From: Sphingomonas hankookensis
GTDB taxonomy: Bacteria; Pseudomonadota; Alphaproteobacteria; Sphingomonadales; Sphingomonadaceae
NCBI RefSeq assembly: GCF_028551275.1
Contig: NZ_CP117026.1
Span: 1-64,000 of the forward strand
DNA: 64,000 bases
Direction of reading: 5' to 3'
Shown in pieces: positions 1-64,000 of this stretch. The notes under the pieces are model-generated. The model searched no databases. It was not told the DNA's origin and saw only the letters and a program-made list of their open reading frames with translations. The translations under genes were made by a program, and so were the position numbers. How positions within the stretch are numbered: position 1 is the stretch's first letter; every line of letters begins with the position of its first letter.

Positions 1-873
1 AGCCAGACGCTCGCGCGCATCGCGACGGGGAAAACGGTCGCCGACCGGACGGAGTGGGTCGATCCGGAGCGGTGCCGCCCATGGCGGATGCACAATCGCG
101 ATCTGGATCATTTGAACGAAGATAGCTGCCGCGATCTCATCGACTCCTTCCTCTCCGCCAAGAAGCAACGGATCCCCGCTATCGTTCGGCGTCTGAAAGA
201 TGACCCGAACTTCGACTTCGAGATCATCGCCGGCGTCCGCCGTTGGTGGACGGTGAAATGGCTGCGAGCGCATCACCACCCGGAGTTCGAGTATCTGGTG
301 ACGATCCAGAGTGTCACGGACGAGGAGGCGTTCCGGGTTTCAGATGTCGAGAACCGCTCGCGTAAGGACATCTCGGATTGGGAGCGGGCCAAGGAATATA
401 CGGTGGCGCTCGCGGAGTTCTACGAGGGCTCGCAGTCGCAGATGGCCGAGCATTTAAACCTTTCCAAGTCGTGGCTGAGCCGGCTTCTCGACGTTGCGCG
501 CTTGCCCGAACCAGTTGTCGCGGCGTTCTCCGATACGCACGACATCACGGTACGCGTCGCGCGTGACATCAAGCCGCTTACCGGAGATCCGAAGGCGCTG
601 GCGAAGATGCGCGAAGAGGCTGAACGCATCGAGGAAGAGCGCAGCCAGAAAGGCTTGAAGCTGAGCGGGCCGGAAGTCGCGAAGCGGCTCGTGAAGGCGA
701 CTGTCGCGCCAGCCGTGAAGGCTGCCGCCGAGAAGGAGATCACCGGCAAGGGGGGCAAGGTCATCCTGCGCTATACGAAGGCGCGGGGAGGGGGGCTGAC
801 GATCAAGGTGCCGCCGAAGGCTGAGGCGTCGCCCGCCGAGCTTTTGAAGGCGATCGAGGGGCTGCTGTCGTAG
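1..873 (+). CDS. ParB/RepB-family partition protein, 5' end outside window
   Basis: The reading frame is open from base 1, so the gene begins upstream; an internal ATG at 88 is not the real start. The visible 290 residues begin with a ParB-like stretch (VDPERCRPWRMHNRDL), followed by the nuclease/CTPase-fold region with a GVRRWWTVKWL motif like the ParB G-E/V-RR box, and then a helix-turn-helix of the KorB/ParB type (QSQMAEHLNLSKSWLSRLL). The C-terminus is lysine-rich. ParB proteins bind centromere-like parS sites and work with a ParA ATPase to segregate plasmids or chromosomes. A ParA gene would be expected just left of the window. The combination with a recombinase and a conjugation operon suggests a plasmid or a large conjugative element. 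Confidence 0.85.
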   Translation, partial: SQTLARIATGKTVADRTEWVDPERCRPWRMHNRDLDHLNEDSCRDLIDSFLSAKKQRIPAIVRRLKDDPNFDFEIIAGVRRWWTVKWLRAHHHPEFEYLVTIQSVTDEEAFRVSDVENRSRKDISDWERAKEYTVALAEFYEGSQSQMAEHLNLSKSWLSRLLDVARLPEPVVAAFSDTHDITVRVARDIKPLTGDPKALAKMREEAERIEEERSQKGLKLSGPEVAKRLVKATVAPAVKAAAEKEITGKGGKVILRYTKARGGGLTIKVPPKAEASPAELLKAIEGLLS

Positions 874-908
874 GGTGATGGAGCGCGGCGTCTGGCGAGG
901 TCGCCGCC

Positions 909-1793
909 TTATATGGCGTCCCGCTTATATTTGTCGGCGGTGCTCTGCGTCACGGAGTGGCGGCTTCGCAGGCCGAAGTTCGCGCGGATGAAGTCGCCGG
1001 CTTGACGCGTCCTCGCGCCTACGAACGCCTGGGCATGTCCCACGGTCGACCGGTTCTGCCGCGTGATCAGTTCTCGCTCGGGTAGGCTCACGATCCGATT
1101 TGCCAGCGTAGTGGACCCGGCAGCAACGAAGAGGGTCTCCGGTCCGATCGGAAGAGTGACATAGGACGAGGCACTACCAAGCCAGGCGAAGCTGACCGGC
1201 ACGTCGAGCGGCCAATCGGAGACGAACAATTCCCGGCGATTGTTCGTCTTGATTATGCGCCAGTCCATGTTGATGAACGCTCGTCCGCGATCCGCGTCGT
1301 CGATGACCAAGCGCAGGACTTCCATCTGAAGCGCGCTCACGGCCTCGGGCGGCAGCGCCCCATCTTCGCCGCGCAGCACGGACTTCGCGGCCTCTGCGCT
1401 TGCGAGAGCGCCGACGGCGTCCTTCATGCCGCGCATATCCAGCGGTGTCCGGAACCACAGCGACATGACGAACCGGCCCCAATCCGAGCATTGCGCGTCG
1501 CTGAGCGAGTTGACCTTGCCGTCGAGGAGCAGCGCGTGAACCTTGGCCGCAGCGTCATCGATCACCTGCATGAACAGGGTTTCCATCTGCTGGGCATGCT
1601 CGGGCGGGAACCCGATCGTCTTGTACAGGTCCCGCTCGAAGCAGACGCTCTTGGGTGATGCAGGACTGCTCTCGATCTCCCCGATCCGATTGCGCCGATA
1701 GCGCAGCAGGGTGTCGCCATCCTTCCACTGGTCGAGGAGGAACTGCGGGATGAAGTGATGCCGGGACGGAGGGTTCTGTGGCTTGGATTGCAC
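909..1793 (-). CDS. DUF4238-like protein
   Basis: The 294-residue protein starts at a GTG. Its N-terminus has the pattern RHHFIPQFLLDQW, typical of the DUF4238 family, whose biochemical role is not established. The segment around residues 30-60 (LLRYRRNR..SPKSVCFERDLY) also fits that family, which often has a tyrosine and charged residues following the RHHxIPxF box. No signal peptide or membrane segment is seen. The start lies 13 bases from the stop of the upstream minus-strand gene, so the two may be co-transcribed. DUF4238 genes are common in accessory DNA. Family assignment is by recognition of the N-terminal motif; function is unknown. Confidence 0.65.
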   Translation of the reverse strand: MQSKPQNPPSRHHFIPQFLLDQWKDGDTLLRYRRNRIGEIESSPASPKSVCFERDLYKTIGFPPEHAQQMETLFMQVIDDAAAKVHALLLDGKVNSLSDAQCSDWGRFVMSLWFRTPLDMRGMKDAVGALASAEAAKSVLRGEDGALPPEAVSALQMEVLRLVIDDADRGRAFINMDWRIIKTNNRRELFVSDWPLDVPVSFAWLGSASSYVTLPIGPETLFVAAGSTTLANRIVSLPERELITRQNRSTVGHAQAFVGARTRQAGDFIRANFGLRSRHSVTQSTADKYKRDAI

Positions 1794-1805
1794 GGTGTCT
1801 GTGGT

Positions 1806-2732
1806 TCAAGAGGGATGAGCAAGTGAGGCGAGTAGCTTGCGCGCGCCTTGCGGGGTGACCTTCAACAGGCGCGCGACAGCGGCCGGCTGAAGGCCCGGAT
1901 AGGCAAGCTGCAGGCGGGCAAGGAGAGGGGCCTTGCTCCGCTTCGTGACGGCCAGATCGGTCTGGATGCGCGACGCCGCACGCTCGATCGCGTCGAGGTC
2001 GCGCAAGCCAGCATGCGCCGTCCGACCGATCGCCTGGGCCAAGGTCTCTGCCAGATCGGCGGGGGAGGGGGGCAGAAACTTGGACATCAGGATGAACGAG
2101 GGGATCACGCGGGTCGTGAAGCCAGCGCGGCACAGCATCCGCGGTACGGCGGCGGCGATCAGCCAGTTTCGATCGCGTCCACGGGGAGGCAGCTCGAGAG
2201 CGCGACCATCGACGCTGACGACATCCCAGCTGCCTGGTGCCGCTGGTTCGGTCAGCGCGAACAGCTGGAAAATGCGGTTGGCGACAGAGAGGAGGTCACC
2301 GGAAGGGAAGGGGGCGTCCGCCACGGTTCGCAGCTGTCGCCACATGGGCCCGAAGTGCGCCAAGTCTTCGGCCGCATAAACCTTCGCCTCGGTGCGGTCA
2401 TCGAGTACCGTACGGAGCACGTTGAGCGTGGCGCGGCCGAGCGAATCCTTGAGATCCTCGTCGCGGCTGAGCGCAAGGTGGAAGACGGCGGCAACCGAGA
2501 TCGGATCGTTGAGGCCTTCGGAAGCGCGGGGAGGGGGTGTGCGGCCGGCGATCCAGTCCTGCAGGTCGCGCACCGCGATCGGCACGCCGGCGAGGCCGGC
2601 CAGGACGGTGGCGCCTTCCAGGCGCGAGCGCGCGAGAAAGATGTCGGCGCATGGACTACCGTGCAATCGGCCATCGAGGCGCCCGAGCAGGAGCAGGCTG
2701 TCGTCGGCGCGCAGGTTGTCTGTCCGCGTCAT
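1806..2732 (-). CDS. DUF1612/HTH-like plasmid protein
   Basis: This 308-residue soluble protein begins at an ATG. It resembles the rhizobial RHE_PE00001-type family (DUF1612 plus a C-terminal helix-turn-helix), which is frequent on alphaproteobacterial plasmids. Features that fit are the N-terminal residues on ADIFLARSRLEGA and DLQDWIAGR, a central region with FALTEPAAPGSWDVV, and a C-terminal segment LLARLQLAYPGLQPAAVARLLKVTPQGARKLL that reads as a DNA-binding helix-turn-helix. The role of the family is not known. A perfect inverted repeat sits directly upstream of the start and could be its operator. The assignment is from memory of family features and is moderately secure. Confidence 0.55.
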   Translation of the reverse strand: MTRTDNLRADDSLLLLGRLDGRLHGSPCADIFLARSRLEGATVLAGLAGVPIAVRDLQDWIAGRTPPPRASEGLNDPISVAAVFHLALSRDEDLKDSLGRATLNVLRTVLDDRTEAKVYAAEDLAHFGPMWRQLRTVADAPFPSGDLLSVANRIFQLFALTEPAAPGSWDVVSVDGRALELPPRGRDRNWLIAAAVPRMLCRAGFTTRVIPSFILMSKFLPPSPADLAETLAQAIGRTAHAGLRDLDAIERAASRIQTDLAVTKRSKAPLLARLQLAYPGLQPAAVARLLKVTPQGARKLLASLAHPS

Positions 2733-2735
2733 AGG

Positions 2736-2751
2736 ATGGCAACAATGCCAT
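2736..2751. promoter_or_regulatory. Inverted repeat upstream of the HTH-like gene
   Basis: ATGGCA-ACAA-TGCCAT is a perfect 6-base inverted repeat four bases upstream of the minus-strand start codon at 2732. Its position over the translation start region would suit an operator or an RNA hairpin. No protein is known to bind it. Confidence 0.3.
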
Positions 2752-2894
2752 GGCGGGAAACCAAAGTCAGCAGTTCGTTTCTACATCCGTGACCTCCCGA
2801 AAGTGGAGATTCGATAATTGCAGTTATCACATAAGCGGACTTGACCGTTCATTATAAGGTGGGCTACAAGCGCGGCTGAGGAGCGAGGCGCGTC

Positions 2895-4133
2895 GTGAGC
2901 ACCGAAACCGCCCGGGAAGGGCCAGAAATCCCCGTAGCGCCGCCTGAGGCTGTCCTGCCGGCCGTCAGGGCGCCGGCCGACCTTGCGTGGACGATCGTGC
3001 AGATGCGCGCCGGCGAGCGCATCACCGTCAACGAGGGCCTGATCGCCGCCTATCAGGCCGCTTCATCGCCCCATAGCATCCGTGCGCTCAAGTCCGACGT
3101 CGAGGCGTTCGATGCGTGGTGTAGGCGCAACAACCGGATTGCACTGCCGGCGACGGCCGAGACGGTGGCCGACTATCTCAACTCGCGGGCAGGCAAGGGG
3201 AGCCGCCCAGCCTCGCTATCCCGCTACAAGGCGTCGATCGCCAAGATCCATCAGTTGCTCGAACTCAAGGACCCAACCCCCGCGCCGCTGGTGAAGCTGC
3301 GGCTGCAAGCGGTGCGCCGTGAGAAGGGCGCAGCGCAGAAGCAGGCAAGGCCGCTGCGGTTCAAGGGGCCGGTGCGCGACGTGGAACGCGACAAGGCGCG
3401 TGGTCTCAACGTCCGGGCGCTGCTCGAGAGCTGCGGAAACGATCTGCCGGGGCTGCGCGATCGCGCGCTGCTGTCTGCCGCCTATGACACCGGCCTGCGT
3501 GCGTCCGAGTTGGTAGCCGTGGCCATCGAGCATATCGAAGAGGCGATCGATCCCGAGGCGCGGCTGCTGCAGATCCTGCGCAGCAAGGGCGATCAAGACG
3601 GGGAGGGGGCAACCGCCTATCTCAGCCCGCGTACCGTGTCGGCGATCGCGGCCTGGACCGAAGCGGCCGGGATCACGGCGGGGCCGCTGTTCCGGCGGGT
3701 GCAGGTGCGGCGCTACAAGGCGCGCGCCGCCGTGCGCGGTCGGCCGATCGACAGCATCTCGGGGCGGGAGACCTGGGATCTGCGCAAGACGCTGCCCAGG
3801 CCTGCGGTGAAGGCGCGGGTCGAATATGACATCGGCACCGTCGCGCTGCACCCGGGTTCGATCGGGCCGATCTTCCGCTCGATCATCCAGCGCGCGTTCG
3901 ATCGTGGCGCTCTGCCCGACCTCACAGCCGAGGATCTGGCGCGGCTGCTCAAGGGCATCAGCGCGCACTCGACGCGGATCGGGCTGAACCAGGATCTGTT
4001 TGCGAGCGGAGAGGATCTGGCTGGGATCATGGATGCATTGCGGTGGAAGTCACCGCGAATGCCACTCGCCTATAATCGCAACCTTGCTGCAGAGCAGGGC
4101 GCAGCGGGCAGGCTGATGGCGAAGATCGGCTGA
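2895..4133 (+). CDS. Tyrosine-type site-specific recombinase/integrase
   Basis: The 412-residue protein starts at GTG 2895, a few bases after a weak GAGGAGCGAGG ribosome-binding region. The N-terminal half holds a SAM-like core-binding domain (residues about 45-140: SPHSIRALKSDVEAF.DYLNSRAGKGSRPASLSRYKASI). The catalytic domain shows the expected tyrosine-recombinase residues: Arg in TGLRASELVAV near residue 200, Lys in RSKGDQDG, His-x-x-Arg in SAHSTRIG near residue 360, and the nucleophile Tyr in PLAYNRNL near residue 393. Such enzymes cut and rejoin DNA at short sites, for element integration or for dimer resolution. No attachment site is recognisable beside it, so it may be a plasmid resolvase rather than an ICE integrase. 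Confidence 0.9.
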   Translation: MSTETAREGPEIPVAPPEAVLPAVRAPADLAWTIVQMRAGERITVNEGLIAAYQAASSPHSIRALKSDVEAFDAWCRRNNRIALPATAETVADYLNSRAGKGSRPASLSRYKASIAKIHQLLELKDPTPAPLVKLRLQAVRREKGAAQKQARPLRFKGPVRDVERDKARGLNVRALLESCGNDLPGLRDRALLSAAYDTGLRASELVAVAIEHIEEAIDPEARLLQILRSKGDQDGEGATAYLSPRTVSAIAAWTEAAGITAGPLFRRVQVRRYKARAAVRGRPIDSISGRETWDLRKTLPRPAVKARVEYDIGTVALHPGSIGPIFRSIIQRAFDRGALPDLTAEDLARLLKGISAHSTRIGLNQDLFASGEDLAGIMDALRWKSPRMPLAYNRNLAAEQGAAGRLMAKIG

Positions 4134-4254
4134 TGGGGTCGCTGGTCGACTCGATTGCAGGAGGGCGTCGCTCCCCAAGCAACCTCATCGGACCGGCATG
4201 AGCTTATGGAGCTGGCCGGTGGCCCTTGCCAGCAGCGGCACAATGGTCCGTGTT

Positions 4255-5622
4255 TCAGGGAAGGGGGCTTGAGATCGCCTTGATGGCCTTCAATCCCGTT
4301 CCAAAACGAGCGATCGCGTCCCTGTTTCTCTCCAGCTCGCCATAGGGCAGATAGGCGAAGTCGAGATCGGCAATACGGCTGAAAGCCGGGCGACGGAGTT
4401 GCGCGCGAACGTCCTGCTCGCGCGCATTCGGTGCGACCAGGAATAGCCCCGCGGCAGCGTGCAGATCGCTCCCCGACAGCGCCAGATCGAGCATGCGCAC
4501 GATCCCCGAGTAGATCGAGGTCGAATGTTCAACCTCGAACGCGGCGGCGACGCCGTCGCCACCCTTCGCCAGCCACAACACGTCGATGAGGCGGATCGAG
4601 TCCGCTCCGGGAGAGGTCGCAATGGCGTCTGGAAGGCGCTCGAGGCATCCCTGTCCAAGCGGGCAGCCAGCGTGAAGTCGACCGCGGTCATTGGCGGCGA
4701 TCCACACATCGTAACCGAGGGCATGGCCGAGGTCGCGCAGCCAGGCCTGGATTTCGGCGTGCGTGCGATCGGTTTCGCCCTGCGCGGCGGCTGTCTTGTC
4801 GAGCCGGCTTGCCTCCGCTCTGGCATGTTCCAATCTGCCGAGCCAGTCGTCGGCCGCCGTTGCGTCATCCTCCAGCGGTGGCGCGGGATAGCGGCCCGAG
4901 CCAATGTCGAACAACAGTCCGCCGATCGCGCCGAGATCGTTGGAGAGCAACTCGCGGTAACGGTCGTTGAGGTCGAGGATGCCGGCGCGCATGGCGAGAA
5001 AATGATCCCATGACCCGAGCTTCACCTTGGCGCCGGTGACGGCATTGTAGCCCTTGACGATCGCGGTATTGAAGGGCGGCACCAGCGTCGGGTGAAGGAA
5101 ATAGAGCAGGTTGGCCGCCGCCGGCCCCAGCCCCTTGATCTTGAGCGCGTCTATGCTGCGGATGTGGCTGATGATCTCCTCGGCGGTATCGCAGCACGAG
5201 CAATTGTCGAGCAGGCGACCGAACGCCCGCTGGTTGTCCGGGCTTTCGTAGATGTCTGGAATGCGCAGCTTGGGCTTCCACAGCCAGGCATGGTCGGCGC
5301 CCTTGAAGATCTGCCGCTGTTCGGCGATCGAGTGGACAACCGTTTCCAGTGACGAGCCGCGATAGGCGACGCCGAACCGCCCACTTTCGATTTCTGCGAC
5401 CACCTGCTGCAGCCCGCAACGGATGGAGCGGAAGTTTTTCAGCCGTTCGTCCCACAGAAACCAGGAGCGATAGGTGGCGCCGGGATCGTCTCGCCAACGA
5501 CGGACAAGCTCGCTCACGAGATCATGATGTGTCGCGGGTAACAAGGTCATACTGGCTGGGTCATCTAAACTGGGCTCCTTGCCGTTCAGGCTATCGCGAG
5601 CAAGGGCGGCTTGCACGTTCAA
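4255..5622 (-). CDS. Uncharacterised protein with HhH-like and nuclease-like regions
   Basis: The longest frame (455 residues) starts at a TTG at 5622; an ATG at 5550 is a plausible alternative. Residues about 160-200 (IKGLGPAAANLLYFLHPTLVPPFNTAIVKGYN) resemble the helix-hairpin-helix region of DNA-glycosylase-like folds. The C-terminal part has RLIDVLWL followed by AAFEVEHSTSIYSGIVRMLDL, a pattern reminiscent of the PD-(D/E)xK nuclease core, although the final Lys is replaced by Glu in FEVE. Proteins with this C-terminal motif are often labelled restriction-endonuclease-like. It stands alone between the recombinase and the copper operon, with no methyltransferase beside it. A defence role is inference only. 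Confidence 0.5.
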   Translation of the reverse strand: MNVQAALARDSLNGKEPSLDDPASMTLLPATHHDLVSELVRRWRDDPGATYRSWFLWDERLKNFRSIRCGLQQVVAEIESGRFGVAYRGSSLETVVHSIAEQRQIFKGADHAWLWKPKLRIPDIYESPDNQRAFGRLLDNCSCCDTAEEIISHIRSIDALKIKGLGPAAANLLYFLHPTLVPPFNTAIVKGYNAVTGAKVKLGSWDHFLAMRAGILDLNDRYRELLSNDLGAIGGLLFDIGSGRYPAPPLEDDATAADDWLGRLEHARAEASRLDKTAAAQGETDRTHAEIQAWLRDLGHALGYDVWIAANDRGRLHAGCPLGQGCLERLPDAIATSPGADSIRLIDVLWLAKGGDGVAAAFEVEHSTSIYSGIVRMLDLALSGSDLHAAAGLFLVAPNAREQDVRAQLRRPAFSRIADLDFAYLPYGELERNRDAIARFGTGLKAIKAISSPLP

Positions 5623-5798
5623 TGTGCGATCCGCGAAGCGTGCTCAAATTGTCGGTGATCGCGCAGGGAAACGCCGCTGGCATTGGGCGTTGCCGGTCGC
5701 AACCGTCGACCGGGCGCACAGCCAGGCAGACGGCCGGCACGGGCGTCGCCGCCCGGGAGCGGCGACGCAACCAGCTTTTTCCGGTCGAACTTAGCGGA

Positions 5799-6188
5799 TC
5801 ACTGCTTTGCGATCGCGGTGACCTCGCCATCGCTGCCCTTGAGCGAGAGGTCGAAATCGACCTTGTCGCCGACCTTGACCGCATCGGTGATCGACGGCGC
5901 GGCCTTGAACGCCATCGTCATCGCGGGCCACTTGGCCTCCGGGATCGGACCATGATCGAGCGTGATCGTGCCTGCCGCCTTGTCGATCGCGGTGACGGTG
6001 CCATGGCCCTTGGCCTTGATCGCGGCGTTCGCGTCAGGCGCCATCGACATGTTGCCCATGTCGCCGCTCATGGTCGCGGCGGGCGCCGCCTCGTTGGTCT
6101 CAGTCGCAACGGGGGCCTCCGCCTTCTTGCCGCACGCGGCAGTCAGGGCGGCGAGGCCGAGGGCAATGGTCAGTCGTGCATGGTTCAT
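5799..6188 (-). CDS. CusF-like copper-binding lipoprotein
   Basis: The protein (129 residues from ATG 6188, which has an AAGGAGA site 6 bases upstream; an in-frame ATG lies at 6203) begins with a lipoprotein signal ending in the lipobox LTAAC. The C-terminal 75 residues form a CusF-type OB-fold domain with the hallmark WPAMTMAF, whose Trp and two Met residues bind Cu(I)/Ag(I) in known CusF proteins. It follows the CusA-like pump gene by 11 bases and is the last gene of the efflux operon. It probably hands periplasmic metal ions to the tripartite pump. A Met-rich linker (MSGDMGNMSMAPDA) between lipobox and domain may add metal ligands. Confidence 0.85.
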   Translation of the reverse strand: MNHARLTIALGLAALTAACGKKAEAPVATETNEAAPAATMSGDMGNMSMAPDANAAIKAKGHGTVTAIDKAAGTITLDHGPIPEAKWPAMTMAFKAAPSITDAVKVGDKVDFDLSLKGSDGEVTAIAKQ

Positions 6189-6199
6189 CGTCTTCTCCT

Positions 6200-9100
6200 T
6201 CATGATGAAACGGGTTGAGGGATGGGATCGGTCTTGGGCCGTCGCAACAGCAGGTAGGCGGCGGGCAGGACGAACATTGAGAGCAAGGGCGCGGTCAGCA
6301 TGCCGCCGATCATCGGCGCGGCAATCCGGCTCATGACCTCCGAACCCGCGCCTGATCCCAGCAGGATCGGCAGCAGGCCGGCCAGGATCACCGCCACCGT
6401 CATCGCCTTGGGACGGACGCGCAGCAGCGCGCCTTCGCGCACGGCGGCCTCGACCTCGGCAGCGTCCGGATGTGCGCCGCGCTCGGCCAGCGCGTTCTTG
6501 AGATAGATCAGCATCACCACCCCGAACTCGGCGGAGACGCCGGCGAGCGCGATGAACCCGACCCCGGTGGCGACCGACTGGTTGAACCCCAGCAGATAAA
6601 GCGTCCAGATGCCGCCGGTCAGCGCAAACGGCAGCGTCCCCATGATCAGCGCCGCCTCGTCGAAGCGGCCGAAGATGAGGTAGAGCAGCACGAAGATGAT
6701 CAGCAGCGTCGCGGGCACGACCAGCTTCAAGCGGTCGACCGCGCGCTCGAGATATTCGAACTGGCCAGAGTAAGCGATGCTGACCCCAGGCGAGAGCCTG
6801 ACCTGTTTCGCCACCGCACGCTGCAGATCGCCGACCACCGAGGCAAGATCGCGCCCGCGCACATCGACGTAGACCCAGGTCGAAGGCCGGGCATTCTCGG
6901 TCTTGAGCATCGGCGGTCCCTCGGCGATCGAGACGTTTGCCACGGTGCCCAAGGTGATCTGCTGGCCCGCGGGCGTCAGGATCGGTAGCGCCCGCAGCCT
7001 TTCGAGGCTGTCGCGCAATTCGCGCGGATAGCGCACGCTGATCGGATAGCGGGCGAGGCCCTCGACCGTCTCGCCGATCGTCTCGCCGCCGATCGCGCCG
7101 GAGACGATGGCCTGGACGTCGGCGATGTTGAGCCCGAACCGCGCGGCGGCGGCGCGGTCTATGTCGACATCGACATAGCGTCCGCCGGTCAGCCGCTCGG
7201 CGAGCGCCGAGCTGACGCCGGGCACGCTCCTGGCCACGGTCTCGACATCATGCGCGATGCGGTCGAGCTCGGCGAGGTCACTGCCCGACACCTTGACCCC
7301 GATCGGGCTCTTGATGCCCGTCGCGAGCATGTCGATGCGGTTGCGGATCGGCGGCACCCAGATATTGGCGAGACCCGGAAGCTTCACCCGGCGATCGAGC
7401 TCGTCGACAAGGCGTTCGGGCGTCATGCCCGACCGCCACTGGTCGCGGGGCTTGAACTGGATCGTCGTCTCGAACATTTCGAGCGGCGCGGGATCGGTCG
7501 CGGTCTCGGCGCGGCCGGCCTTGCCGAACACGCTTTCGACTTCGGGCACGGTCTTGATCAGGCGGTCGGTCTGCTGGAGCAGCTCACTCGCCTTGGCGGC
7601 CGAGAGGCCCGGCAGCGCCGAGGGCATGTAGAGCAGGTCGCCCTCGTCGAGATTGGGCATGAACTCGCCGCCGAGCCGGCTGAGCGGCCAGGCCGTGGTG
7701 GCGAACACCAGAGCCGCGATCAGCAGCACTGCCTTGGGCCGCTTCATCGTCCAGTCGATCGCGGGCCGGTAGATATTGGTGAGCCAGCGATTGACCGGAT
7801 TGGCCTGCTCGGCCGGAATGCGGCCCCGGATCAGCCAGCCCATCAGGATCGGCACCAGGGTCACCGACAGGATCGCGGCCGCGCCCATCGCATAGGTCTT
7901 GGTGAAGGCGAGCGGCGCGAACAGCCGGCCTTCCTGCGCCTCCAGGGTGAAGACCGGAATGAACGACAGCGTGATGATCAGCAGGCTGAAGAACAGCGCC
8001 GGCCCGACCTCGGCCGCCGCCTCGGTGACGACGATCCAGCGCATCTCGCCATCGAGATGTCTGTCCGGGTGATCCTGCTCCCAGCGTTCGATCCTCTTGT
8101 GGGCGTTCTCGATCATGACGACCGCCGCATCCACCATCGCGCCGATGGCGATGGCGATGCCGCCCAGCGACATGATGTTGGCGTTCACCCCCTGGAACCG
8201 CATTACGACGAACGCGGCCAGCACACCGAGCGGCAAGGTCAGGATCGCGACCAGCGCCGAGCGGACGTGCCAGAGGAACAGGGCGCAGACCAATGCGACG
8301 ACGATGAACTCCTCGACCAGCTTGCGGGTGAGGTTCTCGACCGCGCGATCGATCAGCTGCGAGCGGTCATAGACCGTGACCACCTCGACGCCCGGCGGCA
8401 GGCTTTTCCTGAGATCGGCGAGCTTGTCCTTGACCGCCGCGATGGTCTCACGGGCGTTCTTGCCTGACCGAAGAATAACGACGCCGCCGGCGACCTCGCC
8501 TTCGCCGTTCAGTTCGGCGATGCCGCGCCGCATCTCGGGGCCGACCTGGATCGTGGCGACATCGCCGAGCCGGACGGGCACGCCGCCCGCCGCAGTCTTG
8601 AGCGGGATTGCCCGGAAATCGTCGAGCGTTTTCAGATAGCCCGAGGCGCGGACCATATATTCGGCCTCGGCCATTTCCAGCACCGAGCCGCCGGCTTCCT
8701 GATTGGCTTGGCTGATCGCCTGCACTGCCTGGGCGTGGGTTACGCCGTAGGCCGCGAGCTTCACCGGATCGAGCAGCACCTGGTACTGCTTGACCATGCC
8801 GCCGATGCTGGCGACTTCGGCCACGCCGGTCACGGTCTTCAGCTCGTAGCGCAGGAACCAGTCCTGCAACCCGCGAAGCTGCGAGAGATCGTGCCGGCCG
8901 GTGCGGTCGACCAGCGCATATTCATAGACCCAGCCGACCCCGGTCGCGTCCGGCCCGAGCGCGCTGCGGGCGCTGGCCGGCAACCGACCCTGGACCTGGT
9001 TGAGATATTCGAGCACGCGGCTGCGCGCCCAGTAGAGATCGGTGCCGTCCTCGAAGATCACATAGACGAAGCTGTCGCCGAAGAAGCTATAGCCGCGCAC

Positions 9101-9343
9101 CGTCTTGGCGCCGGGCACCGACAGCATGGTGGTGGTGAGCGGATAGGTGATCTGGTTCTCGACGATCTGCGGCGCCTGACCCGGATAGGAAGTGCGGATC
9201 ACGACCTGCACGTCGGAAAGATCGGGCAGCGCGTCGATCGGGGTCGAGCGCACCGCCCACAGGCCCGCGCCGACCAGCGCGAGCATGCCGAGCACGACGA
9301 AGAAGCGGTTCCTCACCGACCAGCGGATGAGATGGGCGATCAC
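6200..9343 (-). CDS. cusA: Heavy-metal RND efflux pump, CusA type
   Basis: The 1,047-residue protein has the length and layout of heavy-metal efflux RND permeases: a first membrane helix at residues 10-30, a long periplasmic domain, helices at about 340-550, a second periplasmic loop and a C-terminal membrane bundle. The TM4 signature [16 protein letters not shown] matches the monovalent-cation (Cu/Ag, HME4) subclass rather than the Zn/Co/Cd subclass. It is the proton-driven inner-membrane subunit that exports Cu(I)/Ag(I) through the adaptor and outer-membrane channel encoded upstream. Its ATG overlaps the stop of the adaptor gene by four bases, which indicates translational coupling. Confidence 0.93.
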
Positions 9344-10830
9344 TGGCCCGCCACCTTCGCCATATGCCGCAGCGTCGGTCCCGCCGGGGGCCGGTCGAAC
9401 CCGAACCGGACCCGGTCACCCGCCTTGAAGCCGCGCGCGATGCCCGGATTGGCGAGCGCGAAGGTCATCGTCATCGCCGGCCAGTCGAGCGCGGGAACGG
9501 GCTCGTGGCTGAGCGTCACCGAATTGGCCGTGATCCGCTCGATCTTGCCCGTCGTCTCGTACAGCGTGGCTTTCGACGCCGGCGCGGCGATGGTCGCCGA
9601 TGCCGCACCGCCGCCGATCGGCCGCGCCTCGATTCCCGACAGGCTCGCCTCGGAATCGATCAGGAACTGCCCCGAGACGACGACGTTCTCGCCGGGCGAC
9701 AGGCCGGCAAGGATCTCGGTCTCGCCCCCTGCCTCGCGGCCGATGCGGACCTCGGCGGGATGATAGCGCCCGTCGCCTGCGGCCAGCATGACGAGCGTGC
9801 GCCTGCCCGTGCGGATCACCGCTTCGCTCGGCACCAGCAGCGCCGGCTTGGCATCGCCGCCAAGCACGACGCTGGCGAACATGCCCGGCCGCAACCGGCC
9901 GTCCCGGTTGGGCAGCTCGATCCGCACGGTGAGCGTGCGGCTGTCGGCCTGCGTGGTCGGCAGGATCGCGATCACCCGGTCGGCGAAGCGCTCGCCGGGG
10001 AAGCCCGCCAGCGTGGTGCTGGCATTCTGGCCGACCCGGACATCGCCCGCGCGCGCTTCGGGCACCGCGGCATTGAGCCAGACGGTGCCGAGCCCGCTTA
10101 CCTGGGCGAGCGTCTGGCCCATGGCGAGCGTCACGCCGGCACGGGCGTCGAGCGTCTGGATCGTGCCCGAGATCGGCGTCGTGATCGTCACCACGCCGTT
10201 CGGGCGTCCGCTCCGCTCGACGCTGGCGATGAGGCCGTCGGACATGCCCATCAGCCGCAGTCGCTGGCGCGCGGCCGCGGTGAGGTCGGGCTTGCCGAGC
10301 CGCCTGACGCTCAGATATTCGGTCTGCGCGCCGCCCCATTCGGGCAGGAGCAGGTCCGCGATCGGCGCGCCGGCGCGGACCACGTCCCCGGGCGCTCGCG
10401 CATAGACGCGGCTCACGAACCCGCCCGAACGCGCCTGGATGACGGCGACGTCGCGCTGGTTGAAGTCGATCGTGCCGGTGACCTCGAGGGCCGAGGCAAG
10501 GCTGCCCATCTTCGCCGCGACGACCCGCAATCCCAGGCTCTGCCGCGCGGCGGGATCGACGGCGACCGTGGGGGCCGCGCCGGCGCTTCCTCCGTCCGCG
10601 TATCGCGGCACGAGCTGCATATCCATGAAGGGCGACTTGCCGGGCTTGTCGAACTTCTGGTTGGGGAACATCGGATCGTACCAGTAAAGGACTTTGCCTG
10701 CCCCGGCGGGCGTGGTCGCCTCCGATTGCGGTGCCTGGCGATGGCCAGCCCAATAGCCTGTGCCGCCGGCCAGCAGCGCGACAGCCAGGATCGATGCGCC
10801 CCAGCGCAGCGCGGATTTATCGAGCGTCAT
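9340..10830 (-). CDS. cusB: RND periplasmic adaptor with C-terminal CusF-like domain
   Basis: The 496-residue membrane-fusion protein has an N-terminal signal/anchor ([18 protein letters not shown]) and a heavy-metal-binding domain ([28 protein letters not shown], residues about 47-78) typical of CusB/SilB. Barrel-sandwich and beta-barrel regions follow ([34 protein letters not shown]). The last 70 residues are an added CusF-like domain carrying WPAMTMTF. The adaptor joins the CusA-like pump to the outer-membrane channel. Gene ends overlap both neighbours by four bases. Together with the free CusF-like lipoprotein, the operon therefore supplies two CusF modules. Confidence 0.9.
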
Positions 10831-12098
10831 GGCCGCTCCTCCCCATAGGTGATAGTGATGCGGACCGCGTCGCGCGCGACGTCGGCTTCGCGGTTGAGCG
10901 CCTCGACCTCGGCCTCCGCGAGCCCGAGCGTCGTGAGCAGCGCGGCGCCAAGGTCGAGCTTGCCGGCGCCATAGCTGTCGCGGTCGAGCTCGGCGCGGTG
11001 CCTGGCGAGTGGCACCAGCGTCTCGCGGGCATTGCGCAACCGGGAGAGATGCATGGCATGGTCTGCGAGATCGGCGTCGAGCTGCGCCACCAGCTCGCGG
11101 CGGATCGCCTCGCGGTCGAACCGACCCCCTTGCGCAAGGCTCTCGCTTGCAGCGATCCTGGGGTTCTGGCGCTTGCCGGCGAACAGCGGCAGGTCGATCG
11201 ACACGCCGACCGAGGCCATGTCGCCGTACATGGGATCGCGCCGGCCATAGGTGACGCCGACCTTCCAGTCGGGGCGCTTGTCGGCGCGCGCGAGACGCAC
11301 GTCCGCTTCGGCGACTGCGATCCGCGCGTCCTGCGCGCGCAGGGCGGGAAGCGCATCGATCCCGGCCCGCAGCCGGATCGGATCGACATCGAGCATCGGC
11401 GGGTCGCCCGTCGCCTGCGGGTCGGGGTCGCCGGTATAGCGCGCGAGCCGGGCCCGCGCCTGCGCCACCACCGCAGCCATCTCGGCGCGGCGATCGGCGA
11501 TGGCGGCGCGGAGCTGGTCGGGCTCGAGCGCCTGGCTCGGGCGCGCGCTGCCCGACGCCAGGCGTGCGGTCACGGTCTTCTGCAGGTCGTCGAGGCTGGC
11601 ATCGAGCAGGTCGAGCTGCCGGAGCCGGCGTTCTCCATAATAGAGATCGACCCAGGCGAGGGCGGTCTCGAGCCGCACGTTGCGGCCTTCGACCAGCTCG
11701 CCCGCCTCGGCGATACCGATATCGGCCGCGGCGCGCGCGGCGCGTGCATGGCGCTTGGCGAGATTGGGGAAGGTCTGGCTGAACCCGATCGTCGCCATAG
11801 TGAAATCGTCGCGCGTGAAGCTGCCGGCATTGGGGCCGCTCACCGGGAAGTTCTGCAGGCCCAGGTCGAGCGTCGGATCGGGCAGGCGATCGGCCGCGAC
11901 CGCCGAAGAGCGGGCGCCGGCTGTCGCCGCCGCGCGCGCCTTGAGGCTTGGCGCGTTGGCGGCAGCGAGCCTCACTGCCTGCTCGTAGGTGAGCGGGCCG
12001 GCCGACACCGGCACGGCCCAGGCGCTCGCAAGCGTCGCACCGATAGAGAGCAACAGGCGTCGCACAGCGCGCCTCGGCATCATGATCATGGATATCAT
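10827..12098 (-). CDS. TolC-family outer-membrane efflux protein (CusC role)
   Basis: This is a TolC/OprM-type outer-membrane factor of about 423 residues. A signal peptide (RRLLLSIGATLASAWAVPVSAG) precedes the typical LTYEQAVRLAAANAP start of the OEP domain, and two alpha-helical repeats follow (SQTFPNLAKRHARAARAAADI; SIDLPLFAGKRQNPRIAASE). The exact start is uncertain: ATGs at 12098, 12089, 12083 and 12080 are all in frame, and the GAGGGG sequence best serves 12089. It is the first gene of the four-gene efflux operon and should form the exit duct for the pump. A metal-responsive regulator is not seen next to it. Confidence 0.88.
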   Translation of the reverse strand: MISMIMMPRRAVRRLLLSIGATLASAWAVPVSAGPLTYEQAVRLAAANAPSLKARAAATAGARSSAVAADRLPDPTLDLGLQNFPVSGPNAGSFTRDDFTMATIGFSQTFPNLAKRHARAARAAADIGIAEAGELVEGRNVRLETALAWVDLYYGERRLRQLDLLDASLDDLQKTVTARLASGSARPSQALEPDQLRAAIADRRAEMAAVVAQARARLARYTGDPDPQATGDPPMLDVDPIRLRAGIDALPALRAQDARIAVAEADVRLARADKRPDWKVGVTYGRRDPMYGDMASVGVSIDLPLFAGKRQNPRIAASESLAQGGRFDREAIRRELVAQLDADLADHAMHLSRLRNARETLVPLARHRAELDRDSYGAGKLDLGAALLTTLGLAEAEVEALNREADVARDAVRITITYGEERP

Positions 12099-12152
12099 CC
12101 CCTCATGACAGAGGCGGCGCGCCAAGATGTGACGCGCCGCTCCGGAGCGGGT

Positions 12153-12410
12153 TTAGCCCTTGTCCGACCTGACTGCGCCGCGCATGCAGTCGGCGGCGCT
12201 TGCCTGCATCATCGCGCAATCGCAGCTGGCCATGTCCCGGCTGTCGGGCACCCATATGCGGACACGCGCAGGGCCAGTCGCCCGCGGACCATATTGCGGC
12301 GCCGACCGCCATTCCCAATGGCCTTGCGGCGTGCGGCTCGCGTCGGTTGCAAGCGCAGGCGCGGCGAGACTGAGGGCCGCCACAAGGGCGGCCGGAAGCA
12401 GTTTGATCAT
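12153..12410 (-). CDS. Small exported protein of the copper locus
   Basis: An 85-residue protein starts at ATG 12410. It has a clear signal peptide (MIKLLPAALVAALSLAAPALA) and a mature part of about 64 residues containing HWEWRSAPQYGPRATGPARVRIW and a Cys/Met-rich end (SCDCAMMQASAADCM) that could bind a soft metal. It lies 54 bases upstream of the outer-membrane channel gene, on the same strand, and may belong to the same transcript. The short length, Cys/Met content and location suggest periplasmic copper handling. No named family is recognised, so the function is inference. Confidence 0.6.
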   Translation of the reverse strand: MIKLLPAALVAALSLAAPALATDASRTPQGHWEWRSAPQYGPRATGPARVRIWVPDSRDMASCDCAMMQASAADCMRGAVRSDKG

Positions 12411-12487
12411 CACGAAAACCTTTGACTGAAAAGAAGGAAACCGGGCGCGCACGCATCGATCGATGCGCGCAGCCCGTGCTCGTTCAA

Positions 12488-12850
12488 TCAGGCAAGGCTG
12501 GTGGGAGGATCCGGCTCGGGCGCAACCGCCTTGCCGGTCAATATCGTGTCGGTCGTCCAGAAGCTGGGCGCGTCGTAGAGACGCGCAGGCGCAACGCCGC
12601 CTGCCAGGTCCGCTGCGACCAGCGGGATCACGCACCCCATCGCGGCGATGCAATCGAGCGTCAGGCCCTTGCAGGGCTTTTCGCTGGGCGCAGGCTGCTG
12701 CTTGGCCATCATCGCCATGCAGTCCGCATCCATGCCCTTGGCCAGCGGCGCGCCTGCCGCCTGCGGCACGCTGTGCGCGGCCGCCATCTGGGCTCCGAAG
12801 AGACCGGACAGCGCTCCGATGACGAGCAGGAGGGCGAGCAGGCGTTTCAC
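12488..12850 (-). CDS. Small exported Cys/Met-containing protein
   Basis: The 120-residue protein has a signal peptide (MKRLLALLLVIGALSGLFGAQMAAAH) and a mature region with paired Cys and Met residues (MDADCMAMMAKQQ, KPCKGLTLDCIAAMGC), a pattern seen in small periplasmic proteins near copper-efflux genes. A hydrophobic segment (CVIPLVAADLAGGVA) follows. It precedes the small exported protein and the efflux operon on the same strand, so it is probably the first gene of the copper locus now remaining. Its start lies only 15 bases from the IS5 end, so the natural promoter may have been displaced and transcription might depend on the IS end. The function is not known. Confidence 0.6.
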   Translation of the reverse strand: MKRLLALLLVIGALSGLFGAQMAAAHSVPQAAGAPLAKGMDADCMAMMAKQQPAPSEKPCKGLTLDCIAAMGCVIPLVAADLAGGVAPARLYDAPSFWTTDTILTGKAVAPEPDPPTSLA

Positions 12851-12865
12851 GGGCCTCGATATCTA

Positions 12866-12885
12866 GGGTCAGGACTCATTGGTCA
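12866..12885. repeat. IS5 left terminal inverted repeat
   Basis: GGGTCAGGACTCATTGGTCA at the transposase 3' end pairs with the repeat at 15804-15823, with mismatches at a few inner positions. The adjoining outer bases are CTA. Confidence 0.8.
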
Positions 12886-13311
12886 TAGCCAGAAGATGAC
12901 GGTGGCCGCGAGGGCGACGGCAGAGAAGAAGACGGTTGGGCAGCGGTCGTAGCGAGTTGCGACGCGGCGCCAATCCTTCAGACGGCCGAACATGATCTCG
13001 ATGCGGCTGCGGCGCCGGTAGCGGCGCTTGTCGTATCTGACCGGCTCGTTGCGCGATCTGCGGCCCGGGATGCAGGGCTGGATGCCTTTGGCTTCCAGGG
13101 CGTCTCTGAACCAATCGGCATCATAACCACGGTCGCCAAGCAGCCACTGTGCTTTCGGCAGATCGTCGAGCAAGGCTGCCGCGCCGGTGTAGTCGCTGAC
13201 CTGCCCGGCGGTCATGAAGAAGCTCAAGGGCCGCCCGTCCGCATCGCTGACGGCGTGCAGTTTGGTGTTCATGCCGCCTTTCGTGCGGCCGATCAGACGG
13301 CCGAGATCCCC
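12883..13311 (-). pseudogene. IS5 transposase, C-terminal half
   Basis: This is the DDE-transposase C-terminus, beginning with GDLGRLIGRTKGGMNTKLHA and running through LLGDRGYDADWFRDAL (second catalytic Asp) to RRYRRRSRIEIMFGRLKDWRRVATRYDR (YREK-like region with the catalytic Glu). The frame is closed just upstream by a TGA contributed by the inserted DNA, so the half is separated from its N-terminal part at 15433-15762. Joined, the two halves read LRVKK|GDLGRL with no missing residue. The half could start at the internal ATG at 13272 but would lack the first catalytic Asp and be inactive. Confidence 0.85.
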
Positions 13312-13332
13312 TCACATGGGAGTTCTCAGGTC

Positions 13333-13364
13333 AAGAGGCTGTGCGGTAGAGCGTGCAGCCTCTT
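13333..13364 (-). terminator. Hairpin after the membrane-protein gene
   Basis: AAGAGGCTG (13333-13341) and CAGCCTCTT (13356-13364) form a perfect 9-base stem with a 14-base loop, starting 13 bases beyond the stop of the minus-strand membrane-protein gene. There is no strong T-run after it, so it may act weakly or serve another role at the insert end. Confidence 0.4.
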
Positions 13365-13377
13365 TCCTTCCGCACAA

Positions 13378-13875
13378 TCATATCTGTTCTACCTTGCCGG
13401 TTCGGCTGCCAGCCGCAGCAATGAACCAAAACAGCGCGCCTGCAATAGCGCCTAATAGGGCAATTTGGCCGACGTAGTAGAAGTTCATCAGCCATCCGTA
13501 AGCAGTCAAAGATCCGTCGATGACGGTTGATCGTCCATCAATGCTCGCATTATCCGGTCGACTTATTAACGCGAGCACGAGCCAGGGAAGAGCGGCGACC
13601 ACTGCACCAGTCGCAGCGCAGTTGATGATTGTCGCATTGACGTGTCGGCGTAACATGAAGAACGCCGGGAGCCCGATGATAAAGGCTGGAGGGTAAGCGC
13701 CAAACACGGCAAATGCCACAGCGCTCCGCCAGATCCGTTCGAGCGGATCGGTGATGCCCTCATATGCTGGCATAGCAATAGCCATCAACAAGGCGGCTGC
13801 GCCCGGGACCACTACAAAGGCGAGGATCACCCGCCAAATTGAAGGATAGGTGCGCTTGGCTCGTGCGGCGTACAT
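13378..13875 (-). CDS. Unrecognised multi-pass membrane protein
   Basis: The 165-residue protein has four likely membrane helices: VILAFVVVPGAAALLMAIAM, SAVAFAVFGAYPPAFIIGLPAFF, INCAATGAVVAALPWLVLALI and YYVGQIALLGAIAGALFWFIAAAG. It has a basic N-terminus (MYAARAKRTYPSIWR), which would face the cytoplasm. No ribosome-binding site is evident at ATG 13875. No family is recognised. It lies within the insert that splits the IS5 element, beside the IS110 transposase, and its base composition appears lower in GC than its neighbours, which agrees with a foreign origin. It may be a passenger gene or a fragment of the DNA into which the IS110 copy had earlier inserted. Confidence 0.5.
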   Translation of the reverse strand: MYAARAKRTYPSIWRVILAFVVVPGAAALLMAIAMPAYEGITDPLERIWRSAVAFAVFGAYPPAFIIGLPAFFMLRRHVNATIINCAATGAVVAALPWLVLALISRPDNASIDGRSTVIDGSLTAYGWLMNFYYVGQIALLGAIAGALFWFIAAAGSRTGKVEQI

Positions 13876-14197
13876 GACGCCAGCTTATCGCTTTGTCGTC
13901 GCCATTCCAGATCAATCGTCAGGAATGGTCAGAGCGTCAGGCCATGGTCGTCCTCCTCAATTTTTGGATCACTGGCCTGAGCCTGTTGCAACAAGCGTCC
14001 CGGTGACCGGTCCGCTCTAACCTCACATCCGGTCGCCGCTCGTGCGCGGCTGCACCACAATCCCGCTTGCGTCGGGTCTGGCTCAGGAGACGGGACCAAC
14101 CTTTTTTTCGGCATCTGAAGCCAACAGGGACCTCCGGTCCGTCCACCTGGATCCGGCAGGGACGATGCCCTGCGGGAACTCGTATCGGGTTACGTGC
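13876..14197. other. Non-coding region 3' of the IS110 transposase, with hairpins
   Basis: No convincing gene is seen. Two strong hairpins occur close together: GGACC-TCC-GGTCC (14128-14140) and GCAGGG-ACGATG-CCCTGC (14156-14173), after a T-run at 14102-14108. In the IS1111 group of IS110 elements, a structured bridge RNA is known to be encoded in the long non-coding end 3' of the transposase. Here only about 65 bases lie 5' of the transposase and more than 300 lie 3' of it, which fits that layout. The RNA itself is inference. Confidence 0.35.
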
Positions 14198-15367
14198 TCA
14201 TGCGGCCTTCAGCAGCGCGCCTGCGGGCACCACGCCGGCCGAGACGAACTGCCACAGCGCGATCAGCAGCTTGCGTGCGACTGCCACGATCATGACCCGC
14301 CGCGCGCGACCACCGTTCGCGCCCACCCGCTCCGCGTACCACTTCGTCAGCTCCGAGTCCGGCTGATGACGCAGCCACAGCCAGGCGACCTGGATCATGG
14401 TCGTTCGCAACCGCTTGTTGCCCGCCTTGGACACGCCCTGCTCCCGGTCCATGCTGCCGCTTTGCCACGGTGATGGGGCCAGCCCGGCATAGGCGGCGAC
14501 CTGTCGTCGATTGCTGAAGCTGCGGAAGAACGCTTCTGCGTGCAGCACGCCGGCGAACTCAGGACCGATGCCGCGCAACTGGATGAGCCGGGGACCAGTG
14601 TCCGCCTCACCGGCGGCATCCGACCGCGGCTCGAGCAGCGCGTCGCGCTCGGCTTCGACCTGCTTGATCTGGCCGACGACCATCTCCAGCCGGTCCAGCT
14701 CGCGCTCGATCTCGCGGCGAACATGCCGGGGCAGCGGTCGTCCATCGCCGGTCACCAGTTCGTCCAGCCGCGCCCGCCGGTCGGCGCGCAGTGGCTCGTA
14801 GTCGCCGACCCCTTGCGCGAACAGCAGGCCCTTGATGCGGTTGACGTGCCGCACCCGCTCCACGACCAAAGCCCGCCGCTCGCGCGAGATGCGTCGCCGG
14901 TCCTCGTCCTCGACGCTCGGCACCGCCACCATCGCACACACCCGCGGCTCCCCGCGCTTGTAGGCCAGCAGCGTGCGGACCAGCGCCTCGCCGTCGAGCT
15001 TGTCCGTCTTGGCGCGCCGGCTGCGTCGTGAAGCGGCAATCGAGGCGGCGTCGACGACGTAGCTCTCGATACCCTCGCGCACCAGGCAGCGGTGTATCCA
15101 GAAGCCGTCGAGGCCCGCCTCCTGGATGACGACCAACGGGTACTGCTCGCCTGTCCGCTCCCGCGCCTTCGCCTGTAACTGCGCGAACCGCTCCAGGAGT
15201 GCCGGCACGTCGCTGCCCTTCACCTGATGCCGCGAGATCCGCTCGCCGCGACCCGGCGACAGCGACGTCACCAGCCAGGTGGAGCGGCTCAGCTCCAGCG
15301 ACACGAAGATTGCGTTCAGCTGCGTGCTGACGGCGGCATGGCATGAGACGGACACGGGCACGGGCAA
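14198..15367 (-). CDS. IS110-family transposase (IS1111-like layout)
   Basis: The 389-residue protein has the two-domain plan of IS110-type recombinases. The N-terminal RuvC-like DEDD domain shows IFVSLELSRSTWLVTS (Glu in place of the usual first Asp), VVIQEAGLDGFWIHR and RRAKTDKLDGEALVRTLL. A coiled-coil region (REIERELDRLEMVVGQIKQVEAERDALLE) leads to the C-terminal transposase_20 domain with YAGLAPSPWQSGSMDREQGVSKAGNKRLR, which holds the serine used for strand exchange. A good AAGGAGG ribosome-binding site precedes the start. The full length suggests an active enzyme. Its position between the two IS5 halves indicates it came in after the IS5 element. Confidence 0.9.
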   Translation of the reverse strand: MPVPVSVSCHAAVSTQLNAIFVSLELSRSTWLVTSLSPGRGERISRHQVKGSDVPALLERFAQLQAKARERTGEQYPLVVIQEAGLDGFWIHRCLVREGIESYVVDAASIAASRRSRRAKTDKLDGEALVRTLLAYKRGEPRVCAMVAVPSVEDEDRRRISRERRALVVERVRHVNRIKGLLFAQGVGDYEPLRADRRARLDELVTGDGRPLPRHVRREIERELDRLEMVVGQIKQVEAERDALLEPRSDAAGEADTGPRLIQLRGIGPEFAGVLHAEAFFRSFSNRRQVAAYAGLAPSPWQSGSMDREQGVSKAGNKRLRTTMIQVAWLWLRHQPDSELTKWYAERVGANGGRARRVMIVAVARKLLIALWQFVSAGVVPAGALLKAA

Positions 15368-15432
15368 CCTCCTTCACGACAAAGCGGGAAGGTCAGTCTG
15401 CCTCAACCGGCGCCAGCCCGCGCCCATGGGAT

Positions 15433-15762
15433 CTTTTTTACCCGCAGACTCGATGCCGTGCGGTGTGCCTTCAGGTAGGTCGCGTCGATCATGACGGTCT
15501 TCGGCACGGCCTCCGCTGCCGCGAGACCTTCCATCATTCGCAGGAAAATACCCCTCTCGCTCCACCGCTTCCAGCGATTGTAGAGCGTCTTGTGCGGCCC
15601 ATAGTCCTTCGGTGCATCACACCAGCGTAGCCCGTTGCGATTGACGAAAATGATGCCGCTGAGCACCCGCCGATCATCGACCCGAGGCTTGCCATGGCTC
15701 TTGGGAAAGAACGGTTGCAGACGCGCCATCTGCTCATCCGTCAGCCAGTACAGGTCGCTCAT
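15433..15762 (-). pseudogene. IS5 transposase, N-terminal half
   Basis: The fragment starts at ATG 15762 (GGAG 6 bases upstream) with MSDLYWLTDEQMARLQPFFP, the usual start of IS5/IS427-type transposases. It continues through the DUF4096-like region (RRVLSGIIFVNRNGLRWCDAP) to KTVMIDATYLKAHRTASSLRVKK, which includes the first catalytic Asp. Translation then runs into insert DNA for about ten codons to a stop at 15403. The missing C-terminal part is at 12883-13311. Confidence 0.85.
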
Positions 15763-15803
15763 CCACTCTCTCCTCACGGAGCCTGAATCAGATCGCGCCT
15801 CCC

Positions 15804-15823
15804 ACATCAATGGGTCCTGACCC
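15804..15823. repeat. IS5 right terminal inverted repeat
   Basis: Read on the minus strand this is GGGTCAGGACCCATTGATGT, matching the left repeat at 12866-12885 at nearly all of the first 17 positions. The outer neighbour is TAG, which serves as the stop codon of the truncated gene that follows. Confidence 0.8.
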
Positions 15824-16395
15824 TAGCGCGTACCCAGCGCCTTGCGAGTGATCGCGAAGCGCGTTTGAAACCAGTCGGGCGTGAAATGCAGCAGATCGAA
15901 CCAATAGTGCCGTCGACCCGCGTACTGCGGCTCATTTCGAGAGAAGCGCTCGATGAGCTGGGTCTCATCCCAAAGCTCAATCGTAACGACACGCGGAAGG
16001 ATTGCGTCGGCGCGAGCTTGCACCCAGCGGTTCCAGCGATCCCTTTCGGAAATCCGATTGCCCACTCGCCCGTCCGATAGGTTGAAGGGTAAGCCGACAA
16101 TGAAGCGCCCAAGCTGGGGGTGGCGTGCGATCGCTTGGCTTAGCGATTCGGTGAGCTGCGACGCTTCGCTGCTGCCGAACTCGAAGAAATACTTCGCCTG
16201 CCAGCCAGTCTCCGATCCATCTGCCTCGACGCGGTAGCATTCGAGGCCAGCGTCAGCCCCAGCGCCCTTACGGTGGAATGGCGCGTCAGGAGCGGTTTCT
16301 AACGCGGCGAGTTGACAAATCGCCTCCTCAAAACCGCTATGCTGGCTTCCGTGATGTGGTCGGATGGTGCGAAAATCGATCGTAGGAGACGGCAT
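15823..16395 (-). pseudogene. 5' fragment of a large gene with a PD-(D/E)xK nuclease-like domain
   Basis: The frame starts at ATG 16395 (MPSPTIDFRTIRPHHGSQHSGFEE) and runs 190 codons to a TAG formed at the IS5 boundary. The N-terminal domain has GADAGLECYR and GWQAKYFFEFG, which fit the D...(E/Q)xK pattern of Mrr-like restriction-endonuclease folds. Proteins of this type that I know are much longer, with this domain in front of a large ATPase region, and go on at LG(S/T)RYTPE; here the Tyr codon would be cut by the insertion to TAG. The rest of the gene is not on the other side of the IS, so it was deleted or moved. It was probably part of an anti-phage ATPase; that is inference. Confidence 0.55.
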
Positions 16396-16716
16396 GGTCG
16401 CTCTGATTTTGGAGGTCGCGCCATGCGCGTGTAGATGCATTTTCCGATAGCTTATGCGCAGAGTCGATCCTACCGCGCACTATGGTGCGCGAGCGCGATG
16501 TGAATGGTGATTGCCCGGTGATTACCATGCCCGAAACTGAAGGGAAAAATTCCATATTTTCCTATTATAATTCAAGTCGATATACCGGTTCTCGCTCTGA
16601 GGTCTGGTACTTCCGGTACCGACGGAAAAGCGTCGGGTAAAAGGAAGGAGGGGGCTGCCCTCCCTCATTCCTGATGGCGCCACGTCCGGTCGCAGACAGC
16701 GAACGGAAATCCGCCG
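16396..16716. other. Intergenic region before pncB 3' end
   Basis: No gene is seen in these 320 bases. The right part of the stretch is unusually AT-rich around 16545-16585, in contrast with its surroundings. It contains the probable terminator of pncB at 16647-16663 and should also hold the promoter of the truncated nuclease-domain gene, for which no clear element is visible. Confidence 0.5.
16647..16663 (-). terminator. Probable terminator of pncB
   Basis: GGAGGG (16647-16652) and CCCTCC (16658-16663) form a perfect stem with a 5-base loop. On the minus strand the stem is followed by TTCCTTTT, which fits rho-independent termination downstream of the pncB stop. Confidence 0.5.
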
Positions 16717-18021
16717 CTAAACCACGACCGGCGAGGGGGCATGGCCAGCGGATCCGAAGACCCGCAGATAGCGCTCGATCTCGGCGGGATCGCCGGTCGC
16801 CTTGGCGGGATTGTCGGACAGCTTCACCGCCGGACGTCCGTTCGCGCTTGTGACCTTGCAGACGAGGGAAATCGGCTCCAGCCCTTCGTCACCGTCGGGA
16901 TCGCAGCCGCGAAAATCATTGGTGAGGTTGGTGCCCCAGCCGAAGCTTGTCCGCACACGCCCGTTGAAGTGCCTGTATGTCGCCTCGATCGTATCGACAT
17001 CCATGCCGTCGGAGAAGATCAGCAGCCTGGTGCGCGGATCGACGCCCTGATCCTGCCACCAGCGGATGATCTGCTCGCCGCCTTCGATGGGCGGGGCGCT
17101 GTCGGGGCGGAAGCCGGTCCAGTCCGCAAGCCAGCCGGGCGCATCGCGCAGAAAGGCGGTGGTGCCGAAGGCGTCGGGCAGGGCTATAAGCAGATTGCCG
17201 TTATAATGCCGTCGCCACGCCTCCAGCACCTGATAGGGCGCGCGGGCGAGCGATGCATCGTCCCCGGCCAGCGCGGCGGCGACCATGGGCAATTCATGCG
17301 CGTTGGTGCCGATGGCCTCCAGATCGCTGTCCATGGCAAGGAGGACGTTAGACGTGCCGATGAAGCGGTCGCTCAACCCTTCCTTCAGCGCCTCGACACA
17401 CCAGCGCTGCCACAGGAAGCCGTGCCGCCGCCGGGTGCCGAAGTCCGAGAGGACGAGATCGGGCAGCAGCTTCAGCCGCTCCACCTTCTCCCACAGCCTG
17501 GTCTTGGCGCGCGCATAGAGGATGTCGAGCGCGAACCTGCCCTTGTTGCGCATGGCCGCGCGCGATTTCAGTTCGTTGAGGATGGCGAGCGCGGGAATCT
17601 CCCACATGGTCGTGTGCGTCCATGGACCCTCGAAGCAGAGTTCATACTGACCGTCCACCTTGCGCAGCCGATAGTCGGGCAGGCGGAAATCGGCGAGCCA
17701 GGCAATGAATTCCGGGCTGAACATCTGCTGCCGCCCATAGAAGCTGTTGCCGGTCAGCCATATCAGCTCCTTTTTGGCGAAGCGGACCTCCCGCGCATGG
17801 TCGAGCTGGGCGCGCAGCTCCTCCTCGTCGATGATGTCGGCGAGACGGACCGAGCGGGTGCGGTTGATGACGGAGAATGTCGCCTCCACATCCGGATGAA
17901 TGTGCCGGATCATCTGGAGCATGAGGAGCTTGTAGAAATCCGTGTCGAGCAGGCTGCGGACGATAGGGTCGAGCCGGAAATTATGGTTGTAGGTGCGTGT
18001 CGCGATGTCAGTGACGGTCAT
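16717..18021 (-). CDS. pncB: Nicotinate phosphoribosyltransferase
   Basis: The start is ATG 18021, with GGAGG 9 bases upstream; the frame is open further but the extension has no family character. The 434-residue protein matches bacterial Pnc[29 protein letters not shown] near the N-terminus, [16 protein letters not shown] (the site of the active-site region) near residue 215, [10 protein letters not shown], and [12 protein letters not shown] near residue 375. It makes nicotinate mononucleotide from nicotinate and PRPP with ATP, in the NAD salvage pathway. It is followed on the minus strand by a probable terminator. A housekeeping-type gene here suggests that a chromosomal block was captured or that the element carries a second copy. 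Confidence 0.93.
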
Positions 18022-18082
18022 GCTGCGATCCTCCGTGCCATGCGGGTTCGGCCACGTCGCGCCGGCGGGCAGCTTCCCTCCG

Positions 18083-19696
18083 TCATGCAATCCTGTCGAG
18101 CAGATCGTCCAGCGAAGGATCAGGCGGGGGCACCGCATAGCCCGCCTCCAGCACCCATCCCGTGACTTGCCGCCTGGTGCTGAGGCTGAGGCTGCTCCGC
18201 AGCCGCTCCTGCAGGCCCTGGATGATCGCCATCTTGCGCTCGCGCAGCTTGATGAGTTCACCGGCGGGGAAGCTCATCGCTTCGCGAAGTCCCGTCACTG
18301 AGGAGATGTTGCCGAGGTTGCGGCGGGCAGAGTAGACGATGTGGGACACCACCTCCCTGCGGCCGGTGAAGCCGCTTTCCTGAACGAGGCTCAGGCGATG
18401 GAGGGCATAGAGGCCAATCACGGCCGATACGAGGAAGAAGAATTCCCAGTGCGTGAACATGACGCCGAGTTCGGCCGCGCCCTCAGGGCTGGTCCATCGC
18501 ACGGCAAGGGTGAGCTTGCGCGCGGCGAAGAAGTCGCTGGCCCAGCCGCCGATGATGGGCGCCATGCCGGCGGCGATTGCGCCGATAATGGCGTTGGAGG
18601 CGAGATAGCCGGTCGCCGCGCCGCCGGGGCTGAGCTTCAGCACGATATTGCCGGAAGCCAGCCCCACGCCCGCCGCCGCCGCGCCCATGATGATGTGCAG
18701 CATGACGAGATAGGCGGACCGGGCTGTCATGCCGTCCACATCGCTGGCAAAGGCCATGGCGACGATGGAGAAGATGAACAGTGGCGTGGCCACGCTCAGC
18801 ACCGACTTGTTGGAGAAATGATCGCTCAGGCGGCCCCATCCCCGGATGACGGCGAGGTTCGCGATCTGGCTGATGAAGCTGAAGATCAGCACGAACCCCA
18901 TGCCGAAGCCGAGTTCGCGCACGAAATAGACGGTGAAGAACGGCGTTGCGAGGTTCACGGCGAATTGCCAGCTTGCAAGATAGCGCAGCATCTGCCGGAA
19001 GTTCCTGTCGCGCAGCGGCCCGGTCAGCAACCGCCGGATCGGCACATCGTCACTGCCGGGGGGCATACGTGGCTCCGGCACGCGGGCGAGCGCGACCGTG
19101 CTGACGAGACCGCAAGCGAAGCCGAAAAGGTAGAGGCCGCAGAAGATGCTGTTGCCGAAAGCCCGGTCCGTCCCAGCCTGCTGGAGCGCGTAGGCTCCGA
19201 CAATAGTAGCGACCGCGCTAACCGCCGTGCCGAACAGGGTCCGCCGGGCAAAGAAACGCCCAAGCTCCTCCTCCGGCACGAGGTCGCGCATCCAGCTGTT
19301 CCAGCTACACGCACCCACCGCGTTGAGGCCGTAGTGCAACAGGGCCGCCGCCATCAGGGATGCGGCGGCGACATTACGGTCGGGGATGAACGGCACGACG
19401 GCGTAGATGGGCAGGGCGAGCCGCGCGAGAAAAACACTGATGACGGAGATGCGGCGGCGCGTGCGCAACCGCTCCACCAGCGAAACTGCGGGTGCCTGCA
19501 AGATCTGGGTGAACAGGGGGATGGCGGCCAATATGCCGATCTGGACCGTACTCACGCCGACATGCAGCGCGAGCGCAAGGAGCACCACGCCGCTGTTAAG
19601 GGCGCCTATGGCGGTGGCGAAGGAGGCGTCGACCAGCAAGGCCCTCAGGCCCTGCTGTACCTCCCGTTCGGACACCTCATCCTGCGGTTCCAGCAC
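18083..19696 (-). CDS. MFS transporter
   Basis: The 537-residue protein has about twelve hydrophobic segments in the first 440 residues, for example [33 protein letters not shown] and the charged loop [10 protein letters not shown], typical of the major facilitator superfamily. A second-half loop [13 protein letters not shown] repeats the MFS motif A pattern. The last 100 residues are hydrophilic and extend past the usual MFS end. The substrate cannot be read from the sequence. It lies between pncB and the glycosyltransferase/mutase fusion, all on the minus strand, so it may move a nucleotide precursor or a sugar-linked product. Confidence 0.8.
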
Positions 19697-19768
19697 GCGT
19701 GACGTCCATCTGGCTCGTGAAAGGTCCGGCTCACAACGCGCGAGACGGAAAAGGGAGCCGGATCAATA

Positions 19769-22144
19769 TCATGCGTCGGCAACGACGGTCGTTCCGGCGC
19801 GCGCGCCGGTGGCTGCGGGCTGGCGGTCGGCATCCCAGCGCTGCTTCAGGCGGCGATAGGTAGCAAGCGCCTGACCGGCCACCTGATCCATGTTATAATA
19901 GCGATAGGTCGCCAGCCGGCCGACAAAGCTCACATCGGGCTGGGCGAGCGCCAGCGCTTCGTAGCGCTTGAACAGCGCCTGGTTCTCGGCGCGTGGAATG
20001 GGATAGTAGGGATCGCCCTCACCGCTCGGATATTCATAGGTGATGCTGGTGCGCGGCGCGGTCTGGCCGGTCAAATGCTTATATTCGGTAATGCGGGTGT
20101 GCGGAACGTCCTCTGACGGATAGTTCACCACGGCCACGGGCTGAAATTGTTCCTGATCCACCGTTTCGTGCCGGAAGTGCAGGGAGCGGTAGGGAAGCTT
20201 GCCGTAGCAATAGCCGAAATATTCGTCGATGGGTCCCGTGAAGACGAGGTGCTGATGCGGATAGGCCTGCCGCACTTCGGTAAAATCGACGCCGAGCAGC
20301 AGGTCGATGTTCGGATGGTCGAGCATCCGTTCGAACATATGGGTGAAGCCGTCTCTCGGCATGGCCTGGTAGGTGTCGGTGAAATAACGGTCGTCGGTGT
20401 TGGTTCGCGTCGGCACGCGTGAGGTCACCGACTTGTCCAGTTCCGACGGGTCCATTCCCCATTGCTTGCGGGTGTAACCCTGGAAGAAAGTCTCGTAGAG
20501 TTCGCGTCCCACCGCCGAGATGACGACATCCTCCGACGTGCGGACGATATCCACGGGCTCTGCGCGGGAGGCCAGGAAGGCGGCGGCCTCCTCCTCCGTC
20601 CGCAGATCAAGATGGTAGAGGCTGTTCACCGTCGTGCGGTTGATTGGCATCGGTACCAGGCGGTCGCCGACAGCCGCGAGCACGCGGTGCTCATAGCCAC
20701 GCCATTCGGTGAACTGCGAGAGATACTCGAAGATGTCGGCCGAATTGGTGTGGAAGATATGGGGGCCATATTGGTGGATGAGGATGCCGGCATCGTCCAG
20801 TCGGTCATAGGCGTTGCCGGCGACGTGCGGCCGCTTGTCCACGACCAGCACCCGCTTGCCCGCGTCGCGTGCGAGCCGTTCCGCCATGATCGCGCCGGCA
20901 AAGCCTGCCCCGACGACCATGACGTCATAGGATTGCGGGCGGTCTCCGTCTGCGCCAATAGGCGACACCACGGGATAGACGTGGCTGCTGCGTTGCACCG
21001 CTTCGTCAATGAGGTTGCTCATCGCGCATTGCGTGAGATCCCAGCTCTCCCCTGCGAGCCGCGCGTCGACGGCGGCCAGCCAGCCGTTTGTGCGGGAGAG
21101 GGTAAGCGCCGCGTCGCAGGCGGCGACGAAAGCGTCCCGCCCGTCCGCGATGCGCACCGCCTCGACATCGCCATAGCCGCGCACGACGTCACGCACCGGG
21201 GTAGAGACGACGGGGCAGCCCGCGGCGAGATATTCGGGTGTCTTCGTGGGACTGATGAAGCGTGTCGCCTCGTTGATGGCGAAGGGCATCAGGGCGACGT
21301 CCCAGCCGCGTAGATAGTCGGGCAGTTCGGCATAGCCCTTGCCGCCCAGATAATGGAGGTTGGGGCGGCGGGGCAGGTCGGCGTCGCTGATCTTCACCAC
21401 TGGCCCCACGATGACGATGGACCATTCGGGCCGCGCGTCCGCCAAACCTTCCAGCAGCGCGAGGTCCATCCGTTCGTCCACGACGCCATAAAAACCGAGG
21501 CGCGGGGAGGGGAGCTCCGCCTGATCCTCCGGCTCCGGACCAGCGGCGCGGGCGGTCGAGAAGTGGGTGGCGTCGACGCTGGATGGAAAGGCATGGACCG
21601 AAGGATGGCGCGCGGCCTTTGCCTCGTAGAGACTGTGCCCGCCGGTGAAGACGAGGTCGCAGCTGTCGAGCAGCCGCTGCTCAAGCGGGAGAAGCTCTGA
21701 CGGCGCGCCCTTGAAGTTCGCCAGCTCGTCCATGCAGTCATAGACGATGCAGTCCGCCGCCAGATGGTCGGAGAAGGGCAGCATCATCGGCGTATAGTAC
21801 CAGCAGATGAGCGGTCGCGCCGGATCGCGGGTGATCGCGCCGTCGAGCAGGGCGCGCAATGTTTCCGTCTCCTCATGCCGGCTGAGGCCGGCGGGGAGGT
21901 GCGGGGTGAGGATGGTGACGCCGGAACAGTCGCAGACATGGGTGTCCAACGTCGCACTTGGCGCATCGTGGATCGGCTCTTCCCAAACGATGACCTTCCG
22001 GTCCCGGGCGAAGCGGCTCATCAGATGTTGCGGCCGCTGATAGACGAAGTTCCAGCGCAGGTGACTGAAGCAGATGAGCGTGCCGCCGCCCTCCGTCGGG
22101 CTGTCGGGGTTGATGGCGTCGACGTCGCTTGGAATGCCGCTCAT
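19769..22144 (-). CDS. Glycosyltransferase/UDP-galactopyranose mutase fusion
   Basis: This 791-residue protein joins two enzymes. Residues about 20-385 are a GT-B glycosyltransferase: ICFSHLRWNFVYQRPQHLMSR at the start, RLGFYGVVDERMDL at the second-domain entry, and FISPTKTPEYLAAGCPVVSTPVRDV, the usual donor-binding E of group-1 enzymes. Residues about 402-770 are UDP-galactopyranose mutase: FAD-binding VVGAGFAGAIMAERLA, HIFHTNS, a PINRTTVNSLY stretch, and FTGPIDEYFGY. The mutase makes UDP-galactofuranose, so the transferase half may use it for galactofuranose-containing polysaccharide. Start ATG 22144 is 163 bases from the divergent hydrolase/reductase gene. Confidence 0.88.
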   Translation of the reverse strand: MSGIPSDVDAINPDSPTEGGGTLICFSHLRWNFVYQRPQHLMSRFARDRKVIVWEEPIHDAPSATLDTHVCDCSGVTILTPHLPAGLSRHEETETLRALLDGAITRDPARPLICWYYTPMMLPFSDHLAADCIVYDCMDELANFKGAPSELLPLEQRLLDSCDLVFTGGHSLYEAKAARHPSVHAFPSSVDATHFSTARAAGPEPEDQAELPSPRLGFYGVVDERMDLALLEGLADARPEWSIVIVGPVVKISDADLPRRPNLHYLGGKGYAELPDYLRGWDVALMPFAINEATRFISPTKTPEYLAAGCPVVSTPVRDVVRGYGDVEAVRIADGRDAFVAACDAALTLSRTNGWLAAVDARLAGESWDLTQCAMSNLIDEAVQRSSHVYPVVSPIGADGDRPQSYDVMVVGAGFAGAIMAERLARDAGKRVLVVDKRPHVAGNAYDRLDDAGILIHQYGPHIFHTNSADIFEYLSQFTEWRGYEHRVLAAVGDRLVPMPINRTTVNSLYHLDLRTEEEAAAFLASRAEPVDIVRTSEDVVISAVGRELYETFFQGYTRKQWGMDPSELDKSVTSRVPTRTNTDDRYFTDTYQAMPRDGFTHMFERMLDHPNIDLLLGVDFTEVRQAYPHQHLVFTGPIDEYFGYCYGKLPYRSLHFRHETVDQEQFQPVAVVNYPSEDVPHTRITEYKHLTGQTAPRTSITYEYPSGEGDPYYPIPRAENQALFKRYEALALAQPDVSFVGRLATYRYYNMDQVAGQALATYRRLKQRWDADRQPAATGARAGTTVVADA

Positions 22145-22307
22145 GTCTGGAACCTTGCTGAATGATGAACATCGGCAACACGCCGTTCATCGCTCCGGTT
22201 CCTGTACAAACCGGCCCAAGTTCAAAGAGATAACACAAGATATCAAGTCGAGAGCGGAAACCTGATCCATGTCAGTCGTTCTGGCGAAGGTCTGGGAGAT
22301 ATGTACG

Positions 22308-24509
22308 ATGAAGAGGCATCTGGAATTATGGGGTGGGCCGGAGTGCACCATCAACAGGGTTCGGGATACATATCAGGATCAGTTCGAGCGATGCGGCCAC
22401 TATGATCGGATCGACGATCTGAATCTATTTGCCGACATCGGCATAACGACGATCCGTTATCCTATATTATGGGAATGCATTGCGCCTGATCGGCCCGGAC
22501 AGCATCTCTGGCAGGGCGTGGATGCGCGGATCGACCGGCTGCGCGCACATGGCATCGACGTCATTGCCGGGCTTGTCCATCACGGCAGCGGTCCCTCCTA
22601 CACGCATCTCCTCGACGATGACGGTTTCGCGCGGGGTCTCGCTGATTTCGCGGCCCGCGTTGCGGAGCGCTATTCCTGGATCAACCAGTGGACGCCGGTC
22701 AATGAGCCGCTCACCACGGCGCGCTTTTCGGCGCTTTATGGCCATTGGTATCCGCATGTCCGCGACGAGGGCGCGTTCTGGCGCGCGCTCCTCAACCAGA
22801 TCGACGGAACCCGGCTCGCGATGCAGGCCATTCGCAGGGTCAATCCCGCCGCGCGGCTCGTTCAGACGGAGGATCTCGGCCGCACCTTCGCCACTGCCGA
22901 GTTGCGCGAGCAGGCTGCGTTCGAGAATATCCGGCGCTGGGCGACATGGGACCTGCTGTTCGGGCGCGTACGGCGCGGTCATCCGCTGTGGCGGCGCATG
23001 GCCGCGCACGGGCTGGAGCACAGGCTGGAGGCCATTGCGGCCGATCCCTGTCCGCCAGACATCATCGGCATCAACCATTATCTGACCAGCGAGCGGTTCC
23101 TCGACCATCGCATGCAGCGCTATCCCGCCCATGCGCATGGCGGCAATGACGGGCAGCGCTATGCCGATGTCGAGGCGATCCGGGTGCTGGAGCCGCCCCC
23201 GCCCGGTCTGAGGGGCGTGATAGAGGAGGCGTGGGACCGCTATGCGACCCCGATCGCGGTCACCGAAGTCCATAATGGCTGCACGCGCGAGGAGCAGCTG
23301 CGCTGGCTGGCGGAGGCGTGGGATTGCGCCGAGGATCTGCGCAATGAGGGCGTGGACGTGCGAGCGATCACGCTCTGGTCGCTGCTCGGCAGTAGCGGAT
23401 GGAACACGCTGCTGACCGCCCCCGGCATCTATGAGCCGGGCATATTCGACGTCAGTAGCGGAACGCCGCGCGCGACCGCTCTCGCAGCGCTCGGCACGGC
23501 TCTGGCCACTGGCGCTGCACGGCATCCGCTTGCAGCGCAGCCGGGCTGGTGGCGTCGGCCGATCCGGCTTGAATATCCCGCCGTCCGCCGTCCTGCCCCG
23601 GCCGTGCAGCACCGGGCGGACAGTTGCAGGGAGCGTGCGCCCATGGGTCGGCCCCTCCTGATCATGGGCGCGACAGGAACCCTGGGGCAAGCGTTCGCGC
23701 GGGCCTGTACGCTCCGCAACATACCGCATGTGCTGACGGCGCGGCACGCGCTCGACATCACCAGCGAGGCCAGCATCGGGGCTGCGCTGGACCGGCACGA
23801 TCCCTGGGCAGTGGTGAACGCCGCCGGCTGGGTACGGGTCGACGAGGCGGAAAGCCATGCCGCCCGTTGTTTTGCGGCGAACAGCGACGGCCCGGTCCGC
23901 CTTGCGCGGATGGCGGAGGAGCGGGGGCTTGCCACCCTCAATGTCTCAAGCGACCTCGTCTTCGGGGGCAAGGCGGAAGGGGCCTATGTCGAAACCGACG
24001 CGCCCGACCCGCGCAACGTCTATGGCGAGAGCAAGGCGCGCATGGAGGAGGGACTTCTCGCCCTGGCGGGGACGCATCTCATCGTTCGCACCGCAGCCTT
24101 CTTCTCTCCCCATGACGAGTTCAACTTTGCCGTCGCGGTCGCTCGCGCCCTGACGGCGGGGCAGCCGTTCGAGGCCGCGGCGGACCAGCGGATCACGCCG
24201 ACCTATGTGCCGCATCTCGTCAGGGTCGCGCTCGACCTCCTGATCGACGGTGAGCAGGGCCTCTGGCACCTCACCAATGAGACGGAGCTATCATGGGCAG
24301 AGTTCGCGGAAGCCGTCGCGGACAGCCTGAACCTGCCCCGGCATCTGATCCGCGCCGTGCCGGGCGCCCGCCTGAACCAAATGGCGCCACGCCCCTCCCG
24401 CGTACCGCTCGCGACGGGGCGCGGGGCGCACCTGCCGTCTCTTGCGGATGCCCTCGGCGAGTTTGCGCGGCATGAGAAGAGGCAGCAAGCGGTGCGCGAG
24501 CTTGCATGA
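22308..24509 (+). CDS. GH1-like glycosidase/RmlD-like reductase fusion
   Basis: The likely start is ATG 22308 (MKRHLELWGGPECTINRV); the frame is open from 22269. Residues about 1-400 are a GH1-type TIM-barrel glycosidase with the acid/base box TPVNEPLT near 132 and a probable nucleophile in VTEVHNG near 317. Residues about 443-733 are an RmlD-like short-chain reductase with the Rossmann motif GATGTLG, VNAAGWVRVDEAE, SSDLVFGG and the YGESK active-site pair. RmlD enzymes reduce dTDP-4-keto-rhamnose. Fusions of this pair occur elsewhere in bacteria but the joint activity is not established. It is divergent from the glycosyltransferase/mutase fusion, which suggests one polysaccharide pathway. Confidence 0.85.
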   Translation: MKRHLELWGGPECTINRVRDTYQDQFERCGHYDRIDDLNLFADIGITTIRYPILWECIAPDRPGQHLWQGVDARIDRLRAHGIDVIAGLVHHGSGPSYTHLLDDDGFARGLADFAARVAERYSWINQWTPVNEPLTTARFSALYGHWYPHVRDEGAFWRALLNQIDGTRLAMQAIRRVNPAARLVQTEDLGRTFATAELREQAAFENIRRWATWDLLFGRVRRGHPLWRRMAAHGLEHRLEAIAADPCPPDIIGINHYLTSERFLDHRMQRYPAHAHGGNDGQRYADVEAIRVLEPPPPGLRGVIEEAWDRYATPIAVTEVHNGCTREEQLRWLAEAWDCAEDLRNEGVDVRAITLWSLLGSSGWNTLLTAPGIYEPGIFDVSSGTPRATALAALGTALATGAARHPLAAQPGWWRRPIRLEYPAVRRPAPAVQHRADSCRERAPMGRPLLIMGATGTLGQAFARACTLRNIPHVLTARHALDITSEASIGAALDRHDPWAVVNAAGWVRVDEAESHAARCFAANSDGPVRLARMAEERGLATLNVSSDLVFGGKAEGAYVETDAPDPRNVYGESKARMEEGLLALAGTHLIVRTAAFFSPHDEFNFAVAVARALTAGQPFEAAADQRITPTYVPHLVRVALDLLIDGEQGLWHLTNETELSWAEFAEAVADSLNLPRHLIRAVPGARLNQMAPRPSRVPLATGRGAHLPSLADALGEFARHEKRQQAVRELA

Positions 24510-24545
24510 CATGCAAACGGCCATGGATCCGAAGACCCATGGCCG
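24502..24545. terminator. Two palindromes between convergent genes
   Basis: TTGCATG-A-CATGCAA (24502-24516) covers the stop codon of the hydrolase/reductase gene. It is followed by CGGCCATGG (24518-24526) paired with CCATGGCCG (24537-24545). The next gene converges from the right with its stop at 24563. The second stem is well placed as a two-way terminator, although it has no T-run. Confidence 0.4.
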
Positions 24546-24562
24546 CCGAACATTCAGCCGTC

Positions 24563-25888
24563 TTACATCCAGCCGTCGAGATCGTCGGGGATGTTGCTCA
24601 GCGTACCCTTGCCGGTGATGGCGTTCAGATCGAACGGCTGCGCCTCCAGGAAAAATTCCAGCTGGTCACGCGATGTCACAAGCGAATTGATCACGCGGAC
24701 TTTCAGGCCTTTGAAGTTCGGGCCGTCGATGCGCAGCGCCTTCAGCGTGACTTTCGATCCATGCGGTATCTTCACGAAGCGCGGATAGTTCAGCAGGCGA
24801 AAGTCCGGCTGAACGATCTCAAGCTCGACGTCGATCGGGCCAGCATTCGCGATCTCCATCTCGCCTGAGTTTCCGATCAGAAACTCTGACGGCGAATATT
24901 TGGTGAACGACATCTTCAGGACCGCGTTCATCACCGTTTGAACATTCTCGCGCGTGCCGAAGAAAGTGTCGCGGAAGAGGCCGACCGTACGACGCTTTTC
25001 CAGCGCATCCTTGAAGGCCGCTTCATCCTCTCCCTGCGTCAGGAACAGGGTGGCGACGCGGTGATCCATCCCCGCCGCCTCCTGCTCCAACGCGGTCCCG
25101 AGATGAGCGTCCGTAGTCGCCGCGATATAGAGGTTATATTTCAGGGCCACGTCCATCGCGCTGGGGTGGATGAAATCGCTTTGCGCAACCTCAATCCCCG
25201 ACAGCAGACCCTCTGAAAACATCCGTTCGAGGAACGGCGTCACCACTGCCTCACCAGGGGAGGAGGAGGGGATGGTCGGATGATTCCACTGGCAGATGGC
25301 GCCCTGCCGCTTCGCTTCGCGGAACCGTGCTTCCAGATCTTTCTCGTCCGCGCTGGTCCGGTTCCAGTCGACCCGGAGCTGCCCGCCCGTCTGCTTGAAG
25401 GTGCTGTAATGGACTTTCCCCGGGTTCAGCGCATTTGCATCCTTGAGGAAGTGACAATTGAAATGCCCGATCGCGCGCGTGATCTCCGACCCGAGCGAGA
25501 GTTTCATGCCGCCGAGGCCAAGCATGCCCGAAGAGATGAACGCGCGGCCGATTTCATAGCTGCGGTTCTTGTTGGTGCCGGTGTCGCGGATCTTTGGCGT
25601 GATGATGTCATGTTCCGTGAAGGACACGAACTTAAGCCCGTCATGCGCCGCTTCTGCGAGGCGAAGCGTCGGCCAGGCCGAGCCGTCCGAGAATACGGTG
25701 TGCAGGTGCAGGTCGCCGGCGAAAATATGATGTCCGTCCTTCGTATCGGGGAAGATCAGACGCGCGGGCGACGGCGGCCGCTGATCGGATTGCGTCACGA
25801 ACTCGGCGGAAGCTTCTCCGGCGGTGAACAGCCCTGCGAGCATAGCGAGAGCGGAAACCATTGCGCGGAAGTTTCTATGCTTAACCAT
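24563..25888 (-). CDS. Exported PHP-domain metal-dependent phosphoesterase
   Basis: The start is ATG 25888 with AGGAGA 6 bases upstream. A signal peptide (RAMVSALAMLAGLFTAGEASAE) sends the 441-residue protein out of the cytoplasm. The PHP signature is clear: GDLHLHTVFSDGSAWPTLRLAEAAHDGLKFVSFTEHD at residues about 60-97, with later metal ligands in GHFNCHF, QWNHPTIP and TTDAHLG. The C-terminal 130 residues look like a beta-rich accessory domain. PHP enzymes hydrolyse phosphoesters with a tri-metal centre; most are cytoplasmic, so export is notable. It lies 87 bases after the TonB receptor gene on the same strand and may act on what the receptor senses or imports. Confidence 0.8.
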   Translation of the reverse strand: MVKHRNFRAMVSALAMLAGLFTAGEASAEFVTQSDQRPPSPARLIFPDTKDGHHIFAGDLHLHTVFSDGSAWPTLRLAEAAHDGLKFVSFTEHDIITPKIRDTGTNKNRSYEIGRAFISSGMLGLGGMKLSLGSEITRAIGHFNCHFLKDANALNPGKVHYSTFKQTGGQLRVDWNRTSADEKDLEARFREAKRQGAICQWNHPTIPSSSPGEAVVTPFLERMFSEGLLSGIEVAQSDFIHPSAMDVALKYNLYIAATTDAHLGTALEQEAAGMDHRVATLFLTQGEDEAAFKDALEKRRTVGLFRDTFFGTRENVQTVMNAVLKMSFTKYSPSEFLIGNSGEMEIANAGPIDVELEIVQPDFRLLNYPRFVKIPHGSKVTLKALRIDGPNFKGLKVRVINSLVTSRDQLEFFLEAQPFDLNAITGKGTLSNIPDDLDGWM

Positions 25889-25975
25889 AAGATCTCCTGA
25901 TGAAGGTGGTGTTTGATGAATGGGCTTTGATATCGGTCGTGAAATCAGATTCACCGCACCCACATTGCGCTGGGT

Positions 25976-28546
25976 TCAGAACTTGTATCCAAGCGTGATG
26001 CCATAGGTGCGCGGGGCCGCCGGGAGGTCGGTGCTGGTCGTGGCGGAGTTGAATCGGGAGAGCGGATAGTATGTGTCGGTCAGGTTGCGGACCCAGGCCG
26101 TGGCGGAGATATTGTTCTGATACCGTAGTTCTACGCGCGCATTGCCTATGAAGCGCGACTTGGTCACGGCGAAGTTGTCGATGTCGAAATAATATTTGGA
26201 CAGATACTGACCGTCGGACGCGAGGATGACATCCATCGTATCCGAGGCATGGATGGTATATTCGAAAGCACCGTTCAGGCTAACGCCCGGTGTGAACGGA
26301 AGCCGCGCATCCGCACGACGCAGGCGTTCGACGGGATTGGTCGAGATGACCTTCTTGATCTCATTGCCGAGATAGGCGCCGGAGATTTCCAGCTTCAGAT
26401 CGTCGGTCGGCCTGATGGTCGCGGACAGTTCCGCGCCCCAGCTCTGGGCGTCGCCCGCATTGACACGCGTGCCGCCGGACAGGACGCCCGCGGCAGTGGT
26501 GATCTGCGTGACCGCCGTCGTCTGAATATCCTTGTAGTCGTTGAAGAAGATCGCACCTTCAAGCTGAAGGAAGGCACGGCGGGGAAGGATCTTGAAGCCC
26601 AGCTCATAGGACCAGACCGTCTCGGCACCGAACGGCGCGGATTCGAGGTCGTTGGTGGGCGTGGTGGCATCGAAGCCACCGCCCTTATACCCGCGCCTGA
26701 TGGACGCATAGATCGACGAGGAAGGGCCGAAATTCTTGCTGCCGTAGATACGGCCGGACACCTGGGACTTTCGGATGTTACGATCGAACTTATAGGGCAA
26801 AAGCGGGAAGATGGCCGGGAGAAGCGATACGCCATAGGGATCGAGGCCCTGCGTCAGGCCATTGAAGTCGACCTTGTCATGCGTGTAGCGGAGGCCGCCG
26901 CCGATCTTGAATCCGGAGTCGAACGCCCAGGTTCCATCCCCGAAGACGCCGAAGCTTGTCCGCTTTTGCGTGTAATCGCCCTGGATGATGCCGCGCGTCG
27001 TGTCGAGCATCGTAAAGGTCTGGTCGATGCGAACGTCGTCGTGAAATGCCGTCGCGCCCACGATCCAGCTGAACCGCGACGTGTCGTTCTTCTGGAACCG
27101 AATCTCGGCATATTCCTGATCGTCTTTGTCGCCGTAGAGGATATTGATCAAACGGATAGGCACCCCGTCCCCATTGTAGATCGCGAGGTGCGAGACATGG
27201 CTGTATCCGCCTGTCAGGACGAAGGTGTAATCGTCACCGACGCTCTGCTGCAGACTGCCGGTGATACCATAGCCGGAAACGTTCAGCTTTGTCGGCACGT
27301 CCGAATCGACTTCATATCGCGCGTTCGGGGCGAAGCCGTTCTGGGTGACGTTGCGGCTGGGCTGCAATGCCCCGCCGGTCTGCTTCGTACCGTTGACCTT
27401 CAGGAATATTTCGGTCCGGTCGGACGGGTTGATCTCTATGATGGCGCGGCCGGCGATGCTTTCGGATCGTGCGACGTCACGGTTCATGCCGGTAACGGGC
27501 AGCGGCGGGATGCCGGCAGGCGGCCTGAAGGTCGCGACGGCATTGGCATTGCCGATGTCCGTCATGTAGCCGTCCGTCCTGGTGTATAGCGCGGCGATAC
27601 GGGCGCTGACGATCGGCGAGATCGGGCCGCCGACCGCGCCCTCCATGCGGGCCGTGCCGAAGGTCGCCAGTTCGGTGCTGACATAGCCGTTCAGCTTGTC
27701 GCCCGGACGGCGGGACAGGATGTTGATCGCACCTGCGGTCGAATTCTGTCCATAGAGGGTTCCCTGCGGCCCCTTCAGGATCTCCACCCGCTCGATATCG
27801 AAAAATTGGCCGGTCGCGAGGATGGCCGACCCCTGGTAGATGCCGTCGATGTTGAGCGAAGTTGCAGGATTGCCGTTGGGGCGCAAATCGTCAAAGCCAA
27901 CGCCGCGGATGGTGAAGGTCGGCATGTCACCACCCGACACCTGCACCGTGGCGAGGACGCCGGGCGTCTGGCTCGCCAGGTCGACAAGGCGGTCGGCGCC
28001 GCGATTGCGGAGCTGCTCGCCGCCGAAGGCCGACAGGGCGACGGGGACGTCGACCAGGCGCTGCTCGCGACGCTCCGCCGTGACGATGATGTCCCGATCG
28101 CCTTCCGCCGCTTCGCTCTCGTCAGCGTCGGGGCGGGACGTGCCGGCGCCGCCGGCGCTCTGCAGGGCGATCGGCATCGCGCGCGGCGACGCCGTGGCCT
28201 GCTGCAGAACGACCATGTCGCCGACCAGGCTGGCGGTGTAGCCCGACTTGGCGAGGAGGCGGGCGATGGCATCGGACGCCTTGTACTTGCCCGATATGCC
28301 GGCGCTCATATGGGAGCCGACGTCCCCGGACGAGGCGACGACCTGAAGCCCGGTCGTTGCGGAAAACGCCGACAGGGCGGCGGACAGATTTCCGGGCGGA
28401 ATGGCGAACTGGAAGCTTTTGGCAAAGCTCCCCGCTTCCGCATGCGCTGAACAGGGCGCCGCCGTGGCGGCAATGGCGATGGCGACGTGCAATGCACGGT
28501 GAGAAATGTGAGACCCCATGTCGTATCCCCTTGCGAGCACCATCAT
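25976..28546 (-). CDS. TonB-dependent receptor with STN signalling domain
   Basis: The preferred start is ATG 28546 (GGAGA 6 bases upstream), giving 856 residues; ATG 28519 is an alternative. After the signal peptide comes an STN domain (FAIPPGNLSAALSAFSATTGLQVV...ASDAIARLLAKSGY, residues about 40-110), which in FecA-type receptors contacts the FecR anti-sigma regulator. The plug domain follows (DIIVTAERREQRLVDVPVALSAFGGEQL; GVGFDDLRPNGNPATSLNIDGIYQG) and the barrel ends with the outer-membrane terminal motif ITLGYKF. It should import a siderophore or another bulky ligand and signal its presence. The FecR partner gene just upstream is frameshifted. Confidence 0.9.
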   Translation of the reverse strand: MMVLARGYDMGSHISHRALHVAIAIAATAAPCSAHAEAGSFAKSFQFAIPPGNLSAALSAFSATTGLQVVASSGDVGSHMSAGISGKYKASDAIARLLAKSGYTASLVGDMVVLQQATASPRAMPIALQSAGGAGTSRPDADESEAAEGDRDIIVTAERREQRLVDVPVALSAFGGEQLRNRGADRLVDLASQTPGVLATVQVSGGDMPTFTIRGVGFDDLRPNGNPATSLNIDGIYQGSAILATGQFFDIERVEILKGPQGTLYGQNSTAGAINILSRRPGDKLNGYVSTELATFGTARMEGAVGGPISPIVSARIAALYTRTDGYMTDIGNANAVATFRPPAGIPPLPVTGMNRDVARSESIAGRAIIEINPSDRTEIFLKVNGTKQTGGALQPSRNVTQNGFAPNARYEVDSDVPTKLNVSGYGITGSLQQSVGDDYTFVLTGGYSHVSHLAIYNGDGVPIRLINILYGDKDDQEYAEIRFQKNDTSRFSWIVGATAFHDDVRIDQTFTMLDTTRGIIQGDYTQKRTSFGVFGDGTWAFDSGFKIGGGLRYTHDKVDFNGLTQGLDPYGVSLLPAIFPLLPYKFDRNIRKSQVSGRIYGSKNFGPSSSIYASIRRGYKGGGFDATTPTNDLESAPFGAETVWSYELGFKILPRRAFLQLEGAIFFNDYKDIQTTAVTQITTAAGVLSGGTRVNAGDAQSWGAELSATIRPTDDLKLEISGAYLGNEIKKVISTNPVERLRRADARLPFTPGVSLNGAFEYTIHASDTMDVILASDGQYLSKYYFDIDNFAVTKSRFIGNARVELRYQNNISATAWVRNLTDTYYPLSRFNSATTSTDLPAAPRTYGITLGYKF

Positions 28547-28626
28547 GTGCTCTCCTTCGAAAGACGCGGGGATCGCCAAAGCCGGACACTGTTTTTTCAG
28601 CCCATAGTCTGGCAGGCAGAATTTTC

Positions 28627-29465
28627 TTATAATGCCTTGTGGAAGCGCAAGATTCCCTGATCGGCCCGTACATCGAAGCCGTTCGCCTTGCCGATGACGG
28701 AGAGGAGTGCGGCCGGCCGATCCGTTCGAAAGCGCCCCATGATCGGGATCGCCGCCAGCGCCGCTGGCGGAGCACTGATGACGATCCCGCCCTGCCGGTT
28801 CAGAATTTCGACCAGCGTGCCGAGCGTCATGCCGTCAGTATCGATCCATCCTTCCCGCCAGTCGGGACGGGAGGCGTCGAACGGCTTGGGGCGGTCGACG
28901 GTGGTGTCGTGGACGAGGCTCTGCCAACCGGCACGCACAGTGACCGCCTGGGGCGACCCGACCGGCTTCAACAGAACCGCTCCGCGCGCCACGGCGAGAC
29001 TGGTGCTGGCGGATGTTACGTTAAGGTCGAACACCGTCCCAGCACCTGCGCCTCGGCTCGGCCGGCATGGGCGATGAAGGGGCGGCTGGCATCGTGCGCG
29101 ATGTCGAACCGCGCTTCCCCTGCGATCAGACGGGCGTAGCGGCCCCGGCTCGTTATGGTGACAGTCAGATGGCTTGCGCCGCTGAGTTGCACGAACGACC
29201 CGTCTTCCAGCCGGACGTCACGCCGCTCTCCGGGCTTCGTGCTGAACTCCGCGGCCGTATTGACCGGCGACCGAAAGATGGTGAGGCCGGTGATGGCCAG
29301 AACGACCGCGCCGAGGCCGCCCGCTATGGCTGCCTTCCGGCTGGCGCGCATCTTGCGGATATCATCATTGGACAGGCGCCCGCCGTCATGGACGCGCGTT
29401 AGCGCTTCCTTGAGCGCCAATTCATCGATGGGGGCGTCGCTTCGCGATAGGCTGTCGTCACGCAT
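28627..29465 (-). pseudogene. fecR: FecR-type regulator, single-base frameshift
   Basis: The first frame starts at ATG 29465, next to the sigma-factor stop, and covers the N-terminal regulator domain (DELALKEALTRVHDGGRLS), a membrane helix (AIAGGLGAVVLAITGLTIF) and most of the FecR domain (GERRDVRLEDGSFVQLSGAS...GEARFDIAHD). At about 29033 the text reads AEAQVLG and then leaves frame; the next frame goes on at once with TVFDLNVTSASTSLAVARGAVLL and the C-terminal FecR/STN-like part to 28627. One missing base in the GG-ACG junction explains this, since FecR proteins normally read VLGTxFDV here. Either the gene is broken or there is a sequencing error. The product would pass the receptor signal to the sigma factor. 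Confidence 0.85.
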
Positions 29466-29467
29466 GG

Positions 29468-29995
29468 CTAGATCCTGCTCCAACCGGTCAGTTTCCGCTT
29501 GGCGAGACCCTGTCTTATGTCGCTGTGCGCACGGAAGACATGCTTTTCCACCGCCGATTGCCGCATGTCTAGGTCGGTGGCGATAACCGCGGGTGGATGA
29601 TCGTCCAGTCGACGGCGGAGGAAGATTTCCCGTCTGAGCGGCGGCATGTTCTTCAGGATGGCGACGATCGCCTCCACCCGCTCGCGATGAAGCAAGGCCT
29701 CATCAATGCGCGGCATGGGGCAGATAAAATCTTCCTCTATGGGGCAAGTGGCAGGCATGCGCGGAAGACGGCGGAAATGATCGTTGATCAGGTTCTGCGC
29801 GACAGAAAAACAAAAAGCCTTGAGATTGGCGATCGTGCCGGTCTGCCGGTACCGGTAGATGCGCAGATATGTCTCCTGCACGATATCTTCTTCGTCATTG
29901 CCATTGCGCAGTCGCCGGGCGACAAAGCGGGTCAACTCATCGCGGATGTCATCTTCCTGGGCCAGCTCATAGCGAGCTCTGACGGTGGTACGCAC
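29468..29995 (-). CDS. ECF sigma factor, FecI-like
   Basis: The best start is GTG 29995 with GGAG 8 bases upstream, giving 175 residues; the longer open frame has no family character. Region 2 is seen in DELTRFVARRLRNGNDEEDIVQETYLRIYRY and NLKAFCFSVAQNLINDHFRR, and region 4 in ILKNMPPLRREIFLRRRLDDHPPAVIATDLDMRQSAVEKHV. It is the first gene of sigma, fecR, TonB receptor, and PHP phosphoesterase, the usual FecI-FecR-FecA order. Its activity would depend on signal from the receptor through FecR, so the frameshift in fecR should alter or abolish control of this locus. Confidence 0.88.
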   Translation of the reverse strand: MRTTVRARYELAQEDDIRDELTRFVARRLRNGNDEEDIVQETYLRIYRYRQTGTIANLKAFCFSVAQNLINDHFRRLPRMPATCPIEEDFICPMPRIDEALLHRERVEAIVAILKNMPPLRREIFLRRRLDDHPPAVIATDLDMRQSAVEKHVFRAHSDIRQGLAKRKLTGWSRI

Positions 29996-30598
29996 GATGC
30001 ACTCCTCAGAATGCGAAATCTGAAGGGAAATGGCGCGCGCATTTACGCTGCACCGCGGTGCGCCGTTAGACCGGGACCATGACGTCTGAGTGACTACGGT
30101 CGCAGACCTGCGATGGATGAAGCCTGATGCGTAGACGGCGGTGCCGACTTGCACATCGCGATCTCGCCCTTTGCCAAGCCCCTTTTTATCAGTGTGCGGA
30201 CTGGCTGATGAACAGCCCCGCTGAACGCACGGTCGGAGGCACCTTCACGCGCGGAAGGCGGTTCTAAGAGTCATATCATCACGGTATCGAAATAAATTGA
30301 CCATCACCGATCCACGGATCCTGCCTGATGCCTTGGAGATAGAGAAGGCGGACATCGTGCGCTGGACTTCCGGTTGAAAGCCATTTGGAGCGCTAAGCCA
30401 TGGCGCGCAAGCTGGGTGCATTACCCGCAGCGCGCAGGCCGTATAGCGCCGCTGCCCTTATCGCTGTTCGACATTTTCGTATGAACCGTGGATCCGGGAC
30501 CATGCGGCTTCCAGCGTTGAGACCGTCCCATGGTCGGCTGACAAGATGCAAGGACCAATGATGACATCCACATCGCATCTCATTGTCAGAGCGGACGG
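29996..30598. other. 600-base stretch without a recognisable gene
   Basis: No gene, RNA or repeat is supported here. The short frame at 30393-30578 on the minus strand lacks family features. The right part should hold downstream sequence of the alkaline-phosphatase-superfamily gene, and the left part the promoter of the ECF sigma factor gene, but no clear -35/-10 pair stands out. Confidence 0.4.
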
Positions 30599-32068
30599 TC
30601 AGGACGCATCCACTTGTTCGGCCTCGTTGCGGGTGGGGTTTCTATCGGAGGGAAGCGGAGACTTTGGCTCCACAGCGATGCCGAGAGCGGAAAGGATCAT
30701 GGCCCGCACAGCAGTACTCTGGATGACTTCCCTCGAAGCGTCGCTCGCCTCTCCCGGCCGGTGCCAAAGGAGGATGCCGCGGGGCTGGTGATATCCCGTG
30801 CCGACGTCGCGCTTGAATCGCTTGATCCCGGCCTCCGCAAAGGAAATCCTCTCCTTCACGCCGCCGCCGGAGGGGCGTTCCACATAATTGTCCATGCCTT
30901 CCGGCGGCTGCGCCAATCCGAAATTCAGGGTCCTGTTTACAAGGTTGACCTTGTAACAGAGGCGTCTTCCTCCGGCGAATGTCGCAGCTTCCACCAGCGA
31001 CGCGAAACGCCCCGCATCCTCCGGCGTGTCGAACTCGAAATTGAAATCCGGGTGCATTGCGAGGTTCGAACGATAATCTCCGCTAAACCCGATTGCCCGG
31101 ACGAAGGCTGGAACGTCGATGATGCGGGCCTGATCGCCGCCGGAGCGGAAAACGGCTTCCTGTCCCATGCTGCTCGCGACGATCAAGGTTCCATCAGTCC
31201 GGGTGATATAGTCAAGCAGATAACCTAGCTGATAATCCGCGACATCCATCGCCCGCTGTATATTCTTCGCCTTCAACCTGTCTTCATCGGAGGTCAAAGT
31301 GTATTGGAATTCCTCCGGGAAAGCATGCTTCCAATATCGATGCATCATGCCCGCGACATGATTGGTGAAGAACGTCGTGAACTCCGGTTTGGTCCGATGC
31401 AGAAGATGCTTAAAGACATCAAAGGCGATCGGCGCCTGCATGATCGAGCGACGCGACTTGTAAAGTGGATTGATCTTTTCAAGAATGACCTGCCGCGCGA
31501 GAGCGAGAACGGTCGACAAAGACAAGCCGATCCGAACCAGGCCGAGCATCAGTGTTGCGAGCTCTCTGCTCGGTTTCACGTCGGAGACGATCCCCCCATC
31601 CAGTGCTGTCTGGCGAAGGTTGAGCATCTGGAACGGCCTGCATTCGGGCGGGATCGTGCCCGGCTGCGGCGCGAAAGTGTCGGGGATGTAGAAGGCGTAC
31701 GCGTCGTCGGGCGGGGGAGGATAGGATTGCAGGCTTGCAAAAACACCGACCCGCTTCCCGGCTTTGGCGGCGGTCTCCCACACAGGCGGGAATTCGCTCG
31801 CTCTCGTCAGATCCTGATTAAGGAACTCAATTCCATGGCTGCGATTGTCCACCCCCCGATGCAATGTCGGCCACGTTACCCAGGGATGAAGTTCCCCCAC
31901 ATCTGTCGTAACAGTGGTGTAGGATCTCGACATGCCTAAAATATTCGCGAAGTTCCCATGAGGATTTCTTCCAATGTACCAATCAACAACTTGCCAGGAT
32001 ACCTCATTTAGCTCGTATAGAATGACGGGCGTTCCTGTAACAGGTACATCAAAATTCCCGTCTGTCAT
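30599..32068 (-). CDS. Alkaline-phosphatase-superfamily protein
   Basis: The frame is open from a TTG at 32089, but ATG 32068 (MTDGNFDVPVTGTPVILYELNEVSW) is the likely start, giving 489 residues. The probable nucleophile is the Thr in HPWVTWPTLHRGV near residue 70, in the place of the active-site Ser/Thr of type I phosphodiesterases. Later segments TTFFTNHVAGMMHRYWKHAF and TRTDGTLIVASSMGQE resemble the metal-binding D/H stretches of the superfamily, though the usual SDHG-like motif is degenerate. There is no signal peptide. It is followed by an acyltransferase and ligase fragment on the same strand, so it may act on a lipid or glycan phosphate. The substrate is unknown. Confidence 0.6.
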   Translation of the reverse strand: MTDGNFDVPVTGTPVILYELNEVSWQVVDWYIGRNPHGNFANILGMSRSYTTVTTDVGELHPWVTWPTLHRGVDNRSHGIEFLNQDLTRASEFPPVWETAAKAGKRVGVFASLQSYPPPPDDAYAFYIPDTFAPQPGTIPPECRPFQMLNLRQTALDGGIVSDVKPSRELATLMLGLVRIGLSLSTVLALARQVILEKINPLYKSRRSIMQAPIAFDVFKHLLHRTKPEFTTFFTNHVAGMMHRYWKHAFPEEFQYTLTSDEDRLKAKNIQRAMDVADYQLGYLLDYITRTDGTLIVASSMGQEAVFRSGGDQARIIDVPAFVRAIGFSGDYRSNLAMHPDFNFEFDTPEDAGRFASLVEAATFAGGRRLCYKVNLVNRTLNFGLAQPPEGMDNYVERPSGGGVKERISFAEAGIKRFKRDVGTGYHQPRGILLWHRPGEASDASREVIQSTAVRAMILSALGIAVEPKSPLPSDRNPTRNEAEQVDAS

Positions 32069-32173
32069 GAGACGCGTACCTTCTGCCAAGGTGCATTCAT
32101 GTTCTTTGTATCAAAAGAAAAACATCTCAGCAATCATTTGTTAAATTTGGTCGCATTTCACTTAATTCCTGCC

Positions 32174-33193
32174 CTAGCTTGCCGGGAGAGTATGGCTTCG
32201 GACGGAAGGAATAACTTTCGATTTCAGGGAGGTTGATGCCAATGCGAACTCCCTCGCCGTTCGGACTGCCGCCTCCCACCCAATCCACAGAACGACGCTT
32301 GCCGACATTCCGAATAGCCACATGCCGAACCCACCTTGGGCGGTGACATGCATGATGTCCTCGTAAATCTCGAAGAAGAAGCGGTGCCAGAGAAAGATAT
32401 GGAGGTTTGCCATGGCGACGATCGTGATGAGCTTGTGCAGGATGGCGGGGACTGCGATGTCCCTTACAAAGAGGAAAATAAGGGTCCCCGCAATGAGGCA
32501 GTAGGCAGGTAGTTTGGCGGCCCCGTAAACGAGGAAGCTGCTGGCAATCGCCAGGGCAGCCATCGCGACCCTGTTTCCTTTCGGAGTCCTTGAGGGATCG
32601 GCAAAGAAGTAGAAGCACCAGCCGAGGCAAAAATTCCAGAACCGGGAGTAGGGCAGTGTAGGATGGTCCAGACCATCTGAATAGTTGTCCAGATAAAATC
32701 GTAGCAACACGGATGCGACAAACAGCAAAACGACGGAATAAGGGAGTAGCTTCCGACCGAAATTCCGGATGAGACCGATGTAGGACAGGATGTAGACGAC
32801 GATCAGGATCTGCATCATGACCTGCGGATACCAGGTCGGAAACTTGGATATTCGACCGTCCGTGAAGAGGTTTCGGATAAACAATAATTCTAAAACATCG
32901 AATTTACGTAAGATGATGAAGAAGAATAAGACCATGAAGAAGCTGGGTAGCAGGATGGATCGCCCGAAGCCGATCAATCGATGCCGCATCTGTGGGAGCG
33001 AGGGAGCGTCAAGCACGAACTTCGCAAAAAAATAGCCGGAGAGCGCCATCAGGACGCTCATGCCACCCGAGAAGTTAAATCCCAAAACCTGGTCGATATC
33101 GGGGTTGGCATGGTTCAGCGCCACGAGGGATATCGCCGCCGCACGCAGGACGACTCCTGCCTCCATGCGCCGCGTCTTAAACATGGGCGACAT
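32174..33193 (-). CDS. Acyltransferase-3 family membrane protein
   Basis: ATG 33193 starts the part with family character (MSPMFKTRRMEAGVVLRAAAISLVALNHANPD). About ten membrane helices follow, including VLMALSGYFFAKFVL, ILLPSFFMVLFFFIILR and LLPYSVVLLFVASVLLRFYL, and the last third has IFLWHRFFFEIYEDI. This plan matches the acyltransferase-3 family (OafA/NodX-like), which moves acyl groups onto sugars or lipids at the inner membrane; the usual N-terminal Arg-x-x-Ala and His-x-x-Phe features are only partly kept (LRAAAI, LNHANP). It overlaps the end of the ligase/ACP fragment by 17 bases, so the two were one operon. The region is visibly less GC-rich than the rest. Confidence 0.7.
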   Translation of the reverse strand: MSPMFKTRRMEAGVVLRAAAISLVALNHANPDIDQVLGFNFSGGMSVLMALSGYFFAKFVLDAPSLPQMRHRLIGFGRSILLPSFFMVLFFFIILRKFDVLELLFIRNLFTDGRISKFPTWYPQVMMQILIVVYILSYIGLIRNFGRKLLPYSVVLLFVASVLLRFYLDNYSDGLDHPTLPYSRFWNFCLGWCFYFFADPSRTPKGNRVAMAALAIASSFLVYGAAKLPAYCLIAGTLIFLFVRDIAVPAILHKLITIVAMANLHIFLWHRFFFEIYEDIMHVTAQGGFGMWLFGMSASVVLWIGWEAAVRTAREFALASTSLKSKVIPSVRSHTLPAS

Positions 33194-33695
33194 GTTTGAG
33201 TTCCTCCAGTTCGGCAAGCGAGAGTTGATCCCAGCGCGGGGGGATGAAGCCGAGATATCCTTCCAGTGCGATGCTGGCATTAACGAACGAGAGCGAGTCC
33301 GTTGAGATGTCGATAAACCTTGTCTCTCGCCCGATCCTATCTGGGCTCTCCGTGCCAAACTCCTCGAAGATTTCGAAGATGCTGGTGGCCGCGACGTCGA
33401 GAAGGAGAATGTCCGCGCAATGGTGCGCAATCCGTCGCGAGGCGAGGCCCAGGAAGGCGGTTAGCTTACGGAGGCTGAACGGTTCGTTGTTGAACCCTTC
33501 GAACATCGCCTCGAATGACGGCGCTTTTTCGCGGGATGGCGCGAGACCGTCCATCGCCTTAAAATCATATTTGCCGTTCGACAGGCGCGGCAGGGCTTGG
33601 ACCTGAACAACGGTGCATGCATGGGGGGGCAGGTGGATCTCGCCCTGCAGAACCTGATCAATGATGGCGAGTTCATCAGTCCGTGCCGTGGTCAG
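33177..33695 (-). pseudogene. 3' fragment of an AMP-ligase/acyl-carrier-protein gene
   Basis: The fragment reads [25 protein letters not shown], the C-terminal end of an acyl-adenylating (AMP-binding) enzyme with its PRLxNGK lysine. After a linker, an ACP-like domain follows (CADILLLDVAATSIFEIFEEFG...DISTDSLSFVNASIALEGYLGF), in which the Ser of DSLS fits the phosphopantetheine site. Upstream of about 33695 the sequence changes abruptly to IS21 istB on the opposite strand, so the catalytic front part is gone. It is followed directly by the acyltransferase-3 gene. The intact protein probably activated an acyl group and loaded it on its own carrier domain for that transferase. Confidence 0.6.
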
Positions 33696-33696
33696 C

Positions 33697-34022
33697 GTGG
33701 TCTGGTGACACGCCTCGAAGAGGAGACCCGGATCGGCAAAGGCGGGACCCTGGCGGCGCAGCTGTCGCGGCTCGACCTGATCGTTCTCGACGAGCTCGGT
33801 TATCTGCCGTTCGCCCGCTCGGGAGGGCAGTTGCTGTTCCACCTCATCAGCAAGCTTTATGAGCGGACCAGCGTCATCATCACCACGAACCTCGCCTTCG
33901 GCGAATGGCCGACCGTGTTCGGCGATCCCAAGATGACCACGGCGCTGCTCGACCGCGTCACCCACCACTGCGATATCGTCGAGACGGGCAACGACAGCTG
34001 GCGCTTCAAAAACCGCAGCTGA
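33697..34022 (+). pseudogene. istB helper ATPase, C-terminal fragment
   Basis: The readable IstB part begins at [21 protein letters not shown] and contains Walker B ([14 protein letters not shown]), sensor I ([17 protein letters not shown]) and the C-terminal [24 protein letters not shown]. The Walker A half, needed for ATP binding, is lost. The frame is open further left, but that stretch is antisense to the ligase fragment and has no IstB likeness. IstB normally recruits the IstA transposase to target DNA; this fragment cannot. Confidence 0.85.
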
Positions 34023-34148
34023 CAGCCACCTTCGGCGCCTTCAAAAATCTATCTTGCGCTGCGCGCGCCTCCGGTCGGGCTACGCCCGCCCTCCGCCGCA
34101 CGCAGCGCAAGGCCATCTTCAACAAACCAGCATCATATTATCTGAAAA

Positions 34149-34193
34149 GGGGGTCCCTCTTCGACGCCGATCGGGGGTCCCTTTTGAACGCCG
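34149..34193. repeat. IS21 terminal repeats
   Basis: Two near-identical 21-base units starting GGGGGTCCCT and ending CGCCG lie 24 bases apart (34149-34169 and 34173-34193). In IS21 elements such subterminal repeats are transposase-binding sites. Confidence 0.65.
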
Positions 34194-34200
34194 TTTGACA

Positions 34201-34682
34201 AGCAAGCCGGCTGCGAGCGGCTCTATTCCGACAAGGCCAGCGGCGCGAAAGTGAATCGTCCTGGCCTCGCCGAAGCGATTGCCTATGCGCGATCGGGTGA
34301 CGTGCTGGTCGTGTGGAAGCTGGACCGCCTCGGCCGCACCATGAAGGGGCTGGTCGATTTGTCGGCCGACCTCGACGAGAAGGGGATCGGGCTGCGTTCG
34401 ATCACCGATGGAATCGACACTTCGGGAACGGCGGGGCGGCTCGTCTTCAACATCCTGGCGGCGATGGCCCAGATGGAACGCGAGCTGGTCCGCGAGCGGA
34501 CCACTGCTGCGCTGGCCGTCGCACGGCGCAAGGGCCGGTTCGGCGGGCGAAAGACGATGATGACCGAAGAGCGCCGGAACGCGGCCACCAAGCTGCTCAA
34601 GACGGAGATGTCGTCGCGTGAGATCGCGCGCGCGATCGGCGTCTCGATCTCGACCTTTTACAGGCATTTTCCCGCGCGATAG
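34201..34682 (+). pseudogene. Serine recombinase/resolvase lacking its N-terminus
   Basis: The frame enters directly from the IS21 end (no start codon of its own before GTG 34251) and reads AGCERLYSDKASGAK, then RPGLAEAIAYARSGDVLVVWKLDRLGRTMKGL, MAQMERELVRERTTAAL and a C-terminal Hin-type helix-turn-helix (SSREIARAIGVSISTFYRHF). These are the middle and end of a resolvase/invertase. The first 35 or so residues with the catalytic Ser (YxRVSxxxQ) are missing, removed by the IS21 insertion. A shortened protein from GTG 34251 could still bind DNA but not cut it. Confidence 0.85.
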
Positions 34683-34707
34683 CTGCGGTGCCGACGCGTG
34701 CGGCGTA

Positions 34708-35682
34708 TCACGGGAATGGGCGCGCAGCTGGCTGCTCAAGAATAACCCGGTTGCCCAAGCCATTCGAAGCCCGTGCCAGCGCATCGGCTGCGTCTGCAAT
34801 CAGATCCTCGGAGACAGCGTTGGGGGCGAGTACGAGACCCGCCGAGCATGTCACCTCGCCGATCGGCGTCTCATTCTCGACGCGCTGCAGCTTTCGCCTC
34901 GAGAATGCCTTGCGGGCTGCGTTCAGCATATCGCGGGCGGCTTCGGGGTCGCAGTTGTCGAACACGATGGCGATCCGCTTTGCCTCCCAGCGGCCGACCC
35001 GGTGCGGCATGCAATGATCCCGCAATGTCTGGCCCAGCGCGCGCAGGACCCGCTCGACGACGCCGATCCCATGAGCCGCCCCGATCGAGGTGACCTGATC
35101 GAGCGCAACCAGCGCAAGAAGGGTAGGGCCTTCCCGCTCGAGTGCGGCGGTGAGCACCGAGTCGATCGCGATGCGGTTGAGGAGCGAGGTAGCAGGATCG
35201 ATGTCGGTATCGACGCCCAGCGAGCGTAGGCGCTCGCGGACTAGCGCCGTCTGAAGGCTCATCTGCTTCAACCGCTCCTCGGCGCGCTCGGCCTGGGCAG
35301 TCATCCGAGCGACCGCGCTGTGAATGTTGCCGTCTGTCGAGACCAGTTCGGCCGCGGTGAGCGTGAGCGATTTGACGAAGGCATTGGCTTCCTGGGCGGT
35401 TGCCCCGATGATGTGCATGACCTCCGTGGAAAGCTCACCGATCGTCGTCGCGGTGCCATGGAGATCCGCTGGTGCCGAAATCGCTCGCACGTCTTCCTGT
35501 CTGAGGCGATAACCGCCGTCGATCAGATTGGCGACGGCCATGAAATGGGCCTCGTCAGCACCTTCGAAATAGGTGTGAGCGAAGCCGTAATTCTCGGGGC
35601 TGTGCGGCAGTCGATGCTCGTCGAGAAAATCGACAATGGCATGACCCGATTCGTCGGCTGGCGGACTGGTGCGCAGATCCAT
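34708..35682 (-). CDS. Degenerate GGDEF-domain protein
   Basis: The 324-residue cytoplasmic protein has an N-terminal alpha-helical region (HRLPHSPENYGFAHTYFEG, similar to the lead-in of alphaproteobacterial diguanylate cyclases) and a GGDEF-fold C-terminus from about residue 160 (DPATSLLNRIAIDSVLTAAL; LLALVALDQVTSIGAAHG). The signature loop reads HRVGRWEAKRIAIVF near residue 232, so GG(D/E)EF has become GRWEA and c-di-GMP synthesis is unlikely. It may bind nucleotide or a protein partner instead. It follows the small protein gene by 9 bases and ends the regulatory block upstream of the conjugation operon. Confidence 0.75.
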   Translation of the reverse strand: MDLRTSPPADESGHAIVDFLDEHRLPHSPENYGFAHTYFEGADEAHFMAVANLIDGGYRLRQEDVRAISAPADLHGTATTIGELSTEVMHIIGATAQEANAFVKSLTLTAAELVSTDGNIHSAVARMTAQAERAEERLKQMSLQTALVRERLRSLGVDTDIDPATSLLNRIAIDSVLTAALEREGPTLLALVALDQVTSIGAAHGIGVVERVLRALGQTLRDHCMPHRVGRWEAKRIAIVFDNCDPEAARDMLNAARKAFSRRKLQRVENETPIGEVTCSAGLVLAPNAVSEDLIADAADALARASNGLGNRVILEQPAARPFP

Positions 35683-35691
35683 CAGAGGCCT

Positions 35692-35934
35692 CTATCGCCG
35701 TTCCGACACAAGGATGTCGTGCCACAGGAACAGATCGCGGTCGATGAGTTCGAGAAGTGCGTTGATAGCGGCCTCGCGGGAGCCAAGTTGATAGCGACGC
35801 TGGATCTCGTCCGCGACTCGCAGCGATGCAGGGGAGAGCGCATAGGTGGACCGCTTGTAACCCGCAGCATCCTCGCGTTCTTTTTTGCGGCGCATCGACA
35901 GGGTCGACCGCGCGGGTTTCGGCTGAGAGTCCAT
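35692..35934 (-). CDS. Small basic protein, possible ribbon-helix-helix
   Basis: The 80-residue protein is basic at the N-terminus (KPARSTLSMRRKKERED) and continues with KRSTYALSPASLRVADEIQRRYQLGSREAAINALLELI. This beta-strand, helix, helix pattern with a GSREAAINALL turn resembles the ribbon-helix-helix DNA-binding fold of plasmid regulators such as ParG or CopG. It precedes the degenerate GGDEF gene and probably shares its transcript. It is one candidate to bind the repeats before traA. No named family is recognised. Confidence 0.5.
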   Translation of the reverse strand: MDSQPKPARSTLSMRRKKEREDAAGYKRSTYALSPASLRVADEIQRRYQLGSREAAINALLELIDRDLFLWHDILVSERR

Positions 35935-36009
35935 ATCGCCCTCTAAGCGAAACAGGTGTCACTCTCCAAAGCTCGTTTGATGGGAACGGAGTTCACCACC
36001 GGAATTGGT

Positions 36010-36465
36010 TCAGTTTGCTCCGGTCCGGGGCGGGGGAACCGAATTGAGCATGTTCATCAGGATGGATTGCAAAACCCGCTCGATCGCTTCGGGAGCAAGC
36101 CCATCGCCTTTCACCTGCTCGGCGAGCGACAGTAACTGGGGGCAGGAAGCTTCGACGAAGCGGCACGCGACGAGGTAGATCTTGTCGAAGCTGTCATCGA
36201 AATAGGCGAGGGGCGTCTTCATCCAGACTGCGGCAAGAAACGCACGTTGCCGGTCGATCTCCAGGATCTCCATGACCCTTATCTGCATCGCGGCCGTAAA
36301 GCTGGCGCGACCGGATTTGACCTTTCCGATGAGACTGACGCTTTTCCCGAGTCTCCGGGCCATTTCGACATTGGTTACGCCACGGCGATTCCACTGCTCG
36401 ATGATAAGCGGATAGTAGAAGTCTGTCTCGGTCTGTCGGCTTGCTGCATCCCTCTGGTCAGTCAT
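36010..36465 (-). CDS. HTH-containing regulator
   Basis: The 151-residue protein has an N-terminal helix-turn-helix of the Cro/XRE type (FYYPLIIEQWNRRGVTNVEMARRLGKSVSLIGKVKSGRASF, residues about 16-56), followed by an alpha-helical region of unknown function (YFDDSFDKIYLVACRFVEASCPQLLSLAEQV). The spacing GVTNVEMARRLGKSVSLIGKVKSGR fits the usual recognition-helix layout. It lies in the minus-strand block facing the conjugation operon, a place where transfer regulators are common. An imperfect palindrome just upstream of its start may be its own operator. Confidence 0.6.
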   Translation of the reverse strand: MTDQRDAASRQTETDFYYPLIIEQWNRRGVTNVEMARRLGKSVSLIGKVKSGRASFTAAMQIRVMEILEIDRQRAFLAAVWMKTPLAYFDDSFDKIYLVACRFVEASCPQLLSLAEQVKGDGLAPEAIERVLQSILMNMLNSVPPPRTGAN

Positions 36466-36480
36466 GACGACCCCCCTTCT

Positions 36481-36504
36481 GGGCGCTATATACGGTTATA
36501 GCCC
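36481..36504. promoter_or_regulatory. Imperfect palindrome upstream of the HTH gene
   Basis: GGGCGCTATA followed by TACGGTTATAGCCC contains CTATA...TATAG inside GGGC...GCCC, 16 bases upstream of the ATG at 36465. The AT-rich core could overlap a -10 element. Binding by the HTH protein itself is inference. Confidence 0.35.
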
Positions 36505-36523
36505 GAGAGGCTGTCAATATTTT

Positions 36524-36895
36524 TTAAGCGTTAGTCGGAACTTTTCGACGAATTGCACAATCGAAGACGCACAGCATCGACACGGTGAGCAGGAAACGCG
36601 CTGTGGCAGGGGTGGTGGGGTCGGTAGTGGCCCTGTCCCGCGCGGCCTGGAAAAGCGCCTTCTGATCGATCTGAATGCGGAAACCGACCCGGTTTTCACC
36701 ATTGTCCTCGATCGTCGAGGCGCGTTCGAGCATCAGTTCGAAATCCGGCATATCCAGGAATTTCTCCAGTCCATACAGGGCGGTAGAGGAAACGGTCTCA
36801 AACCGTCGCGTTGCCAGCGACCGGGTTCTGATCGCTTCTGTTGTGAGACGGAACAGCTCATCGCTGACCCGGAAGGCGTAGATCACATTCGACAT
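36524..36895 (-). CDS. Unrecognised protein, possible DNA-binding N-terminus
   Basis: The likely start is ATG 36895 (MSNVIYAFRVSDELFRLTTEAIRTRSLA), giving 123 residues. The first 30 residues could form a beta-strand followed by a helix as in ribbon-helix-helix proteins, but the similarity is weak. The centre holds acidic segments (DMPDFELMLERASTIEDNGE) and the C-terminus a hydrophobic stretch (ATARFLLTVSMLCVFDCAI). It is the gene closest to the traA control region, transcribed away from it, so it may regulate transfer. No family is recognised. Confidence 0.45.
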   Translation of the reverse strand: MSNVIYAFRVSDELFRLTTEAIRTRSLATRRFETVSSTALYGLEKFLDMPDFELMLERASTIEDNGENRVGFRIQIDQKALFQAARDRATTDPTTPATARFLLTVSMLCVFDCAIRRKVPTNA

Positions 36896-37007
36896 GGGGA
36901 ACGGATAACCCGAGTGCGGACGAGCGCATACCATCTGGATTGATAGTTTCTCGAATCAATCATTGCCGCACGACCGGGGATGGTCATTCCAGTTTCGCAA
37001 CGAAGGC

Positions 37008-37140
37008 GGTAAAAAAATTCCGCAGGTGGTAAAAAAATTACCTGCTCTATGTTTGTCTGCAGACTCATCGCGTCAGTTTTTTGGCGGAAATGCGTAGTCG
37101 GGCTTTCCCGCAGTCAAAGTCGATACGGTAATTTTTTTCC
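37008..37140. promoter_or_regulatory. Three GGTAA-N5-TTACC-type sites before the tra operon
   Basis: GGTAAAAAAATTACC at 37028-37042 is a perfect GGTAA-N5-TTACC dyad. GGTAAAAAAATTCC lies exactly 20 bases before it (37008-37021), and an inverted copy, GGTAATTTTTTTCC, lies at 37127-37140. The third site is 78 bases from the traA start. Such spacing (two helical turns) fits cooperative binding by a dimeric regulator of the transfer operon, with the small genes on the left as candidates. The A-tracts may also bend the DNA. Confidence 0.55.
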
Positions 37141-37217
37141 GTCTTGTCGAGGGTCAATACTTGCGAAATCCTTAGGGAGACGACGCGCTTGTGCTTCGTC
37201 TTCCAAGGGGAAAGAGC

Positions 37218-37541
37218 ATGTCTGCACTTTCAATGCCGAAGGGTGGCCAGATCAATGGTGTCCTTCTCGGCCTGGCGATCATCGCGATGTTGATGGTCCT
37301 GGGCGCGTCGGCGGCGTTCGCCGGCGCCGACACGACGTTCAATACCGCGCTGACGAAGTTCACGGACTTCCTCGAGGGCTCGGGCGGCAAGATCATCACC
37401 GTCATGAGCCTCGCGGGCGGCATCGTCGCGCTGGCGTCGGGCCGCTTCAGCCTGGGCCAGGTGGCCGTTCCCGTCGCCGTCGGCGTCGGCGCGGGCACGG
37501 GTATCCCGATCGTCACCTCGACCGTCACCGCGACGATCTGA
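37218..37541 (+). CDS. traA: F-type pilin precursor, TraA-like
   Basis: The start is ATG 37218 (AGGGGA 8 bases upstream). The 107-residue protein has an N-terminal leader with a hydrophobic segment ending at ASAAFAGAD, a likely leader-peptidase site, then a 65-residue mature pilin with two hydrophobic stretches (IITVMSLAGGIVALASG; VAVPVAVGVGAGTGIPIV), the known shape of F-type and other conjugative pilins. It is the first gene of the tra operon and directly follows the control region. The S26-type peptidase encoded later in the operon may help process it. Confidence 0.75.
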   Translation: MSALSMPKGGQINGVLLGLAIIAMLMVLGASAAFAGADTTFNTALTKFTDFLEGSGGKIITVMSLAGGIVALASGRFSLGQVAVPVAVGVGAGTGIPIVTSTVTATI

Positions 37542-37581
37542 GGCGTCGGCTGGATCAACCGCTGGGAGGGCGGCTTAGCTT

Positions 37582-37866
37582 ATGGACCGGTACACCATCC
37601 CTTCGCATCTCGACGACCCGGAGCTGATCGGCTTCTGGACGCTGGACGAGTTCCTCGCGATGGCGATCCCCTTCATCTGGGGGATCCTGTCGCAGCACGT
37701 CGTGATCGGACTGATGGTCTCGTTGCTCGGCTGGTGGGGTTTTCGGAAACTCAAAGCCGGCAAGGCCACGTCGTGGATTCTCCACATGGCCTACTGGCAC
37801 CTGCCGTCGAGTTTTACCGGGCTGAAGGCGACACCGCCCTCCCACCTTCGCGTGATGGTGGGCTAA
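37582..37866 (+). CDS. traL: Conjugation protein TraL
   Basis: This 94-residue protein starts MDRYTIPSHLDDPELIGFWTLDEFLAMAIPF, the standard TraL opening (tyrosine-rich start, L/P-x-x-LDDP). Two membrane segments follow. TraL is a small inner-membrane part of the F-type secretion machine and is needed for pilus assembly. The gene lies 40 bases after traA and abuts traE. Confidence 0.88.
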   Translation: MDRYTIPSHLDDPELIGFWTLDEFLAMAIPFIWGILSQHVVIGLMVSLLGWWGFRKLKAGKATSWILHMAYWHLPSSFTGLKATPPSHLRVMVG

Positions 37867-38454
37867 ATGGATTATTCTGTCGGTCTCGCGCAGTCGCAGC
37901 GCGTCCTCAAGCAGCGCAACATGCTCGGCATCGTCGCGCTGGTCCTCGCGGGCCTCGTGGTGCTGCTGTTCCTGGTCGGCGCGACCCGTGACCGGGAGAT
38001 CGTCCTGCAGCCGATCGTCCGCTCCCCGCTGACGCTGTCGTCGAGCGGGGTCAGCGAGCAGTATCTGGAGATGGTCACGCGCGACACCGCGCTGATGACG
38101 CTCAACCGCTCGCCCGAAAATCTCGAATACTGGATGGACTCGATCCTGGCGATCGCCACGCCGGAAGCACATGGTTCGCTCAAGCGCGACCTGATGAAGA
38201 TCCTCAACGAGCAGCGCGGATCGAGCATCAGCCAGTATTTCACGCTCGCCGGCATGAAGGTCGACACCGAGAAACTGACCTCGGAAGTGACCGGCACGCT
38301 GCACACCGTCGTCGGCTCGAAGTCGGTCACCGCCGAGCCGAAGACGTTCCGCTTCTACTGGGCGTATCGCGGCCTGACTCTCCAGCTCAAGGGCTTCGGG
38401 ATGGTCACCAAGGCCGACAAGGACGCCGCGGCAACCATCGGAGACGACGCATGA
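37867..38454 (+). CDS. traE: Conjugation protein TraE
   Basis: This 195-residue protein has one N-terminal membrane anchor (MLGIVALVLAGLVVLLFLVGA) and a periplasmic domain with SSSGVSEQYLEMVTRDTALMTLNRSPENLEYW, as in TraE (VirB8-like). TraE is an inner-membrane scaffold subunit required for F-pilus assembly. It starts one base after the traL stop and overlaps traK by four bases. Confidence 0.9.
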   Translation: MDYSVGLAQSQRVLKQRNMLGIVALVLAGLVVLLFLVGATRDREIVLQPIVRSPLTLSSSGVSEQYLEMVTRDTALMTLNRSPENLEYWMDSILAIATPEAHGSLKRDLMKILNEQRGSSISQYFTLAGMKVDTEKLTSEVTGTLHTVVGSKSVTAEPKTFRFYWAYRGLTLQLKGFGMVTKADKDAAATIGDDA

Positions 38455-39263
38455 CCGCCTGGGTCGCAGTCGGGCTGATCGGGGGCGGGACCGCCTTCGC
38501 ATCGCGCCTGTGTTCGCTATCGCGCCTGATCGGGGCAGGGATGATCGTCGCGGGCGGAATGGTGCTCGCCGCGCCAGCCTTTGCCGACGAGCATGTGCTG
38601 GCGAAGGACAACAGCGAGGTCGCCTGCACGATGTCGAAGTCGGGGCTGACCCGCGTCAGCCTCAAGGACGATCGCTTCGCCAGCGTCTCGAAGCTGACCA
38701 CCGGGGTCGATACCGACGATTTCACCGTGGTCAACGAACCGACCCGGGGCGACATCTATGTGTCGGTCCCGGAAGCCTATTCTCGGCCGAACGTGTCGTT
38801 CTTCGGCACCACGTCGAAGGGCTATGTCTACAAATTCTCGTGCCGCCTCGCCGGTGACGACGCGCAGCAGGTGTTCGTCGAGAATAAGGATATCGGCGGC
38901 GCCGCGGAAACGCAGGTCGCGGCCGTCGCGGCATCGCCGCAGGAGGCGTCCGCCACGCTTGTCCAGGCGATGTTCCAGTCCGCGCCGCTCGAAGGGTTCG
39001 AAGTCAGGCCGGCGGTCACCGACCCGGTGATGATCGGCGCGCTCAAGGTCCAGATGGTCGCCGAATATCGCGGCGCCAGCCTCGCGGGCCGCACGCTCAG
39101 GATCGAGAACCGGGGCAAGGTGCCGGTCGCGCTGGGCGAGGGCACGATCGCGCCGTCGAACGCGATCGCGGTCTCGGTCGCCAACCCCAACCTCAAGCCC
39201 GGTGAAGCCACCACCGCCTATATCGTCACGCCTTCGGGCCTCGCCAACGGAGTGCGGCCATGA
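38451..39263 (+). CDS. traK: Conjugation protein TraK (VirB9-like)
   Basis: The 270-residue protein has an export signal (MIVAGGMVLAAPAFADEHV region) and the secretin-like TraK domain (VACTMSKSGLTRVSLKDDRFASV; TRGDIYVSVPEAYSRPNVSFFGTTSKGYVYKFSC). TraK is the outer-membrane-associated core component, equivalent to VirB9, and interacts with TraV and TraB. It overlaps both neighbours by four bases (ATGA). The frame begins about 45 residues before the hydrophobic core, so a later start is possible. Confidence 0.88.
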   Translation: MTAWVAVGLIGGGTAFASRLCSLSRLIGAGMIVAGGMVLAAPAFADEHVLAKDNSEVACTMSKSGLTRVSLKDDRFASVSKLTTGVDTDDFTVVNEPTRGDIYVSVPEAYSRPNVSFFGTTSKGYVYKFSCRLAGDDAQQVFVENKDIGGAAETQVAAVAASPQEASATLVQAMFQSAPLEGFEVRPAVTDPVMIGALKVQMVAEYRGASLAGRTLRIENRGKVPVALGEGTIAPSNAIAVSVANPNLKPGEATTAYIVTPSGLANGVRP

Positions 39264-40579
39264 GCCTCAGGGACATCTTCCAGCGTAACCGTGCCAAGCA
39301 GCTCGATACCGAGCCGGAGGAGGGCGGGGACAGCGAGCTGATGGCCGGCAACGATGCCGTCCGCAAGAAGCAGCTGCTCTATCTCGGCTGTGGCGGCGCC
39401 GTCGCGCTGGTGCTGGGCTCCTGGTACGTCATGGGTGACGATGCCAAGCTGAAGCCGGTCGGCACCGACGGGAAGGAGGTGAAGATCACCACCGACGACA
39501 TGGTCAACCGCAACATGTCGCAGCGTGAATGGCAGGCCGCATCCGAAGCGCAGATGCAGTCGATCAACAATCAGTTGAAAGGCGTCGACGGCCAGCGCGC
39601 GCAGATGGAGCAGTTGCAGGCGCAGATCGCCGCGCTCCAGGGCGAGAAACAGTCGATGGCGAGCGACGGCCAGCGGGTCATGAGCGCCTATCAGCAGGAG
39701 AACGACCAGCTTCGCCAGCAGATCGCGCAGCGTAACGCCGCGCCGGTCGCGCCGGCGCCGACACAGATGTACGGCCCCGGCCAGCCCAATTACCGCACCC
39801 CCGGCGCGCCGATGACGGCGGGCGAGGCGGCCGCGGCGGCGGTGTCGCAGTCGCGCTCGATCAAGCTGGTATCGTTCGAGGGCGGCCCGTCGGGCACCGC
39901 GACACGGATCTCGGGCGGCACGACCAGCTACACCGACAGCCCCAATTACCTGCCGCCCAACTCGATCGCCAAGGCGAAGGTCATCGTCGGCGTCGACGCC
40001 TCGGCGGGGGTCCAGTCGCAGACCGATCCGCTGCCGGTGATCCTGCGCATCACCGGCCCGGCGCGCTCGGTCTACCAGAACGGCAAGCTGCTCACGACGC
40101 GGATCGAGGGCTGCGTCATCAACGGTGCGGCGCGCGGCGACCTCTCGTCCGAGAAGGTCTATGTCAAGCTGCAGCGGATGACCTGCCCGCAGGCCAATGG
40201 CCGGTTCGCGGTGTCGGACGTCAAGGGCTTCATCAGCTTCGCCGGCAAGACTGGCGTGCGCGGCCGTGTCGTCAGTCGCGAAGGCGGGCTCGTCACCCAG
40301 GCCTTCATCGCCGGGATCGCAGGCGGGTTCGGGCGCGGCTTCTCGGCCAACACCGACATGCTGCTCCAGGGCACCAACGTCACTGTCAACGGGAAGCGCC
40401 AGCAACTCGGCATCGGCGATATCGCTCAGGCCGGGATCGGCAACGGCGTCGCGCAGTCGGCCGACATGGTCAGCAAATACCTGATCGAGCGGGCCGAACA
40501 GTACCAGCCCATCATCGAGATGCCGACCGGCATCGATGTCGAGATCGTCTTCCTCGAAGGCGTCTTCATCCAGAACTGA
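39260..40579 (+). CDS. traB: Conjugation protein TraB (VirB10-like)
   Basis: The 439-residue protein has one membrane anchor (LLYLGCGGAVALVLGSWYVM), then a coiled coil (MQSINNQLKGVDGQRAQMEQLQAQIAALQGEK), a Pro-rich stretch and the VirB10/TraB beta-barrel domain (LPPNSIAKAKVIVGVDASAGV; LPVILRITGPA; GAARGDLSSEKVYVKLQRMTC). TraB spans the envelope and links the inner membrane with the TraK/TraV outer ring. Length and order agree with the F-type family. Confidence 0.92.
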   Translation: MSLRDIFQRNRAKQLDTEPEEGGDSELMAGNDAVRKKQLLYLGCGGAVALVLGSWYVMGDDAKLKPVGTDGKEVKITTDDMVNRNMSQREWQAASEAQMQSINNQLKGVDGQRAQMEQLQAQIAALQGEKQSMASDGQRVMSAYQQENDQLRQQIAQRNAAPVAPAPTQMYGPGQPNYRTPGAPMTAGEAAAAAVSQSRSIKLVSFEGGPSGTATRISGGTTSYTDSPNYLPPNSIAKAKVIVGVDASAGVQSQTDPLPVILRITGPARSVYQNGKLLTTRIEGCVINGAARGDLSSEKVYVKLQRMTCPQANGRFAVSDVKGFISFAGKTGVRGRVVSREGGLVTQAFIAGIAGGFGRGFSANTDMLLQGTNVTVNGKRQQLGIGDIAQAGIGNGVAQSADMVSKYLIERAEQYQPIIEMPTGIDVEIVFLEGVFIQN

Positions 40580-40599
40580 GCCCGGGAGGAGGCGGTCAC

Positions 40600-41412
40600 A
40601 TGGCAAATACTATCATGATCGGCGCGATGGCGGGGGCGGCGATGCTGCTGACCGGCTCGGCCGAGGCGCCGATCGGCGCGCAGGTCCAGGTCGCGCTGCA
40701 GAAGCGGCTTCCCAAGACGAAGGTCGACGCGATCGACTGTTCCAAGGTCGACGGGCTGTGCGAGGTCGTGGCGGGCGCGAACCTGTTCTACGTCGACAAG
40801 TCGGCGCGCTACCTCGTCATCGGCCGCGTCTATGACATGGAGACGCGACAGGATCTGACCGCCGCCAAGCTGCTCGCGCTTAATCCCGACATGCTGGTGG
40901 GCGGCGCGGCGAAGGCCAATGCCGCGCCCGATGCGCCCGAGGCAGGCGCGGCGCGGGCGGGTGCGCGCGTCACGACCCAGCCCGCTGTCGCCCGCACGCT
41001 CGATGTGTCGCGGCTGTCGAGCAAGGGCGCGATCACCTGGGGATCGGGTACGCAGACGGTCACCGTCTTCTCGGACTTCCGCTGCGGCTACTGCCGCGCG
41101 CTCAGTCAGGCGCTCGAGACGATGAACGTGCGCGTGATCGAGCGACCGATCTCGGTGCTGGGAAGCCGCGAGATCGCCGACCAGGTGCTGTGCGCCCGCG
41201 ATCGTCATGCGGCGGTCCGCGCGGCCTATGCGCAGAACCCGGTCCCGGCAGGCGCGAAGTGCGACACCAGCGGTCTCGATGAGAACGAGGCGTTCGCCAA
41301 GGCGCACGGCATCAACGGGACGCCCGTCATCGTCCGCTCCGACGGGGCGGTGATCGAGGGCTTCAGGCCCAAGGCCCTGCTCGTCGAATGGTTGAAGGGA
41401 GCCAAGTCGTGA
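40600..41412 (+). CDS. DsbC-like thiol-disulfide isomerase of the transfer operon
   Basis: The 270-residue exported protein has an N-terminal DsbC-type dimerisation region (QVALQKRLPKTKVDAIDCSKVDGLCEVVAGANLFYVD) and a thioredoxin domain with FSDFRCGYCRALSQALE (CGYC active site) and NGTPVIV (cis-Pro). DsbC-like proteins are common in F-type transfer operons, where they are thought to fix disulfide bonds in Cys-rich parts such as TraN, TraU and TraV. It sits between traB and traV and its stop overlaps the traV GTG. Confidence 0.88.
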   Translation: MANTIMIGAMAGAAMLLTGSAEAPIGAQVQVALQKRLPKTKVDAIDCSKVDGLCEVVAGANLFYVDKSARYLVIGRVYDMETRQDLTAAKLLALNPDMLVGGAAKANAAPDAPEAGAARAGARVTTQPAVARTLDVSRLSSKGAITWGSGTQTVTVFSDFRCGYCRALSQALETMNVRVIERPISVLGSREIADQVLCARDRHAAVRAAYAQNPVPAGAKCDTSGLDENEAFAKAHGINGTPVIVRSDGAVIEGFRPKALLVEWLKGAKS

Positions 41413-42194
41413 CCCGATCCGTGATCCGCCTGCCGGCCTGCCCGGTTTCCGACTATCGCCCGCACGCCCGCGCAAAGCGTATCGCCGCGCTGGCGATGAC
41501 CGCGAGCCTGGGACTGCTCGCCAGCTGCACCACGCTGGGCACCAACATCTCGGGCAAGTTCGCGTGCGGCGCGCCCGAGGGTGGCAGCTGCGCGCCGGCG
41601 ACCGTCATCGATGACAAGGCGCTAGCCGAGATCACCGGCGACAGCGGCTATCATCCAGCCGGACCGTACCAGGCTCCGCCGCGCAACACCGGGGGAACGC
41701 AGCGGATCGCCTATGCCTCGACGCCTGTGCCGGCGCAGGCGGCGGGGGTCGGGCCGCAGAAGGTCTTGCGGATCGTGTTCCCCTCGCATGTCGACGCCGC
41801 GGGGCGGTTCCATGAGACGGCGGTGGTGCAGGCGGTGGTCGACAACGGCCAGTGGCTGGCGGCGACCGACGGCCACGGTTCGGCGCTCGCCGCGACGCAG
41901 ACGCTCAACGTCAGCCCCGAGATCCTCTCGCAGCTCGGCGCGCCGATCGCCGCGCTTCCCCCGGTGCCCGCCGAGGTCGCGCAGGTCGCCGCCCCGGCAG
42001 CGGTTGCAGGTGCGGCGAGCGCGGTCGGCGCACCGAGTGCGGCAGCGGTCGCGGCCGCGCGGGCCAGGGCGCGCGACGCGGCTGCTGGCAAGGGTGTCCC
42101 GATCGCCGCGACGCAGAAGCCGGCGCCGCCCGAACTCGCGTCGAGCGCGCCGGGCAACCGTCCAGCGACCTTCTCGCCGCGCGTGGAGGACTGA
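41409..42194 (+). CDS. traV: Conjugation lipoprotein TraV
   Basis: The start is GTG 41409, overlapping the previous stop. A lipoprotein signal (ALAMTASLGLLASC) is followed by the TraV-type sequence TTLGTNISGKFACGAPEGGSCAPATVI with two conserved Cys. The rest (261 residues in all) is Ala/Pro-rich and variable, as in TraV relatives. TraV anchors the secretion core in the outer membrane and binds TraK. It directly precedes traC. Confidence 0.85.
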   Translation: MTRSVIRLPACPVSDYRPHARAKRIAALAMTASLGLLASCTTLGTNISGKFACGAPEGGSCAPATVIDDKALAEITGDSGYHPAGPYQAPPRNTGGTQRIAYASTPVPAQAAGVGPQKVLRIVFPSHVDAAGRFHETAVVQAVVDNGQWLAATDGHGSALAATQTLNVSPEILSQLGAPIAALPPVPAEVAQVAAPAAVAGAASAVGAPSAAAVAAARARARDAAAGKGVPIAATQKPAPPELASSAPGNRPATFSPRVED

Positions 42195-42199
42195 TCGTC

Positions 42200-44764
42200 A
42201 TGGCGAAGACCGGCTTCATCGCGCGCCTGCTCGGCGATACGCGCGCACCCGATCAGGGCACGCCGTCGCACGGTGCGCCGATGCTGTCGCAGTGGCTGCC
42301 GTACCGCAGCTATGACGCGCGGCACGACCTGTTCTACCAGACCGACAGCATCGCGTTCGCGCTGGAACTCGCGCCATTGATGGGCGCGGACGAGCGCACC
42401 GGCGAGATCATCGCACAGATGCTGTCCGAGAGCGTGCCCCCCAGCGCGCGCGTCCAGTTGCTCGCCTTCCAGAGCCCGCGCGTGGGCGCGCTGATCGCGC
42501 AATATGCGCTGCCGCGCTACAAGGCGGGCGGCATCCATCGCAAGATCGCCGAGCGGCGATCGGCGTTCCTGCGCCACGGCGCATGGGTGTCGATGTCGAA
42601 GGACGGACCGTTCCACGTCCGCAACCATCGCATCTTCCTGTCGGTCTCGATCCGCAGCGGCAAGGCGACGCCCGAGGAGCTGACCGGCGTTCGCGACAGC
42701 ATCGTCTCGACCCTGCAGTCGATCGACATGCCGGCAACCCGGCTGAAGCCGGTCGATCTGATCGCGCTGATCGACGACATCACCGCGCCGGCGTTCGACG
42801 TCTCCGACCACGTCTCGGAATATTCGGACCTCGATCCGATCGCCGACCAGTGCGTGCGGCGCGACGTCCAGACCGTCGTCCAGGCCGACCGCCTGCTGGT
42901 GTCGGTCGAGCCGCTGCGCGCGGTGACGAACCTGTCGGGCGAGACGCAGTATCAGGAGATTCGGCCCGACACGTTCGACTATCGCTTCTTCTCGGTCAGG
43001 AACCTGCCGAACCGCTGGGCGCCGTGGGACGTGCAGAAGCTGATCGGCGACATGTTCTCCGACAAGCTGCGTCCGGGGTGCCCGACGCTCACGTCGCTGT
43101 GCCTGTGTTACCAGGACGAACAGGCCGCCTCGTCGAAGGCCGGTTACAAGTTCATGCGCACGTCGAGCCTCGCGGACTCGAAGTCGGCGCGGCTGCTCCC
43201 GCAGCTGAAGGACCAGAGCCGCGAATGGGAGCATGTCACCCAGGAATTGCGCCTCGGCAAGAAGCTGGTGCAGGCCTATTATGCGGTCGGCATCATCAGC
43301 CCGAAGGGGCAGGGTGACGCAAACGAGCGCACCGTCAAGTCGATGTACAAGGCGGCCGGTTGGGACCTGCTCGACGAGCGGTTCCTCCAGATCATGGCGT
43401 TCATGTCGTGCCTGCCGATGACGCTGGGCAACGGGCTCGACAGCGACCTGAAGCGCATGAAGCGGCTGCGCACGATGCTGACCTCGACCGCGGCGAACAT
43501 GCTGCCGATCCAGGGCGAGTATCTCGGCGGGCATCTGCCGCACCTGATGTTCATCGGGCGGCGCGGCCAGCCCTTCTTCTGGTCGCCATTCGAGAACAAG
43601 GCGGGCAACCACAATGTCGCGGTGTTCGGCAAGTCCGGCTCGGGCAAGTCGGTCGCGCTGCAGGAGTTGTGCGCGGCGTTCGCCGGCGTGGGCGCGAAGA
43701 TCATCGTGATCGATGACGGCCGCTCGTTCGAGCATATGGCCAAGAGCCTGGGCGGCAACTTCGTCGAGTTTCGCCTACGCGACGGGTTCAGCCTCAATCC
43801 GTTCTCGATGATCGACGAGACGCTGGTGGCGCAGGACGAGGACTATCTCGTCGACGCGCTCGCAATGCTCAAGTCGATCATCGGGCAGATGGGCCGGCAC
43901 ATCGACAAGCTCAACGACACCGAGCGCGGCCTGATCGACCGCGCGGTCAACCAGGTGTGGGAGGCCAAGGGCAGGGGAGGGTGCGTCGACGACGTGATCG
44001 AGGCGCTCGGCTCCGACGGCTCGGTGCAGGGCACGGATCTCGCGATTGCGATGTTCCCGTTCTCGGGCAAGGGCACCTACGGCAGCTTCTTCACCGGCGA
44101 GGCGTCGGTGGACATGTCGAACGCGCTGACCGTGTTCGAGCTCTCGGACCTGTCGAGCCGCGAGGAACTGCGCTCGGTCGTGCTGACTGCGATCATGTTC
44201 ATGTCGTCGCAGACGATGCGCCGGATGGATCGCCAGATCCCCAAGGCGCTGCTAATCGACGAGGCGTGGCAGATGCTGCGCGGCGGGTCGATGGCCGATT
44301 TCGTCGAGACCTACAGCCGTACCTGCCGCAAATATGGCGCGTCGCTCATCACCGCGACGCAGTCTCTCAACGACTATTACAAGTCGGAAGGCAGCCTTGC
44401 GGCGCTGGAGAACTCCGACTGGTCGGTCATCCTGATGCAGAAACCCGACACGATCTCGGATTTCCAGAAGCACGGCCGCTTCGACATGGACCCCTACACC
44501 GAAAGCCTGCTGCGTTCCTTGAAGCGCAACGGCGCGGAATATTCCGACATCCTCATCAAGGGGCCGGAATCGATGGCGGTCGGGCGGCTCGTCCTCGATA
44601 AATATTCGGCGACGCTCTATTCCTCGAGCCCGCAGACCTTCGCCGATATCGAGCATCTGATCGAGCTCGGCTGCTCGATGGACGAGGCGATCGAGCGCGT
44701 CGCCTTCCCCGAGGAATATCGAGACAATCCTCCGGGCGAGCCCTGGGTGGAGGCGGCGGAATGA
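42200..44764 (+). CDS. traC: Conjugation ATPase TraC (VirB4-like)
   Basis: ATG 42200 starts an 854-residue cytoplasmic ATPase; the frame is open further left but overlaps traV. The N-terminal TraC_F region is clear (MLSQWLPYRSYDARHDLFYQTDSIAFALELAPLMG). Walker A is GKSGSGKSVALQE near residue 477 and Walker B KALLIDEAWQMLRGG near 683, followed by SRTCRKYGASLITATQSLNDYY. TraC powers pilus assembly and retraction at the inner membrane. Its stop overlaps the next gene by four bases. Confidence 0.95.
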   Translation: MAKTGFIARLLGDTRAPDQGTPSHGAPMLSQWLPYRSYDARHDLFYQTDSIAFALELAPLMGADERTGEIIAQMLSESVPPSARVQLLAFQSPRVGALIAQYALPRYKAGGIHRKIAERRSAFLRHGAWVSMSKDGPFHVRNHRIFLSVSIRSGKATPEELTGVRDSIVSTLQSIDMPATRLKPVDLIALIDDITAPAFDVSDHVSEYSDLDPIADQCVRRDVQTVVQADRLLVSVEPLRAVTNLSGETQYQEIRPDTFDYRFFSVRNLPNRWAPWDVQKLIGDMFSDKLRPGCPTLTSLCLCYQDEQAASSKAGYKFMRTSSLADSKSARLLPQLKDQSREWEHVTQELRLGKKLVQAYYAVGIISPKGQGDANERTVKSMYKAAGWDLLDERFLQIMAFMSCLPMTLGNGLDSDLKRMKRLRTMLTSTAANMLPIQGEYLGGHLPHLMFIGRRGQPFFWSPFENKAGNHNVAVFGKSGSGKSVALQELCAAFAGVGAKIIVIDDGRSFEHMAKSLGGNFVEFRLRDGFSLNPFSMIDETLVAQDEDYLVDALAMLKSIIGQMGRHIDKLNDTERGLIDRAVNQVWEAKGRGGCVDDVIEALGSDGSVQGTDLAIAMFPFSGKGTYGSFFTGEASVDMSNALTVFELSDLSSREELRSVVLTAIMFMSSQTMRRMDRQIPKALLIDEAWQMLRGGSMADFVETYSRTCRKYGASLITATQSLNDYYKSEGSLAALENSDWSVILMQKPDTISDFQKHGRFDMDPYTESLLRSLKRNGAEYSDILIKGPESMAVGRLVLDKYSATLYSSSPQTFADIEHLIELGCSMDEAIERVAFPEEYRDNPPGEPWVEAAE

Positions 44765-45135
44765 ACGCCTTCACGCATGAGCGCGACTGGCACGCGCCGG
44801 CTGCGACCGACTGGAAACGCACGGGCACGCGCGCGATCGGCGACGCCTGCTATATCCTGCTGCGCGTGTCGGGCTGGATGGCGATGACGCTGCTCGCGAC
44901 CTTCGGTGTCGCGATCCTGTTCTTCCTGATGCTCGGCGACTTCACCGCGCTCGGCTTCTTCTCGCAGGTCGCCAACCTCGGCACGCGCTTCGTCGCGGCC
45001 GACCAGGCGCGCCGCGCGGCGTTCGGCGACCAGCTGTTCGTCGTGTGGCTGGTCGCGTTCGGCATCGTCGCCGTGACCCGCGTGCGCCTGCTCGGCGCGA
45101 TCATCACTTCCACGAAAGGCCCCCGTCATGGTTGA
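44761..45135 (+). CDS. Small membrane protein of the tra operon
   Basis: The 124-residue protein has two likely membrane helices (VSGWMAMTLLATFGVAILFFLMLG and DQLFVVWLVAFGIVAVTRV). It overlaps traC by four bases and trbI by eight, so it is clearly co-translated with the transfer genes. I recognise no named F-type family, although a small gene often occupies this position between traC and trbI in related operons. A role in machine assembly is inferred only from its position. Confidence 0.65.
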   Translation: MNAFTHERDWHAPAATDWKRTGTRAIGDACYILLRVSGWMAMTLLATFGVAILFFLMLGDFTALGFFSQVANLGTRFVAADQARRAAFGDQLFVVWLVAFGIVAVTRVRLLGAIITSTKGPRHG

Positions 45136-45808
45136 TGTTCTCGATCGTCCCGAGGCCGCGTCCGCGGCGGTGGAACCGTCCGCCCCGGCGCCGGCACCCC
45201 GTGAGGACGCGGCCGGCGCGGCACCGCGGCGTCCGGTCGCGGACAAGGTAGACCGACGCAAGCCGCAGGGGCTGCCCGTCATCGCCTATGTCGCGGTCGC
45301 GCTGGCGGTCGCGGTGCTGCTGTGGGGGGCGTGGGTGACCAAGCATCTCCTGGCCCCGCCCGCGACCGTGCCGATGGCGAGCGTCCGGCTCGAAGGCATC
45401 GTCTCGGAATATGTCCAGGCGCAGAGCCACAGCAATGGTCAGCCCCAGCAGGTGGCCGCGCAGACCCAGGCGTTCATGTCGGCGCTCGACGACGAGATGA
45501 AGAAGGTCGGCGCGAGCGGCACCACTGTCCTCGTCGGCGAGGCGGTGCTGTCGAAGAACGTCCCCGATATCACCGACCAGATCCGCCGCGCGGTCTTCGC
45601 GCGTGTGCCGCTCCCCGCGGCCGCGCCGAACGCCCCGGCCGGTCCCGCGGTCGGTGCGATGCTTCCCCAGGCCTCCGGGAACGTCGCGCCGGCCGCGCCA
45701 GGGGCGGCGGTCCCGACCGCTTCGCCGTTCGGGCCTGCGCCGGTCTCGCCGGTCGAGGCGACGGTCACCCAGTCCGCGCCGGGAGGGGTCGATGGCAGCG
45801 GCAACTGA
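45128..45808 (+). CDS. trbI: Conjugation protein TrbI (F-type)
   Basis: The 226-residue protein has a cytoplasmic Pro/Ala-rich N-terminus, a single membrane anchor (LPVIAYVAVALAVAVLLWGAWVT) and the TrbI_F periplasmic region (VRLEGIVSEYVQAQ...GTTVLVGEAVLSKNVPDITDQIRRAVF). The C-terminal 60 residues are low-complexity Ala/Pro. F-type TrbI influences pilus retraction. It overlaps the next gene by 17 bases. Confidence 0.85.
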   Translation: MVDVLDRPEAASAAVEPSAPAPAPREDAAGAAPRRPVADKVDRRKPQGLPVIAYVAVALAVAVLLWGAWVTKHLLAPPATVPMASVRLEGIVSEYVQAQSHSNGQPQQVAAQTQAFMSALDDEMKKVGASGTTVLVGEAVLSKNVPDITDQIRRAVFARVPLPAAAPNAPAGPAVGAMLPQASGNVAPAAPGAAVPTASPFGPAPVSPVEATVTQSAPGGVDGSGN

Positions 45809-46385
45809 GGCGCTGGCGCGGGTCGGTCATGCGGCCCACACGGCGGTTGACGTCGCCGGGGACCGCGCGGCCCGAAAGGCGCTGATCGTCAAGCGGGTCC
45901 GCCAGTGGAGCGCGGTCGCGCTGCTCGGGATCGTGTGGGGCGGCTACAACTCGATCGCGGCGTGGCGCGAGACCCACGCCTTCATGATAAACGCCAGCGA
46001 GAGCCTCCCCAACTGGGCGTTCTTCATCCAGCGCGGCCGCGTACCCGCGAAGGGCGACTATGTGTTCTTCGCGCCGCCCGAGGGCGAGCTGGTGCGCCGC
46101 CACTTTGGACCGGATTCGGGACCGTTCGGCAAGCGCGTGATCGGCGAGGCCGGCGCGCTGGTCGAGCATCGCGGGGAATGGGTCTATGTCGACGGCGTTC
46201 GCGTCGCCCACATGAAGCCGCGCTCGCGTTTCGGCGAAGTGCTGACGCCGGGGCCGGTCGGACGGGTGCCCGAAGGTTGCTATTATGTCGGCACCGCGCA
46301 CCCCGACGGGTTCGACAGCCGCTACGGCGAGATCGGCTTCGCCTGCGCGAAGCAGATCATCGGCACCGGGACACCCATCCTGTGA
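45792..46385 (+). CDS. Conjugation S26 signal peptidase (RP4 TraF-like)
   Basis: The start is ATG 45792 with GGAGGGG just upstream, giving 197 residues. A membrane anchor (SAVALLGIVWGGYNSIAAW) is followed by the S26 catalytic pair: Ser in INASESLPNWAFFIQRG and Lys in GPFGKRVIGEAG. The box FDSRYGEIGFA matches the conserved D-S-R-x-G-x-(I/V) of the family. It probably matures the pilin TraA or other exported subunits. A dedicated peptidase of this kind is absent from the F plasmid itself, where the host LepB does the job. Confidence 0.88.
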   Translation: MAAATEALARVGHAAHTAVDVAGDRAARKALIVKRVRQWSAVALLGIVWGGYNSIAAWRETHAFMINASESLPNWAFFIQRGRVPAKGDYVFFAPPEGELVRRHFGPDSGPFGKRVIGEAGALVEHRGEWVYVDGVRVAHMKPRSRFGEVLTPGPVGRVPEGCYYVGTAHPDGFDSRYGEIGFACAKQIIGTGTPIL

Positions 46386-47041
46386 TCCGGCGCGCGGGCC
46401 TCTTCGGTGGAACGCTGGGCGTGGCGCTGGTCGCCTCGTCGTCCTGGCCGGTCGTGCAGGGCGCGCTCGCAAAGGATCACGGCGTGATGGGCCAGACCTG
46501 GGCGATCGCCGAGCCGGACCTGCTGGCGACGATCGACACCAGGCTCAAGACGCTGCAGGCCAATGGCGGCATCGAGCGTATGCAGACGGCGCTCCGCGAG
46601 AAGACCGAGGAGCGCGTGCGCAACCCGATTCCGGTCGCCGGCATCGGCGCGGTGCGCGAGAGCCGCAGCTGGACGTTCGACCCGACGATCGTGCTCGATC
46701 AGGATATCCAGGACCAGAAGGGCCGGCTCGTCGCGCGCGCCGGGCAGCGCGTCAATCCGCTCTCGTTCGTCGCGATGAAGACCGACCTCGTGTTCATCGA
46801 CGGCCGTGACGATGCGCAGGTCGACTGGGCGCTGAAGCGGTGGACCGCGCAGAATGCCAAGATCATCTTCGTCGCCGGCTCGCCGTTCAACCGTATGGGC
46901 GAGAAGAAGCGCCGCTTCTTCTTCGACCAGCAGGGCAAGCTCACCAGCCATTTCGGGATCGCGCGCGTCCCCGCCGTGGTCGAACCGGCGGGCCAGGTGC
47001 TCAAGATCAGCGAGATCGAGATGCCGGGAGCGGGCGCATGA
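46382..47041 (+). CDS. traW: Conjugation protein TraW
   Basis: The start is GTG 46382, overlapping the peptidase stop (GTGA). The 219-residue protein has an export signal (GGTLGVALVASSSWPVVQGALA) and the TraW pattern GQTWAIAEPDLLATIDTRLKTL, RSWTFDPTIVLDQDIQDQKG and PLSFVAMKTDLVFIDGRDDAQV. TraW is a periplasmic protein that acts with TrbC and TraU in pilus assembly. It overlaps the next gene. Confidence 0.9.
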   Translation: MIRRAGLFGGTLGVALVASSSWPVVQGALAKDHGVMGQTWAIAEPDLLATIDTRLKTLQANGGIERMQTALREKTEERVRNPIPVAGIGAVRESRSWTFDPTIVLDQDIQDQKGRLVARAGQRVNPLSFVAMKTDLVFIDGRDDAQVDWALKRWTAQNAKIIFVAGSPFNRMGEKKRRFFFDQQGKLTSHFGIARVPAVVEPAGQVLKISEIEMPGAGA

Positions 47042-47325
47042 TGTGGCTCGACATGCTCAGGACGCCGATGGCCGCGCCCGAGACGCCGGCCCTCAAGGCG
47101 ATGCGGCTCGCGATCCTGTGGTCGGCGATCGCGCTGGCGACCGCCATCTGCGCGTTGCAGCCGCTGCGCGCCGCGCTCGGCGCCGGGGCAGGGGGCGCGC
47201 TTGCCGGACTGGTGATGGCGCTGGTCGTGCTCGTGCCGGTCTATGTGATTGCCAAGAACCGCGCCGATAACGCCTTCCTCGACGCGAGCCTCGCGGCGCA
47301 GCCGGACGGGGAGGGCAGGGCATGA
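47038..47325 (+). CDS. Small two-helix membrane protein of the tra operon
   Basis: The 95-residue protein starts with two Met codons at 47038 and has two membrane helices (LAILWSAIALATAICALQPL and AGGALAGLVMALVVLVPVYVIA). It overlaps traW by four bases and traU by four bases. No family is recognised. The tight overlaps mean that it is made in step with the transfer proteins. It may be an inner-membrane assembly factor; this is inferred from context alone. Confidence 0.65.
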   Translation: MMWLDMLRTPMAAPETPALKAMRLAILWSAIALATAICALQPLRAALGAGAGGALAGLVMALVVLVPVYVIAKNRADNAFLDASLAAQPDGEGRA

Positions 47326-48335
47326 TCCGCCGCCTGCTCGCTCTGTTCGGCATGATTGCCGCGTTCGCGCTGCTGCCGGCGCCGGCGAGCGCGCTCCCGG
47401 CCAACTGCACCGGCAAGTTCGTCAACCCGATCACCGACGTCTGCTGGTCGTGTCTGTTCCCGCTGTCGGTGGGCGGGGCGCACATCTGGCCGGGAAGCCG
47501 ACCCGACACCAAGAACCCGAGCCTGCCGGTCTGCGCATGCGGTTCGCCGATCCCGCGCATCGGCATCTCGATCGGCTTCTGGGAGCCGGCGCGGCTCGTC
47601 GATGTGACCACAAAGCCGTGGTGTTTCCCGAACCTGGGCGGGCTTCGCCTCAATCCGGGGCTCGATATCGGGCAGGGGCAGTATACCGGCCCGCTCATCA
47701 AGGGCGGGGCGACCCAGGCCAGCGCCAACTGGCAGGCGCATTATTACGTCTATCCCTTGCTCTACTGGATGGAGATCCTGACCGACTTCCTGTGCTTCGA
47801 GCAGGCCTCGTTCGACGTCGCCTACATGACCGAGATCGATCCCTTGTGGAACGACGACGTGCTGACCACGCTCATCAACCCCGAGGTCGCGCTGTTCAAC
47901 AATCCGATCGCGGTCGCCGCCTGCGCGGCCGACTGCGTGGCGGCGAGCGCTAAGCTGCCGATCGACCCGATGTTCTGGTGCTCGGGCTGCAACGGCTCGA
48001 TGTTCCCGATGAACGGCAACATCGCGGCGCATAATTCGCCGGTCCAGTCTTCGCGCCTCGCAGCCGAGCGGCTGCTGTTCAAGATGCACCGGCAGGGGCT
48101 GGCCTGGGGCACCGCGGGATCGAAGGCGCTCTGCAACAAGTACGTCATGCCGATCCTGAAGAAGTCGCAATACCGCATCCAGATGACCAACCCGACGCCC
48201 ACGGTGAGCGGCAAATATGCCTGCTCGCCGATCGGCGCGACGACGCTCCCGCCCGATGCGGGCCGGGCCTTCCCCGTCAAGGGCGAGGACTTCGGCTACC
48301 TGCTCTGGCGCAAGCGCAACTGCTGCATGCTGTGA
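47322..48335 (+). CDS. traU: Conjugation protein TraU
   Basis: The 337-residue protein has a signal peptide ending at APASALPA and the highly conserved TraU sequence: CTGKFVNPITDVCWSCLFPLSVGG, PVCACGSPIPRIGISIGFWEPARLVDVT and FWCSGCNGSMFPMNG. It contains many Cys residues, which form disulfides in the periplasm. TraU is needed for DNA transfer and, to a lesser degree, for pilus formation. The DsbC-like protein of the operon may help fold it. Confidence 0.95.
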   Translation: MIRRLLALFGMIAAFALLPAPASALPANCTGKFVNPITDVCWSCLFPLSVGGAHIWPGSRPDTKNPSLPVCACGSPIPRIGISIGFWEPARLVDVTTKPWCFPNLGGLRLNPGLDIGQGQYTGPLIKGGATQASANWQAHYYVYPLLYWMEILTDFLCFEQASFDVAYMTEIDPLWNDDVLTTLINPEVALFNNPIAVAACAADCVAASAKLPIDPMFWCSGCNGSMFPMNGNIAAHNSPVQSSRLAAERLLFKMHRQGLAWGTAGSKALCNKYVMPILKKSQYRIQMTNPTPTVSGKYACSPIGATTLPPDAGRAFPVKGEDFGYLLWRKRNCCML

Positions 48336-48344
48336 GGACCTGAC

Positions 48345-49088
48345 ATGAAGAAGTTCCTCCTCTCCGCGCTCGCCATTGCCTCGATCGGGACCGGCTGCGC
48401 GGTTCTCGCCCAGACCGTCGAGGGGCTCGATCTCGACGCGATCCGCGCGCGATCGGCCAAGTCCGAACAGGACGCGACCGCGCTGGTGAACGAGGTAGAG
48501 CGGCGCGGCGACGCGTTCCGCAAGGATGCGCAGACCGTCCAGGCGGTCGCGCTGGAACAGATGCGCACGATCGACAAGGCGAGCCTGCCCACGGGGCCGG
48601 CGGGGGCGGTCGACTTCGACGAGATGATCCAGGCCGCCTCGACCAACCTCAAGGAGAACCAGGGCACCGCGCCGCAGTTCATGGTGTTCGTGTCCACCTC
48701 GATGCCCGAACAGGCGCTGAAGCGTATCATCGCCGATACCTCGGCCGCGGGCGGTGTCGTGGTGTTCCGTGGCTTCCCCGGCAATTCGGGGAAGGCGTTC
48801 ATCGCCGCGCTCTCCAAGGTGGTTGAAAAGGACCAGCAGTTCGCCTCGATCGGGATCGACCCGCGCCTGTTCCGCGCGTTCGATGTGACCGCGGTCCCGA
48901 CGATGGTAGTCTCGTCGAGCGATTTCACCCCGTGCGACGGTCTCACCTGCAAGACGACGCCGCCTCCGTTCGACCGCATCGAGGGCAACGTCACCGTGCG
49001 CTACGCGCTGGAGACGTTCGCTGGCAAGAACGGTCCCGGCGCGCTGGTCGCGCGGACCGCGCTCGCCAATCTCGGCCGGAATCCCTGA
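48345..49088 (+). CDS. trbC: Conjugation protein TrbC (F-type)
   Basis: The 247-residue exported protein (signal MKKFLLSALAIASIGTGCAVLA) has the F-type TrbC domain: FMVFVSTSMPEQALKRIIADTSAAGGVVVFRGF, IGIDPRLFRAFDVTAVPTMVV, which resembles a thioredoxin fold without the redox Cys pair. TrbC works with TraW and TraU in pilus assembly. It lies 9 bases after traU with its own ribosome-binding region. Confidence 0.9.
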   Translation: MKKFLLSALAIASIGTGCAVLAQTVEGLDLDAIRARSAKSEQDATALVNEVERRGDAFRKDAQTVQAVALEQMRTIDKASLPTGPAGAVDFDEMIQAASTNLKENQGTAPQFMVFVSTSMPEQALKRIIADTSAAGGVVVFRGFPGNSGKAFIAALSKVVEKDQQFASIGIDPRLFRAFDVTAVPTMVVSSSDFTPCDGLTCKTTPPPFDRIEGNVTVRYALETFAGKNGPGALVARTALANLGRNP

Positions 49089-49091
49089 ACC

Positions 49092-51227
49092 ATGCGGGGG
49101 GGCCGCCTCCTGATCGGTCTCCTCGCGCCGGTCCTGGCAGCGCAGGCGCTCGCCCAGGCCCAGTCCACCCAGCAGGGCCAGCAGGGCGTCGGCGACTTCT
49201 ACGGCCTGGGCGACTACACCTACTTCAGCGACACGACCCCCAAGCCCACCCCGACCCCCACACCCACATCCGCGCCGGTCGCCAGGACGACGGTGACCAG
49301 CGTCGCCGAGCCGAGCGCGGCTCCCGCGCGGACCACCGCCAGCACGGCCCGCACGGTTCAGCCCGCAGCGTCGAGCAATGCTGTCGCGGCCGAGCCGAGC
49401 GCGCAGTCGAGCAGTTCGACCTACACCTATCCCAAAGGGGACATGGCGGCGGCACGCGCCGCGGCGAAGGCGCTGGCGACCCCGGCGCGACAGGCATCGG
49501 GCGGCATCATCTCCTCGACCGACCTTCCCTCGACCATCCCTGGCTTCAGCAGCGGCACGCAGCCCGGCGAAGCCTATGCCGACGATCCCGACGCGCTGAT
49601 CGCGGCGGGCGGGTCGGCTGCGGGTGCTAACGAGGCATGGCAGCTGGTCACCGATCCGGGCCGCAAGGTCGTGACCGTGCCCGCCGGCGACCTCACGCGC
49701 GCGCAGGACGTCGAGAAGGACCCCAACAGCTATCTGGCCGGTCAGTCGGTGGGCGGTGTCGATAGCAGCTGCAAGCCGCTGCCGCCCAATGGCACCACCG
49801 ATTATTACGAGGCGACCTGCAACAAGGGCGCGAAGCTCGAGGAAACGCCTGCGACCTGCACCGGCAGGATGGACCCGGTAATCGTCGATACGCTCAGGTA
49901 CTTCTACTACGGCGTGCGCGACCAGAACGAGGGCCAGGGGTTCGCGCGCAACAGCGTCATGCAGGCCAAGGTCAGCGCCGGCCTGTGCCGGGTCGAGGCG
50001 GGGACGCCGCATATCTGCGATGCGCAGATCGAATTGGGGGCGGGCGGCGGCAACGTCGAGTCCTATCGCAAATGGTGCAAGAAGCAGTCGTCGATGCGCA
50101 CCAACGCGCAGCTCTATTCCTGCTCGGCCGAAATACCCCAGGCCGAGATCCCGGCCCACCAGAATTACGCGACCGGCACGGTGTATCTCAGGAAGGAAGG
50201 CACGCGCGAGGTCACGCTGACGCGCAATGAGGGAAGCTGTCCGGCGCTGGTGTCCGACACCGCCTGCACCGCGACCGGCCCGGAGGTCTGCACCGAGGGG
50301 CCTGAGACGCGGATCATCGACGGTGTGTCGGTCACGGCATCGTGCTGGGCGTGGTCGCGGCCGTTCACCTGTCAGCGCATCACCCAGGCGTCCGATTGCA
50401 GCGATCTGGAGAACGGCGGGAAATGCACCTTCCTGCGTGACGAGTGCCTCGACGATCCGCAGTCCGGTCCGTGCCAGGTCACGACGAAGGTCTACAAATG
50501 CCCGGTCCCGACGCCGCCTTCGACCGGTCCCAAGCAATATATCTGCGGTGATGACGTCTATTGCATCGACGGCGAATGCGAACCGGTCGAGCGCGAGGCG
50601 TCGACCGAGTTCAAGGACGCCGTGGTCGGGCTGCACGCGCTGGGCCAGGCCAATGCCGAGTTCGATCCCGATACGCTGACGCTGTTCTCGGGCAAGCGGC
50701 AGACCTGCCACAAGCCGGTGTTCGGACTGGTCAACTGCTGCGCGGGCAAGGCGTCGGGCCTCATCACGACCGCTGCCGGCGCGGCCGCGATCGCGGGCGG
50801 GCCGGTGGCGATCGCCGCGCTCGCGACGCCGTTCCTGACGATGTTCATGTGCTCGAACGACGAGAAGCTGCTCGACGTGCAGGACCGGATGGGGATGTGC
50901 CACAAGCTGGGCGAATATTGCTCGGACAAGGTGCTGGGCATCTGCACCTCCAAGAAGACGGCCTATTGCTGCTTCGAGAGCAAGCTGTCGCGCATCCTGC
51001 AGGAACAGGGTCGCCCGCAGATCAACAAGCCGTGGGGCAGCGCCAAGAAGGAAACCTGCAAGGGGTTCACGCTCGACGAATTCTCGCGCCTCGATCTGTC
51101 GGTGATGGATTTCACCGAGGTCTATGCCGAGTTCGTCGACGCCGCGAAGCTGCCCGACGAGATCGAAACCTCACGCCAGATCCAGGAGCGGATCAAGGCC
51201 TATTACGAGGCGAAGAAGAACCAATGA
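49092..51227 (+). CDS. traN: Conjugation mating-pair stabilisation protein TraN
   Basis: The 711-residue exported protein (signal GGRLLIGLLAPVLAAQALAQA) is rich in Cys after residue 215 and has the TraN layout: TCTGRMDPVIVDTLRYFYYG, CSAEIPQAEIPA, CWAWSRPFTCQRITQASDCSDLE, CCAGKASGL and the C-terminal SYCCFESKLSRILQEQGRPQ-like block ending in the conserved CKGFTLDEFSRLD. TraN is an outer-membrane adhesin that stabilises donor-recipient contact and chooses recipient porins. The N-terminal 150 residues are Ala/Ser/Thr/Pro-rich and look variable. Confidence 0.93.
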   Translation: MRGGRLLIGLLAPVLAAQALAQAQSTQQGQQGVGDFYGLGDYTYFSDTTPKPTPTPTPTSAPVARTTVTSVAEPSAAPARTTASTARTVQPAASSNAVAAEPSAQSSSSTYTYPKGDMAAARAAAKALATPARQASGGIISSTDLPSTIPGFSSGTQPGEAYADDPDALIAAGGSAAGANEAWQLVTDPGRKVVTVPAGDLTRAQDVEKDPNSYLAGQSVGGVDSSCKPLPPNGTTDYYEATCNKGAKLEETPATCTGRMDPVIVDTLRYFYYGVRDQNEGQGFARNSVMQAKVSAGLCRVEAGTPHICDAQIELGAGGGNVESYRKWCKKQSSMRTNAQLYSCSAEIPQAEIPAHQNYATGTVYLRKEGTREVTLTRNEGSCPALVSDTACTATGPEVCTEGPETRIIDGVSVTASCWAWSRPFTCQRITQASDCSDLENGGKCTFLRDECLDDPQSGPCQVTTKVYKCPVPTPPSTGPKQYICGDDVYCIDGECEPVEREASTEFKDAVVGLHALGQANAEFDPDTLTLFSGKRQTCHKPVFGLVNCCAGKASGLITTAAGAAAIAGGPVAIAALATPFLTMFMCSNDEKLLDVQDRMGMCHKLGEYCSDKVLGICTSKKTAYCCFESKLSRILQEQGRPQINKPWGSAKKETCKGFTLDEFSRLDLSVMDFTEVYAEFVDAAKLPDEIETSRQIQERIKAYYEAKKNQ

Positions 51228-51631
51228 CCGGCGTGACGCATCTGTCGGACCATCGTCCGTTTCCCGACCTTTCGGTCGCGGAATTCGCGGTGCTGATCGC
51301 ACTCCTGCGCGCCGGACCGCACCCGGCCGGGTTCCTCATCCCGACGCTCGACAGCTGGTTCGATACGAAGCTCTGCGTCGCCGATCTCGAACCGACGATC
51401 GCGCGGCTGATCCGCGCCAATCTCATCCTGCGCCGGGGCGAGACACTCTACCCGCGCCGGCACGCCCGCAACCTCATCATCGGGGTGTACGGCAACCTGT
51501 TCCGTATCCTCGCCGACGACATGGCGCAGCTCGTGTCGCTTCAGGAGCCGTCGCTCCTCGGGACGCTCAAATCCTACCTCACCCGCCGCGAACAGGAAGA
51601 TCGCGAAAAGCAGAAGAAGAAGGACGACTGA
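51224..51631 (+). CDS. Small soluble protein of the tra operon
   Basis: The 135-residue protein starts at ATG 51224, overlapping the traN stop. It is soluble and has a winged-helix-like arrangement (FPDLSVAEFAVLIALLRAGPHPAGFLIPTLDSWF...LEPTIARLIRANLILRRGETLYPRRHARN) and a charged C-terminus (RREQEDREKQKKKDD). The layout suggests a nucleic-acid-binding or adaptor protein in the cytoplasm, which is unusual between two envelope genes. No family is recognised. Confidence 0.6.
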   Translation: MTGVTHLSDHRPFPDLSVAEFAVLIALLRAGPHPAGFLIPTLDSWFDTKLCVADLEPTIARLIRANLILRRGETLYPRRHARNLIIGVYGNLFRILADDMAQLVSLQEPSLLGTLKSYLTRREQEDREKQKKKDD

Positions 51632-51632
51632 C

Positions 51633-52541
51633 ATGCGCAAGGCCCTGACCCTCGCTCTCATCCTCTCGGTCGCGTCGCCCGTGCTGACGCCGGCGACGGC
51701 GCAGGACCTGACGCCGCTGCCGGATTCGGTGTCGTCGAGCCGCGATGTCGGTGACGACGGCCGCGATGGCGGCCAGGACAGCTACGGCGGCGCGGACGAT
51801 CTCGGCTCGGCCGACCGCGTCGCGGCGCAGACCGGCGACGACTTCTACTGCCGCGAGCGGCGGCTCGGCACCTGGTTCTATTGCGACAAGCCGAAGGCCA
51901 AGCCCGCCGAGCAGCGGTCGGCGCAGCCTACGCGGTCGTCGGCCGAGCAACTGGCGGCGATCTCCAAACAGCTCGAGGAACTGAAGGCGCGGGCGATCCT
52001 CGAGCCGACGCCCGAGAATATCAGCCACTATATCGCCTTCCAGCGCGAGCAGCTCGACCGCGCCTCGTCGTTCGCCGACATGTGGCAGCGCACGGTGTGG
52101 CAGAACCCTGACCTCGACTACACGCTCCAGCGCCCCGTCAGCCAGCTGGGCAAGCGGACCTGGCTCGATACGCGTAACGCCGATCGCGAGCGCGTCCTGT
52201 CGCAGATCTCGCAGCGGTACGGCGTGTTCTATTTCTATTCGTCGGCGTGTGCCGCCTGCGAGACCTTCGGGCCGATCATGCGCAGCGTCTCGGACCGTTT
52301 CGGCCTGACCGTCATGGCGATCTCGCTCGATGGCGGGCCGACCCGCGCCTTCCCGAACTACACGGTCGACACCGGCCAGTACAAGGCGATGGGGATGCGC
52401 GGCCAGCAGGTGCCCGCGCTCGTCCTGTTCGACACCGTCACCAAGCAGCCGATGCCGATCGGCTACGGCGTGATGGCGGCCGACGAGGTGATGAACCGCA
52501 TCTTCACACTGACCAGCGTCAAGCCCGGGAGTGACTTCTGA
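51633..52541 (+). CDS. traF: Conjugation protein TraF (thioredoxin-like, F-type)
   Basis: The 302-residue exported protein has a signal peptide (KALTLALILSVASPVLTPATAQ), the TraF region FYCRERRLGTWFYC, and a thioredoxin fold with FYFYSSACAACETFGPIMRSV and a VPALVLF cis-Pro segment. Unlike TraF of the F plasmid, which lacks the redox pair, this protein keeps a CAAC motif and may be an active thiol oxidoreductase. It precedes traH and overlaps it by one base. Confidence 0.92.
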   Translation: MRKALTLALILSVASPVLTPATAQDLTPLPDSVSSSRDVGDDGRDGGQDSYGGADDLGSADRVAAQTGDDFYCRERRLGTWFYCDKPKAKPAEQRSAQPTRSSAEQLAAISKQLEELKARAILEPTPENISHYIAFQREQLDRASSFADMWQRTVWQNPDLDYTLQRPVSQLGKRTWLDTRNADRERVLSQISQRYGVFYFYSSACAACETFGPIMRSVSDRFGLTVMAISLDGGPTRAFPNYTVDTGQYKAMGMRGQQVPALVLFDTVTKQPMPIGYGVMAADEVMNRIFTLTSVKPGSDF

Positions 52542-53983
52542 TGGTCCGCTCGATCGTCCGCTTCTGCGCCGCGGTTCTCGCGCAGGCCAGCATGATCCTC
52601 GCATTGGGCGGTCTCGTCGCGACGCCGGCGCTGGCCGACGTCCAGGGCGAGATGAACAGCTATTTCAACAAGTCGGGCGCGGCCGCCAACGTGACCGGCC
52701 CGACCGCCTTTCAGGGGCAGTCGGCGGGTTATTACTCGGGTGGTTCGCTGTGGAGCCGCTTTCCGCAGAAGTCGATCAACCCGGTCAGCGTCGCGCTCCC
52801 CAGCGCGCGTGGCGGCTGCGGTGGCATCGACCTGTTCGCGGGGTCGTTCTCGTTCATCAACGCCGACGAGATCGTGGCGATGCTCAAGGCGACCGCCAAC
52901 AACGCGATCGGCTTCGCCTTCCAGCTCGCGATCGACAGCATCTCCGCGCAGATCGGCGGGGTGATGAAGGACATGAGCCAGCGCGTGCAGCAGCTGAACG
53001 CGTTCAACATGTCCTCGTGCGAAGCGGCGCAGCAGGCGGTCGGCTCGCTGTGGCCGGCGATGGACGGGGCGTCCTCGACGATCTGCCAGCAGGTCGGCGG
53101 GGCGAAGGGGTTCTTCTCCGACGCGGCTGCGGCGCGCCACGGCTGCACCAACAAGGGCGAGCGTGAGGATACGATCGCGCGTGCCGGCGACGATGCCGAA
53201 TTGGTCCAGTCGAAGAATTACACCTGGTATGCGCTGAACGCCAAAAGCGCGACCAAGCCGTCCCGCGAATATGCCGAGTTCCTCATGACGATGGTCGGCA
53301 CGATCATCTATGACGCGACCAAGGCCAAGGACAGCATGGGCGCGTTCCAGTTCATCGCGCCGGCCAGCTGGGACACCTATCAGGCGCTGCTCGACGGCAC
53401 CGCCTCGGCACCGACCGATGTGTGGCAGTGCGACACGACCGACGACAAGGGGTGTCTGAAGCCCACGCCCACCAAGCTGAGCATCTCGACCAACGAGGCG
53501 CTGCGTACGCGCGTCCTGAAGGCGATGGACAGCATGTCGGGCAAGATCCGCTCCAACGCCGCGCTGTCGGGTGACGAGATCGCGCTGCTGGGCATGACGT
53601 CGATCCCGCTCTACAAGATCCTCGTCGTCAACGAGGCGGCGCACATGGGCCTCTCGGGCGGCGATCGCGCGACGCTCGCCGAGATGGTCGCGATCGACAT
53701 GCTGATGTCGATGCTCGACCGGATGCTGGACACGATCTCGCAGGCGCAGGCGGGCGCGAAGTTCGTCTCGACCGACGAGTTCAAGGCGTGGCGCGCCCAG
53801 GTCGACAGCGTGAAGACCGAGCTGTCGCGGCGCAGCGAGAAGATGGCCGGGCAGATCTCCAATACCTACCGGGTGATCCAGTACACCCAGTTCATGGAAT
53901 CCACCCTCAAGAACACCATGAGCCCGCAGTTGTCGGCTTCGCTCCGGTTCGGACGCGGCCTCAGCGCGCAGGGCTTGCGGTAA
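52541..53983 (+). CDS. traH: Conjugation protein TraH
   Basis: The 480-residue exported protein (signal AQASMILALGGLVATPALADV) shows the TraH sequence: GQSAGYYSGGSLWSRFPQKSINPVSVALPSARGGCGGIDLFAGSFSFINADEIVAMLKATANNA in pieces, and a C-terminal coiled coil. TraH is an outer-membrane-associated protein required for pilus extension and interacts with TraF, TraU and TrbI. Its length matches the family. Confidence 0.95.
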   Translation: MVRSIVRFCAAVLAQASMILALGGLVATPALADVQGEMNSYFNKSGAAANVTGPTAFQGQSAGYYSGGSLWSRFPQKSINPVSVALPSARGGCGGIDLFAGSFSFINADEIVAMLKATANNAIGFAFQLAIDSISAQIGGVMKDMSQRVQQLNAFNMSSCEAAQQAVGSLWPAMDGASSTICQQVGGAKGFFSDAAAARHGCTNKGEREDTIARAGDDAELVQSKNYTWYALNAKSATKPSREYAEFLMTMVGTIIYDATKAKDSMGAFQFIAPASWDTYQALLDGTASAPTDVWQCDTTDDKGCLKPTPTKLSISTNEALRTRVLKAMDSMSGKIRSNAALSGDEIALLGMTSIPLYKILVVNEAAHMGLSGGDRATLAEMVAIDMLMSMLDRMLDTISQAQAGAKFVSTDEFKAWRAQVDSVKTELSRRSEKMAGQISNTYRVIQYTQFMESTLKNTMSPQLSASLRFGRGLSAQGLR

Positions 53984-54006
53984 ACGGCGGCAAGGGAGCG
54001 ACGGCG

Positions 54007-57000
54007 ATGGGCGGGCTCGAAGTCTTCACGATCGGCGGGGGCGAATATATCGTCAACGTCTTCAACGCGGTCGCGGCATGGACCGGGGGCGGGGGCTACC
54101 GCTCGATGCTCCAGGTCGTGATGGTGATGGGCTTCATCTACTCGCTGTTCGTCGTCGCCTTCTCGCTCGACTGGCGGGCGTGGTTCAACTGGTTCCTCCA
54201 GTCGACGCTCATCTACATGATGCTGATGGTCCCGACCGTCACGGTGAAGGTGACCGACCGGATCAACCCCGCGCTCGCGCCCTCGGTGGTCGACAACGTG
54301 CCGCTGGGCCTGGGCGTGATGGCCTCGTTTACGAGCCAGGTCGGCGACTGGATGACGCGCTCGGCCGAGACCGTGTTCGTCATGCCCAACGCGCTCGCGC
54401 TGACCAACAACGGCATGATCTACGGCGCGCGGCTGATGGACAAGGCACGCACGTTCCAGATCACCGACAGCGTGTTCCGCGCCAACCTCGATGAGCATCT
54501 GAAGCAATGCACCTTCTATGACGTGCTGCTCGGCTTCAAGGCGATGGACGACCTGACCAAGACCAGCAACCTGTGGGAGTCGATCGGGCCGGGGTCGCCG
54601 GCGCGCAGCCAGCGCTGGATCAGTTCGACCGGTCCCGGCACCACCGAAAATTCGATAATCCCGTGCAACGAAGCCTATTCGCGCATGGATGCCCAGTGGC
54701 AGACGGCCTACGACAAGGATCTGATCCCGTTCGCCAGGAACGCCTATCCTGGCATCGCCGACACGATCGCGGCGCAGCGCATTCGCGATGACCTGCCGGT
54801 GGTCGCGGCGCAGATGCACGGCACCTCGACCGATGCCTATTCGTACCTGAAACAGATCTCGATGATTGACGCGTTCCTGGCCGCGCGCGAGAGCTTCTCA
54901 GACGCCGGGTGGGACGCCTATGCGTCGCAGCGCGCGGACGCCCAGGCCAAGAACACCTACACCTCGATCGCTACGCAGGCGATGACCTGGGTGCCGCTTC
55001 TCGGCATCGTCCTGACGGTCGTATTCTACGCGATGTTCCCGGTGCTTTTCCCGCTGTTCCTGTTCCCCAGGACCGGCCTGCAGACGCTCAAGGGCTATGC
55101 GACCGGGTTCTTCTACCTCGCCTCCTGGGGGCCGCTCTACGTCATCCTGCACATGTTCGTGATGAGCAGGGCGGCGAGCCTCTATCACGCGGCGGCGCCG
55201 ATCGGGCCGACGCTGCTGGTTTCGGACGGCATGGCGAGCGTCAATGAATCGATCTCGACGCTCGCCGGCTTCCTGATGATGAGCGTGCCGTTCATCGCCG
55301 GCGGGATGGCGCGCGGCGCGATGGCGATCGCGGGGCATGCGACCTCGATGTTGCAACCGGCGCACAGCGCGGCCGAACAGGCCGCGACCGAGCGCACCAC
55401 CGGCAACTACTCGTACGGCAATACCTCATTCCAGAACCTGACGTCGGGCATGACCCAGGCGAACAAGTTCGACGATCAGCCCAAGTTCAATTCGGGCTAT
55501 TCGGTCGGCACGTTCACCAACGCCGACGGTGGCGTGACGTACGGCTTCGCGGACGGGACCAACGCGTTCGATACCCGCCAGGGCATCTCGAACCTCGCAT
55601 TCACGCCGACGCGGACCGCCGGGTTCGACAGCAGCATGAGCCGGGCGCTCTCGGACGGGCAGACGCACACCCAGTCGCTCCGCAGCGCGGCATCGCAATC
55701 CTGGAACGCGACGGCGACGACGGCGACGGATCTGTTGACGGCCGCTGAGCATCGGCGTGGTAGTTCGACCGAGACGGGGTCGGGGTTCAATAACAGCATC
55801 ACCAGAATGACGGAGGCATCTCGGAGCCTTTCCACCGGACTGAGCAATCGCTTTGGTCTTAGTGAGTCCGATGCACAGCAAGTCGCCCGTGCTTCGCAGA
55901 CCACAGGCGACGCGAACGCCGGCATAGAAGTTCTTAAGAAGTTGTGGGGCGTCACCGGAAGGGCTGGCCTCAGCGGTAAAATCGCATCGATCGCGACCGA
56001 AAATACGAACAGGACGCTGTCGGCCGATAACGCCTACGGGGAATTACAAGACTACATTACAAAGGAAACTAACTCGACGCAGGCCCGGGCAGCACGCGAC
56101 GAATTCATGCGTGAATCTAGCACGAGCGGAGATAGCGAGGTTCGGTCGCTGTCGCAGAAGCTGGGCGTCAGCGTCGGGGAATCGCGGTCGGCGTCGTTGG
56201 AAGCAACTCGAGCCGAAGAGACGTTCCAGCGGGTCAGCAACGATGTCAGGGAGGCCTCGGCGCGGGGCTGGTCGCTCAATCGGAACGAGAGCCAGGAGTT
56301 TGTCGTGTATGCCCAGGAGCGGCTTCTCGGCGACGACACGCTGTCGCAGTTCGGGTGGACGCCAGGCATGGTCATGCCGCGCACGCCGCAACAGGAACAG
56401 GTGCGCGATATCCTGCTTGGCGAATTTATGGAGCGCCGCGTCGCATCGGTCCGCGACGAACTGGGTGTAAGCGTGCCTGAGCGTCTGTCGGGGCAGTTGC
56501 ATGGCCCCGCATCGGCGACCCCGGGTGCGGTAAACCAATGGGGCAACCAGCGCGCAGCCGGTGTCAGGGCACAAGGACCGGACGTGTCGATCCGCGAAAG
56601 TTCGCGCGATCTCGACTTGGCCGGCAATGTCGCAGACGCGATCCCGAATGCGTCAGCGCGCATCACCCGTGGTGCATTCGAGGTCGGCAACGGTGTCGAC
56701 GAGGCGAGAGGGACGGCGGGTCAGCTAGGTGACCATGTCCAAGAACGCAATGATGCGTGGATCACGACGACACTTCCCGGTGTTGAGGGCGCGCGCAACT
56801 GGGTCCGTGACAATCTCGGGATCGGAGCTGGCACCAGCCATGTTTACGAAGTCCCGCGCGGTGAACGTGCGATGCTGCCGATTTCGGGGCGGCTGAGTTC
56901 GGGAATGGGTGGTCGGATCGACCCGGTCACTGGCGAGCCCGGACGGCATCACCGAGGGGTGGATATTGCCGCGCCAGCAGGGACGGAGATCCGCGCACCT

Positions 57001-57270
57001 GCATCGGGCCAGGTCATCCGAAACGACTTCCAGGCCAACGGGGCCGGCAATTATGTGGTCCTGCAGCACGGCGACGGGTCGCAGAGCAAATACTTCCACA
57101 TGCAGGATCGGTCTGGCTTCCAGGTCGGCAGCACGGTCGAAGCTGGGGCGGTGATCGGGCGTGTTGGCAGCACCGGGAAATCGACCGGTTCGCACCTTCA
57201 TTATGAATTATGGAAGGATGGCGCTCCGGTCGATCCGAGGCGGTTCCAGCTTAGGAATGGCCGGGAGTGA
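54007..57270 (+). CDS. traG: Conjugation protein TraG with C-terminal M23 peptidase domain
   Basis: ATG 54007 (AAGGGAG 7 bases upstream) starts a 1,087-residue protein. The N-terminal 450 residues are TraG_N (EVFTIGGGEYIVNVFNAVAAW; several membrane helices, e.g. MTWVPLLGIVLTVVFYAMFPVLFPLFLF). A long Ser/Thr/Asn-rich periplasmic region follows. From about residue 960 an M23/LytM metallopeptidase domain appears: GRLSSGMGGRIDP, HHRGVDIA (H-x3-D zinc site) near 981 and GSHLHYELW (H-x-H) near 1062. TraG normally serves pilus assembly, mating-pair stabilisation and entry exclusion; the added domain could open peptidoglycan in donor or recipient. It is the last gene of the operon here. Confidence 0.92.
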   Translation: MGGLEVFTIGGGEYIVNVFNAVAAWTGGGGYRSMLQVVMVMGFIYSLFVVAFSLDWRAWFNWFLQSTLIYMMLMVPTVTVKVTDRINPALAPSVVDNVPLGLGVMASFTSQVGDWMTRSAETVFVMPNALALTNNGMIYGARLMDKARTFQITDSVFRANLDEHLKQCTFYDVLLGFKAMDDLTKTSNLWESIGPGSPARSQRWISSTGPGTTENSIIPCNEAYSRMDAQWQTAYDKDLIPFARNAYPGIADTIAAQRIRDDLPVVAAQMHGTSTDAYSYLKQISMIDAFLAARESFSDAGWDAYASQRADAQAKNTYTSIATQAMTWVPLLGIVLTVVFYAMFPVLFPLFLFPRTGLQTLKGYATGFFYLASWGPLYVILHMFVMSRAASLYHAAAPIGPTLLVSDGMASVNESISTLAGFLMMSVPFIAGGMARGAMAIAGHATSMLQPAHSAAEQAATERTTGNYSYGNTSFQNLTSGMTQANKFDDQPKFNSGYSVGTFTNADGGVTYGFADGTNAFDTRQGISNLAFTPTRTAGFDSSMSRALSDGQTHTQSLRSAASQSWNATATTATDLLTAAEHRRGSSTETGSGFNNSITRMTEASRSLSTGLSNRFGLSESDAQQVARASQTTGDANAGIEVLKKLWGVTGRAGLSGKIASIATENTNRTLSADNAYGELQDYITKETNSTQARAARDEFMRESSTSGDSEVRSLSQKLGVSVGESRSASLEATRAEETFQRVSNDVREASARGWSLNRNESQEFVVYAQERLLGDDTLSQFGWTPGMVMPRTPQQEQVRDILLGEFMERRVASVRDELGVSVPERLSGQLHGPASATPGAVNQWGNQRAAGVRAQGPDVSIRESSRDLDLAGNVADAIPNASARITRGAFEVGNGVDEARGTAGQLGDHVQERNDAWITTTLPGVEGARNWVRDNLGIGAGTSHVYEVPRGERAMLPISGRLSSGMGGRIDPVTGEPGRHHRGVDIAAPAGTEIRAPASGQVIRNDFQANGAGNYVVLQHGDGSQSKYFHMQDRSGFQVGSTVEAGAVIGRVGSTGKSTGSHLHYELWKDGAPVDPRRFQLRNGRE

Positions 57271-57505
57271 AGATGAAGGCGAAAGCCATTACTATTGCAA
57301 TAAACACAAAGAAAAGCTTTGCATGTGAGTTGTCGCTCACTTCGGGTGGCTCAAATTCATCGTGTCTAGTGGCTTCAGCCAATGCCTCCCGGCCTACATG
57401 CGTCATTTGATCGTACATGTTGCTAGGATTGATATATCCGTTTGAAGACGAGCCACCGATTGGGAACCGATCCCAGTCCATCTGGCCAGGTTCGTGGTTC
57501 AACAT
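57251..57505 (-). CDS. Small tail-anchored membrane protein
   Basis: The 84-residue protein has a hydrophilic N-terminus (MLNHEPGQMDWDRFPIGGSSSNGYINPSNMYDQM) and one C-terminal membrane helix (AKLFFVFIAIVMAFAFIFTPG). Its 3' end overlaps the end of traG by 20 bases on the opposite strand. Its base composition is lower in GC than the tra genes. No family is recognised. A role in surface or entry exclusion would suit a small membrane protein next to traG, but nothing in the sequence shows it. Confidence 0.5.
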   Translation of the reverse strand: MLNHEPGQMDWDRFPIGGSSSNGYINPSNMYDQMTHVGREALAEATRHDEFEPPEVSDNSHAKLFFVFIAIVMAFAFIFTPGHS

Positions 57506-57549
57506 GGCCGCTCCTTCCTCAATCCGTGGCTGACCGTGCTGGTCAGAAT

Positions 57550-57566
57550 TAGGCTTGCAAAGCCTA
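57550..57566. promoter_or_regulatory. Inverted repeat in a divergent promoter region
   Basis: TAGGCTT-GCA-AAGCCTA is a perfect 7-base dyad between the divergent small genes starting at 57505 (minus) and 57622 (plus). It could be an operator controlling both. No binding protein is known. Confidence 0.4.
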
Positions 57567-57621
57567 GCATATCGGATTGAGTTTGGCGAGGATTTTCACC
57601 CGTACTGACGGAGTGGGCACG

Positions 57622-57978
57622 GTGGAGCAGGACGGCGAAAACCCGCGCACGATCGAACGCTACGAGGCGCTGCTGCGCGAGCATCTGCTGTTCTACGATG
57701 CGCTGCGTCTGCGCGAGCGCCGGCCGAGGAGCGCGGCGCAGCGCCAGTTCCAGGACGTGGCGTGGGGGAAGGCCGCGCCGGTCACCGATCACGAGTGCGC
57801 CTATGTCTGGCACCTGAAGGCGCGCGGGATCGCGCCGTTCAACACGCCGGCGCCGGCACCGCATATCGACGACGTGATGGCCGGATTCGACGTCGGCGCG
57901 CGGCCGGTTAGTGGCGACGTCGGCACGAAATGGGATAATGCCTGGCGCGAGTATCGTGGTGGCCGGGAGTTCTTCTGA
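57622..57978 (+). CDS. Hypothetical protein, weakly DUF413-like
   Basis: The likely start is GTG 57622 (GGAG 8 bases upstream), giving 118 residues. The central part, YEALLREHLLFYDALRLRERRPRSAAQRQFQDVAWGKAAPVTDHECAYVWHLKARG, has the rhythm of DUF413/MaoP proteins (helix, GxxxPxxxxExxF, GxxxPxTxxE), but the match is loose and remains uncertain. The protein is soluble and basic. It lies 26 bases before the SRAP gene on the same strand, so the two may be co-transcribed. Confidence 0.5.
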   Translation: MEQDGENPRTIERYEALLREHLLFYDALRLRERRPRSAAQRQFQDVAWGKAAPVTDHECAYVWHLKARGIAPFNTPAPAPHIDDVMAGFDVGARPVSGDVGTKWDNAWREYRGGREFF

Positions 57979-58004
57979 GCCAAACAGATTAAAGGAGTGG
58001 ACCG

Positions 58005-58670
58005 ATCTGCAACCGATATCGCCTGAGCGCCAAACAGGCCGCGGTGATGCGGTCGGTCGGGTTCGAGCCGCCGTATCCCGAGGACGAGACCTACCCGGTG
58101 CCGCGCGAGATCTTCCCGACCGGCAAGAAGACCGCGCGCTATGGCTTGGTCGTCAGGCGGGCAGGGGAGCGTAACCGCCCGCTTGAGCCGATCGCGATGG
58201 AATGGGGCTTCCCGACCAAGGTAGCGAGCAAGCGCGACCCGGCGGTCAAGCTGGACAAGTTCGTCACCAATGCGCGGAATCTCTCATCGTCGATGTGGAA
58301 GCCGTCGATCGCCAGTCCCGATCGCCGCTGCCTGGTCCCGTTCACGCATTTCGCCGAACCACATCCCGAGGGCGGGAAGGGCGATGACGGCAAACCCCGC
58401 CAGATGTGGTTCTCGCTGCCTGACCAGCCCATCGCCTTCTTCGCCGGTCTGTGGCGGCCGACCGAGCGCGGCGATGCCTATGCCTTCTGCACCACCTCTC
58501 CCAACCCCGCCGTCGCGCCCTGGCATCCCAAGGCGATGCCGGCGATCCTCCACCCCCGCGATTTTACGACATGGCTCGACGGGAGCCATGAAGATGCCCT
58601 GAAGCTCGTCCGCCCCTACGAGGGTGAGATGAGCGCGCAGGAGGCAACTCCCGATGGCGGTTCGGCATGA
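58005..58670 (+). CDS. SRAP (HMCES/YedK-like) abasic-site protein, probable ATC start
   Basis: The frame reads ATC-TGC-AAC-CGA-TAT-CGC, that is (M)CNRYRL, right after AAAGGAG with a 7-base spacer and an in-frame TAA upstream at 57990. SRAP proteins need Cys2, exposed by removal of Met1, to form a thiazolidine link to abasic sites in single-stranded DNA, so the ATC at 58005 is the best start; the next ATG (58044) would remove the active site. Other family residues are present: EWGF, NARNL, RRCLVPFTHFAEP (active-site Glu) and HPKAMPAIL (active-site His). The 221-residue protein probably guards single-stranded DNA, for example during conjugation. Confidence 0.85.
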   Translation: MCNRYRLSAKQAAVMRSVGFEPPYPEDETYPVPREIFPTGKKTARYGLVVRRAGERNRPLEPIAMEWGFPTKVASKRDPAVKLDKFVTNARNLSSSMWKPSIASPDRRCLVPFTHFAEPHPEGGKGDDGKPRQMWFSLPDQPIAFFAGLWRPTERGDAYAFCTTSPNPAVAPWHPKAMPAILHPRDFTTWLDGSHEDALKLVRPYEGEMSAQEATPDGGSA

Positions 58671-58713
58671 ACCGGGCTAGGCCGGTACAATCATTCACCA
58701 CCGGGACGTGTTC

Positions 58714-58995
58714 ATGACGACTACATCCGATCTGGCCGAGCAGATCTCCAACACCCATGGCCTCGCAAAGGCCGACGCCAGGAAAGTCATCGATGCGATC
58801 CTTGCGAACATCACCGCGGCCGTCGCGACCGGCGAGGAAGTCAGCCTCAACGGGTTCGGCAAGTTCAAGCTGAAGGACACCCCCGAGCGTCAGGGGCGCA
58901 ACCCATCGACGGGCGAGGCGATCACGATCGCGGCGTCACGCAAGCTGACGTTCGCGCCGGCGAAGGCGGTCCGCGATCGGATGAACGGCAAGTGA
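58714..58995 (+). CDS. HU-family DNA-binding protein
   Basis: ATG 58714 gives a 93-residue protein with the full HU/IHF fold: TTSDLAEQISNTHGLAKADARKVIDAILANI, then VSLNGFGKFKLKD, a RQGRNPSTGEAITIAA DNA-intercalating arm (with the conserved RNPxTGE) and FAPAKAVRDRMNG. HU homologues bend and compact DNA and often travel on plasmids. A GTG two codons upstream is an alternative start. A hairpin follows the stop. Confidence 0.92.
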   Translation: MTTTSDLAEQISNTHGLAKADARKVIDAILANITAAVATGEEVSLNGFGKFKLKDTPERQGRNPSTGEAITIAASRKLTFAPAKAVRDRMNGK

Positions 58996-59001
58996 TAAAC
59001 G

Positions 59002-59025
59002 GGCCAGGGTTTTAGAACGCTGGCC
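59002..59025 (+). terminator. Hairpin after the HU gene
   Basis: GGCCAG (59002-59007) and CTGGCC (59020-59025) form a stem whose loop also has partial symmetry (GTTTTAGAAC). It begins 6 bases after the HU stop. There is no T-run, so termination strength is uncertain. Confidence 0.35.
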
Positions 59026-59042
59026 TAAACTGAGGGGACTTC

Positions 59043-59195
59043 ATGGCCGATACCGCAGCCGACTACCGCGCGAGGGCAGCGGCCGACCTTGCCGAGGCCC
59101 AGCAGCTCGTTCTGCCCCATGCTAGGGACCGTATGCTGCATTCGGCCGATCGCTGGTCGAAGATGGCTGATGCGGCCGATCGCCGTGTCCGGTAA
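59043..59195 (+). CDS. Small helical protein, 50 residues
   Basis: ATG 59043, preceded by TGAGGGGACTTC, opens a 50-codon frame: MADTAADYRARAAADLAEAQ and so on, ending MADAADRRVR. It is almost wholly alpha-helical and Ala/Arg-rich. Similar short helical proteins with a YRARAxxxxAEA opening are common in this bacterial group; their function is unknown. The good ribosome-binding site is the main support. Confidence 0.5.
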   Translation: MADTAADYRARAAADLAEAQQLVLPHARDRMLHSADRWSKMADAADRRVR

Positions 59196-59364
59196 CGAAA
59201 GCACGACGGTCGCGCTCGACGTGGCTAACTGGTCAGCGGTCCAGGCAATGGTCGAGCGTCTCGACGACAGGGCTGTGATAGCGATCTACGAGCTGGCCGA
59301 AGGCGCTGGTCCGGTCGCGGACCTCGCGGCCGCACAGATGGAAAAACGCAACCTCGACTATTGA
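59170..59364 (+). CDS. Small hypothetical protein
   Basis: The possible start at ATG 59170 (or GTG 59185) overlaps the preceding small gene by 26 bases. The 64-residue product reads ESTTVALDVANWSAVQAMVERLDDRAVIAIYELAEGAG, a plausible folded sequence of strand and helix. No family is recognised and no strong ribosome-binding site is visible, so this could be a chance frame. Confidence 0.35.
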   Translation: MRPIAVSGNESTTVALDVANWSAVQAMVERLDDRAVIAIYELAEGAGPVADLAAAQMEKRNLDY

Positions 59365-59490
59365 GCCAAGTTAAGAGTTCGGCCGCTGGTTAAGCCGCTG
59401 TTGCCAAGCCGGCACAAGCCACGTTCCTGTTGTTCCCGCGATTTAGAGAAGACATAATCGTCACCAGATAGAAATGACACCGTCTGGTAG

Positions 59491-59540
59491 CAGCGGGGGC
59501 AGCGTGGAGCCATCCAAACAGCGCAGCGCTGCCCCCGCTG
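59491..59540. repeat. 14-base perfect inverted repeat
   Basis: CAGCGGGGGCAGCG (59491-59504) and CGCTGCCCCCGCTG (59527-59540) are exact reverse complements separated by 22 bases. A second, shorter stem, CCCGCTG (59572-59578) and CAGCGGG (59585-59591), reuses the same CAGCGGG core. The structure may be a terminator pair, a recombination site or an element end. Confidence 0.55.
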
Positions 59541-59622
59541 ATGCCATTACCTCACGGCTCCTGACCCCGGACCCGCTGCGCCAGCAGCGGGCTTGGTTAC
59601 CCTGGTTTTCACGCGGCTGACC

Positions 59623-59690
59623 TTTCCCGAAACTCCATGTCCGATGCCGCATTTCGGGAAAATACAATCGGGAACATATTTCGGGAAAAT
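59623..59690. promoter_or_regulatory. Cluster of TTTC-N2-GAAA sites
   Basis: TTTCCCGAAA (59623-59632) and two identical ATTTCGGGAAAAT copies (59651-59663 and 59678-59690, 27 bases apart) share a TTTC-N2-GAAA dyad. Partial copies (AATCGGGAA) occur near 59667 and 59753. The array lies 150-215 bases upstream of the DUF417 gene. It could be a regulator-binding array or iteron-like. Confidence 0.45.
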
Positions 59691-59790
59691 CAGCCCCGGA
59701 GCCGCGAGGCGTAGCCGGTTTGCGGCCCAGGATCTCGATCGACCTTCCCAATCGGGAATGTCGGGGGCGAGCCTTGGCTGGGGAGGCGTT

Positions 59791-59816
59791 GTAACCCATC
59801 TCCGTCCCGCTTCGTA
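59791..59816 (+). promoter_or_regulatory. ECF (SigF-type) promoter of the DUF417 gene
   Basis: GTAACC (59791-59796), a 16-base spacer and CGTA (59813-59816), 22 bases before the ATG at 59839. The pattern equals the known Caulobacter SigF consensus GTAACC-N16-CGAA in all but one position. Confidence 0.7.
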
Positions 59817-59838
59817 AGCGCTCCCAAAGGGGAGATTT

Positions 59839-60300
59839 ATGACGACTAGCTACGTTCCGAACGACGCCACCACCATCGCTGCGTTGCGATGGTCGATCGT
59901 CATCGTTTTCGCATTATTCGGCATCGCCAAGTTCGCGGCATATGAGGCCGAGGGCGTGGCAAAGATCGCAAGCCACTATCCGCTCTTTAGCTGGATGTAT
60001 CCGATCTGGGGCGAGCGTGGCGCAAGCAACGTCATCGGTACTATCGAGTTGCTGACAGGAGCAATGATCGCGCTCGGCGCTCGCTATCCGTTCGCAAGCC
60101 TCGCCGGCGGTGCGATGGGCGTATTCACCTTTTGCGTCACGCTCAGCTTCTCATTGGGTGCGCCCGCGTTCTGGCAGGCGGGATACGGCGCTCCGTTTCT
60201 CGGGTCGACCGGCCAGTTCCTGATGAAGGACGCCGTGCTGCTGGCAGCCTGTTACGCACTCGCGGTCGACGGACAACGCCGAATGCCGCGCGGCGACTGA
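59839..60300 (+). CDS. DUF417 (YkgB/RclC-like) membrane protein
   Basis: The 153-residue inner-membrane protein has four helices (LRWSIVIVFALFGIAKFAAYEAEG; VIGTIELLTGAMIALG; LAGGAMGVFTFCVTLSFSLGAP; MKDAVLLAACYALAV) and the family features KFAxYEAEGIxP-like, SPLFSWMYPIWG-like and GRFLMKD-like (here GSTGQFLMKD). DUF417 includes E. coli RclC, needed for reactive-chlorine resistance. It has a SigF-type promoter and a good GGGGAG site. It is therefore a probable stress-response target of the sigma factor encoded next to it. Confidence 0.85.
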   Translation: MTTSYVPNDATTIAALRWSIVIVFALFGIAKFAAYEAEGVAKIASHYPLFSWMYPIWGERGASNVIGTIELLTGAMIALGARYPFASLAGGAMGVFTFCVTLSFSLGAPAFWQAGYGAPFLGSTGQFLMKDAVLLAACYALAVDGQRRMPRGD

Positions 60301-60309
60301 CGCACGCGG

Positions 60310-60960
60310 TCACCAGCGCAGGAGCCTTGGACCCATCAGCGCTCCTACGCTGGCGGCGAGGGCAATTCCTAGTGTGTACCAGGTAAGCACGAAGATGGCC
60401 GATACCTCGGGGCAGTGAAGGCAGTAGATCGTCGCCGCCCATCCCCCGGCGCTCAGTCCCGCTGCAGCACCGGCGGCCCTGAAGTGTGTCGGCGCGAGAC
60501 GCCGGAACGACCACAGCAATCCGGCGAAGATCGGGATCGACAGGGTCAGGACGTGCCACGGACAGCTCCGCCAGCTTTGGCCCAGCCACATCGCCAGCCA
60601 GTCGCCAGAGGGCGTCGAGGCGAGTTCGACCACCCCGACGCCTGCCAGGAGGAGCGCCGGCACCGCCAGCAGCCATAGGCCGCGCGGGACGCTCGCGTCC
60701 GGACGAGCCAGCTTCACCGCCGTGGACATCGCCACCATCGCGATCGACAGGGTGTAGGCGGCCTTGATCCAGAAGGACGATCCTTGCATCGCCGCATCCA
60801 GATCGGGGCGAACGCCGATCGTGGCGCCCATGTAGAGAGCCGCGAGGACGCATCCGGTCGCGATCCCGATGGCGATGCGCCGCGCGACGGCGTTAGGCGG
60901 CACACGCGCTACGTCGCGGCTGAGCTGTCGGATCAACTGTTCGGTGCTCTCAGTGCTCAT
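60310..60960 (-). CDS. nrsF: NrsF-type anti-sigma factor (DUF1109)
   Basis: The start is ATG 60960, five bases after the sigma-factor stop. The 216-residue protein has a short cytoplasmic N-terminus (STEQLIRQLSRDVARVPPNAVARR) and six membrane helices, with Cys residues in SCPWHVLTLSIPIF and YCLHCPEV. This is the DUF1109/NrsF plan; in Caulobacter, NrsF holds SigF at the membrane and conserved periplasmic Cys residues are needed for its control. It probably senses oxidants or metals in the envelope. Convergent with the DUF417 gene, with 9 bases between their stops. Confidence 0.85.
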   Translation of the reverse strand: MSTESTEQLIRQLSRDVARVPPNAVARRIAIGIATGCVLAALYMGATIGVRPDLDAAMQGSSFWIKAAYTLSIAMVAMSTAVKLARPDASVPRGLWLLAVPALLLAGVGVVELASTPSGDWLAMWLGQSWRSCPWHVLTLSIPIFAGLLWSFRRLAPTHFRAAGAAAGLSAGGWAATIYCLHCPEVSAIFVLTWYTLGIALAASVGALMGPRLLRW

Positions 60961-60965
60961 TGCCG

Positions 60966-61493
60966 TCACCCTTTCAGCCGGGCGGCGAGCGCACGAAGGC
61001 CGCGATGCACGGAAATCTTGACGTCGGACTCCCCGATCCCGGCTCGGGTAGCGGCCTCCGCGATGCTTTGTCCGTCGATATGCGTGTCCCGAATGGCTCG
61101 CGACTGCTTGGGCGGCAGCGTGCCCAGCAGACGGGCGACATCGATCCGGGCATTCGCGGATGCTTCGAAACCCTCCGTCACCAGCATTGCCTCCACGTCC
61201 TCGATCGGGATGTGCCGGCGCTGTCGGCGCAGGTGATCGATCATGCGATAGCGTGCGATGGCATAGAGCCACGCCGTGAAGGGGCGGCCGCGATCCCAGG
61301 TCGCCCGGCGGCCATGCACGGCGATCAAGGTTTCCTGCACCAGGTCATCCACTTCGTTGCTGCCGGCGAGCCGCCGGCGATAAAAACGTTCCAGCAGCGG
61401 GACGAGCGCGCGCAGTAGCGCAGCGTGAGCGGCAGCGTCGCCATCCAGCCCCCCGATCATCAATGCCTTGAGCTGATCTTCGCTTTGCCCCAT
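60966..61493 (-). CDS. ECF sigma factor, SigF-like
   Basis: The 175-residue protein has sigma region 2 (LLRALVPLLERFYRRRLAGSNEVDDLVQETLIAVHGRRATWDRGRPFTAWLYAIARYRMIDHLRR) and region 4 (LLGTLPPKQSRAIRDTHIDGQSIAEAATRAGIGESDVKISVHRGLRAL). The WDRGRPFTAWLYAIARYRMIDHLRR segment is typical of the alphaproteobacterial SigF group paired with NrsF. It is translated just before nrsF. Its own upstream region carries the same promoter pattern, so the pair is probably autoregulated. Confidence 0.92.
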   Translation of the reverse strand: MGQSEDQLKALMIGGLDGDAAAHAALLRALVPLLERFYRRRLAGSNEVDDLVQETLIAVHGRRATWDRGRPFTAWLYAIARYRMIDHLRRQRRHIPIEDVEAMLVTEGFEASANARIDVARLLGTLPPKQSRAIRDTHIDGQSIAEAATRAGIGESDVKISVHRGLRALAARLKG

Positions 61494-61650
61494 CTACACC
61501 CCGCAACGCCGCGTCGATCAGTATCGAGCGGGATATTGCGAATGATCAAGGGGCATAGCGTCCAAGCATAGTCCGGAACGACCAGCGTTCGTCACCGGCA
61601 CCTGTTCGTCGTCCATGCAGTCCTACCCTCCAACGCGCCGGTGCACGGAC

Positions 61651-61676
61651 TACGCGGGAGCGCGGCGTTTGGTTAC
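61651..61676 (-). promoter_or_regulatory. Autoregulatory SigF-type promoter
   Basis: On the minus strand: GTAACC (61676-61671), a 16-base spacer and CGTA (61654-61651). It points toward the sigma-factor gene starting at 61493, which would give a leader of about 150 bases. Confidence 0.65.
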
Positions 61677-61703
61677 AACGGCATCTTTTCATTCATGTGC
61701 CGT

Positions 61704-61729
61704 GTAACCGGCTTCCTGGTTGTCCCGTA
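61704..61729 (+). promoter_or_regulatory. SigF-type promoter of the thioredoxin-like operon
   Basis: GTAACC (61704-61709), 16 bases, CGTA (61726-61729), 29 bases before the ATG at 61759. It is identical in both boxes to the sites before the DUF417 and sigma-factor genes. Confidence 0.7.
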
Positions 61730-61758
61730 GTGACAGGAACCATCAAGGGAGGTCACCG

Positions 61759-62154
61759 ATGCGTTCCATGTTTCTGTCCGTCGCCGTCATCGCCGCGCCC
61801 ATCACGATCGCGGCGCCCGCCCATGCGGCACCGACCGTCAAACCGTTCAATCAGGCCGCGTTCGATGCAGCGCAGAAGGCGGGCAAGCCGATCCTTGTCT
61901 GGGTCCATGCCCCGTGGTGCCCGGTATGCCGTCAGCAGGCAAAGACGATCGAGCGTGTCATCGCCGAACCCGCCTATCGCGACATGCAGGTCTTCCGGAT
62001 CGACTATGACACGCAGAAGCCGCTTTGGCAGAAGTTCGGCGCGACGATGCAGTCGACCCTGATCGGCTTTCGCGGCAAGCGCGAAACCGGCCGCATCGCT
62101 CACGAGACCAACGATGCCAAGGTATCCGCGGTGATCCGCGGCGCGCTGGCCTGA
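61759..62154 (+). CDS. Exported thioredoxin-like protein
   Basis: ATG 61759 has GGAGG close upstream. The 131-residue protein has a signal peptide (MFLSVAVIAAPITIAAPAHA) and a thioredoxin fold with WVHAPWCPVCRQQAKTIERV (CPVC active site), VFRIDYDTQKPLWQKFG and a QSTLIGFRG segment in the usual cis-Pro place. It should exchange disulfides in the periplasm, with electrons from the CcdA-like protein encoded 7 bases downstream. It is the first gene after a SigF-type promoter. Confidence 0.88.
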   Translation: MRSMFLSVAVIAAPITIAAPAHAAPTVKPFNQAAFDAAQKAGKPILVWVHAPWCPVCRQQAKTIERVIAEPAYRDMQVFRIDYDTQKPLWQKFGATMQSTLIGFRGKRETGRIAHETNDAKVSAVIRGALA

Positions 62155-62161
62155 TCCTCTA

Positions 62162-62890
62162 ATGGCCTCGGCGTTGAACCCCGCGCTCGCCTATGTGGCG
62201 GGCGCGCTCACCATCCTGTCGCCGTGCGTGCTGCCGCTGGTACCGATCGTCCTGTCGTCGGCGGCGCAGCGTCACCGCTTCGCGCCCGTGGCACTTGCGG
62301 CGGGACTGGTGCTGGCGTTCACCGCGACCGGCTTCGTCGTCGCCGCGTTCGGGCAGGCGCTCGGGATCGATACGCTTGTCGTCCGGAACGCCGGCGCGAT
62401 CATCCTGTGCCTGGTGGGCATCGTCCTGCTGATACCTCGCCTTCAGGACGGGCTTTCACGGATCGCCACGCCTGCCGCAGCCTGGGCGAGCCGACAGCAA
62501 AGCGCACTCGACGACCGCGCCGGGTTGTGGGGTCAAGCGCTGATCGGGGCATTGCTCGGCATCGTCTGGGCACCCTGTGTCGGCCCCACGCTCGGCGCGG
62601 CGGTGGCGCTGGCGGCGGAAGGGAAGGATCTGGGCGAAGTAGCGCTGGTGATGGCGGCCTTCGGACTAGGTATCTCCACCGTGCTGCTGGTCATCGCCTT
62701 TGCCGCTCGCGGCGCGCTCGCCCGCTGGCGGGGGCGGATGATGGCAGCGGGCGGTCGCGGCAAGATCGTGCTTGGAGGACTGCTGTTAATCGTCGGCATT
62801 TTCATCCTGACAGGGGTGGATCGCCAACTCGAAGCCTTCCTACTCGATCATCTGCCCGACCGGGTAACCGAATGGTCGACCGCCTTTTAA
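62162..62890 (+). CDS. CcdA/DsbD-like transmembrane electron carrier
   Basis: The 242-residue protein has six membrane helices and the two conserved Cys-Pro motifs of the CcdA family: GALTILSPCVLPLVPIVLSS near residue 20 and GIVWAPCVGPTLGAAV near 140. CcdA/DsbD proteins carry reducing equivalents from cytoplasmic thioredoxin to periplasmic partners, here most probably the thioredoxin-like protein made from the same operon and perhaps the DUF1223 protein. Confidence 0.88.
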   Translation: MASALNPALAYVAGALTILSPCVLPLVPIVLSSAAQRHRFAPVALAAGLVLAFTATGFVVAAFGQALGIDTLVVRNAGAIILCLVGIVLLIPRLQDGLSRIATPAAAWASRQQSALDDRAGLWGQALIGALLGIVWAPCVGPTLGAAVALAAEGKDLGEVALVMAAFGLGISTVLLVIAFAARGALARWRGRMMAAGGRGKIVLGGLLLIVGIFILTGVDRQLEAFLLDHLPDRVTEWSTAF

Positions 62891-62920
62891 CATTCGTACT
62901 CTCCCACCGAGGCACTCTGC

Positions 62921-63652
62921 ATGACGCACAACATCCTCTCCCTGCTGTCCCTGTTAGCGCTGGCCGGCTGCGGGCAGGCGCCCGCCGGAGCTGCCGCACA
63001 GCCCCGCCCGGTCAAACCACTCGTCGTCGGGACGCCCGCCGCGCCTGTGGTGGTCGAACTGTTCCAAAGCCAAGGCTGCTCGTCCTGCCCGCCTGCCAAC
63101 GCCAACGTGAACGCCATTGCGGATGCGCCGGGCGTGCTCGCCTTATCCTTCGCCGTGACCTACTGGGATCGGCTCGGCTGGAAGGACACTTTCGGCTCCC
63201 CCGCCTGGACCGCGCGGCAATGGGACTATGCGCGTGCCGCTGGTCGCCCACAGGTGGCGACACCGCAGGTGATCATCAACGGCGGGCCCACTATCGTTGG
63301 CAGCAATCGTGCCCAGCTCGAAGCGGCTATACAGCGCGCCGGCCCTGCGCGTGGCGGTCCTGCCATATCGGTGCGCAATGGAGCCCTGACTCTGGCTGCC
63401 GGCAAAGACGTTCCATCGACGATCTGGCTGGTCCGCTACGATCCGCGGACGGTCGAGGTGCCGATCCGCGCCGGAGAGAATGGGGGGCGGACGCTCCCCC
63501 ACCGCAATATCGTGCGGGAATTGGTAAAGCTGGGCAATTGGTCCGGCGCGGTGACGGAGTTGCCGCTGCCCAGCGCACCCCGCGGGCTGAGCTCCGCCGT
63601 TCTGGTGCAGCAGGGTACGGGCGGGCCGATCACCGCAGCGCGCAAGCTGTAA
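62921..63652 (+). CDS. DUF1223 thioredoxin-fold lipoprotein
   Basis: The 243-residue protein has a lipoprotein signal (LSLLSLLALAGC, lipobox LAGC) and the DUF1223 pattern VVELFQSQGCSSCPPANANVNAIA, VTYWDRLGWKDTFGSPAWTARQWDYA and RPQVATPQVIINGG. The CSSC pair sits in a thioredoxin-like fold. The biochemical role of the family is not known; proteins of this type are found with stress-induced redox genes. It follows the CcdA-like gene by 30 bases and is likely the third gene of that operon. Confidence 0.85.
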   Translation: MTHNILSLLSLLALAGCGQAPAGAAAQPRPVKPLVVGTPAAPVVVELFQSQGCSSCPPANANVNAIADAPGVLALSFAVTYWDRLGWKDTFGSPAWTARQWDYARAAGRPQVATPQVIINGGPTIVGSNRAQLEAAIQRAGPARGGPAISVRNGALTLAAGKDVPSTIWLVRYDPRTVEVPIRAGENGGRTLPHRNIVRELVKLGNWSGAVTELPLPSAPRGLSSAVLVQQGTGGPITAARKL

Positions 63653-63733
63653 GCCGTTGGCGGTGCCGTCCGCGGCTGGGGATCGGCCGAGTTAGCGAGG
63701 CTGCACATCGGCCGACGATATTTCATCGGCCGT

Positions 63734-63759
63734 GTAACTCCGGCCGGTCAGCGATCGAA
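63734..63759 (+). promoter_or_regulatory. SigF-type promoter near the right edge
   Basis: GTAACT (63734-63739), 16 bases, CGAA (63756-63759). The -10 box matches the published SigF consensus and the -35 box differs at one base. The next well-supported start is ATG 63912, which implies a leader of about 145 bases. Confidence 0.55.
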
Positions 63760-63911
63760 GTTGGGATTATGATGATGGGAATTTTCCACTCCATGCGCTC
63801 GACACGCCGGACCGGCGCTTGGGCAGACCACCCGGATGCAGGCCCCGGGTTACAAAACCCTCGCGACTATCGGCACGAAGCCGATGGTGTGCGGTACCGA
63901 GGAGGCTGCAG

Positions 63912-64000
63912 ATGATCGAGCCGCTATCGACTTCAGCCACCGAGACCCGCGAGCGTGCAGAGCACGGCGGCGAACTGGTGTACCGGCATCGATTGCCGAC
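63912..64000 (+). CDS. Start of a possible cytochrome b561-type gene, cut by window edge
   Basis: ATG 63912 has a strong GAGGAGG site 7 bases upstream. The 29 visible codons (MIEPLSTSATETRERAEHGG and on to YRHRLP) end in HRLP, a sequence that in cytochrome b561-domain membrane proteins comes right before the first helix (RLPTRLxHWxNA). The assignment needs the sequence beyond the edge. It is the first gene after the fourth SigF-type promoter, and a membrane haem protein would suit the redox theme of the cluster. Confidence 0.4.
   Translation, partial: MIEPLSTSATETRERAEHGGELVYRHRLP

Follow-up and report, generated by a model that had tools for sequence, protein, structure and literature searches.

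The right end of a 64-kb window of Sphingomonas hankookensis DNA (the whole stretch analysed, 64,000 nucleotides) carries an ECF sigma factor gene, an adjoining anti-sigma factor gene and several genes for redox proteins, with one GTAACY-N16-CGWA site ahead of each transcription unit. This arrangement raises the question of whether the cluster is a regulon of its own, which signal it might answer, and whether it travels. A self-contained ECF16 regulon moving as one unit, in which an envelope switch for oxidants or thiol-reactive metals would drive repair genes, is in our view the best explanation overall and a likely one.

The regulator pair and its signal

The sigma factor gene (60966..61493, minus strand) encodes a SigF/ECF16-type protein with regions 2 and 4 (Sigma70_r2 and r4_2), scoring 187.9 bits against NF009191 with a cut-off of 171. 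The adjoining nrsF gene (60310..60960, minus strand) encodes a DUF1109/NrsF anti-sigma factor (PF06532, 245.8 bits), which misses the narrower NCBIfam NrsF equivalog cut-off (155.6 of 300). Its Cys133 and Cys183, equated with Caulobacter residues 131 and 181 by spacing only, are kept in 41 of 41 sequences and, in a larger set of distinct NrsF proteins, in 113 of 113. The NrsF of the module has an extra Cys180, forming a Cys-Leu-His-Cys stretch with Cys183; an association of Cys180 with dsbD in the locus was unsupported (11/84 versus 2/29, p 0.51). The promoter known for ECF16, GTAACC-N16-CGAA with one copy before the sigma gene, is likewise found, three of the four sites here reading CGTA and one GTAACT. 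Judged by these sequence features, the module is an ECF16 (SigF/NrsF) regulon, a kind already known. The first-pass annotation had proposed a local SigF/NrsF-type regulon, which the PF06532 score, the two cysteines and the same-spacing promoters around the NrsF genes of relatives strongly support.

Published ECF16 regulons include Caulobacter SigF (PMC3511200), Bradyrhizobium EcfF/OsrA (PMC3420878) and Brucella BcrS/AbcS (PMC8315932), and these papers state six transmembrane helices for the anti-sigma factors. By analogy with these relatives, the membrane protein NrsF would hold the sigma factor at rest, and an oxidant or thiol-reactive metal at the envelope would alter NrsF via the conserved Cys133 and Cys183, here possibly also Cys180, so that the sigma factor would be released. 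The free sigma factor would then drive its own operon and three other units from the 16-base-spaced promoters. The module is thus probably a response to chemicals that attack the cell envelope. In another reading, the primary signal comes from a thiol-reactive metal (chromate, cadmium, copper) and not from a reactive oxygen or chlorine species, and the repair genes deal with secondary damage. According to PMC3511200, Caulobacter SigF-dependent genes react to chromium and cadmium and not to ROS generators, whereas H2O2 and singlet oxygen elicit the EcfF response in Bradyrhizobium (PMC3420878), HOCl elicits the BcrS response in Brucella (PMC8315932), and no metal-transport family occurs among the Pfam matches of the module genes. 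We regard a metal as the primary signal as possible, if not favored.

Target genes and their probable role

Promoter 1 (59791-59816, plus strand, GTAACC-N16-CGTA) lies 22 nt, counted from its -10 box, before the start codon of the gene for an RclC-related DUF417 membrane protein (59839..60300, plus strand; PF04224, 86.9 bits). Its product shares the DUF417 family with RclC, the reactive-chlorine resistance protein, but at 68.5 bits falls short of the RclC equivalog threshold of 275, and no other module gene matched an Rcl family in an NCBIfam profile search. Promoter 3 (61704-61729, plus strand, GTAACC-N16-CGTA) precedes by 29 nt the start codon of a thioredoxin-like protein (61759..62154, plus strand; PF00085, 34.4 bits) with a CPVC motif and, by eye, a signal-peptide-like start, which is 76% identical to its counterpart in the related locus L065. 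The next gene (62162..62890, plus strand; PF02683, 52.5 bits) encodes a CcdA/DsbD-beta-like membrane electron carrier of 242 amino acids, of which only the transmembrane part of the three-domain DsbD is matched. It is followed by a DUF1223 thioredoxin-fold protein (62921..63652, plus strand; PF06764, 187.8 bits) with a GCSSCPP motif, a lipobox-like start by eye, and 2axo as a solved relative (E 3.3e-26). The last transcription unit crosses the window end at 64000 and comprises two genes, for a cytochrome b561 (63912..64703 of the contig, plus strand; PF01292, 85.9 bits) and an MsrP-like molybdoenzyme (64700-65464 of the contig, plus strand, outside the window; PF00174, 120.4 bits).

Judging from domains only, the carrier would feed the thioredoxin, and the three target units would jointly move electrons across the membrane to repair oxidized thiols of the envelope and probably its methionine sulfoxide as well. 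The envelope redox response suggested by the first-pass annotation, which is inferred, fits both the domains and the published ECF16 regulons. The b561-molybdoenzyme pair might instead act on another S- or N-oxide, making the module a sulfur-compound or thiol system. The molybdoenzyme lies under the MsrP equivalog cut-off (NF003767, 98.2 of 207 bits), and its partner is a PF01292 b561 cytochrome rather than a member of the ferric-reductase-like MsrQ family. On the other hand, the closest relative among solved structures is E. coli MsrP/YedY (1xdq), in which RMRCVEAWS aligns with RHDCVEGWS of the module protein, placing the cysteine that we take to be the molybdenum ligand in the MsrP context. 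The same target families adjoin the same regulator in relatives, and L065 also has MsrA and MsrB there. We give another oxide substrate limited credence and prefer methionine sulfoxide repair.

The known systems resemble the module to different degrees. In PMC3511200, Caulobacter crescentus SigF/NrsF likewise pairs an ECF sigma factor with an NrsF with two conserved cysteines, has the consensus GTAACC-N16-CGAA (the module boxes being mostly CGTA), and includes a YedY/MsrP-type molybdoenzyme in its regulon. That regulon, however, is found at three places rather than in one linked cluster, and has DUF2282/DUF692/DUF2063/DoxX genes where the module has DUF417, Trx-DsbD-DUF1223 and b561-molybdoenzyme genes. 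Bradyrhizobium EcfF/OsrA is also of ECF16 type and autoregulated, with a DsbD-core protein and a periplasmic thioredoxin, and its consensus GTAAC(g,a)-N14-15-(c,t)CG(t,a), equal to 15-16 bases in the present notation, already permits T or A after CG as here; its seven transcription units include peptide-MetSO reductases, three MetSO reductases in all, whereas the module has the b561-molybdoenzyme pair instead (PMC3420878). Brucella BcrS/AbcS is an ECF16 pair too, and its bcrXQP operon, induced by HOCl, provides MsrQP-type repair of methionine sulfoxide for the envelope; the partner there is MsrQ-type, unlike the b561 cytochrome here, and no counterpart of the methionine-rich BcrX/MrpX was recognized by eye in the module (PMC8315932). 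The suggestion of an undescribed module therefore holds only in part: the kind has been described, but no paper on this gene set was among the matches listed. Less expected than the known kind are the presence of the whole 5.8-kb unit in a second genome, this gene set, and a coherent -10 subtype.

A promoter pattern clustered in the module

A pattern scan recovered in the 64-kb window the four sites reported by the first-pass annotation, each where it had been placed and its boxes separated by exactly 16 bases. The whole genome (3.95 Mb) contains seven strict sites, four of these within the 4 kb of the module. From gene identities read by eye, the three chromosomal sites lie inside long coding frames, antisense (L001) or sense (L003), or between two genes converging on each other (L002), and none of them makes a plausible promoter. 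The regulon is local, and a regulon on the chromosome was rejected for the strict consensus. The test proposed by the first-pass annotation, genome-wide enrichment ahead of redox genes, accordingly fails for the chromosome. The sigma factor might still read degenerate chromosomal promoters, as 22 sites occur genome-wide when any base is allowed at position 6. We hold such an open regulon to be rather unlikely, given the placement of the three strict sites and the chromosomal b561 paralog, which is 59% identical to the module cytochrome and has no strict motif site.

In relatives, the pattern is tied to one spacing. Forty loci around NrsF genes contain 106 sites at spacing 16, and no other spacing between 8 and 24 yields more than five; in 80 named loci, which overlap in part with these 40, the counts are 227 and at most eight. 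A strict site is absent from three of the 40 NrsF loci (L082, L086, L087), and one genome with NrsF (G144) has none anywhere. The motif marks first genes: it precedes sigF in 84 of 90 distinct relatives, and is mostly absent before second genes (nrsF 4/93, dsbD 0/11, msrP 1/33). It is found ahead of trx orthologs in six of 13 cases (absent in seven), 23 nt ahead of DUF417 orthologs in three of five (absent in two), and ahead of cytochrome homologs in 10 of 36 (absent in 26), and it is missing ahead of DUF1223 orthologs in 10 of 20. Because many of these orthologs lack the motif, their SigF control seems common but not fixed. Bufferin-like proteins were also noticed by eye behind the motif in relatives; one that was scanned (L050, 8582-8839) matched no Pfam family.

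Promoter 4 (63734-63759, plus strand, GTAACT-N16-CGAA) has two letters that set it apart from the other three and lies 152 nt before the cytochrome start codon, while the sigF-nrsF promoter 2 (61651-61676, minus strand, GTAACC-N16-CGTA) has a 157-nt leader. Both leaders are unusually long: the distance from the -10 box is 14-21 nt for sigF in relatives (best 22 of 84) and 5-60 nt to the projected cytochrome start (10 matches). No Rfam family matched at its gathering score within 59000-64000. The cytochrome start is overlapped (ATGA) by a small frame of 48 codons (63769..63915, plus strand), which is unlikely to be a gene, because relatives with a motif site have only those 5-60 nt there. Promoter 4 might thus be a chance or decayed match, the cytochrome and molybdoenzyme genes relying for transcription on read-through from DUF1223 or on a different sigma factor, the more so as other loci with an Arg83-type sigma factor mostly have CGTA. 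Both of its deviating letters nevertheless occur among the 106 sites of relatives (base 6 is T in 6% of them and base 25 is A in 67%), cytochrome homologs do have upstream sites as counted above, and the site is retained in the related contig L138, although this copy is not independent. We consider a spurious promoter 4 improbable and keep it in the regulon.

That all four matches are coincidental and unrelated to the neighboring sigma factor is virtually excluded. In favor of coincidence, the motif is rarer genome-wide than the reversed control (seven versus 13 sites; 49 versus 126 with spacings 13-19 allowed, seven of the 49 at spacing 16) and at least one match occurs in 287 of 298 related genomes, but window shuffles gave a mean of 0.10 sites and a maximum of one (0 of 100 reached four), a Poisson estimate for four sites within 3,969 bp was 7e-11 on a background of the 45 genome sites outside the cluster (spacings 13-19), and the spacing spectra and first-gene counts in relatives likewise reject chance. 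Among the first 100 of the 298 genomes, motif density was 3.7/Mb in the 53 with detected NrsF versus 1.4/Mb in the 47 without.

A probably portable unit and its -10 subtype

The genes, the promoter pattern with its conservation, and the unit structure can be read from the DNA, as can the fact that the unit occurs in two distinct genomic settings. The conserved module runs from 59741 through 64000 to about 65566 of the contig, with 96.2% identity over 5,826 bp to L138, a Tn3-flanked contig of another genome that carries the whole 5.8-kb unit; to the left, weaker similarity (81%) reaches 59651. An end remnant of an ISNCY-family insertion sequence (59426..59603, plus strand) is 80% identical over 184 columns to contig positions 67141-67315, a segment enclosed by the two ISNCY transposase genes that lie to the right of the module. 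The module contig (C2, 183,879 bp) encodes a TraG protein and is plasmid-like; an RPA-type replication gene is on contigs C3 and C4 and none on C2, so the term plasmid rests on size and TraG. A phage origin was rejected, no NrsF relative being confirmed among viral contigs. The earlier assignment to accessory DNA is thus supported by the 184-kb contig with TraG and the 96%-identical copy.

Within a locus the -10 boxes agree in subtype, CGTA or CGAA, and this subtype tracks the clades of the sigma factor. Sphingomonad ECF16 sigma factors might thus fall into CGAA and CGTA types, arisen via region 2 (Lys or Arg at residue 83, which would adjoin the residue wedging open the -10 base), and the promoters of all their targets would have changed with them. 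The cluster would be a portable, closed CGTA-type regulon, which could therefore enter a new host with little cross-talk to a resident CGAA-type SigF, and its NrsF would sense via a Cys-x-His-Cys that its own thioredoxin could reset. Taken together, this reading is tentative and in our judgement rather doubtful. Residue 83 is not established as the cause of the -10 type: in the sigma-factor tree, about two changes map to residue 83 and about three to the -10 letter, the supported branches provide one independent pair, and a more distant clade pairs Arg83 with CGAA.

Conclusions

The single-spacing promoter pattern in more than 100 loci makes ECF16 regulons in sphingomonads largely predictable from sequence, and it ties DUF417, DUF1223 and the b561-molybdoenzyme pair to the ECF16 stress response. 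CGAA and CGTA offer a natural series for testing how the -10 preference of an ECF sigma factor changes. The module indicates that an envelope stress switch can move together with all its linked targets as a single unit about 6 kb long, which is relevant to the way bacteria in the environment acquire oxidant tolerance.

The gene cluster and its promoters

C2, whose first 64000 bases form the window, is a contig of 183,879 bp in a genome of 3.95 Mb assembled in four contigs. By domain matches, the cluster starting at 59.8 kb comprises a DUF417 gene on the forward strand, nrsF and an ECF sigma gene (sigF) on the reverse strand, then, again on the forward strand, a thioredoxin/CcdA-DsbD-like/DUF1223 gene series and a cytochrome b561 gene followed by that of an MsrP-like molybdoenzyme, extending beyond the window's right edge. 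These eight genes (the module) include the only NrsF copy in the source genome. A chromosomal cytochrome b561 paralog (contig C1, 427719-428396), 59% identical to the module's cytochrome, lacks a strict SigF-type site. To the left of the cluster, window positions 53788-57270 encode a TraG-N protein with a C-terminal M23 peptidase domain.

Scanning the window bore out the four sites with 16-base spacing proposed in the first-pass annotation: GTAACY-N16-CGWA occurs before DUF417 (59791-59816, +), sigF-nrsF (61651-61676, -), the thioredoxin series (61704-61729, +) and the cytochrome unit (63734-63759, +). The genome contains seven such sites, or 22 when position 6 may be any base; permitting spacings of 13-19 gives 49, of which seven have spacing 16, four of them in the cluster. 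The chance of four sites within 3,969 bp is 7e-11 by a Poisson estimate. The reversed control pattern occurs 13 times in the same genome versus seven for the motif, and therefore genome-wide frequency alone is uninformative and the clustering is the informative part. All three chromosomal strict sites were inspected and none is plausible as a promoter, because two lie inside coding frames and one between convergent genes (gene identities by eye). The check proposed in the annotation, enrichment upstream of redox genes across the genome, fails for the chromosome, and the regulon is local.

The motif among relatives

A profile search detected NrsF (PF06532) in at least 144 of the 298 genomes of the family, a lower bound with up to ten preliminary candidates scored per genome. 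Forty NrsF loci, each taken as a 16-18-kb stretch and mostly the top-scoring ones (643,144 bp in all), held 106 motif sites at spacing 16, 0-5 at each other spacing from 8 to 24, and three reversed-pattern sites at spacing 16. Three of the 40 loci, all with a distant NrsF, lacked a strict site. A second set of 80 named loci, the best 80 of 191 (1,375,053 bp), held 227 sites at spacing 16 and 0-8 at other spacings; the sets overlap, at least seven second-set loci sharing an identical sigma factor with a first-set locus. Some chance matches are included in these counts, the relatives are mutually non-independent, and loci were mostly picked by NrsF, so that complete systems are over-represented. 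Of the 106 sites, 77% have T at base 0 and 94% have C at base 6.

In the first 100 of the 298 genomes, mean motif density was 3.7 per Mb in the 53 with detected NrsF versus 1.4 in the 47 without (p 1.7e-8, uncorrected for kinship), and the motif-to-reversed-control ratio was 0.60 versus 0.30. One genome (G144) has NrsF and no strict site genome-wide.

Orthologs of the eight module proteins were projected onto the loci, and sites within about 300 nt upstream were counted. First genes often follow a site (sigF 84/90, DUF417 3/5, thioredoxin 6/13, DUF1223 10/20, cytochrome 10/36), second genes seldom do (nrsF 4/93, dsbD 0/11, msrP 1/33), and 2.9% of random 360-nt windows from the same NrsF loci contain one. 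Cytochrome homologs came mostly from a search independent of NrsF; those bearing a site include one with nrsF on a different contig (G244) and one with nrsF 435 kb distant (G204). Two further cytochrome homologs (L090 in G154, L095 in G090) have a close SigF-type site in genomes in which no NrsF was detected. Other first genes after the motif in relatives encode, by eye, small Cys-rich exported proteins resembling bufferins, MsrA, MsrB and a DoxX-like protein; Pfam confirmed MsrA and MsrB of locus L065, and the one bufferin-like protein scanned matched no Pfam family. Regulation of the module by a SigF/NrsF-type system is predicted with near certainty.

One locus (L069; G200, contig 67) forms an unusually large linked regulon, with ten SigF-type sites within 18 kb around two nrsF genes (one sigF recognised) and MNIO-like, MsrA-like, MsrB-like, DUF417, thioredoxin and DUF1223 genes, several identified by eye. 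In the window, the sigma leader (61494-61650) measures 157 nt versus 14-21 nt in relatives and the cytochrome leader (63760-63911) 152 nt versus 5-60 nt; neither matched Rfam. A 48-codon frame (63769-63915) starts 9 nt past the cytochrome promoter, has several Met codons near its beginning and runs into the cytochrome start with an ATGA overlap.

Two forms of the -10 element

Motif base 25 is A or T, both already permitted in the published Bradyrhizobium consensus (PMC3420878). The choice is coherent within loci: 122 of 157 same-locus pairs agree, whereas 10,000 permutations averaged 86.8 and never exceeded 121. It also tracks sigma residue 83, Arg83 going with T at 36/40 sites and Lys83 with A at 150/163, in 72 loci whose sigma factor is not identical to any in the discovery set, the window's near twin L138 being counted. 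On the sigma tree, residue 83 changes about twice and the -10 letter about three times; the link is therefore clade covariation rather than proof of the residue's role, and a distant clade combines Arg83 with CGAA. The window's sigma factor is of the Arg83 type, with CGTA at three of four promoters, the cytochrome promoter being the exception. Setting Trp75 and Ile79 against Trp81 and Ile85 of M. tuberculosis SigH, we infer that residue 83 would come directly after the counterpart of wedge residue Asn88, a position that may, as suggested in PMC6411747, help determine -10 base preference.

The module as a probable mobile unit

All eight genes and four promoters recur on a contig of a metagenome-assembled Pseudomonadota genome (L138), with 96.2% identity across 5,826 bp (59741-65566) and the same -35 and -10 letters in all four promoters. 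There, two Tn3-family transposases and a resolvase adjoin the module. On C2, two ISNCY-family transposase genes (65598-67028 and 67309-68811), 80% identical to each other in DNA, lie to its right and a 178-bp ISNCY-end remnant (59426-59603) to its left. Left of the DUF417 promoter, positions 59651-59740 hold repeated TTTCGGGAAAA-type stretches, about 81% similar to L138 beside its resolvase gene, which could be a relic of a Tn3 resolution site. Looser groupings of most module genes around nrsF were found in five loci (L065, L140, L145, L186 and L192).

Proteins, precedents and possible role

The anti-sigma factors of published ECF16 pairs bind their sigma factor or retain it at the membrane (PMC3511200, PMC3420878 and PMC8315932). 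Exchange of conserved cysteines upsets control in Caulobacter and Bradyrhizobium (PMC3511200, PMC3420878), and Bradyrhizobium Cys179 is required for the H2O2 response (PMC3420878). Among 113 distinct NrsF sequences, Cys133 and Cys183 are kept in all and Cys180, which forms Cys-x-x-Cys with Cys183, in 84, with no association between Cys180 and dsbD in the locus (p 0.51). Among solved structures, E. coli MsrP/YedY (1xdq, E 3e-16) is nearest to the molybdoenzyme, and the cysteine stretches of the two align, but the molybdoenzyme scores below the MsrP equivalog cut-off. The DUF1223 protein has the solved relative 2axo, classified as a thioredoxin fold (PMC3091736). By eye, the thioredoxin starts with a signal-peptide-like stretch, and the DUF1223 protein and the molybdoenzyme have lipobox-like starts.

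Parts of this arrangement are already published: a thioredoxin and DsbD-core pair and three methionine sulfoxide reductases under an ECF16 sigma factor in Bradyrhizobium (PMC3420878), and MsrP-type enzymes under ECF16 control in Caulobacter (PMC3511200) and Brucella (PMC8315932). Many bacteria have bufferin operons with sigma/NrsF genes (PMC12452194), and Sinorhizobium RpoE7 promoters fit ECF16 (PMC6180224). A SigF of Azospira is mentioned in PMC8315932. Among the matches listed from the open-licence PMC literature, judged by titles and abstracts, no publication of the module's gene set was found.

Known ECF16 inducers vary, comprising chromium and cadmium, H2O2 and singlet oxygen, and HOCl (PMC3511200, PMC3420878 and PMC8315932). 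All our conclusions on the module rest on sequence. HOCl or a related oxidant might be its main inducer, a tentative choice with slightly less than even chances. The most likely role of the module, which we regard as somewhat favored, would be to repair thiols and methionine sulfoxide in the envelope following an attack by oxidants.
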